A stretch of DNA of 25,982 nt from a virus. Positions 1-25,982 of the stretch are shown one piece after another (within the stretch, counting starts at the first letter, position 1; each line of letters opens with the position of its first letter). The notes under the pieces are model-generated. The model made no database searches. It was not told where the DNA came from and saw nothing but the letters and a program-made list of their open reading frames with translations. The DNA is taken from IMG/VR virus record IMGVR_UViG_3300042469_000054, positions 1-25,982 of that record. One strand, written 5' to 3'. The translations under genes and the position numbers were made by a program.

Positions 1-195
1 TGCATCGAAATCACAAGTTGCGTTTTTCAATACATCGTCTGTTGAAATTCTTTTAAGAACTTCTTTAAATTTAACATTAGGCTTTACTGTGATACCTTGT
101 TTGTCAATTGTGTTAGCAGTCAATAACGCTGCTGCTACGTACTTACCTGCGAACTCTCCAGCGTAAGTTGTTGTAATACTTGTTGTTGTTGGCAT
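1..195 (-). CDS. Major capsid protein, N-terminal part (partial)
   Basis: Reading leftwards from ATG at 193-195 the frame is open for 65 codons to the window edge. The product starts MPTTTSITTTYAGEFAGKYV and continues with a segment containing NVKFKEVLKRIS. This Thr-rich start followed by an AGEFAGKYV-type helix is what I recall from major capsid proteins of Flavobacteriia phages; that is recognition from memory, not a search. The position supports it: it directly follows a protease, small head proteins and an acidic scaffold candidate, the usual order protease-scaffold-capsid. The spacing to the preceding gene is 16 bases, with an A-rich leader typical of Bacteroidota. The C-terminal part lies outside the window, so the fold (HK97) cannot be confirmed here. 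Confidence 0.7.
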   Translation of the reverse strand, partial: MPTTTSITTTYAGEFAGKYVAAALLTANTIDKQGITVKPNVKFKEVLKRISTDDVLKNATCDFDA

Positions 196-211
196 TTCTT
201 TTTATTTTTAA

Positions 212-784
212 TTATGAATTAATTTTACTCATTACTCTATCAAGTGTACTCATCTCTCGATTTTGTCCGTACTTGAAGTTTACTTTTGTAGCTTCTACTT
301 CTGGATTGTAGTTAATAGGATTTACTACCTCTAATTCTACTTTCTCCTCTACTACTTCTTTTGTTTCTAATTGTGCTTTAAGTGCTACCACTTCAGCTTT
401 TAATGCTTCAAATTCTTCAGCAGAGAAACGTGTTTCTTTACTTACTGATTCGATAATGCTTTTAGGCGTTTTAACCTCTGCTTCTGCTTCAACTGGTACT
501 TCTTCTTCAGGTGCTTCTTCAACTACTTCTTCTTCAGCAGCAGCTTCCATATAAGATGCGATAATACCTTCAACTTCTACAGTTAACATAAAACCGTTTT
601 CCATTTTATACTCGCCAATTGGCAATGGAATTTTTTGCTCATCTTCTGTTACGATAAACACTTCTTGTTCTGCTTCAAATGAATCTGCCTCTAGAATAGT
701 TACACCATCCTCTAACATCATTTGCTCTAAATTCACTTCCATTCCTAAAAGCGATTTGATTTGATTAATTACGTTTTTTTTCAT
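212..784 (-). CDS. Acidic coiled-coil protein, probable capsid scaffold
   Basis: 190 aa. The N-terminal half (about 1-75) looks like a small beta-rich domain. Residues 80-110 are almost entirely Glu, Ala, Val and Pro. Residues 118-148 form a likely coiled coil (EEFEALKAEVVALKAQLE), and the end is basic (KYGQNREMSTLDRVMSKINS). An acidic, helical, low-complexity protein just upstream of the major capsid gene and just downstream of a prohead protease is the classic place and composition of a scaffolding protein that is removed during capsid maturation. The assignment is from context and composition; no scaffold family motif is recognised. A head-fibre or decoration protein is the main alternative. 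Confidence 0.5.
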   Translation of the reverse strand: MKKNVINQIKSLLGMEVNLEQMMLEDGVTILEADSFEAEQEVFIVTEDEQKIPLPIGEYKMENGFMLTVEVEGIIASYMEAAAEEEVVEEAPEEEVPVEAEAEVKTPKSIIESVSKETRFSAEEFEALKAEVVALKAQLETKEVVEEKVELEVVNPINYNPEVEATKVNFKYGQNREMSTLDRVMSKINS

Positions 785-797
785 TTTATTTTATTTA

Positions 798-1202
798 TTA
801 ATCTGAAAATAAAAAAGAATTAATTTCTTGAATTAATTTCTCTATACTTTGGTAATTTTTATTTGCGTTTGCATAACCTGCAATTGATTGACTTGGAACT
901 CCTAAATCTTTAGCTAACTTATCCGCTTTCTCAATAGTGTCTGCAATTTTTAAACTCAACGAATTACCATCTGCCGCTTTTTTATTTGTTGTATCAGATA
1001 TTTTTTTCGCTTCTACTTTAGCTGCTTTGATTTTATTGTCCGCATCTTTTAAATTTGCTTTTGCAACTTGTAACTCTTTAATTAAAGAATCGGCTGCTGT
1101 GTTTAATTTAGTGATGTCGTCAGTTAAGGATAGCTCAACTTTACTTGTAGATAATTCTGTCTTATCTACAATTTTTTTAAAAATTTCGTTTAATGCACTC
1201 AT
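798..1202 (-). CDS. Lys/Ala-rich helical protein of the head module, function unknown
   Basis: 134 aa starting MSALNEIFKKIVDKTEL. A longer reading from an ATG at 1259 adds 19 basic residues but overlaps the preceding gene by 11 bases. The ATG at 1202 is preceded by an A-rich leader (AAAAAAGAAACA) like its neighbours and begins a more natural protein, so I chose it. Residues 30-95 are predicted coiled coil with repeated Lys/Ala/Asp. The protein lies between the prohead protease group and the scaffold candidate, so a role in capsid assembly (second scaffold, internal or decoration protein) is possible, but no family is recognised. Confidence 0.6.
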   Translation of the reverse strand: MSALNEIFKKIVDKTELSTSKVELSLTDDITKLNTAADSLIKELQVAKANLKDADNKIKAAKVEAKKISDTTNKKAADGNSLSLKIADTIEKADKLAKDLGVPSQSIAGYANANKNYQSIEKLIQEINSFLFSD

Positions 1203-1248
1203 TGTTTCTTTTTTATAAAAACTTATTAATATTTGTTTTGTTGCCTTT

Positions 1249-1452
1249 TTAGTTTTCACGCACCATTGTACGCACTTCGTTAACGTTGTTTACAATAGAT
1301 ATACCTTGCGAATTTTCACTACCTATTCCTTGCGCTTGTAGGCTACCATCACAACACTCTTTGCTGTAAGAACCATCTTCGCATAAGCAACCTTTGTTAC
1401 CACCCTTTGGAGATATTTCGCTTGTCGTTTTAAAAAAATCTTTTAATCCCAT
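1249..1452 (-). CDS. Small Cys-motif head-module protein
   Basis: 67 aa. The central stretch GCLCEDGSYSKECCDG holds four cysteines in a CxC...CC pattern that could bind a metal or form a compact knuckle. The N-terminus (MGLKDFFKTTSEISPKGGNKG) and C-terminus are polar. I recall similar small proteins next to capsid genes in Flavobacteriia phages, without a known function. It starts 1 base after the protease gene ends, so the two are very likely translated together. Candidate roles are a zinc-binding head accessory protein or a minor capsid component; none can be shown from sequence. Confidence 0.65.
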   Translation of the reverse strand: MGLKDFFKTTSEISPKGGNKGCLCEDGSYSKECCDGSLQAQGIGSENSQGISIVNNVNEVRTMVREN

Positions 1453-1453
1453 T

Positions 1454-2032
1454 TTATACTTGTTTTAAAATTTCTACTATTTTATTTATTAACTCTTGTT
1501 CTTCTTGCTCTTGTAAACTCATTTCTAATTTATCAGCAAAATAACCCTCAATTGAAAAGCCTTTTACCTTGCCGTCTTTTACATCTTTCCATACGTCATC
1601 GTTGTTTACTTTCATTGAAATCATCCACGTACCAACTGGCAAATTAAAGTTATATAATCGGCTTTTATCCGTTTTACTATCTTCAATTATCCAACTTTCA
1701 ACTACTGATAATCCTTTTAACTTTTGGTCGTGTTCATACGTTGCGTTGTTTTGGTTTGAGTTCATTAAGAATAACTCCGATGCTTGGCGTACCGTGTCCT
1801 TAGAAAAGAATATATAATACTCCTCTTTCTCGTTGCGTCTGAATATTTGCTTGTCTGGTATCAAAGCAGCACCCATTAAAATACGCTTTTCAGCATCCAC
1901 TTCTTTAAGTTCTATTTCGTGCTTGTTTAAAGCTATAAAGTTCTCCTCAATTGCAGGGGAATGAACTACTGATACTGCGTCAATACCTGATAGCTTGTCT
2001 TTATTGTCGATTACTAATTCAATAATTTTCAT
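1454..2032 (-). CDS. XkdF-like prohead protease
   Basis: 192 aa. The central part resembles the XkdF family of putative phage serine proteases, known from PBSX-type phages, where it sits between portal and capsid. Visible landmarks are MGAALIPDKQIFRRNE (53-68), the EHD element with His101, the segment LSVVESWIIED (108-118) and VKGFSIEGYF (156-165) with Ser160. By analogy with prohead proteases, His101 and Ser160 are the likely catalytic pair, with an acidic residue in between. The C-terminus is a short acidic coiled coil. It would cleave the scaffold candidate and perhaps the capsid N-terminus during maturation. It is the first gene of the head group and follows a 140-base non-coding gap. Confidence 0.72.
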   Translation of the reverse strand: MKIIELVIDNKDKLSGIDAVSVVHSPAIEENFIALNKHEIELKEVDAEKRILMGAALIPDKQIFRRNEKEEYYIFFSKDTVRQASELFLMNSNQNNATYEHDQKLKGLSVVESWIIEDSKTDKSRLYNFNLPVGTWMISMKVNNDDVWKDVKDGKVKGFSIEGYFADKLEMSLQEQEEQELINKIVEILKQV

Positions 2033-2061
2033 ACTTTAATAATTTATTTTTTTAGTTTTTG

Positions 2062-2091
2062 TTGCATTTTTAAAATAATTAACTATCTTTG
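2062..2091 (+). promoter_or_regulatory. Candidate plus-strand promoter
   Basis: TTG at 2062-2064, 19 bases, then TATCTTTG at 2084-2091: a full match to the Bacteroidota -7 box (TAnnTTTG) with a correctly spaced -33 TTG. It points rightwards, against all genes of the window, into the 140-base gap between the tape measure and protease genes. No plus-strand gene follows, so it could drive a short antisense or small RNA that reaches the hairpin at 2138-2169. A TAnnTTTG match alone is expected by chance about once per 1.5 kb per strand, so the call is tentative. Confidence 0.35.
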
Positions 2092-2137
2092 TTTCGTGTT
2101 CATAACATAATTAACAATGTTTAGGTTATTAGGTAAG

Positions 2138-2169
2138 TAAATAGGCAGTCGGGCGTGGCTGCTTATTTA
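2138..2169. terminator. Hairpin after the tape measure gene, possible bidirectional terminator
   Basis: An 11-bp stem (2138-2148 with 2159-2169, one G-T pair) carries a GC-rich 10-base loop TCGGGCGTGG at 2149-2158. It starts 3 bases past the tape measure stop codon. On the minus strand it is not followed by a T run; on the plus strand only AGTTTTAT follows. It is therefore a weak terminator in either direction, or a structured RNA element. The GC-rich loop stands out in AT-rich DNA. Confidence 0.45.
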
Positions 2170-2172
2170 GTT

Positions 2173-4218
2173 TTATATCGTAGCGTTTTTAACTATGTTT
2201 CTATCCAAACTTTGTGCGCTTGATACTTCCCCACTAACTACATACGCTTTAATTGGATTGCTTGATAGTTGCGCTAATTGGTTTGCACCGCCTGCTCCTA
2301 CAACGTTAAAGTTTGCTGCTTGTACGTTTGGAACGCTTGGCGCTCCTCCTGCTCCACCACCGCCACCGCCTGCTCCTTCATCGAATTTAGTAGACGCAAT
2401 TTTTGATATATTTGCAAGTCCTGCTGCTACTACTGCTGCTGCGAATACCGCACCAAGAATTGGATTTCCTGCTGATGTGAATGCTGTTGTCGCACCTTTA
2501 AATGTGTCAATTGTTGCTGTAGCTATGTTGACTGCCTTTTGAACTTGAAACGCTTTCTTTTGTTGTGCTTTAGATTTACCTGCAAATAAAACCGCTAAAT
2601 CTCCAATAGCTGTTAAACCCGCTTTTGCTGCATCAAATAATTCGTCTCTATGCTTTTGTTTTCTTGCCTTTTCTTTTTCCTCTGCTGATATATCTAAATC
2701 CTCTTTTTGCTTTCTATACTTAGCCTCAATAGCTGCAATTTCGCCCTCTGTTAATTCTTTGTTTTGTAACTCTAAATCTTTTTGAATATCAAGTAAATCT
2801 TTTTTAGCTGCTATGTTGTTTTCATCTGCGGTAATTTGCGCTTCTAAGAAACCTATTTGATTGTCGTAAATATCTTGCTCATCTTTTGCTGCTTGTGCTT
2901 TTCTATCTTCCGCACCTTTCTTTTGTGCTTCTAATCTTTTAGATGCTATTGCATTAATCTCATCAAGTAAATCTTGCTCTGCTTTCTTTTGAAGTTCTTT
3001 TAAATCTTCCTCTTGTTTTTGCAGTTCTTTCTTATCTTCAATTGTTTGTTTATCTACTTTAACTACTTCTTTTTGTTGTTCAACATATTTCTTACCACTA
3101 TCAGTTAATTTTTCTTGTGATGATGTTAATTGAGTTGCTCTCATAGCTAATTCTTCCATAGCCTTTTGAGAATCTGCAATGTCTTTTTTTACATTTGCTA
3201 TATCTTTTTCAAACCAATGACCGCCCTTTTCTTCTACTTGCTTGTTTAATTCATTTAGTTTTTTTTGTGCTTTAAATTGTTTTTCAAGATTATACTGCAT
3301 ATATGCTTCATTTTTCATTAAAGCATATTTGTTTGTTTGGAATTTTATATAATCTTTAACAACTCCATTAACTTGGTTTTGAAAATCTTTTTCATTTTGT
3401 AAGTTTTTTAAATGCGTGCCATACTCTCCATTTATTTGTCTAATTAAATCTCTCCTCTCTTTACTATTTGCATTTGTTTGTTTTAATTTTGTAGTTAAAG
3501 ATATAAATTGAATTGATTCTTCAGCTATATGTTTTGAAGATTCTTGAATGTCTTTTGCTAATGCTTTTTGATGTTGTGCTGCTTTTATTTTTTCCTCAGT
3601 AAGTGCTTTTTGTTTTTCTGTTTCATCGTTTTCTGAACCACTTAACAATGCATACGCTCCAACTAATGCTGCTACTGCTGAAACTATAAGCATAATTGGA
3701 TTTTGCTTCATTACAAAGTTTAAAATCTTTTGTGCTGTTGCTGATTCTTGTATAGCTACACCCATAGCTTTAAATGCTGGTATCGATTCTTTTATACCTT
3801 GCACACCTTGAGCAATAGCCATAGCACTTTGAACTTTCAATAATGCTTTTTGCACGTTTTCACTTTCAGCACCCATAGCACCCATAGCACCCTGCACCAA
3901 CTCAAAACCGCTTGTTACACCACCCAATGCACCGCCTAACTTTTGCGAAGTAGTCATAGCTAAACCATCTACTTGTGCATCCGTTTGTTGGATAGTTTTT
4001 TTCATTCTACCAACTTCAGCAGCTAAAGTTTTAAACTCGTCTGTACCTTGTTTACCTGCGTTTGCTAATTCGTATAACTGGTCTTCAAGTTCACCCATAC
4101 GACCTGTTAAAGGCTGTATCTCTCCGTACGCATCCTCAAAAGAACGTGAAAGTAAATCTATATTCTTTGTAGCTTCTTTAGTTTCTACATTAAGTATTAC
4201 CGTTTTTTCAATTGCCAT
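2173..4218 (-). CDS. Tail tape measure protein
   Basis: 681 aa, one of the two longest genes in the window. Residues 1-85 are a coiled-coil start with alternating charged and Ala/Leu residues. A Gly/Ala/Met-rich segment follows (92-145), then a strongly hydrophobic stretch (173-193, NPIMLIVSAVAALVGAYALL). A long Lys/Glu/Gln coiled coil covers roughly 195-550, and a second hydrophobic Ala-rich segment lies near 585-605. A Gly-rich linker (GAGGGGGGAGG, about 615-625) leads into a C-terminal tail. Long helices with one or two membrane-like segments are typical of tape measures, which set tail length and help DNA entry. It follows the tail proteins. It is short for a tape measure, implying a fairly short tail. 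The first 11 bases overlap the preceding small gene. Confidence 0.8.
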   Translation of the reverse strand: MAIEKTVILNVETKEATKNIDLLSRSFEDAYGEIQPLTGRMGELEDQLYELANAGKQGTDEFKTLAAEVGRMKKTIQQTDAQVDGLAMTTSQKLGGALGGVTSGFELVQGAMGAMGAESENVQKALLKVQSAMAIAQGVQGIKESIPAFKAMGVAIQESATAQKILNFVMKQNPIMLIVSAVAALVGAYALLSGSENDETEKQKALTEEKIKAAQHQKALAKDIQESSKHIAEESIQFISLTTKLKQTNANSKERRDLIRQINGEYGTHLKNLQNEKDFQNQVNGVVKDYIKFQTNKYALMKNEAYMQYNLEKQFKAQKKLNELNKQVEEKGGHWFEKDIANVKKDIADSQKAMEELAMRATQLTSSQEKLTDSGKKYVEQQKEVVKVDKQTIEDKKELQKQEEDLKELQKKAEQDLLDEINAIASKRLEAQKKGAEDRKAQAAKDEQDIYDNQIGFLEAQITADENNIAAKKDLLDIQKDLELQNKELTEGEIAAIEAKYRKQKEDLDISAEEKEKARKQKHRDELFDAAKAGLTAIGDLAVLFAGKSKAQQKKAFQVQKAVNIATATIDTFKGATTAFTSAGNPILGAVFAAAVVAAGLANISKIASTKFDEGAGGGGGGAGGAPSVPNVQAANFNVVGAGGANQLAQLSSNPIKAYVVSGEVSSAQSLDRNIVKNATI

Positions 4219-4354
4219 AACCTATGCGCTTACCTTGTTTAACTGCTTCTTTAAATCCTTTAGGAATTTTGTACTTTCCTTTTGCTATATCTATATTCTC
4301 AGAAACTCCGTAGAAGTCTGATATTTTAAGCATTGCTATAATTTGTTTTATCAT
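4208..4354 (-). CDS. Small basic protein between tail gene and tape measure
   Basis: 48 aa, starting MIKQIIAMLKISDFYGVSEN and ending KQGKRIGYGN. The ATG overlaps the stop of the preceding tail gene (ATGA), and its own stop lies inside the first codons of the tape measure gene, so the reading is locked to both neighbours by translational coupling. This tight fit and the lack of any other frame in the interval make it a real gene. It is Lys-rich with no recognised domain. A tail-assembly helper is a guess from position only. Confidence 0.65.
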   Translation of the reverse strand: MIKQIIAMLKISDFYGVSENIDIAKGKYKIPKGFKEAVKQGKRIGYGN

Positions 4355-6366
4355 TTTGGTACGTATGAACTTAAGTTTCTAAAATCTGATATTAATTGAA
4401 ATGTAACATCCCCACTTGTTAAATCTATTTGCATCGTGTTTATTATATATCGCTTATCTCTTATTACTAACCTATCATTTAGCTTTATGTTGCTTAAAAT
4501 TGATACCGGTAAGTTTGCCTTAATAGTAACTAATCGTGCTTTTGGATTGTATAAATTCGATAAGTAATCAAAGTAATAAACGTTTACAATTGAGTTAGCT
4601 ATGTTTTCATTTAGTAATGTAGACTGGTCTGCTCCAAAATTTAAAGAATACTTTACAGACCCTACTATTGCATCCTGCCCAAATGGAATGTATGTTAAAA
4701 CGTGGTTTGTACTTGTGCCATTGTTAAAATGAAACGAACAACTTAACTTGTTATACTTGTAAAGAAGTATTGGTTTAGGTATGTAAGGTTTATAATCTGG
4801 TGCTTTGGTTAAACAATATCCTACTTGTATGTTAGTACTTGTGAACTTATTAAAGTTTAGATTTTCAAAAGGTAGTTTAATAATGTAATCGCCACCATCT
4901 ATGTTATACACGTTGCTTAAATCTCCGTATTCACGTGCGTATAAATCAAAGAACTTTCTATTTATCAATGATTCTGACTTTTCGTGTTCAAATGAAATCT
5001 TTTTAAACAATGGCATCCTATCAATAGATGCTTCATTCTTATCTGTGTACTTTGTAATATCTCTTACACTTCCTGCGCTGTACCAATCCTCTAAAGGTAG
5101 AATAGTAAAACTACTTGCACTTGTTGGAACGCACGTTAAATTAAACTGATTCAATACACCACTAAAGAAATCCGAAATTTTCATATCAGGCATATTAGAT
5201 GATATATCTAAATTACCGATTAACGTTTGGCTATTACCTGTGCAAGTATTTGTGTTTTGTACTGGTGTGCTTCCTATTGTAATATTATGGTATAAGTTTG
5301 TTTCTGAAGTAAACGCCATTAAAGCCCTTGCTTTTATTTTTAGTTCAATGGTCTTGTTTAATCCTGTTGAATTAGGAACGAAATACAATTGATAAAAGTC
5401 TGAACCTACTCCTTCCGTTGTACTTACTAAAACTCCATTTTCCCACACCTCAATAAAGTATGGTATTGCAGTTGATGAAGTAGTTATAGTAGTGTTAATT
5501 TGCCACAAGCCCTCGTCAACTGCTCCAGCGTTCAATGCGTCTGCTGAATAGAATAAGTTTATACTATTGTTAGTCGTGTTAAAAAAAGGTACTCCGGCTA
5601 CGTTTGTACTTTCTGTTAGCGTTACGGTATCTAAATTTATAAGTTGTTTGTTTGTGAAAAATTCAAATGTTTCTTTATTCTTTAAGTATAGAAAACAATC
5701 CGTAAATCTTTTGTTCGTTAAAAAACTACCTGTAAAATCAATACTATATTTGTTCTCGATAGCATCGAATATTTTAGGAACACGCAATGCAGGAAATAAC
5801 TCTTGAAAGTGTATATGTCCTGATGTATGGTCAATATCCTGCGATGGCGTTCCACTATTATATTGCCATAATCTACTACTTGAAATCAAAGGATAGCGCA
5901 AATCGTAATCTACCGAATCCGAACTAATACGAGTCTGTACGTTTGCACCTGTGTATAAATGGCTGTAAGCTGAACAATCTAAAGATGCTAACTTGTCCTC
6001 TCCAAACAAATCTTTTAACGTAACCAAATCGCCATAAAAAGTGATTGTATAATTATCTACTTGTCCGTTCTTTAATTGTGCTTTCTCTAATTGTATTTTA
6101 CCAGTTCTAAACGGTATTAAATCTATTTCGATATACGCAGTTCTACGTATGTTATAATCTAATGTAGAATCAACTTCATTTGCGTAGAAGTGTTGAAATA
6201 TTTTATTGTTGTTTACTGATGCCGGTATAGTAAAACTTTGCGAGAAATCCGTGTACGTTTTAGATATATCGCTAATGTTTTGAACGCTTGAATTGATGGT
6301 TATCTTTTCATCGTTAAATAGTTCTATTCGCTGCCCTTCGATATATATTTCTACTTGTCTATTCAT
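4351..6366 (-). CDS. Large tail/baseplate structural protein
   Basis: 671 aa. The N-terminus (MNRQVEIYIEGQRIELFNDE) begins a beta-rich domain with an IxINSSVQNISDISKTYTDFS-like segment. The middle is Ser/Thr/Asn-rich with the look of beta-sandwich repeats, and the end (NIKLNDRLVIRDKRYIIN, then a stretch ending VTFQLISD) resembles the closing beta-barrel of baseplate hub-like proteins. I recall similar proteins in Bacteroidota phages and prophages just upstream of, or near, the tape measure. It probably forms part of the tail tip or baseplate hub. It starts with TAATG overlap on the preceding 347-aa tail gene, suggesting equal expression and joint assembly. The exact structural role is not shown by the sequence. 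Confidence 0.6.
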   Translation of the reverse strand: MNRQVEIYIEGQRIELFNDEKITINSSVQNISDISKTYTDFSQSFTIPASVNNNKIFQHFYANEVDSTLDYNIRRTAYIEIDLIPFRTGKIQLEKAQLKNGQVDNYTITFYGDLVTLKDLFGEDKLASLDCSAYSHLYTGANVQTRISSDSVDYDLRYPLISSSRLWQYNSGTPSQDIDHTSGHIHFQELFPALRVPKIFDAIENKYSIDFTGSFLTNKRFTDCFLYLKNKETFEFFTNKQLINLDTVTLTESTNVAGVPFFNTTNNSINLFYSADALNAGAVDEGLWQINTTITTSSTAIPYFIEVWENGVLVSTTEGVGSDFYQLYFVPNSTGLNKTIELKIKARALMAFTSETNLYHNITIGSTPVQNTNTCTGNSQTLIGNLDISSNMPDMKISDFFSGVLNQFNLTCVPTSASSFTILPLEDWYSAGSVRDITKYTDKNEASIDRMPLFKKISFEHEKSESLINRKFFDLYAREYGDLSNVYNIDGGDYIIKLPFENLNFNKFTSTNIQVGYCLTKAPDYKPYIPKPILLYKYNKLSCSFHFNNGTSTNHVLTYIPFGQDAIVGSVKYSLNFGADQSTLLNENIANSIVNVYYFDYLSNLYNPKARLVTIKANLPVSILSNIKLNDRLVIRDKRYIINTMQIDLTSGDVTFQLISDFRNLSSYVPK

Positions 6367-7409
6367 TACTTCGTATTATTAATAATATCGTATGCGTACT
6401 CAAACTCTAATTGGTAGTTAATCATTTTAGTATTAATCTGCTTTTGCTTTTCAATACCTTTAGTTTTCATCTTTGCAGGTTTTCCATCTACTAAAATACG
6501 TTCACTTAATAATATTTGTTGTATCGTTTCTGCGTAGTCATCGTTTACCCAACCAGAGTTAACTTTAATGCTTTCAGTTCCGTTTACGTTAAATACTTTT
6601 CTGCTACCTACGTTTACATCGTAGTTTACATTTGCACTTAACATATTATATTCTGCTCCTGATGTTTCAATGCTGTTTGAAGATGCTTTAAAAAACCAAG
6701 CCTTTTGCCAAGCACCACACTTATTCACAAAGTCAATAGTAATTACATCGTACTTACATTCTTCAATTGGAATAAACTTAATACCATTTAAAACAGTTGC
6801 ATTAATTATAGATACGGTTACACCATTTCCTGCATCAGATATTTCAGATACTATTGGAATATTGTAAACTCCTGTAGTGCTTATTAAAGTTGTGTTAACG
6901 CTTGTGTCTGCATTAGTCCATTTAATTGTACTCGGTGCTGTAATGTATGCTCTAAACGAAGCAATTGGTATTGTTAAATTATCATTGTAAAAGTAATGCG
7001 TTGAATTATCCGGTAAACTAAAATCTCCATTATAAGGATTATACCCTTGACTAAAATAACCATAACCATCGTATGCTACATAATCTGTAGTAGTTAAAAG
7101 TGTTGCAGTATTCTTATATCGTTTTATTCTTACATTACACCATTGGTTAGTATTTGTTAATTCTACCGTATTGTACAAAACAAGTGGCACATCAAAGTTT
7201 ATAAACTCACGAACAAATGGCGAAACATCGTATGTTGTTTTTAAGTTCGTTGCACTTGGTACATTCTTACTTAAAGTATGTGTTGGTGTTGCAGGTGCTG
7301 AACCTGTACCATTCCAAATAAATAACTCTACTTTACTTGATGTTTGCGCTGCTTCGTTTATTTCTACTATGAAAGGTGAACGTGCATTTATGTTTAAAAC
7401 TGCTGGCAT
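6366..7409 (-). CDS. Tail/baseplate structural protein
   Basis: 347 aa, beta-rich and Thr/Asn/Val-rich, beginning MPAVLNINARSPFIVEINEA. The C-terminal third has ILVDGKPAKMKTKGIEKQK followed by a strand INTKMINYQLEFEYAYDII, which resembles a packing strand of distal-tail or baseplate proteins. There is no catalytic motif or signal peptide. It lies between a tail-completion protein and the 671-aa tail protein and is joined to the latter by a TAATG overlap. A distal tail or tail-tip role is the likeliest; the major tail tube protein is an alternative, since no other tube candidate is visible in the window. Confidence 0.55.
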   Translation of the reverse strand: MPAVLNINARSPFIVEINEAAQTSSKVELFIWNGTGSAPATPTHTLSKNVPSATNLKTTYDVSPFVREFINFDVPLVLYNTVELTNTNQWCNVRIKRYKNTATLLTTTDYVAYDGYGYFSQGYNPYNGDFSLPDNSTHYFYNDNLTIPIASFRAYITAPSTIKWTNADTSVNTTLISTTGVYNIPIVSEISDAGNGVTVSIINATVLNGIKFIPIEECKYDVITIDFVNKCGAWQKAWFFKASSNSIETSGAEYNMLSANVNYDVNVGSRKVFNVNGTESIKVNSGWVNDDYAETIQQILLSERILVDGKPAKMKTKGIEKQKQINTKMINYQLEFEYAYDIINNTK

Positions 7410-7411
7410 AT

Positions 7412-7921
7412 CTATTTAATTAAAATTGTTTTATTCATTGTTTCTTCTACATCTAATGCGAAGGCTTGTATCGTTTCTTCAGGTAAGTTTTTAAATGCTG
7501 CTTCAAATGGTTTGGTAAAAAACAAACTCGGTTTAATTCCTTTGTTGAATACTGAACGTGCAATAAGAAACCCTAAACTTTTATAGCTTATAAATCTTCC
7601 GTTTGCGCCACGTGGTTTAATTCCTTTCTTCTTTGCCCACTCCTCAAATGGTTTGCTCGGTGGTCGCTTATTCTTGAAGCTAAACTTTGTATCGTATTTC
7701 TTTTGCTTACCTGAAACTCCTTTATCTTGAAACGTTCCGTATTGATTCATTCCAAACTCTAAAAAGATAGAATTAGGCATCGCTTTTACTTCTCCATAGA
7801 TTGAGTTATAAAGTCCTTTAGATGCGTTCTTTTGTTTGTTGGTTAAGTTCTTTCTTGATTCCTTAACTACGTGCAACCTAAACCTATCTAATACCTTTTG
7901 AGTCTGTTTAATGTTTAACAT
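7412..7921 (-). CDS. Neck / tail completion protein (HK97 gp10-like type)
   Basis: 169 aa, basic. The N-terminus is helical (QTQKVLDRFRLHVVKESRKN), followed by a beta section with FLEFGMNQYGTFQDKGVSGK, then a Lys-rich loop and a C-terminal part ending in an acidic helix. The GTFQDKGVSG segment is familiar from tail-completion proteins of Bacteroidota phages, comparable in position to HK97 gp10-like proteins with their Y-x-x-x-x-E-F-G core. It overlaps the preceding connector gene by 7 bases. It most likely joins the head-tail connector to the tail tube. The family call is from memory. Confidence 0.5.
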   Translation of the reverse strand: MLNIKQTQKVLDRFRLHVVKESRKNLTNKQKNASKGLYNSIYGEVKAMPNSIFLEFGMNQYGTFQDKGVSGKQKKYDTKFSFKNKRPPSKPFEEWAKKKGIKPRGANGRFISYKSLGFLIARSVFNKGIKPSLFFTKPFEAAFKNLPEETIQAFALDVEETMNKTILIK

Positions 7922-8370
7922 ATACTCATTTCGTTTGGTACTAATACGTCAAAGGTCATAGTCCATCCTGCTAAAAAGTTTTCGAATCGTTCGGTAAATG
8001 GTTCACACGTTGCTGTTCCATCTACTTGATATAAATTATCAAATAAGTCACCACGCTTTGCAGATTCATATACACGTTGGCAAACTATTAACTGTTGGTT
8101 TAATACGTCTTGTACGTTATCGTTGCCTATGTATTCAGTTGGCGCATCTTCTTTGTTTATATCTACTATATCCATTGCTACAATAGAAACATTAAAACGT
8201 GTTTGGTTATTCTCAAACGTTGCGTTGTTAACGATAATATGCGACAAAGGGAATATAGTTTGTTTGGCTAAATCCACATCGTATATATCGCCTTGTGTTA
8301 CCGTGTTAACAAATGGTATCGTTTCAAGTTCTGCCTTGATTGTGTCTATTAAGTTGTAAAATCCTTTCAT
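7915..8370 (-). CDS. Probable tail terminator / head-tail connector protein
   Basis: 151 aa. It begins with a helix (MKGFYNLIDTIKAELETIPFVNTVTQGD), followed by beta strands (IFPLSHIIVNNATFENNQTRF and VSIVAMDIVDINKE) and ends with a strand FLAGWTMTFDVLVPNE. This helix-strand-strand-strand pattern, plus the length of about 150 aa and the place before a gp10-like protein, fits tail-terminator/neck proteins that cap the tail tube. The start codon lies in an ATGA overlap with the stop of the frameshift extension at 8367. The substrate contact is not visible; the call is from fold-like pattern and order. Confidence 0.45.
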   Translation of the reverse strand: MKGFYNLIDTIKAELETIPFVNTVTQGDIYDVDLAKQTIFPLSHIIVNNATFENNQTRFNVSIVAMDIVDINKEDAPTEYIGNDNVQDVLNQQLIVCQRVYESAKRGDLFDNLYQVDGTATCEPFTERFENFLAGWTMTFDVLVPNEMSIC

Positions 8371-8636
8371 CGTTTCATCATTCTATCTATTTTCCTTTGC
8401 TCTATTTCTTGCTTCTCCTTTTCAAATGTAAGCAGCGTTAAACATTTAGTAAGTGGTTCTCTGGTAACTGCATCGAATCGTGTAACATCTCCTTGAGCGA
8501 GTGCATATATGCTGCTATACCATCCCCACCGTTTGCCAAATTGAGTTGTTTCGCTAAAGTCGCTTTCTGCTTCTTGCTCATCGTTTTCTCTAAATAGTCC
8601 ATCGTAGCTTGTAGTAATTCTTTTCCTAAATTCCAA
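8367..8636 (-). CDS. Tail assembly chaperone, -1 frameshift extension (C-terminal part)
   Basis: This frame opens at the T9 run (8635-8643) with no usable start: its first ATG lies only four codons before the end, and the nominal first codon is TTG inside the run itself. Its residues include FGKRWGWYSSIYALAQGDV and a C-terminal CLTLLTFEKEKQEIEQRK, a pattern I recognise as the conserved C-terminal part of tail assembly chaperones in Bacteroidota phages. It overlaps the 0-frame for about 199 bases. Read through a -1 slip it fuses to the first 163 residues of the upstream gene and gives a product of about 252 aa, the arrangement known from lambda G and GT. It should assist assembly of tail tube around the tape measure. 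Confidence 0.72.
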   Translation of the reverse strand: MEFRKRITTSYDGLFRENDEQEAESDFSETTQFGKRWGWYSSIYALAQGDVTRFDAVTREPLTKCLTLLTFEKEKQEIEQRKIDRMMKR

Positions 8637-9124
8637 AAAAAAACCTGCGCACCTAACGCAATTGATATTGGAGCAAATTCCATAACCTCTGCAAAGTTCG
8701 AACTTGATTCATAGGATTGAATATCGTATCTATTCTTTTGCTCTCTAACTATTGGTCTGTACATAACTGCCATTGCTTTGTGCATCGTTTCAAATGATGT
8801 TAAGTTAGCTTCTAAGTCTACATATTCGCCAAATGAAATGTTTTCTAAGTTCGGAATAAAACCGAACTCTACACCGCCTAATGTAAACCTTTTAACAAAC
8901 TCGTGCTTTGCAGCAAACAAATTATTTAAGTGCTGTACTACGTCAATGATTGAAGAATAAGAAATCTTACTAACTTCCGATAGTTCCATATTGCAAAATA
9001 TAGATACCATTTTCATAGCAATAAACTCATCGTCTTGGTTATTCGATTGTATTTTAACAAACTCGCTGTATTGTTTAACGGTAATTTCTTCTAATGTACT
9101 TGGAACTTTTATTGTAGCTTTCAT
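8438..9124 (-). CDS. Tail assembly chaperone, 0-frame product
   Basis: 228 aa. The N-terminal 160 residues hold a mostly helical domain with FNxELSEV-like and ISFGEYVDLEANLTSFETMH segments; the latter is recurrent in this chaperone type in Bacteroidota phages. The last 65 residues (from WNLGKELLQ) come from the 0-frame beyond the slippery run at 8635-8643. Ribosomes that do not slip make this product; those that do make the longer fusion. Both products are usual for tail chaperones, with a fixed ratio. It follows the small gene at 9136-9303 with an 11-base gap. The chaperone call rests on the frameshift layout, position and recalled similarity. Confidence 0.68.
   Translation of the reverse strand: MKATIKVPSTLEEITVKQYSEFVKIQSNNQDDEFIAMKMVSIFCNMELSEVSKISYSSIIDVVQHLNNLFAAKHEFVKRFTLGGVEFGFIPNLENISFGEYVDLEANLTSFETMHKAMAVMYRPIVREQKNRYDIQSYESSSNFAEVMEFAPISIALGAQVFFWNLGKELLQATMDYLEKTMSKKQKATLAKQLNLANGGDGIAAYMHSLKEMLHDSMQLPENHLLNV
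8635..8643 (-). promoter_or_regulatory. Slippery heptamer for -1 ribosomal frameshift
   Basis: On the minus strand a run of nine T follows GG and precedes GGAA. In the upstream frame it reads GTT TTT TTT TGG, so a T-TTT-TTT heptamer is correctly phased for simultaneous slippage of two Phe tRNAs. After a one-base slip the next codon is TTG, exactly where the downstream frame opens. No strong stimulatory hairpin is obvious just downstream, and Bacteroidota have weak Shine-Dalgarno use, so a stimulator was not identified. Confidence 0.7.
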
Positions 9125-9135
9125 ATTATTATAAC

Positions 9136-9303
9136 CTATTTATGTTTGTTTTGTTGTATGTAATCGTAAGCAGCGCATAACATTTGAAAGTGTCGGTGCA
9201 TCATCATTGGATTATCGAATACTATTTTAACTTTTCGTTGTTTCTTTTCCCATATGTAATCCTCAACTACACGTATGTATTCTTGCACGTCTATGTTATT
9301 CAT
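9136..9303 (-). CDS. Small protein coupled to terminase large subunit
   Basis: 55 aa: MNNIDVQEYIRVVEDYIWEK and onward to NPMMMHRHFQMLCAAYDYIQ and a short basic end. The ATG overlaps the terminase TGA (ATGA at 9300-9303), and the stop is 11 bases before the tail chaperone start, so the frame is fixed by both neighbours. It is helical, with three consecutive Met residues in the middle. No family is recognised. Position suggests a packaging or head-tail role, but that is context only. Confidence 0.7.
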   Translation of the reverse strand: MNNIDVQEYIRVVEDYIWEKKQRKVKIVFDNPMMMHRHFQMLCAAYDYIQQNKHK

Positions 9304-10505
9304 CGTATGTTATATTTGCCTTTGTTAGGATTAACTAATTGATAAGATACTGCATACCTAATAGCATCAATTGCGTGGTTAAATTTATCTATCGGAGTGT
9401 TCGACTTCTTTTCAAGCCACGAATAGTTGTTAAACTCTTTATGTAAATCAATTGATTCAGCATCTACTATTAAATCGTAGTCCGATAATAAACTAATACC
9501 ATATACTACGGAATCCGCTCCTTTAATTGCTCCCACTACATTACAACCTAAATGCCTTAACTCGTTTATTAAACGTGGTTCTGCGCTATCTGCTACTATT
9601 AATCTATCCTTTGCAAATTGTTTGTTTAGTTGTGCTATGTTTGATGTGGTTAATCCTTGCTTGTAGTAGTGTAAACGTAAATAGATAATCTTATTGTTTA
9701 AGTCTATGTTTGTTTCTACTAATGTAGTAGGGTCGTTACTAAATCCGTAATCTTGACCGAATACTGAAACCCCAACTTCTTTAAATTCTCCTATGCTCCA
9801 GTTGTTAAATATAACACCCTCTGCTTTGTTTAACCAACCGCCTAATATTGTGTGCTTGTATTTCTCTGGTCTACGTTGCTTTATTTCTTCTACCTGCTCA
9901 ATGAACGATGGCGATAGGTTGTTTATGTTATCTAAGTAAGTTGTGTGTATGTAGGTGCAATCTCCGTTAATTAATGTTTGTCCTGCCTCAACTCCTTTTG
10001 CTTCAAAGAACTTGTTATATATGAAGTGTTCTTTCGTGGTTGGATTAAGAATTAAGATAACACGATTCTGCTTTGTCTTGTGCCTGATAGATAAATCAAT
10101 CTTATCGAATACATCTTCATCTGTTAATTCTTCTGCTTCGTCAAGTACCCAAGTTGTAACACCTTGCAAAGATTTTAAGTTAGCCGTTTGTGTTCCGCTA
10201 CTTGTTTTAATTCCTTTAAAGATAATCTTTGAACCTGTACGTATGTTTATAATCTCGTCTTTAGTTATTGTGAAATCAGACTGCATATCCATCATTTCAA
10301 TCTTTTCGATAAACTCTGGTATAATAGATATGTTTGCAGAAACTAATGTATAACGTGTAAACAATATTACGTGGTTCGCTTCTTGAGTTAATAAAAGCAG
10401 AAACGTGGTAACACTAAAAGATTTAGAACTACCACGCCCACCTGTTACAATGAAGTAACGAGAATCACTACCTAAGTAATTATACTTACTATTTAATTTT
10501 ATCAA
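9300..10505 (-). CDS. terL: Terminase large subunit (ATPase and nuclease)
   Basis: 401 aa, near the normal length. The N-terminal ATPase carries Walker A GGRGSSKS (22-29) and Walker B WVLDEAEE (119-126, Asp122/Glu123), with a coupling motif ILNPTT (152-156). The C-terminal RNase H-like nuclease has its acidic residues in GQDYGFSNDPT (Asp252), VADSAEP (Asp306) and HAIDAIRYA (Asp380). This is the Terminase_3/PBSX-type arrangement. It translocates DNA into the prohead and cuts the concatemer. It overlaps the small subunit by 17 bases and is followed by an ATGA-coupled small gene. The lack of a portal gene next to it is unusual. Confidence 0.95.
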   Translation of the reverse strand: MIKLNSKYNYLGSDSRYFIVTGGRGSSKSFSVTTFLLLLTQEANHVILFTRYTLVSANISIIPEFIEKIEMMDMQSDFTITKDEIINIRTGSKIIFKGIKTSSGTQTANLKSLQGVTTWVLDEAEELTDEDVFDKIDLSIRHKTKQNRVILILNPTTKEHFIYNKFFEAKGVEAGQTLINGDCTYIHTTYLDNINNLSPSFIEQVEEIKQRRPEKYKHTILGGWLNKAEGVIFNNWSIGEFKEVGVSVFGQDYGFSNDPTTLVETNIDLNNKIIYLRLHYYKQGLTTSNIAQLNKQFAKDRLIVADSAEPRLINELRHLGCNVVGAIKGADSVVYGISLLSDYDLIVDAESIDLHKEFNNYSWLEKKSNTPIDKFNHAIDAIRYAVSYQLVNPNKGKYNIR

Positions 10506-10773
10506 TTGAGAATAAGTCTTTAATGTTTATACTGCTTATGTTTGTCGTTTGCTCAATCGTTTCTTTTGGCTTACCAAATATATGCTCTGCAATAAATATC
10601 TGTCCTCTTTGCGATTCCATTAAAACATTTTTAACAAACGTTGTCTTTGCGTTATCATCGCTTGTGGTTTTATACAACTCCTTTAAAGCATTTATAAAGA
10701 TACTATTCACTTTCTCCTCATCTACTTTTGGTTTACGACCTGCATTTGTTCTTTTACCTCCTGTTCCTGCCAT
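10489..10773 (-). CDS. terS: Terminase small subunit
   Basis: 94 aa. It starts with a basic AT-hook-like segment (GGKRTNAGRKPK, 5-16), followed by two helices and a conserved SQRGQIFIAEHIFGKPKET, near 54-72, common in short small terminases of Bacteroidota phages. These recognise the packaging site and regulate the large subunit. The C-terminal tail (SINIKDLFSIDKIK) probably contacts the large subunit and overlaps its start by 17 bases. The protein is short compared with most small terminases, but basic N-terminus plus position directly before terL make the call firm. Confidence 0.8.
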   Translation of the reverse strand: MAGTGGKRTNAGRKPKVDEEKVNSIFINALKELYKTTSDDNAKTTFVKNVLMESQRGQIFIAEHIFGKPKETIEQTTNISSINIKDLFSIDKIK

Positions 10774-10792
10774 TGAAAAAAGTATTGATTAA

Positions 10793-11038
10793 TTAAATTT
10801 TCTTTTTTGCTTTTCGCATTAAGTAAGAACCGTTATTGTATTGCTCCCAATCTGTTGTATCTGAACAAACTGAATAACCGATAGTGTCTACTGGTCCTGT
10901 GTAATACCACTTGTTATTTAAGTATACTTGATGCTTAATTGCTTTTAAAGATGTACATTCTGTGTTAGGTGCTAAATCTTCTTTCTTGCAAGATGATACT
11001 ACTACTCCTAATGCTAATACTAATAATAATTTTTTCAT
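10793..11038 (-). CDS. Small lipoprotein with surface-export type signal
   Basis: 81 aa. A signal peptide (MKKLLLVLALGVVVSSC) ends at a lipobox with Cys17. Residues after the Cys are KKED, which fits the lipoprotein export signal described for Bacteroidota (K followed by two acidic residues near +1 Cys), so the protein is predicted to reach the outer face of the outer membrane. The mature part is about 65 aa with two further Cys (28 and 58) that could pair, two Trp in DWEQ and KWYY segments and a basic end. It lies between the sigma-factor group and the terminase genes and has its own promoter-like site upstream. A role in superinfection exclusion is a plausible guess; no family is recognised. 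Confidence 0.75.
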   Translation of the reverse strand: MKKLLLVLALGVVVSSCKKEDLAPNTECTSLKAIKHQVYLNNKWYYTGPVDTIGYSVCSDTTDWEQYNNGSYLMRKAKKKI

Positions 11039-11069
11039 AATTCGTGCGTTTAAATGTTAATAACTTGTG

Positions 11070-11097
11070 CAAATATAAACAAATATTTTAATTCAAA
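11070..11097 (-). promoter_or_regulatory. Candidate promoter for the lipoprotein gene
   Basis: On the minus strand TATATTTG (11077-11070) is a full -7 box match, with TTTG at 11097-11094 (16-base spacing, shorter than the usual 19-21). It lies about 32 bases before the lipoprotein ATG and overlaps the end of the preceding gene. The predicted start near 11063 gives a short A/T-rich leader. Confidence 0.45.
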
Positions 11098-11471
11098 TAG
11101 TTTTCGTGAATTTTTTTTAATTTATTTATAATTTCAGCTAAACAAGTTGCGCAACTGGTAGGCTCTTGGTTCTGTTTGAAAGTGCGATTATAAATTTTTA
11201 ATATCTCTCTTTGCTCTGATGGTTTAACGCTGTTACGGTTTACTGCAAACCATTCTGTAAGATAGTTGTATTCGGTTTCTGTAAGGCATTCAGGTTTAAT
11301 GTAAGGAAACAAATGGTTTAGTTTTTGTTTACGTTCCTCGCATCCGCAGTCCTCGCCCATTAAGAATTTAGCTACTTTATCTATCCCTGTTGCTTGTAAT
11401 ACTTTCTCTACGGTATCTCCTAATCCTTGTGATTGTGGTTTTCTTGTTCTTGGTTTTTTACTTGTTGTCAT
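11088..11471 (-). CDS. Conserved phage protein with CxC/CxxC motifs
   Basis: 127 aa. A basic N-terminus (MTTSKKPRTRKPQSQGLGDT) leads to a helix with GIDKVAKFLMGEDCGCEERK (30-49), where CGC follows a Gly-Glu-Asp. Near the end is SCATCLAEIINKLKK with CATC. Together CxC and CxxC could form a four-Cys zinc site. I recall similar proteins close to terminase genes in Flavobacteriia phages, with no assigned function. Its start lies within the last codons of the sigma-factor gene (14-base overlap), so it is coexpressed with it. Possible roles are a late-transcription partner of the sigma factor or a packaging accessory; both are speculative. Confidence 0.65.
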   Translation of the reverse strand: MTTSKKPRTRKPQSQGLGDTVEKVLQATGIDKVAKFLMGEDCGCEERKQKLNHLFPYIKPECLTETEYNYLTEWFAVNRNSVKPSEQREILKIYNRTFKQNQEPTSCATCLAEIINKLKKIHENYLN

Positions 11472-11925
11472 ATTTCTTTAATTTATTTTTACACTTCTTT
11501 AATGTTACGAATATACTTTTCTCGCTAATGTTTGTTTCTTTTGCTAATTTACGAATAGACATACCAGAATCAATGTATAAATTAAATAGTATCTCATCGT
11601 AATAATGCCAGGATGCTATCTCGTTTTCTATTCTATTCTCAAACTCTATGTATGAATCGTGCGAAATATCAAAGTTATCATCTAATCTTACAACCTCGAA
11701 ACGTGATTTTAGTTGCACGTAGTTAAGAAATAAGTTACGCAGTACGAAGTATATGTAGCCTTTATTTAGTGTTCCACGCTTTACAATCTTATCGTATGTG
11801 GTATACTTGTTTATCCGTAGGTACATTTCTTGTACGATATCTTCAGTATAGAACTCCTCGCCAAATGAACGAACTACATCTACCCATTCGTTATGATGCT
11901 TTGAAACCTCATCTAATAACTTCAT
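11458..11925 (-). CDS. Phage sigma-70/ECF-like sigma factor
   Basis: 155 aa. Region 2 covers about 5-77, with FYTEDIVQEMYLRINKY (25-41) matching the region 2 core (E-D-x-x-Q-E) and a later helix GYIYFVLRNLFLNYVQLKSR (56-75). Region 4 lies at about 104-152, with a helix-turn-helix SGMSIRKLAKETNISEKSIF (120-139). This is the short two-domain layout of ECF-type sigma factors. Its position, just upstream of the terminase and virion genes, suggests it redirects host RNA polymerase to late promoters. It opens the region read into the packaging genes and has repeated sites in its upstream DNA (11972-12029). No anti-sigma factor is seen. Confidence 0.75.
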   Translation of the reverse strand: MKLLDEVSKHHNEWVDVVRSFGEEFYTEDIVQEMYLRINKYTTYDKIVKRGTLNKGYIYFVLRNLFLNYVQLKSRFEVVRLDDNFDISHDSYIEFENRIENEIASWHYYDEILFNLYIDSGMSIRKLAKETNISEKSIFVTLKKCKNKLKKYDNK

Positions 11926-11971
11926 TCGTTTTTGTTTGCAATTATAACATTTTTTATTATAGACGTTACAT

Positions 11972-12029
11972 TTTGTTAATAAGTTATACTATATAAGGTA
12001 TAAAAGCAATAATTTGTTAATAAATTATA
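11972..12029. promoter_or_regulatory. Repeat-flanked operator candidate upstream of the sigma factor
   Basis: Two direct copies of TTTGTTAATAARTTATA (11972-11988 and 12013-12029, one mismatch) are 41 bp apart, about four helical turns. Between and touching the first copy is an imperfect palindrome TTATAC-N8-GTATAA (11984-12003) with a TATA centre. This lies in the 108-base gap between ninG and the sigma gene and looks like a regulator-binding region; no Bacteroidota -7 consensus is clear, only TATAATTG at 11945-11938. Confidence 0.45.
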
Positions 12030-12033
12030 TCAA

Positions 12034-12573
12034 TTATGGTATAAATTCTTTACATTTTGATTTATAATATTCAGCAAGTTCTTTCAATTCATCCTTTGTA
12101 AACTTTCTTGTAACGTATGCACGTTCACGTAGCATAGTAAATTCATCTGCTCCTATCTTGTTTTCTAAGTGTATTCCGTACTCGATTAGGTTACCAGATA
12201 AAAACGTATTGCAGTGTTCACATTGTAAGTGTACATTCATCTCATCAAATCGAACGTTTGTATGTGTTCCAGCAGAAAAATAGTGTCCAGCGTTTTCTTT
12301 TTTTGGTTTCTTTTGGCAACTGATACATAAATTACCTGCATCTCTTAAACGAATAAACTTGTTAAAATGCGTTTGAGCAATTTTAAAGTAGTCTTGAAGT
12401 GTCATTAAATCGTCTTTTAATGCTTTCTTACGCACTTTCTTTATCTTTTCAAGGTTCTTTATTGCTTGACGTGTTTTAGTGCATACAAAGCAAAGTCTGT
12501 CCGTAGTTCTAAATGGTGTAAATATCGTTTCACATTCCTTGCACTTCTTTTGAAAATCGTTTTTATATTCCAT
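12034..12573 (-). CDS. ninG: NinG/Rap-like recombination endonuclease
   Basis: 179 aa. An N-terminal zinc-finger-like module has Cys11, Cys14, Cys28 and Cys31 (KKCKECETIF, RLCFVCTKTR). A basic helical spacer follows (36-75). The C-terminal module has CISCQKKPKKENAGHYFSAG (83-102), with Cys83 and Cys86, then CEHCNTFLSGN with Cys118 and Cys121 and His97 nearby, the pattern of the NinG family. Lambda Rap (NinG) cuts branched DNA such as D-loops and Holliday-type structures during phage recombination. It would act with the Erf/exonuclease cassette encoded at 17-19 kb. It overlaps the preceding coiled-coil gene by 11 bases. Confidence 0.85.
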   Translation of the reverse strand: MEYKNDFQKKCKECETIFTPFRTTDRLCFVCTKTRQAIKNLEKIKKVRKKALKDDLMTLQDYFKIAQTHFNKFIRLRDAGNLCISCQKKPKKENAGHYFSAGTHTNVRFDEMNVHLQCEHCNTFLSGNLIEYGIHLENKIGADEFTMLRERAYVTRKFTKDELKELAEYYKSKCKEFIP

Positions 12574-12856
12574 TTGTCAAATTATTATTTATCTTTTTCA
12601 ACTGCTCTACTTCTCTTGTCAACTCCATTACTTTTTTATGTTCTGCGTATAATAAAGTTTGGTATTGTTTATTTTCGTCTACTAAAATATTAAAAGTAGT
12701 TCGTGCGTCTTGTAGAAAATCAAAGTGCTTCTGCATTGACTCAATTAAATCTGTACGATGTGCATTCTTTTTTTTGATGTCATCTATTGAAATCTGTAAA
12801 GATTGAGTCAACGATTCAAAAGTTATGGATGCTTCTATTATTGCTATTTGTTTCAT
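12563..12856 (-). CDS. Coiled-coil protein of the replication block
   Basis: 97 aa, starting MKQIAIIEASITFESLTQSL. Residues 20-90 are an almost continuous amphipathic helix with heptad Leu/Ile/Met, charge-rich (KKKNAHRTDLIESMQKHFDF, then EHKKVMELTREVEQLKKINN). It has no Cys, metal motif or signal. The start lies in an ATGA overlap with the methyltransferase stop and its end overlaps ninG, so all three are translated together. It may be a dimeric adaptor; the function is unknown. Confidence 0.7.
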   Translation of the reverse strand: MKQIAIIEASITFESLTQSLQISIDDIKKKNAHRTDLIESMQKHFDFLQDARTTFNILVDENKQYQTLLYAEHKKVMELTREVEQLKKINNNLTNGI

Positions 12857-13710
12857 TGTTTTATAAAGCTAAATATATGTTCTATTACTGGTAAAGTCCA
12901 ACCGTCTCCAAGTAAACTACCTGCTTTTGAAGTTGTAAGTATATCACAATAATTATCAGGAAAACCTTGTAATCTGCACATTTCAATTTTGTTTGGTATT
13001 CTTATATAATCATTTTCATAAATTAAATTTATTCCGAATTTCTCTCTATCAATTAAAAATTTCTGTGCTTTTTTCGAAAGTTTATCTTTATATGTAAATG
13101 ATTGCCTTTCTAATAATGCTTTTGATTTTTCTCTATTAACTTTTCCGCTTGTTAAAATATCTTGTAATTTTATAAATTTGTCTTTAGGTTGCGGTATATC
13201 AGAAATTAAATCAAACATAGACTGTTTTGTTCTTATATTACTCCAATAATATCTATCTCTTAATTGTGCTGTTACTAAACTTGAATTTATTCTAACTGGA
13301 TAAACTCCCAATGCTCTACTCATAATTCCTATATCTAATTTTGAAGCACTACCTACATTTTCCTGCAAAAATAAAACATTAGGATTTAATAATTTTATGT
13401 GTTCTAATATTTCTAAAAATGTAAAAAACAAACTTGATTTATTACCATTTATTCCTGCTCTTTTTCCTGCTGATGATAAATCTTGACAAGGTGAACCTGA
13501 TAAAACTAAATCAATACTTTTCCAATCAATATCCCATTCATTCCATTTTGTAACATCACCAACTTGTATCGTATCAGGAAAATGGTGTTGTGTTAATTCA
13601 ATTGCGTATGGTTTTATTTCGCTTGAATAGTATTTATTTACGGTAATACCAACATTTTCTAAGGCTTGGCGACCTGTATTCATTCCGTTAAATAAACTTA
13701 GTACATTCAT
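12853..13710 (-). CDS. DNA (cytosine-5) methyltransferase, DNMT3-like
   Basis: 285 aa. Motif I is LSLFNGMNTG (4-13), motif IV GSPCQDLS (72-79) with catalytic Cys75, motif VI ENV (117-119), motif VIII QLRDRYYW (149-156), and the C-terminal motifs IX/X lie at RLQGFPDNYCD and GSLLGDGWTLPVIEHI. The layout LFNGMNTG followed by SEI, GDV and SPCxDLS reads like the eukaryotic DNMT3 catalytic core rather than the usual bacterial Dcm/HhaI type. The target-recognition part between motifs VIII and IX is short. No restriction enzyme gene is adjacent, so it is an orphan enzyme, probably protecting phage DNA from host restriction or marking it. The target sequence is not predictable. Confidence 0.88.
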   Translation of the reverse strand: MNVLSLFNGMNTGRQALENVGITVNKYYSSEIKPYAIELTQHHFPDTIQVGDVTKWNEWDIDWKSIDLVLSGSPCQDLSSAGKRAGINGNKSSLFFTFLEILEHIKLLNPNVLFLQENVGSASKLDIGIMSRALGVYPVRINSSLVTAQLRDRYYWSNIRTKQSMFDLISDIPQPKDKFIKLQDILTSGKVNREKSKALLERQSFTYKDKLSKKAQKFLIDREKFGINLIYENDYIRIPNKIEMCRLQGFPDNYCDILTTSKAGSLLGDGWTLPVIEHIFSFIKQ

Positions 13711-13720
13711 ATCTTATTAT

Positions 13721-14671
13721 TTAAAATGGTAAATTATCAAATGAATTATTAGGTGCTATTGCTATTTGCGTATGCGTTTCTTTCAATGGCTTTGCTATGT
13801 TTCCATCTTCGTTGAATTTTCCAGTCTTTACGTTGTACATCAAACTCGTTACTCCACGAACTCCAATAACTTCTGGTTTTGCTTTGTTAACTTTTATCTC
13901 TGTTACTACACTATCAAAATCTCGGTGTACAATTATAATGCTTTTACCATTATTCCCCCATTCAGAACCACCTTTTAATTCGTGCATATCTGGTATTTGT
14001 GCTTTTCCATTAATCTTAACTGGACTTTTAGGATGTATGATTGTGTGAAAATGCAATTTACTTGCTTCGCATAAATCATTACCAAAACTTAACACATCTT
14101 CTAAATATTGGTCGTATCTCATTCCGCTTGTTACTTCGTGCTTCATATAATTCCAACTATCAATTACTACTGAGAACAAATCTAATTCTTTTTTATGATT
14201 AGCACCAAATTCCCATAGTTCTTTTGGTGTTATTGCTTTACTTGCTTTGCCTTGTGGCTTGTAAATTATAAACTTATCCAAAACTTTAGGTAGTAAACGT
14301 GTTATTTCTAATTCAGTAAGTCTATTTTCAATCTTAACCTTTTCTCCTTGTGCATTGTAGTAGAACTCTTTAAACTGCTTACCACTCATTTTGTGCATTA
14401 TCTTAGCGATTACTTCGGATGTGCTTCCAGCATCTGGCATATGTATTAAGTGTTTATGTCCGTACCATTCTGAAGTATTAACTAAACATTCAAGTAGTAG
14501 TTCTGTTTTACCACTTCCAGGATAACCAGTCCAATCTGTTCTACTTCCTTCCATTATTGAGTAATGCTTTGCTAAGTTTGGAAACCCTAAATAAAAAGTC
14601 TTTCCGCCACCGCTTTTGTAATGCTCAAATATAGAATGTTCTATTTCTTGGTATTTAAAAATGTTATCCAT
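13721..14671 (-). CDS. DnaB-type replicative helicase (ATPase domain)
   Basis: 316 aa, smaller than full DnaB (about 450-470), lacking the N-terminal primase-binding domain. A RecA-fold core is visible: Walker A GYPGSGKT (49-56), Walker B-like FSVVIDSWNY (about 170-179), and a later HELKGGSEWGNNGKSIIIVH segment that matches the DnaB motif 4 region (RGSxxI/GG...W). It should unwind DNA at phage forks. The C-terminus is SFDNLPF, close to the SSB acidic tip (D-D-L/I-P-F) of bacteria. It follows the winged-helix initiator with an 8-base overlap, which suggests the initiator loads it directly. The short length is seen in some phage helicases. Confidence 0.82.
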   Translation of the reverse strand: MDNIFKYQEIEHSIFEHYKSGGGKTFYLGFPNLAKHYSIMEGSRTDWTGYPGSGKTELLLECLVNTSEWYGHKHLIHMPDAGSTSEVIAKIMHKMSGKQFKEFYYNAQGEKVKIENRLTELEITRLLPKVLDKFIIYKPQGKASKAITPKELWEFGANHKKELDLFSVVIDSWNYMKHEVTSGMRYDQYLEDVLSFGNDLCEASKLHFHTIIHPKSPVKINGKAQIPDMHELKGGSEWGNNGKSIIIVHRDFDSVVTEIKVNKAKPEVIGVRGVTSLMYNVKTGKFNEDGNIAKPLKETHTQIAIAPNNSFDNLPF

Positions 14672-15359
14672 ATTTCTGTATTTCTGTTAGTCTAAATTCT
14701 TTTAAATCTTTAGCATACTGATTTATTTCTTCTTGAGTCATTCCTTCGCAATTACTAAACACAAATTCTTTTTTTTGTTGTTTAGGTTGTTCTGTATTGC
14801 TTTTCTCCCAAGTACGTACACAAGCCTTCCAATCTTTCATTTTGTTTCTACCAACCATCCAACCTTTTGATTCGTAAAAGTCTATAAAAGTTTCCGCATT
14901 AACAAAGTTTTTTCTTTCAATACAATAATCTAAAACCTCAATAGCCGAAGGCGGTGTAAATGTATTATTTTCATTCTTTTCTTTCTTTACATTCTTGTTA
15001 GTTGTTACTTGTTTGTTATTTGTTTGTTGCTCGTCTGTTATTTGGTTTGTTACTATCTGATATTTTTTGTAGTTAACTACCTGAATAATAGTACCTTTCG
15101 AGCTTGTTTTGATTGTTATTTCGTTTGTTGATTTTAGCTTACTTAATGAAGTTCTTATTTGTTGAATTGTCAAACCAACCTCTTTGCTTAGTAAATCCAA
15201 ACCAGTTAAAGTCTGACCAACTTCAATCAATTTTCCTCTGTAATTTCTTTCTTTGTGATTAGCTTTTAAAAGTAAATACATAAATAACCTAAACGTATTC
15301 TTATCGTCAAACCATTCCCACTCTAAAATTTGTCTGTGTAATTTTATCCAGCCACTCAT
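14664..15359 (-). CDS. Replication initiation protein, winged-helix (O/DnaD-like)
   Basis: 231 aa. The N-terminal region begins MSGWIKLHRQILEWEWFDDK, a start I recall from phage replication initiators of Bacteroidota, and continues with a winged helix: LLLKANHKERNYRGKLIEVG, then GLDLLSKEVGLTIQQIRTSL (recognition helix), then a beta wing TSSKGTIIQVVNYKK. A Thr/Asn/Gln-rich linker (about 103-137) leads to a C-terminal helical domain with FIDFYESKGWMVGRNKMKDW and a tail NCEGMTQEEINQYAKDLKEF. This bipartite plan, DNA-binding head plus helicase-binding tail, is shared by lambda O- and DnaD-type proteins. The origin could lie within its gene, notably in the A/T-rich linker-coding part, or in the structured gap upstream. 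Confidence 0.72.
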   Translation of the reverse strand: MSGWIKLHRQILEWEWFDDKNTFRLFMYLLLKANHKERNYRGKLIEVGQTLTGLDLLSKEVGLTIQQIRTSLSKLKSTNEITIKTSSKGTIIQVVNYKKYQIVTNQITDEQQTNNKQVTTNKNVKKEKNENNTFTPPSAIEVLDYCIERKNFVNAETFIDFYESKGWMVGRNKMKDWKACVRTWEKSNTEQPKQQKKEFVFSNCEGMTQEEINQYAKDLKEFRLTEIQKYG

Positions 15360-15544
15360 TACTTCATATCTTTTTCAATGTGATGCAATACTCCTTTTAA
15401 TTGAAACGCTTGTTTTTTAGTTAAATAATAACAAGTTGTTATTCCAGTATCGCAATCTACAATTGATAATTGAATTAAATTTTGTTTATAAACGCATTTG
15501 ATTTCAAGTTTTGTTTCATATAAATCTGTTAAATAATAATTCAT
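15359..15544 (-). CDS. Small protein before the replication initiator
   Basis: 61 aa, starting MNYYLTDLYETKLEIKCVYK and ending GVLHHIEKDMK. It looks alpha/beta with a Cys-rich middle (DCDTGITTCYYL). The stop and the start of the initiator overlap (TAATG), so the two are coupled. It is the first gene behind the structured leader at 15568-15646. No family is recognised; it may simply be a small helper protein of the replication block. Confidence 0.65.
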   Translation of the reverse strand: MNYYLTDLYETKLEIKCVYKQNLIQLSIVDCDTGITTCYYLTKKQAFQLKGVLHHIEKDMK

Positions 15545-15567
15545 AATATTAAAATAATTAAGTAAAT

Positions 15568-15615
15568 AAAAAAGCTCCTATCGTCAAGGTTGTGCCGACC
15601 TATCGGATAAGAGCT
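15568..15615 (-). terminator. Intrinsic terminator in the leader of the replication block
   Basis: Outer stem AGCTC/GAGCT (15573-15577 with 15611-15615), then a C-A mismatch, then TATC with GATA, an internal loop and an inner 4-bp stem, followed by TTTTTT on the minus strand. It would stop transcription about 25 bases before the start codon at 15544 unless overcome, so it can gate the replication genes. Its apical loop is complementary to the loop of the preceding hairpin. Confidence 0.65.
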
Positions 15616-15646
15616 AAACTAAATTTTTTCACGTTCCGGCACGAAC
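15568..15646 (-). ncRNA. Structured leader/small RNA with two hairpins and a kissing loop
   Basis: On the minus strand three parts are visible. Hairpin 1 (15646-15633) is GTTC-GTGCCG-GAAC with a 6-base loop. An A/T-rich linker (15632-15616) follows. Hairpin 2 (15615-15573) has an outer stem of 5 bp plus 4 bp with one mismatch and an inner 4-bp stem AGGT/ACCT; its loop CGGCACA is followed by a six-T run (15573-15568). All six loop bases of hairpin 1 pair with the loop of hairpin 2. Located between a TAnnTTTG box and the replication genes, it is either a transcription attenuator or a small RNA of about 78 bases. No known RNA family is recognised. Confidence 0.6.
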
Positions 15647-15650
15647 AATG

Positions 15651-15687
15651 CAAATATACAATATACTAACTACTTTTCATCTTCAAA
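15651..15687 (-). promoter_or_regulatory. Candidate promoter for the structured leader
   Basis: TATATTTG on the minus strand at 15658-15651 is a full -7 box match; the -33 element is poor (TTTG at 15687-15684 is 25 bases away; only ATG lies at 19). If used, transcription would begin near 15645, at the base of hairpin 1. It overlaps the last codons of the gene at 15670. Confidence 0.45.
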
Positions 15688-15942
15688 CAATTGAATCTTT
15701 TGAACAATTTTATCAATTTCATTAACAATGTCAACCCATCGTTGAGCTGAATCTTCTGGTAGTTGTTCGCTTACATTCTCAACTATCTTTTCAACCCACG
15801 CGTAAAAGTTTTCACATCGTTGTTTAAATTCACGTTTGTATATTACTTCGTGAGATAGTTCATCTAATGTGTGAAGTATTGACTGCATCTGTAAAGTTAA
15901 CGCTAAGGTCAAATCTAAGTCTTTTCGTTGTTTAGTGTTCAT
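15670..15942 (-). CDS. Small helical protein, function unknown
   Basis: 90 aa, all helical by composition: MNTKQRKDLDLTLALTLQMQ, then HTLDELSHEVIYKREFKQRC and a Glu/Asp-rich end (KIVQKIQLFEDEK). It has one Cys and no recognisable domain. The next gene upstream (15955) ends 12 bases before its start, with an A-rich leader. It lies in a run of five small unknown genes between the SSB-like gene and the leader RNA. The strongly acidic helical end could be a protein-binding or inhibitor feature, as in many small phage proteins that target host enzymes, but there is no direct evidence. Confidence 0.65.
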   Translation of the reverse strand: MNTKQRKDLDLTLALTLQMQSILHTLDELSHEVIYKREFKQRCENFYAWVEKIVENVSEQLPEDSAQRWVDIVNEIDKIVQKIQLFEDEK

Positions 15943-15954
15943 TGTTCTTGTTGT

Positions 15955-16122
15955 TTAATTATCGTTAACAATATCTTGTAAGCCTTCAATAATGTTATCT
16001 TTAGAATATCCAGCACTTAACATCAATGTGTATATGTTACGTGTAAATTCAAAAACATCTTCATCATCGCAATCTGTTTCTATTGAGTGTTTAACTCCGT
16101 ATTTTTCAATGTATGCTTTCAT
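15955..16122 (-). CDS. Small acidic protein, function unknown
   Basis: 55 aa: it begins MKAYIEKYGVKHSIETDCDD and ends GLQDIVNDN. Very acidic overall, with DCDDEDVFEF at 17-26. The ATG at 16120-16122 has an A-rich leader (AAATAAAAAACT), like other genes here, and the frame is open to TAA at 15955. No other frame in the interval is better. Acidic mini-proteins of this size in early phage regions often mimic DNA or bind host proteins; that is inference only, and no family is recognised. Confidence 0.6.
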   Translation of the reverse strand: MKAYIEKYGVKHSIETDCDDEDVFEFTRNIYTLMLSAGYSKDNIIEGLQDIVNDN

Positions 16123-16144
16123 AGTTTTTTATTTATTAATATTA

Positions 16145-16330
16145 TTAAGATTTCCAAACTACAGTATTGCTATTATTCTCAATAAAACACTTTGCTTTTT
16201 CAATAGATGTATGCGTATTAGAAAAATTCATTTCAACCCAAAATGGAAACCATAATCTCCAAACTTGGCACTCATAACCGTTACAGTTATCTTTTACAAT
16301 TCTGTATTTTTTAAATTTTATTTTTTTCAT
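16145..16330 (-). CDS. Small basic aromatic protein, function unknown
   Basis: 61 aa, starting MKKIKFKKYRIVKDNCNGYE and containing CQVWRLWFPFWVEMNFSN, unusually rich in Trp and Phe for its size. The end (TSIEKAKCFIENNSNTVVWK) resembles the last helix and strand of a small alpha/beta unit. No membrane segment or signal peptide is convincing. It begins after a 15-base gap from its neighbour at 16346 and looks like one unit of a series of small early genes. Confidence 0.55.
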   Translation of the reverse strand: MKKIKFKKYRIVKDNCNGYECQVWRLWFPFWVEMNFSNTHTSIEKAKCFIENNSNTVVWKS

Positions 16331-16345
16331 TGTTATTGTTGTTTT

Positions 16346-16528
16346 TTATTTATAATTTCCTCGTCTATCTTCGCAGAACTTAATCCAATTATCCATCGTA
16401 TCACAATAGTATATAATACTTGGATGCTTATCTGCTTCTTTCAATGCTTCTGCTTTGCTTTCTGCACTTACTATCATTCTATCTGGTTTTCCGTTTGATA
16501 GCCAATAAAGTATAACGTACTGCTCCAT
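16346..16528 (-). CDS. Small alpha/beta protein, function unknown
   Basis: 60 aa: MEQYVILYWLSNGKPDRMIV, then a helix SAESKAEALKEADKHPSIIY and an end CDTMDNWIKFCEDRRGNYK. The strand-helix-strand pattern and length match small phage proteins of unknown function that modify host metabolism, but no specific family is recognised. It follows the HNH gene by only 2 bases, so it is probably transcribed from the promoter at 17060-17091. Confidence 0.6.
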   Translation of the reverse strand: MEQYVILYWLSNGKPDRMIVSAESKAEALKEADKHPSIIYYCDTMDNWIKFCEDRRGNYK

Positions 16529-16530
16529 AG

Positions 16531-17055
16531 TTAATTGTTTTTTAATAATTCAAAATACTGAATATGTTTTTCTTTTGAGTCTAATAAAATACCATCTAAT
16601 CCTCTGTACATCATTCTTTCTTGGTCATAAATAATATGTCTATGCAAAAAATAATGGTCTTGTATTTTTAACTCAATAACATCTAAAGCATAATTTATAT
16701 TATAATTCCAATGATGTAAATGATAACCTTCTTTTGCTTTTAATTTACGACCAATTTTAATTTTACATTTATACTTTTCAGGATATTTAAGTCTATATAA
16801 ATTTATATGTAACTTTTTGTTTTCAGGTGTTGGTTTATGTTTGTCTTTATAATTAAGTCTATGGTACTTTTCACGGTTTCTATCCTTTTCTTTTTGTACA
16901 TAGTCTTTATCTAATTTTAAAACATTTTCCCTTTGCCTTACATCTTTCTTTGTGCAATCTTTACATTTATTTAAATAACCATCACCCATTCCAGAGTGCT
17001 TGTAAAATTCAGATACTCCCTTCTCAATATTACATTTAAAACATATTTTTTTCAT
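16531..17055 (-). CDS. Probable HNH endonuclease with zinc-ribbon N-terminus
   Basis: 174 aa. An N-terminal zinc-ribbon has Cys5/Cys8 ([20 protein letters not shown]) and Cys31/Cys34 (KCKDCTKK), common in phage HNH proteins. A long basic, Lys/Arg-rich spacer follows. The candidate active site is HLHHWNYN (112-119, His114/His115), an Asp at 125 (DVIELKIQ) and HYFLHRH (134-140), which reads as an HNH/His-Me-like core. Stand-alone genes of this kind are often homing-type selfish elements. The gene has its own promoter-like site with two 11-bp repeats, is AT-rich by eye, and does not overlap either neighbour, in contrast to the tightly packed genes around it. An alternative is a host-DNA nuclease used in takeover. 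Confidence 0.65.
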
Positions 17056-17059
17056 ATTT

Positions 17060-17091
17060 CAAAGATAACTATTAAAAAGGTAGTATCCAAA
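17060..17091 (-). promoter_or_regulatory. Strong Bacteroidota-type promoter before the HNH gene
   Basis: On the minus strand TTTG (17091-17088), 20 bases, TATCTTTG (17067-17060): a full match to the consensus. The ATG at 17055-17053 is only 4 bases after the box, so transcription would begin at or next to the start codon and produce a leaderless message. This is a high-quality match and well isolated. Confidence 0.65.
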
Positions 17092-17103
17092 TTTAAAAAG
17101 GTA
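17072..17103. repeat. Two direct 11-bp repeats in the HNH promoter
   Basis: TTAAAAAGGTA occurs at 17072-17082 and 17093-17103, exactly 21 bp apart (two helical turns). The first copy lies between the -33 and -7 boxes, the second just upstream of -33. Such placement is typical of operator half-sites bound on one face of DNA. Confidence 0.55.
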
Positions 17104-17128
17104 ATTTTTAGTTTTTATTTACGAGATA

Positions 17129-17446
17129 CTATAACTCTACATTAAAAGGTAAATCACTTTCCTCTTGTTGTGCGAACTTCTGCGATGCCGTTTGAAGTGG
17201 TTTATCTTGCTTCTCAGCAACTTTAACCTCTCCATTAGTATAAACTACTTTGCCATTACCTAAATAACGCTTAGAAGTCTTTAAATCACGTTCTTCTTTT
17301 GTTTGCGATTCTGTTAACCCAACGTTGTTTCCGTATTGGTCTGTAGAATCATTGATTGAAATTGTCAAGTTTAAATACTTTCCATTGTATAACTTGCTTT
17401 TGTCGATTTTTGTAACGTCAATTGACGCATTGATAAGTGTACTCAT
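17129..17446 (-). CDS. SSB-like protein of the recombination cassette
   Basis: 105 aa. Residues 1-60 have a beta-rich pattern (INASIDVTKIDKSKLYNGKY, LTISINDSTDQYGNNVGLTE) that looks like one OB-type barrel half, and I recall such proteins with this QYGNNVGLTESQTKEERD segment in Bacteroidota phages. The C-terminal third is disordered and acidic, ending EESDLPFNVEL, with DLPF (98-101) four residues from the end, close to the SSB protein-recruitment tip. It follows the exonuclease gene by 12 bases in the Erf cassette. A single-stranded DNA-binding or annealing partner is the most likely role; a canonical SSB fold is not certain at this length. Confidence 0.5.
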   Translation of the reverse strand: MSTLINASIDVTKIDKSKLYNGKYLNLTISINDSTDQYGNNVGLTESQTKEERDLKTSKRYLGNGKVVYTNGEVKVAEKQDKPLQTASQKFAQQEESDLPFNVEL

Positions 17447-17458
17447 TTTACTTTGTTT

Positions 17459-18142
17459 TTATTTGTTTAAAATTAATAATAATTCTTGATAATACTCTCG
17501 TGCTACTTCAATTCTTTGCTTTAATTTTTCAATGTCCGCTTCGTTGTATTCAACTATAAATCTTTTAACACGTAGTTCATTTGGTATGTGGTCAAAATTG
17601 TGTAAACTTTGCACCGCTTCACGTACAAGTAAATCTTCTTCAATTAGATTTAACTTCCAATGCTCCTTACGAACTTCGCTTTCTACAATATCAAACGGTG
17701 TGTTTGTTAAGCAATAAACCAATTCAGCTTGTTTGTGTCCAGTTAAATACATATATCCTTGTAATTGCCAGTAGTACGCTTTGTTTTTAAGTTCCTTATC
17801 AAACATTGGAAACGTAGCACCAGACCAACTGCATTTTATATCAGCAAGTAAAGTGTCATTAACCAAATCTGGTGTACCTACAACATAATCATTTTTAAAC
17901 TTTTCTTCGTTTTTTAAAATCCAGTTCCAGTCTAATACTTCACTTGCTAACTCAATAGCTATATCTTCGTTTTGGTTTCCTTTGTCGGTATATCGTGAAC
18001 TAAATTCTTTGTAGATACCTAATTCTTTCTCTCTGAACATATCTTCGATAAGAGTCTTTGCAGTAGCAGACAAAACCTCGCTTTTTGTACGAGATTCTGT
18101 CATTAAATTTCCTAACTGCGAACATCTAAATAGTAAACTCAT
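17459..18142 (-). CDS. YqaJ/lambda-exonuclease-type recombination nuclease
   Basis: 227 aa from ATG at 18142, which overlaps the upstream stop as ATGA; a longer start at 18175 is possible but adds only MEHNNNRKSFI and overlaps more. The start MSLLFRCSQLGNLMT is the usual beginning of these nucleases. PD-(D/E)XK landmarks are Glu59 (KGNQNED), Asp92 (VVGTPDLV) and Asp101-Ile-Lys103 (LADIKCSW), followed by YYWQLQGYMYLTG (about 130-142), the conserved QLQ helix. It resects double-stranded ends, giving the 3' single strands that Erf anneals. Its place next to Erf and an SSB-like gene makes a complete exonuclease/annealing recombination set. Confidence 0.82.
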   Translation of the reverse strand: MSLLFRCSQLGNLMTESRTKSEVLSATAKTLIEDMFREKELGIYKEFSSRYTDKGNQNEDIAIELASEVLDWNWILKNEEKFKNDYVVGTPDLVNDTLLADIKCSWSGATFPMFDKELKNKAYYWQLQGYMYLTGHKQAELVYCLTNTPFDIVESEVRKEHWKLNLIEEDLLVREAVQSLHNFDHIPNELRVKRFIVEYNEADIEKLKQRIEVAREYYQELLLILNK

Positions 18143-18516
18143 AATAAAGGATTTTCTGTTGTTATTATGTTCCAATGTGTTGCTTCATTTGCTTCAGTTG
18201 ATTTTTTTGAAGCACTAAAAACAAAATGCTTGCCATCTTTAAAATGTGCATAATATCCTACTGCCCAATAAAAATCCTCTCCATTTCTAAACCAAACAAG
18301 TGTATCTTTTTCGATTGGTTGTTCTTTGAATGGATATTCTAAAAATGCTGATGGGTATTTGTCGTCTGTTTCCATTTTACCGTCAAATGTATAAGTATTT
18401 TTTTCTGTTACAATTGGATATGTGTCAAGACATTCAACGTTAATAACTTTTGTCCAACCATCTTCAATAGTCCAAATTTTATCGCCTACTTTTACTTTAC
18501 TTAAATCTGATTTCAT
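18139..18516 (-). CDS. Beta-rich conserved protein in the recombination cassette
   Basis: 125 aa, starting MKSDLSKVKVGDKIWTIEDG with WTKVINVECLDTYPIVTEKN and later DDKYPSAFLEYPFKEQPIEK, then VWFRNGEDFYWAVGYYAHFK. Repeated aromatic/Gly strands give an SH3- or Tudor-like impression. I recall related proteins in Bacteroidota phages, usually unassigned. It is linked by ATGA overlaps on both sides, to Erf (18513-18516) and to the exonuclease (18139-18142), so it is probably part of the recombination operon. It has no catalytic motif; an adaptor or regulatory role is conjecture. Confidence 0.65.
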   Translation of the reverse strand: MKSDLSKVKVGDKIWTIEDGWTKVINVECLDTYPIVTEKNTYTFDGKMETDDKYPSAFLEYPFKEQPIEKDTLVWFRNGEDFYWAVGYYAHFKDGKHFVFSASKKSTEANEATHWNIITTENPLL

Positions 18517-19019
18517 AGCGTTGCAAATGTTAATTTTTGTGCTTCTGTTAATTCAAATTGCAATAAATCTTCTTTCTTAGCAAGTCCTTTTCCTATTGCT
18601 TCAATTGCTTTGTTAAAACGCTCATCTGTAATTGTTTTAACTTTCTTTACTTGCTCACCTGATGCATCCGTATCTTTGTCTGTTACAATACCTAAAATAG
18701 AACTCAAAGCGTAACGTCTAAAGTAAGTTAATTGCGAACCATAGACTTGAAACTCATTCATTCCTTTAAGCGATACATCTTTAAGCAATGCCATTTTAGA
18801 TTCTATTGTTTCCCCAGATTCTACGTGAAACAAAATAGTAGTTAAATTCTCGTTTTCGATTAATTGTGTGAAACCCAATCCGTGCTTTTTTAATAGTGGA
18901 TTAATTACGCTAAAGATTTTAGGCAAATCTGCAAAGGTATATCCATAACCTTGCGTTGCTTTGTGAATTACTGGTACTTCTTGTTGAAATTCTGCTAAAC
19001 TTTTAAATAGATTTTTCAT
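18513..19019 (-). CDS. erf: Erf-family single-strand annealing protein
   Basis: 168 aa. The core GYGYTFADLPKIFSVINPLL (24-43) followed by KKHGLGFTQLIENE and the later GSQLTYFRRYALSSILGIVT (about 94-113) with DKDTDA matches the Erf family closely. Erf proteins (P22 type) anneal complementary single strands during phage recombination and circularisation. The C-terminus is a short helical tail rather than the long second domain of P22 Erf, which is common in short Bacteroidota versions. It is the first gene of the cassette, 42 bases downstream of the DnaA-domain-IV-like gene, with a weak TATATTTA box (19058-19051) in between. Confidence 0.9.
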   Translation of the reverse strand: MKNLFKSLAEFQQEVPVIHKATQGYGYTFADLPKIFSVINPLLKKHGLGFTQLIENENLTTILFHVESGETIESKMALLKDVSLKGMNEFQVYGSQLTYFRRYALSSILGIVTDKDTDASGEQVKKVKTITDERFNKAIEAIGKGLAKKEDLLQFELTEAQKLTFATL

Positions 19020-19062
19020 TTTTTTGTTTTTTAATTGTTAATAATTTCTGTAAATATAAACA

Positions 19063-19452
19063 TTATTCTTTAATTGATAACTTTTTAATCAATTTATTTT
19101 TCACTTCCCAAAACTGGTGTATGTTATTAGCATCTAAAATATCCAATTCAATTTCTGTTAACTGCAATTTTGACTCTGGCTCAATATCACAAATAGCTAA
19201 ATTTAACTCTTGCTCAATTCGTGTGTTTAGTTCTTTAAAGTCATCGTATTTAATATTCAAAGTGTAACATCTTAAACCGTGTAATATAGTTGCGTGGTTC
19301 TTGTTAAATAATTTTCCTATTTGTGCTAAAGTCCATTTGTCATTACGCAATTGCGTGTACATTATCGAACGAATATAAACTAATACTCTTGCTCTGTTTG
19401 GTGTTGCTAATTGGTATCTTTCTATTACTTCTTTTACGTTTTCTATTTTCAT
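19063..19452 (-). CDS. DnaA domain IV-like DNA-binding protein
   Basis: 129 aa, start chosen at 19452 (one base after the preceding stop); an ATG at 19473 would overlap it. The N-terminal half has PNRARVLVYIRSIMYTQL and WTLAQIGKLFNKNHATILHG (40-59), matching the helix-turn-helix of DnaA domain IV, whose signature ends in DHTTVLHA. There is no ATPase domain, so this is only the DNA-binding module. The rest is helical (LQLTEIELDILDANNIHQFW). It could bind DnaA-box-like sites to influence host or phage initiation, or act as a regulator of the early operon. Its family outside DnaA is not known. Confidence 0.68.
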   Translation of the reverse strand: MKIENVKEVIERYQLATPNRARVLVYIRSIMYTQLRNDKWTLAQIGKLFNKNHATILHGLRCYTLNIKYDDFKELNTRIEQELNLAICDIEPESKLQLTEIELDILDANNIHQFWEVKNKLIKKLSIKE

Positions 19453-19453
19453 T

Positions 19454-19636
19454 TTATTGATTATATGTTTCATTGTAATATTGTTCTGCCGTCATCATTG
19501 ATATATGGCTTGTTTGATAAGCATTAATAATTTGTTGCTTTTCCATTTCTATGGCTTGTTTTAATACATTTTCAAAGTTAAATATTTTATCACTTTGTAT
19601 TCTTTCTGCAAACCATTCTACTGCTGTTTGTTTCAT
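19454..19636 (-). CDS. Small early phage protein (MKQTAVEWF type)
   Basis: 60 aa: MKQTAVEWFAERIQSDKIFN, then FENVLKQAIEMEKQQIINAY and SHISMMTAEQYYNETYNQ. This type, starting MKQTAVEW, is recurrent in Bacteroidota phages and mobile elements and is usually unannotated. It is helical with a conserved-looking EMEKQQIINAY segment. ATGA overlap with the preceding gene fixes its start. The function is unknown. Confidence 0.75.
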   Translation of the reverse strand: MKQTAVEWFAERIQSDKIFNFENVLKQAIEMEKQQIINAYQTSHISMMTAEQYYNETYNQ

Positions 19637-19869
19637 TGTTCTTGTTGTTTAAATATTTCATTATAATCTGATTCTTTTCCGCACCACCATTTTTTAACAT
19701 TTTCTGAAGTTGTTTCTTCTAACCAACAGGCTCTAAAGTCAAAAGTCCATACACTGCGTTTACCAATCCATTCACTATCTACCCACCTCCAACTTATGTT
19801 GTTTTTATCAAGAAATCTGTATTTAGTGCCTTTAATTAATTCTTTGCATAAATCGTTTGTGCTATTCAT
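19633..19869 (-). CDS. Small Trp-rich early protein, function unknown
   Basis: 78 aa, with five Trp in ISWRWVDSEWIGKRSVWTFD and two more in WLEE and KWWCGK. The segment SVWTFDFRACWLEE looks like a beta-hairpin. The end (SDYNEIFKQQEQ) is polar. It overlaps both neighbours as ATGA, so it belongs to the early operon. No family is recognised; the high Trp content could suit binding to a protein or nucleic acid surface. Confidence 0.65.
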   Translation of the reverse strand: MNSTNDLCKELIKGTKYRFLDKNNISWRWVDSEWIGKRSVWTFDFRACWLEETTSENVKKWWCGKESDYNEIFKQQEQ

Positions 19870-20102
19870 TTTAAATCTTGTTTTAAGTTAGTAATTATTT
19901 TTTTTCTTTCAATATTTTCAATATCTAATCTCAATCTTTCAAGGTACAAACAGAAATCCATTGCTTCTTGTTGTGCTTCGTTTATCCATTCAAGCGTGCT
20001 TAAATCGGTTCTTTCGAGTGTTACTCCGTACTTCTTTAAACCTTCGTCTGCACGTTTCTCGAACTTTTTAATTACGTTTAATACTATTCTATCTATTTCC
20101 AT
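19866..20102 (-). CDS. Small helical early protein, phage MazG-like pattern
   Basis: 78 aa from ATG at 20102. A longer start at 20153 adds a basic stretch (MRRKRRSRRIRILKT) that runs into the end of the zinc-finger gene and is rejected. Residues MEIDRIVLNVIKKFEKRADE and KKYGVTLERTDLSTLEWINE, then AQQEAMDFCLYLERLRLDIE match a phage protein type with E-x-x-x-E/D positions (Glu33, Glu37, Asp44) reminiscent of MazG-like nucleotide pyrophosphohydrolases, but it is short and I cannot be certain. Role if true: dNTP or alarmone cleavage in early infection. ATGA-linked to the next gene. Confidence 0.6.
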   Translation of the reverse strand: MEIDRIVLNVIKKFEKRADEGLKKYGVTLERTDLSTLEWINEAQQEAMDFCLYLERLRLDIENIERKKIITNLKQDLK

Positions 20103-20113
20103 TTTATTTGTTT

Positions 20114-20272
20114 TTAAAATTCGTATTCTTCTACTTCTCCGCTTCCTTCGCATTCAGGACACTCAATCACTTCTGTACATCCACCGCAACAATTCCAAGC
20201 TGGTTGGTCGCAATCTTTGTCTACTTCTATTCTGCCTTTGCCTTCGCATTGTTTACATTCTACTTCTATCAT
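20114..20272 (-). CDS. DnaJ-type zinc-finger mini-protein
   Basis: 52 aa, too short for many gene finders. It holds CKQCEGKGR (6-14) and later CPECEGSGE (38-46), two CxxCxGxG units as in the DnaJ Cys-rich domain, with CCGGC (28-32) between. The start overlaps the preceding stop (ATGA at 20269-20272). Such zinc-finger proteins occur as stand-alone genes in phages and often act as adaptors or chaperone mimics. A zinc-binding fold is likely; the partner is unknown. Confidence 0.75.
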   Translation of the reverse strand: MIEVECKQCEGKGRIEVDKDCDQPAWNCCGGCTEVIECPECEGSGEVEEYEF

Positions 20273-20508
20273 AACTTTTCGATTTCTTGTTTTACTTTAT
20301 TCCAATAACTTGCATACATATCCCATTCTAAACGGGATGAACTCCATCCATCGCTTTGTAATATCTCATCTACTGCTATTAATGCACATTTTTTGGCTAA
20401 TGCTTTATTTAATGCTGAAAGTATCCAAACACCATTTTCATCTGTTGCACTTTCGTGTAATAAAAAATATTTTTCAAACAATTCTTTTGCTTTTTCTTTT
20501 GGTGTCAT
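20269..20508 (-). CDS. Conserved early phage protein (MTPKEKAKEL type)
   Basis: 79 aa: MTPKEKAKELFEKYFLLHES, middle ALNKALAKKCALIAVDEILQ and end SYWNKVKQEIEKL. The combination MTPKEKAKEL...CALIAVDEIL...YW..VK.EIEKL is a recurrent small protein in Bacteroidota phages (recalled, not searched). It is helical and has no catalytic motif. Both edges overlap neighbours as ATGA. Function is unknown; it is a reliable marker of the early region. Confidence 0.72.
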   Translation of the reverse strand: MTPKEKAKELFEKYFLLHESATDENGVWILSALNKALAKKCALIAVDEILQSDGWSSSRLEWDMYASYWNKVKQEIEKL

Positions 20509-20720
20509 ACTGCTAAAATTTCGGTTAATACTTTGATATACCCTTGTTCAATTCTTTCAAGTCCACGTTTGCAAGTGTCTATTCTGTTTAATTTTTTTGA
20601 TTCTAATTTAGAAAATGGTTTTAAATAATCTAAATCTCTTTCAAGCCATTCAATTCTTGCTTTCATATCTTGATGCATTCGCATTAAGTCGGTAGCTTTT
20701 CCGTGTAAATCGTAGTTCAT
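20505..20720 (-). CDS. Small coiled-coil early protein
   Basis: 71 aa, fully helical: MNYDLHGKATDLMRMHQDMK, ARIEWLERDLDYLKPFSKLE and GLERIEQGYIKVLTEILAV. Heptad spacing of Leu/Met/Ile suggests a short coiled coil, probably dimeric. ATGA overlap with both flanking genes. Function unknown; it probably works with a neighbour. Confidence 0.65.
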   Translation of the reverse strand: MNYDLHGKATDLMRMHQDMKARIEWLERDLDYLKPFSKLESKKLNRIDTCKRGLERIEQGYIKVLTEILAV

Positions 20721-20899
20721 CGTTTCTCATTTAAATTGTTTAACTTAATTTCTCTAATTCTGTTTAATCTTTGCACATCAAACGTAGTAAAAAATTGCTT
20801 TCTGATAGCATCGTTAATGTGATTACCTTTTGGTACATACTCATTCTCAATTGTAGTAGGTACATAATTAGGGTTAAAAGTGTTGTGTAATGTTTTCAT
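20717..20899 (-). CDS. Small early protein, function unknown
   Basis: 60 aa: MKTLHNTFNPNYVPTTIENE, then VPKGNHINDAIRKQFFTTFD and VQRLNRIREIKLNNLNEKR. The first half is likely unstructured, the second a basic helix, which together look like a small nucleic-acid or protein-binding peptide. It begins with an A-rich leader and overlaps the next start as ATGA. Confidence 0.6.
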   Translation of the reverse strand: MKTLHNTFNPNYVPTTIENEYVPKGNHINDAIRKQFFTTFDVQRLNRIREIKLNNLNEKR

Positions 20900-20932
20900 T
20901 GTTATTAGTTTAAAAGTTAATTATTTGTTTAT

Positions 20933-21157
20933 TTACATATTTTCAATTACCCATTTAGTAGCATATTTATAAGCATCTTTTTTAGAAGGGAAAAATGTAC
21001 TAACAACTATATCTTTTGAATTTTCAATTACAAGTTGCCAATCTTTACCACAACCAATACCACATTGAATATAAGCATTGCTTATTGTAATTGTAATATC
21101 ATTTACTTTTTTCGTATAGTAACCTTTGAATTTTTTGTTTAAAGATAATGTTGTCAT
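20933..21157 (-). CDS. First gene of the early operon, small beta protein
   Basis: 74 aa: MTTLSLNKKFKGYYTKKVND, then ITITISNAYIQCGIGCGKDW and a closing helix KKDAYKYATKWVIENM. The strand-rich front with a CGIGC turn and the final helix suggest a small beta-beta-alpha unit. It is the first gene behind the consensus promoter at 21187-21217 (predicted leader about 24 bases), so it is probably expressed first and most strongly. First genes of phage early operons often block host defence or take over host processes, but no such family is recognised here. Confidence 0.65.
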   Translation of the reverse strand: MTTLSLNKKFKGYYTKKVNDITITISNAYIQCGIGCGKDWQLVIENSKDIVVSTFFPSKKDAYKYATKWVIENM

Positions 21158-21186
21158 AATTTTGTTTTTTTGTTAATTGATATATG

Positions 21187-21217
21187 CAAATCTACACATA
21201 ATGTTTATAACTACAAA
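21187..21217 (-). promoter_or_regulatory. Consensus promoter of the early operon
   Basis: TTTG (21217-21214), exactly 19 bases, TAGATTTG (21194-21187) on the minus strand: a perfect match to the Bacteroidota consensus. The first gene starts at 21157, giving a leader of about 24 bases (A-rich, no Shine-Dalgarno), as usual for these bacteria. It serves the long early gene run down to at least 19063. Confidence 0.8.
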
Positions 21218-21280
21218 CTTTTTAACAATTATTTTTAAACTATTTTTAGTTTCTCAATGTTTACAATACTTTCAGAGCAT

Positions 21281-21307
21281 AAAAAAAGTGGAGATTTCTC
21301 CCCACTT
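21281..21307 (-). terminator. Intrinsic terminator between the phosphoesterase gene and the early promoter
   Basis: Minus-strand hairpin AAGTGG-x-GA/TC-x-CCACTT (21307-21286, one mismatch, tiny loop), followed by seven T (21287-21281, counting the two within the stem base). It ends transcription coming from the phosphoesterase gene before the early promoter. The hairpin is stable for AT-rich DNA. Confidence 0.8.
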
Positions 21308-21359
21308 CTAACAATTAAACTAAAAAACTATGAAAATTCACTAAACAGAATAAGCGAAT
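21281..21359 (-). ncRNA. Candidate small RNA: 5' hairpin, linker, terminator
   Basis: On the minus strand a TATATTTG box (21372-21365) is followed 6 bases later by a hairpin (ATTCGCT/AGTGAAT, 21359-21353 with 21342-21336, one G-T pair, 10-base loop), an A/T linker and the terminator at 21307-21281. The order and sizes copy those of the unit at 15568-15658. The -33 element is weak (TTG at 21391-21389, 16 bases away). The total would be about 78 bases. It lies after the phosphoesterase stop codon, so it could also be just its 3' end. Confidence 0.4.
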
Positions 21360-21372
21360 CGTTGCAAATATA

Positions 21373-22089
21373 CTATAAATTCATCAAACAATTAATAGAA
21401 GTTTCTCCATTTATTATTACTGCACATCCTATTGCTGGCTTCTTACCTGATTTAGCATAAGCCATAGCGTATGATTCGTGGTCTATACCACAACCTACCT
21501 GTGTTCCAAATATTCTAAAGTTAGCACCAACAAACCATTCAGTATAGCATTGTGTATGCAAGTGTCCTTGTACGGTACTCATCATATCTGCTCTACATTT
21601 AGCCTTTGCAGTTCCAGCTTCTCCGTGTATATATTGTACGTTATCAATAACCACACGTTCTGTAAAGTTCCATTGTGGCACTTCTAAAACTTCTTTGTAT
21701 TCTTTTATCCACTTTCTTGGTACTGCTGAAGTTTGTGCTTTTCGCATTATTAACCTATCGTGGTTGCCGATTGTAACATCTGCTACTGGAAATGCTTTAT
21801 ACCATTTTGCTAATCTTTCAATCGCTAAGTCTAACTCTTGACCACCTGATAAACCATCTACATCTGTTTCGTGGTAGCTTGAATAGTGGTTATCTATTAC
21901 ATCACCAATAAAAACTACTTTGTTGCAGTTGTATTTTTTGTATTGTTCCTGGCAAAACTCTAAATAACCATCCAGGCAAAATGGTTCGTGCAAATCTCCA
22001 ATTACTAAAACTCTATTTTCGTTGTCATTTCTGTGCTTTAAAATTAGATTGTATTCTTCAGCAGATAATCTTGGTCTGTATTGCTCCAT
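21373..22089 (-). CDS. Calcineurin-like metallophosphoesterase
   Basis: 238 aa. All motifs of the family are present: GDLHEP (D-x-H, 32-37), GDVIDNHY (GDxxD), GNHD, an isolated His in YIHGEAG and GHLHT (GHxH). The fold binds two metal ions and cleaves phosphodiesters or monoesters. The family includes SbcD-like nucleases, cyclic-nucleotide phosphodiesterases and protein phosphatases; the short insert SSYHETDVDGLSGGQELDLA between motifs II and III is not diagnostic. In this phage context a nuclease or a signal-cleaving (anti-defence) enzyme is plausible. It lies between two terminators, apart from lysis and early genes, with no clear promoter of its own except possible readthrough. Confidence 0.88.
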   Translation of the reverse strand: MEQYRPRLSAEEYNLILKHRNDNENRVLVIGDLHEPFCLDGYLEFCQEQYKKYNCNKVVFIGDVIDNHYSSYHETDVDGLSGGQELDLAIERLAKWYKAFPVADVTIGNHDRLIMRKAQTSAVPRKWIKEYKEVLEVPQWNFTERVVIDNVQYIHGEAGTAKAKCRADMMSTVQGHLHTQCYTEWFVGANFRIFGTQVGCGIDHESYAMAYAKSGKKPAIGCAVIINGETSINCLMNL

Positions 22090-22108
22090 AAATAAAATTT
22101 AAGTAAAT

Positions 22109-22130
22109 AAAAAAACCACTATTAAAGTGG
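22109..22130 (-). terminator. Intrinsic terminator after the endolysin gene
   Basis: CCACT-TTAAT-AGTGG (22130-22116) followed by seven T on the minus strand (22115-22109). The hairpin includes the endolysin stop codon (22124-22122). It marks the end of the late/lysis transcription unit. Confidence 0.8.
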
Positions 22131-22574
22131 CTTGTAAGGTATGTATTGCGTTTTACCACCGATTATAATTGCTCTTAACGCTTGTTTTCTGTTGTTACCT
22201 TTACGATACGATATGTGAAACCAATTAGCGTGTGTATCGTTTCCAAATTCATAGATAGCTTGGTCAAATTCTACGTTTTTAAGAATCCAATCAAACAATT
22301 TTCTATTTGTTAATTCCAAATCAAACGCTTCGCCTTTTGTATGTTGGCTACCAGACGCACCGCCTATCAACTTATTAAGTTGCTCGCATCTAAATCCACT
22401 ACTTATTTTAATCGGTACGTTTAAATGCTTTCTAAGTGGCTCAAATACATTCTCGCATAGTTGCATAGCTTTGTCGATTGCTATTAAACCCATTGAATTA
22501 TTAATTCCTTTTTTAATTGCAGTTGGAGAATAGCAAAATTCTTCCATTGTAACGTGTTTACTTAAAGTTTTCAT
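22122..22574 (-). CDS. Endolysin, M15 family peptidase
   Basis: 150 aa, the size of small Peptidase_M15 enzymes. It opens MKTLSKHVTMEEFCYSPTAI, then SSGFRCEQLNKLIGGASGSQ with the metal-binding SQHTKGEAFD (76-85: His78, Asp85) and WFHIS (118-122, His120), the S-x-H-x-x-G-x-A-x-D...W-x-H pattern. It cleaves peptide cross-links of cell-wall murein to free progeny. There is no signal peptide, so it depends on the holin candidates just upstream. It overlaps the spanin candidate as ATGA. Confidence 0.9.
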   Translation of the reverse strand: MKTLSKHVTMEEFCYSPTAIKKGINNSMGLIAIDKAMQLCENVFEPLRKHLNVPIKISSGFRCEQLNKLIGGASGSQHTKGEAFDLELTNRKLFDWILKNVEFDQAIYEFGNDTHANWFHISYRKGNNRKQALRAIIIGGKTQYIPYKPL

Positions 22575-23020
22575 AGTATTTTTGGCTTAAAGATAAACGA
22601 AATTATCGTAATGCAAATTAATCCAATAACAATTAATAAAAGCGTGTACGGAAATGGCTTAGTTTTAGTTCTATATTCTTTGCGAATCTTAACTTTTTCA
22701 AGTCTTAACGTATCACGTTTAAGTTTATATTCTATTCTAATTTCTTGACGTGTTTTAGGCACATATAAACGCTTGTATTGAATTATAGTATCTTTAGTAG
22801 TAAAGTACTTCTCAAAGTAAAAAGTGTCCTTTAAAACCACTTTAAATGAATCTATTGATGTGATGCGAATTGTATCACTTGTTTGCTCTAACTTTGCACC
22901 TTTTTTGTACGCTCGGTTTATATGCCATTTAGCAGAACACGAAGTAAAATAAAATACTAAATAAATAGATATTAACCATAAGATTAACATCGAAAATAAA
23001 TGTTTAAAGTCTATTTTCAT
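22571..23020 (-). CDS. Candidate single-gene spanin (u-spanin)
   Basis: 149 aa. The N-terminus has a hydrophobic segment (SMLILWLISIYLVFYFTSC) that ends in a lipobox-like Cys28, and the C-terminus a second transmembrane helix (about 125-144, LLLIVIGLICITIISFIF), followed by KPKIL. The middle (30-118) is a charged beta/helix-like stretch with repeated Thr/Lys/Asp. One protein anchored in the outer membrane by lipid and in the inner membrane by a C-terminal helix is the design of u-spanins such as T1 gp11, which fuse the two membranes in the last step of lysis. It stands between the holin candidates and the endolysin. The cleavage site is fairly clear, but it is a prediction. Confidence 0.7.
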   Translation of the reverse strand: MKIDFKHLFSMLILWLISIYLVFYFTSCSAKWHINRAYKKGAKLEQTSDTIRITSIDSFKVVLKDTFYFEKYFTTKDTIIQYKRLYVPKTRQEIRIEYKLKRDTLRLEKVKIRKEYRTKTKPFPYTLLLIVIGLICITIISFIFKPKIL

Positions 23021-23321
23021 ACTCGTCTTTTAATGAATAATATTTTTTCTCCCACGTTCGCAATTCTTTTCGTAGTTTGTCGTTTTCAATACGCAATTGT
23101 TGAACTTCATCTTTTAAAGATTGCATCTCCTGTTTCATATCTACGTAACGCTGCTCTATATCTTTAACGAAATTATCGTAAACAACTTGCATAGAAGATA
23201 CTGCGTCTGAACTTGCTTTTTTTTCTTCAATGCGTTTCATTCTCTTACCGCTAAAATAAGCGACAACAATACCAACTACTCCAGTCATTGCTTCCCAATG
23301 GTTTAATAAATTCTTAATCAT
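23004..23321 (-). CDS. Membrane-anchored coiled-coil protein of the lysis cassette
   Basis: 105 aa. A short N-terminal hydrophobic segment (MTGVVGIVVAYFSG, 12-25) is followed by basic residues (KRMKRIEEKK) and a long coiled coil (40-102). This inside-anchored, outward-pointing design suits an antiholin-like or i-spanin-like helper, or a holin partner. It overlaps the spanin candidate by 17 bases and the next membrane gene by 8. Exact role is not shown; a pure cytoplasmic coil with a membrane tether is also possible. Confidence 0.6.
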   Translation of the reverse strand: MIKNLLNHWEAMTGVVGIVVAYFSGKRMKRIEEKKASSDAVSSMQVVYDNFVKDIEQRYVDMKQEMQSLKDEVQQLRIENDKLRKELRTWEKKYYSLKDEYENRL

Positions 23322-23625
23322 TACTTTTTTCTTTTTTTAGGTATTGTGCAACTGTGAAAATTGTAACAAACCAAAGGTCGTTAAGCGTGTAAGTGGTTTC
23401 TTGTCTAAATAGTAAAACGTAAATGTTGTTTACTACCATTGAATTAAATAGTTTTTCTACAAAGTTATTCTCAGACTTGTATTTAATAGATATAATAACA
23501 ATAAGTGCAAGTATGGAATTGTTTAAATCCCACCACTTACTTACATTATTAGGGAAGGCAAAATAACAAATGTATGAGTTCCCAAAATAAAGTAACAATA
23601 TTAATATACCTATTGCTTTATTCAA
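23314..23625 (-). CDS. Small membrane protein, holin candidate
   Basis: 103 aa with two to three likely transmembrane segments (IGILILLLYFGNSYICYFAF, LNNSILALIVIISI and a C-terminal VVNNIYVLLF/LWFVTIFTVAQYL) and a charged tail KKEKSND. Size and layout match class I holins, which open the inner membrane for the endolysin. It is linked to the neighbouring holin-like gene by an ATGA overlap. Which of the two is the true holin and which a partner or antiholin cannot be told. Confidence 0.6.
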   Translation of the reverse strand: MNKAIGILILLLYFGNSYICYFAFPNNVSKWWDLNNSILALIVIISIKYKSENNFVEKLFNSMVVNNIYVLLFRQETTYTLNDLWFVTIFTVAQYLKKEKSND

Positions 23626-23867
23626 AGTCTTGGTTTTGGTCTTGTACTTGGTCTATTAGGATTTTTAGGGTCTGTATTTCGCAACGATAAACCATCGTTA
23701 AACATCTCTTTAATACTTGGTAAAAAGATTGTTAGCAAAAGCCCTAATAACTTAATCCAGTTAATTAACGCTTCATTCATTCCTATACCTTTTAACATTT
23801 CAAATTGAGTGTCTGCAATAGCGCATACTGCAATAACTAAAGGTAGGTACTTGATTAATTTTTTCAT
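23622..23867 (-). CDS. Small membrane protein, holin candidate
   Basis: 81 aa, two hydrophobic segments (LIKYLPLVIAVCAIA at 4-18; INWIKLLGLLLTIFLPSI at 35-52) and a polar Pro/Arg-rich tail (DPKNPNRPSTRPKPRL). The positive-inside pattern and the size fit small two-helix holins. It overlaps both neighbours as ATGA. It sits directly downstream of tail genes and upstream of the other holin candidate, a common order in Bacteroidota phages. Confidence 0.65.
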   Translation of the reverse strand: MKKLIKYLPLVIAVCAIADTQFEMLKGIGMNEALINWIKLLGLLLTIFLPSIKEMFNDGLSLRNTDPKNPNRPSTRPKPRL

Positions 23868-24076
23868 ATAATTTGTGTTTGTGGTTTCGGATTATACACG
23901 CTTATAGGCAAATCATTAAGCCATAAAAAATCGTGGTTTGCTAAAAAGTTAATTTCTTCTTCAGATATTACCCATTTGTCGTTAGCATCTAAAATAGGAT
24001 TGAAATACGAATCATTAGCGTATTGCTCACCTACGAGTTGGTCTTTTTGTTCTACGGTTAAATATGCGATATTCAT
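23864..24076 (-). CDS. Small conserved appendage-associated protein
   Basis: 70 aa: MNIAYLTVEQKDQLVGEQYA, then NDSYFNPILDANDKWVISEE and FLWLNDLPISVYNPKP. Proteins of this type, with a start MNIAYL and YNPKP near the end, are recurrent beside tail-fibre and holin genes in Bacteroidota phages (recalled). It may be a tail-fibre assembly helper. It is coupled on both sides (TAATG with the fibre gene; ATGA with the holin candidate). Confidence 0.68.
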   Translation of the reverse strand: MNIAYLTVEQKDQLVGEQYANDSYFNPILDANDKWVISEEEINFLANHDFLWLNDLPISVYNPKPQTQII

Positions 24077-24945
24077 TATACTTGACGAGATAAAGTGGTT
24101 TGGAATTTTTGTACTGCTAAATATAAGTTTGCATTGTCTGTTGAAGTCAATCCATTACCAGCAAAGAAAAATGAAGATGGTCTTGGCGAAAATGAATTAG
24201 CAGTACCTCCAGCATTATATGCGAAAATAGCAGTATTTTCAGATGGTGCAGTTCCTAAAACTGGTGGTGCTAAAGTTCCAAGCAAAGTATTGTTTTTATA
24301 TGCAAATAAATTATTGCTTGCATTATATCCAAAATGAAACATTCCTTGCGTGTTTGCATTTGTAGCAGTTAAAGTACTTACATAATGCTTATACAAAGTA
24401 TTTCCAAAAGATGTTATAAAACCAAAATGACCAAATCCATCATTGTTGCTACTTCCAAAATCCGCTTTATTACTTGCTGTATTATTCACTCTACAATAAG
24501 TGCCAAATGAAGGAGTAGAACCTAAATGTGTACGAGGGTTTAAGTTTAAGTTTCCGTATCCATTAGTACCATTTGGAGTAACTCCATTTGCATCGTGCGT
24601 TAATCCACCAAACCAAGTGATTTGATGTAATGCAGTATTAACTAAATTGAAAGAATGAGTCGTAGCAGTACCACCAACAAATGGATATATTGCTTTCATC
24701 TTTGACCATATACCATCTGCTTTCAATCCTACTACCAAAGTATCTAAAGCACTTGTAATAGTCGCATCAGTTATACCTGTAGCCGTTAAAAAAGCAGTAG
24801 TATCCGCATCTTGTCGTGTTCCGTAGATTTCTGTATCTCCTGCAGGAGAAGTCTTTTGCACAATACCCCAACTAATTAGATTATTAAAAGCACCTCTACC
24901 CCAATTGATAACATTATTTATTACACCTAATCCCCAAACCGCCAT
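24076..24945 (-). CDS. Receptor-binding / tail fibre candidate
   Basis: 289 aa. Short WG repeats (INWGRGAFNNLISWG) sit near the N-terminus. It is followed by a DALTF-like helical segment (AFLTATGITDATITSALDTL) and a Gly/Asn/Thr-rich beta region with LKADGIWSKMKAIYPFVGG, THDANGVTPNGTNGYGNLNL and many aromatic and Asn residues, typical of a jelly-roll carbohydrate-binding domain. I recall similar proteins as tail fibre or host-specificity proteins in Bacteroidota phages. It would bind the cell surface at adsorption. It follows a coiled-coil protein (stem-like) and precedes small appendage and holin genes. Exact receptor unknown. Confidence 0.65.
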   Translation of the reverse strand: MAVWGLGVINNVINWGRGAFNNLISWGIVQKTSPAGDTEIYGTRQDADTTAFLTATGITDATITSALDTLVVGLKADGIWSKMKAIYPFVGGTATTHSFNLVNTALHQITWFGGLTHDANGVTPNGTNGYGNLNLNPRTHLGSTPSFGTYCRVNNTASNKADFGSSNNDGFGHFGFITSFGNTLYKHYVSTLTATNANTQGMFHFGYNASNNLFAYKNNTLLGTLAPPVLGTAPSENTAIFAYNAGGTANSFSPRPSSFFFAGNGLTSTDNANLYLAVQKFQTTLSRQV

Positions 24946-25478
24946 TATACAAATCCTTTAAAGTTTCCGTACTTATCAATTATAATCTCTTTACCTCTTG
25001 AAATTATTGTACTCATATTATTAACCTCTAAATTCTCCTTTTGTTCTATTTTATTCTTCAAAAAAGTTTCTAAGGCTTCTAATTCTTTGGCTTTCTCTTT
25101 TAACTCTTTGTCGAAATTACGCAGTTTAGAACGCATAAACTTTAGCTTGTCTATAGTTAAATTATTCTTCTCAATCAAAAAGTTCATTTCATCTTTAAAA
25201 CCTTTTCGTTCTTGCGATAGTTTTTCTTTATCTGCTAATACTTCAAGCAAACGCTTTTCTACATCGTTTTTAATCGTTTTAACGTGCTTTCTTTCATTTT
25301 CTACACTATCTATCGAACTATGCAAAATAAGTTCTTTAGATTCAAGATTTTTATTAAATTCGATTAACTCGCTTTCAATGTCGTTTAAACTTAATTCACG
25401 ATTATTGAGAACACTCTCCCAATCTTGCAACTGAGAAAGTGTTTTACCGAAAAGATATTTCTTAATAAATTCTATCAT
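24945..25478 (-). CDS. Coiled-coil protein next to the receptor-binding gene
   Basis: 177 aa. Residues 18-150 are almost continuous coiled coil (DWESVLNNRELSLNDIESEL, KHVKTIKNDVEKRLLEVLAD, KLKFMRSKLRNFDKELKEKA). The last 30 residues (NNMSTIISRGKEIIIDKYGN) are beta-like. It could be the trimeric stem of a fibre or a chaperone for the following fibre gene. Linked by TAATG overlap to the fibre gene and by a 4-base overlap to the preceding appendage gene. No signal sequence. Confidence 0.65.
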   Translation of the reverse strand: MIEFIKKYLFGKTLSQLQDWESVLNNRELSLNDIESELIEFNKNLESKELILHSSIDSVENERKHVKTIKNDVEKRLLEVLADKEKLSQERKGFKDEMNFLIEKNNLTIDKLKFMRSKLRNFDKELKEKAKELEALETFLKNKIEQKENLEVNNMSTIISRGKEIIIDKYGNFKGFV

Positions 25479-25981
25479 TTTAATGCGAAAAATTGTGTTA
25501 AGGTTAACGGGTCTTTTTGCGTGTCAATTTTTAAGATTAACTCATCTAACTTATCGTTGTTTTCTTGAAGTTGTGGCGCATCGGTTGCTAATTGGATTTG
25601 ATTACCTACATAAAAAGCTTGTTCGTAACTACCTTTTAACATTGAGCTTCTTCTACGTACTCCTGAACTTGTATCTCGCCCTACTAAATCAAAACCACTA
25701 ATACCGATAAATCTAAACGGTACTGTGTTGTTTGGTAAGGTTGCTAATAGCGTTCCTGTTGCGTAGTTATCAGTTGGTGTTGCAGTAGTTACTTTCCACA
25801 ATTCGTATCCTAAATTATCCCCACCTAAAATTTCAACTTGACTATCACCATTTGCATCTTCAATTAACACGTTAATAATTTCCGTATCTGTTGGCGTAAT
25901 CGTTTTAGGAGGTGTGGCTTTCATTGCGTTGTACTTACTTGTTTCGTTAATTACAATTGATTTGTAAGTAATCGTACCACT
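25475..25981 (-). CDS. Appendage / tail protein (partial at the 5' end)
   Basis: The frame stays open past the ATG at 25924 and runs 19 further codons to the window edge (GTITYKSIVINETSKYNAMK), while the other two frames in this direction are closed by stops. The true start therefore probably lies outside the window. The visible part contains KTITPTDTEIINVLIEDANG, VEILGGDNLGYELWKVTTAT and a C-terminal helix LQENNDKLDELILKI. Beta-rich with Thr repeats, it looks like a baseplate or fibre-associated protein. It overlaps the next coiled-coil gene by 4 bases. If instead the ATG at 25924 is used, the product is 149 aa. Confidence 0.6.
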   Translation of the reverse strand, partial: SGTITYKSIVINETSKYNAMKATPPKTITPTDTEIINVLIEDANGDSQVEILGGDNLGYELWKVTTATPTDNYATGTLLATLPNNTVPFRFIGISGFDLVGRDTSSGVRRRSSMLKGSYEQAFYVGNQIQLATDAPQLQENNDKLDELILKIDTQKDPLTLTQFFALK

Positions 25982-25982
25982 C

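Follow-up and report, generated by a model that had tools for sequence, protein, structure and literature searches.

The minus strand of the analysed virus DNA (IMG/VR record IMGVR_UViG_3300042469_000054, positions 1 to 25,982; this whole stretch of 25,982 nucleotides is referred to as the window) carries two hairpins ahead of a DnaD-like helicase-loader operon, whose loops are complementary to each other and covary across related phages. With a probability of about 0.65 we read this element, from its sequence and that of its relatives, as a member of an unnamed phage leader RNA family. It would represent an attenuator before the replication genes, with loop 2 as the regulatory loop and loop 1 as its built-in partner. 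The findings point to an unnamed RNA switch controlling virus replication.

Anatomy of the element

The element comprises ~90 bases and reads on the minus strand TATATTTG-CATT-GTTC(GTGCCG)GAAC-GTGAAAAAATTTAGTTT-AGCTCTTATC-CGAT-AGGT(CGGCACA)ACCT-TGAC-GATAGGAGCT-TTTTT, i.e. promoter box, hairpin 1, A/T linker and terminator hairpin 2, with the loader operon downstream. Its parts and the adjacent genes are:

15670..15942, minus strand: 90-aa ORF on the upstream side, through which close relatives were gathered (no family match)
15651..15658, minus strand: Bacteroidetes-type TAnnTTTG promoter box, TATATTTG (sequence)
15633..15646, minus strand: hairpin 1, stem P1 GTTC/GAAC, loop 1 GTGCCG at 15642-15637 (sequence, folding; P1 covaries in relatives)
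15616..15632, minus strand: A/T-rich linker GTGAAAAAATTTAGTTT (sequence; A/T linker kept in relatives)
15573..15615, minus strand: hairpin 2, the terminator hairpin (sequence, folding; P2 and P3 covary in relatives)
15615-15606/15582-15573, minus strand: outer stem P2 of hairpin 2, AGCTCTTATC/GATAGGAGCT, 10 bp including one G-U
Between P2 and P3, minus strand: internal loop CGAT/TGAC of hairpin 2
15601-15598/15590-15587, minus strand: inner stem P3 of hairpin 2, AGGT/ACCT
15597-15591, minus strand: loop 2, CGGCACA
15568..15572, minus strand: U-tract of the intrinsic terminator (putative attenuator; sequence)
15591..15642, minus strand: kissing helix, GTGCCG 15642-15637 with CGGCAC 15597-15592 (compensation in L091/L092, covariation, 30 distinct pairs)
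15359..15544, minus strand: first gene past the terminator, 61-aa ORF, family unknown
14664..15359, minus strand: the gene conserved downstream, a DnaD-like helicase loader for replication initiation (phrog_2514, E 1.2e-28)

The two minus-strand hairpins with complementary loops that had been predicted from the sequence are present, and plain folding recovers exactly both of them. Loop 1 is, over its entire six bases, the reverse complement of a six-base part of the 7-nt loop 2, and the isolated 6-bp loop-loop duplex has a computed energy of -9.3 kcal/mol. With its loop 1 of 6 nt, the window element represents a short variant. Some details of the original prediction required correction. The TAnnTTTG box indeed flanks hairpin 1, at a spacing of four bases and not five. 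The announced run of six T after hairpin 2 exists (15573-15568), but its first T is the last base of the stem. The terminator lies shortly ahead of the first gene as described, but the first ATG (15544), 23 bases past the T run, opens the 61-aa ORF and the helicase loader comes next. At the sequence level the arrangement is that of an intrinsic terminator, namely a GC-rich stem followed by a U-tract with the downstream genes behind it.

Elsewhere in the window, at positions 11458-11925, a protein of 155 aa is encoded that resembles sigma factors (phrog_1740, UPF0122/YlxM helix-turn-helix) and may serve the phage as one.

Chance expectation and known RNA families

The folding energy of the element is only mildly below that of shuffled sequences (z about -1.7 to -1.9) and is thus insufficient on its own for the claim. 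A descriptor scan for a terminator hairpin and an upstream hairpin, with loops complementary over at least 6 nt, identified exactly one site in the window compared with 0.03 per shuffled window, and none of 100 shuffled windows contained a descriptor site with a promoter box. This agrees with the assumption that such GC-rich complementary loops are unexpected by chance. An ordinary terminator beside a chance hairpin might be suspected, given that terminators are common in phage DNA and that the fold energy is only mildly unusual, but the rarity of such sites in shuffled windows and the 30 distinct matching loop pairs speak against it; this explanation is already refuted by the covariation documented below, and its probability is negligible. 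A second terminator of the window (22093-22133, minus strand), located after the endolysin gene, ends in TTTTTTATTTACTTAA like the tail of the element, and the descriptor scan found no kissing partner for it.

Comparison with Rfam 15 (4227 families including c4, RF01695) retrieved nothing above the gathering threshold over the element, neither in the window nor in 22 relatives, and the best sub-threshold match had an E of 0.44, in agreement with the earlier statement that no named RNA family has this form. Searches of the open-access literature found no published description, and BLASTN of the window's element against named phages returned chance matches only; the cultured members were instead reached via the loader and small-gene neighbours.

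Compensatory changes and covariation

Compensatory changes in related phages, the touchstone named beforehand, are present. The nearest diverged relatives, L091 and L092, exhibit an exchange of C to A in loop 1 and of G to T in loop 2, which results in the pair GTGCAG/CTGCAC and keeps the pairing at 6/6. Between the window and L091 the single loop exchange of C to A is the only difference in hairpin 1, and loop 2 compensates for it with G to T. In IMG/VR, 31 relatives of the upstream 90-aa gene were found, and the same arrangement with other letters is found wherever the contig continues. The loop pairs behind these relatives comprise GTGCAG/CTGCAC, GGTCTCAA/TTGAGACC, AGTCTCAA/TTGAGACT, GCTTCAAC/GTTGAAGC, CTCTCAC/GTGAGAG, TCCGAC/GTCGGA, GCGTAGGA/TCCTACGC and ACGGTCAA/TTGACCGT. 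Altogether, 51 distinct terminator-type (T-type) elements harbor 30 different loop pairs, all of them complementary. Relatives of the DnaD-like loader extend the picture: of their 80 loci, 37 have a descriptor site ahead of this gene, with some doubtful cases among them (e.g. L047); in L021 and L034 the element is present by eye and was missed by the scan.

MAFFT failed to align the structure across the most diverse set, and a more canonical set was used for the alignment. Among 19 variants, seven of the nine pairs of the kissing helix are changed on both sides and 85% of the cells are paired, a strong loop-loop covariation across related phages. For the whole structure, changes on both sides were found in 22 of 28 pairs, and the 104 double-change cells (30 in shuffles) were reached by none of 500 shuffles. 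The covariation score of the 19 variants is 0.60 compared with 0.19 in shuffles, and the covariation is lost when the partner is slid by one to three columns. The kissing-loop leader family proposed here is defined by a pair of hairpins whose loops are complementary and covary across relatives, and the element shows both traits. The letters vary between viruses while the match is always kept, which shows on comparative grounds that the loop-loop contact matters.

Within the stems G-U outnumbers A-C by 32 to 5, thus indicating that the RNA of this strand is the selected form. This bias on the transcribed strand, together with a promoter and a U-tract exactly at the expected RNA ends, argues against an element that acts as DNA, for instance a replication origin or a recombination site whose inverted repeats would be structured in single-stranded DNA. 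The location at replication genes and the frequent exchange between phages would suit such an element, which we nevertheless regard as very improbable. Conservation in the relatives is not confined to the pairs: a CATTATA-like segment recurs at the 3' side of loop 1, the linker has kept TTATT, and the internal loop has kept TGAA/GGA. Their A/T linker is mostly AAGGnATTATTnA, and several T/A positions are nearly invariant. This conservation suggests a defined three-dimensional fold beyond bare pairing.

Promoter, terminator and genomic position

Of the 56 scanned elements, 49 have a strict TAnnTTTG box no more than about 5 nt away from hairpin 1. All 51 T-type elements exhibit a U-tract of TTTTT or longer, by construction of the scan. 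The distance from the start of the U-tract to the first ATG has a median of 25 nt in these 51 elements (range 7-51), and a promoter box is lacking in between; the replication genes would hence be reached only by read-through, which corresponds to an attenuator arrangement. The predicted position ahead of replication genes is conserved in the relatives, where the gene adjoining the element or following soon after is usually the DnaD-like loader. One exception is the phage mumin6-1, with a different small gene after the element and then a helicase. Opposite-strand TAnnTTTG promoters, the only promoter type considered here, show no excess (7 of 56 downstream stretches versus 13% by chance). An anti-terminator pairing of the linker with the 5' strand of the terminator was inspected by eye and rejected as inconsistent across variants.

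R-type relatives

A clade with the loader start M(x)NQ(Q/H)GWIK and the separate contig L284 carry a different form of the element, designated R-type. Its hairpin 2 has a stem without a full U-tract and the loader begins shortly after. A third copy of the loop-1 letters is located directly before the loader ATG (L213/L219, L214, L220, L230/L235, L284), the copies being ACAACC, ACACGACCG, GGGCAGT, ATACGCAACCA and GAGACACTATT, each immediately followed by ATG. Between loop 2 and the start region, 6-8 Watson-Crick pairs, or 8-11 pairs with G-U, can be formed, a level reached by at most 1.3% of the start regions in the window. Judged by its letters, the R-type loop 2 can therefore pair with either loop 1 or the ribosome-binding region. 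One layout would thus serve two outputs, termination and translation, as is the case with riboswitches. A search for a third loop-1 copy at the start codons of the T-type phage genomes revealed none beyond swapped-loop controls, so that the R-type logic is not simply transferable to the T-type.

Distribution and exchange

The element was found in uncultivated phages, in the cultured Flavobacterium phages morran9-1, lillamy9-1, mumin6-1, snusmum6-1, elemoA_7-9A and FCV-3, and in Cellulophaga phage phi18:3 (loop pair CTTCTGAC/GTCAGAAG). In the cultured phages, too, it is located ahead of replication genes. Muminvirus has been grouped with lytic phages (PMC7077304). A covariance model, which represents the commonest form only and was applied with strict filters, gave one weak and short match in 395 Bacteroidota genomes, indicating that the element resides mainly in free phages. 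Many distant phages with a related loader have no recognisable element, which counts against the leader function proposed below.

Some genomes harbor a second copy with a loop pair that differs from the first. One example is mumin6-1, with GTCGTCG/CGACGAC before the annotated endonuclease gp034 (L363:11678-11755), which is also present in snusmum6-1. Another example is an uncultivated phage (L045:8791-8880) with GTTGCGG/CCGCAAC and TATTAG replacing the promoter box. Longer variants were observed in L049:5863-5965, L138:3867-3970 and L182:2695-2800, with the loop pairs CTCGCAC/GTGCGAG, CTCCCAC/GTGGGAG and TAAGCGG/CCGCTTA; they originate from a phage contig and from genome contigs binned as Ruminococcus and Clostridia, and the kissing-loop layout may accordingly extend beyond Flavobacteria. 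A member of an Rfam family, the DUF805b RNA (RF02914, 52 bits), is located before the ParB-like gene gp040 of the cultured phage morran9-1 (L356:357-391).

The similarity of the elements does not follow that of their neighbours. Upstream genes that are 93-96% identical stand beside elements with only 55-61% identity in the most different pairs (shuffled sequence 48%), the genes of L098 and L116 are 76% identical and their elements 96%, and L101 and L107 have the element in common and a different next gene. From this decoupling it follows that the element is swapped as a unit. Moomin phages from the related hosts LMO6 and LMO9 have three different loop pairs.

The diversity of these Moomin loop pairs, and the hypervariability of loops between close relatives with each element still self-complementary, would be compatible with kissing in trans between identical RNAs from several phage genomes, be it for dosage control, same-type exclusion or a phi29-like oligomer. 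Intramolecular pairing is the simpler reading and the element is located at replication and not at packaging genes, which makes a function in trans of this kind quite improbable. A related idea, which we consider doubtful at best, is that the loop pair represents a self/non-self code and that trans pairing of RNAs from one phage genome with the nascent leader of a second, same-type genome throttles the replication genes of the latter. Trans pairing between same-type RNAs, if real, would explain the loop diversity; under such a code, phages described as lytic would have plasmid-like RNA compatibility groups, with loops diversified by selection and swapped by recombination.

Proposed function

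In the cis-acting leader that we prefer, hairpin 1 and terminator hairpin 2 would be joined by the loop-loop helix into one compact RNA with its own promoter, and transcription from the adjacent promoter as well as from upstream would have to pass the terminator to reach the replication genes. Hairpin 1 would fold first as RNA polymerase leaves the promoter; loop 2 would emerge before the 3' half of the terminator and could be captured by loop 1, and this contact would then set the fate of hairpin 2. In the T-type, including the window, the output would be termination or read-through. In the R-type, loop 2 would instead pair with the translation start of the loader, and loop 1, as a copy, might act as decoy or release, the loop-loop contact thus freeing or blocking the start region. 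The comparative data establish structure, covariation, strand and position of the element, its attenuator arrangement and the third copy of the R-type. From these we infer that kissing alters termination or translation; the effect may go in either direction, and co-transcriptional timing, a protein or trans pairing with an RNA of the same specificity are candidates for what shifts the balance. In the T-type, the kissing helix seems able to coexist with a complete terminator, so that termination might proceed unaltered by kissing. Terminated transcripts should in addition yield a stable RNA of about 80-95 nt.

Such a product could alternatively be a stand-alone small RNA of about 85-95 nt acting in trans on host or phage messages, with the kissing helix as a fold or as a self-lock on the active loop. 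The promoter adjoining hairpin 1 and the complete terminator of the T-type agree with this, as does the exchange as a unit independent of the neighbours (L098/L116; L101/L107). Even so it appears unlikely, since loop 2 matches phage start regions no better than swapped loops do, the element constantly stands 7-51 nt ahead of the next gene and mostly within the replication module, and in the R-type the target is found in cis. Of the two options initially left open, a cis leader and a free small RNA, the former is favoured by the spacing and by the R-type elements.

The element represents a structured RNA family that is absent from Rfam, widespread in flavobacterial phages and distinguished by very clear loop-loop covariation. 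Phages with few other genes in common thus share a layer of RNA above their replication genes, and its output takes two forms, a terminator or a translation start. Since cultured phages and hosts carry the element, the mechanism is testable at once. For Bacteroidetes and for synthetic biology, the 30 loop pairs found in nature offer a set of candidate orthogonal RNA attenuators.

Comparison with known systems

The pRNA of phi29-type phages likewise has two loops that are complementary and covary from phage to phage; these loops pair between molecules and serve packaging. The present element is located at replication genes and ends in a terminator, and its location argues against a packaging ring. 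The c4 antisense RNA of P1/P7 (RF01695) lies on the same strand and the same transcript as its target, which includes the ribosome-binding region. The element has no Rfam match to c4 and differs in layout by its internal loop-loop helix.

P4 immunity relies on the CI RNA, a processed RNA that works in trans and brings about termination. It pairs both upstream, with seqA, and downstream, with seqC, and terminates the transcription of replication genes (PMC4825925). The likeness consists in a phage leader RNA ahead of replication genes, here with the DnaD-like loader next or near, in the premature termination that is the output of P4, and, for the R-type relatives, in an arm (loop 2) that matches an upstream copy (loop 1) as well as a downstream one (the start region) of its own transcript. 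The differences are that two hairpins of one ~90-nt RNA with an intrinsic terminator are involved here, that the downstream copy was found in the R-type relatives and not in the T-type, window included, that the element resides in Bacteroidetes phages, some of them described as lytic (Muminvirus, PMC7077304), and that a sequence or Rfam link is lacking.

The repC system of pT181 is a transcription attenuator in plasmid replication control. Recognition begins there with a loop-loop contact, and the partner, a separate RNA, shows full complementarity to the attenuator's 5' part (PMC4878617). An attenuator arrangement at replication control and a loop-loop contact are common to both systems, but here both loops belong to one RNA, and a separate opposite-strand antisense RNA found no sign in the TAnnTTTG promoters, which are not enriched on that strand (7/56 versus 13% by chance). 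Membership in P4 CI or pT181 can be claimed for neither: a sequence or Rfam relation is lacking, nothing points to a partner encoded on the opposite strand, and T-type elements have no downstream copy. In regulatory logic, the P4 immunity system and the pT181 attenuator appear to be the nearest counterparts of the kissing-loop leader.
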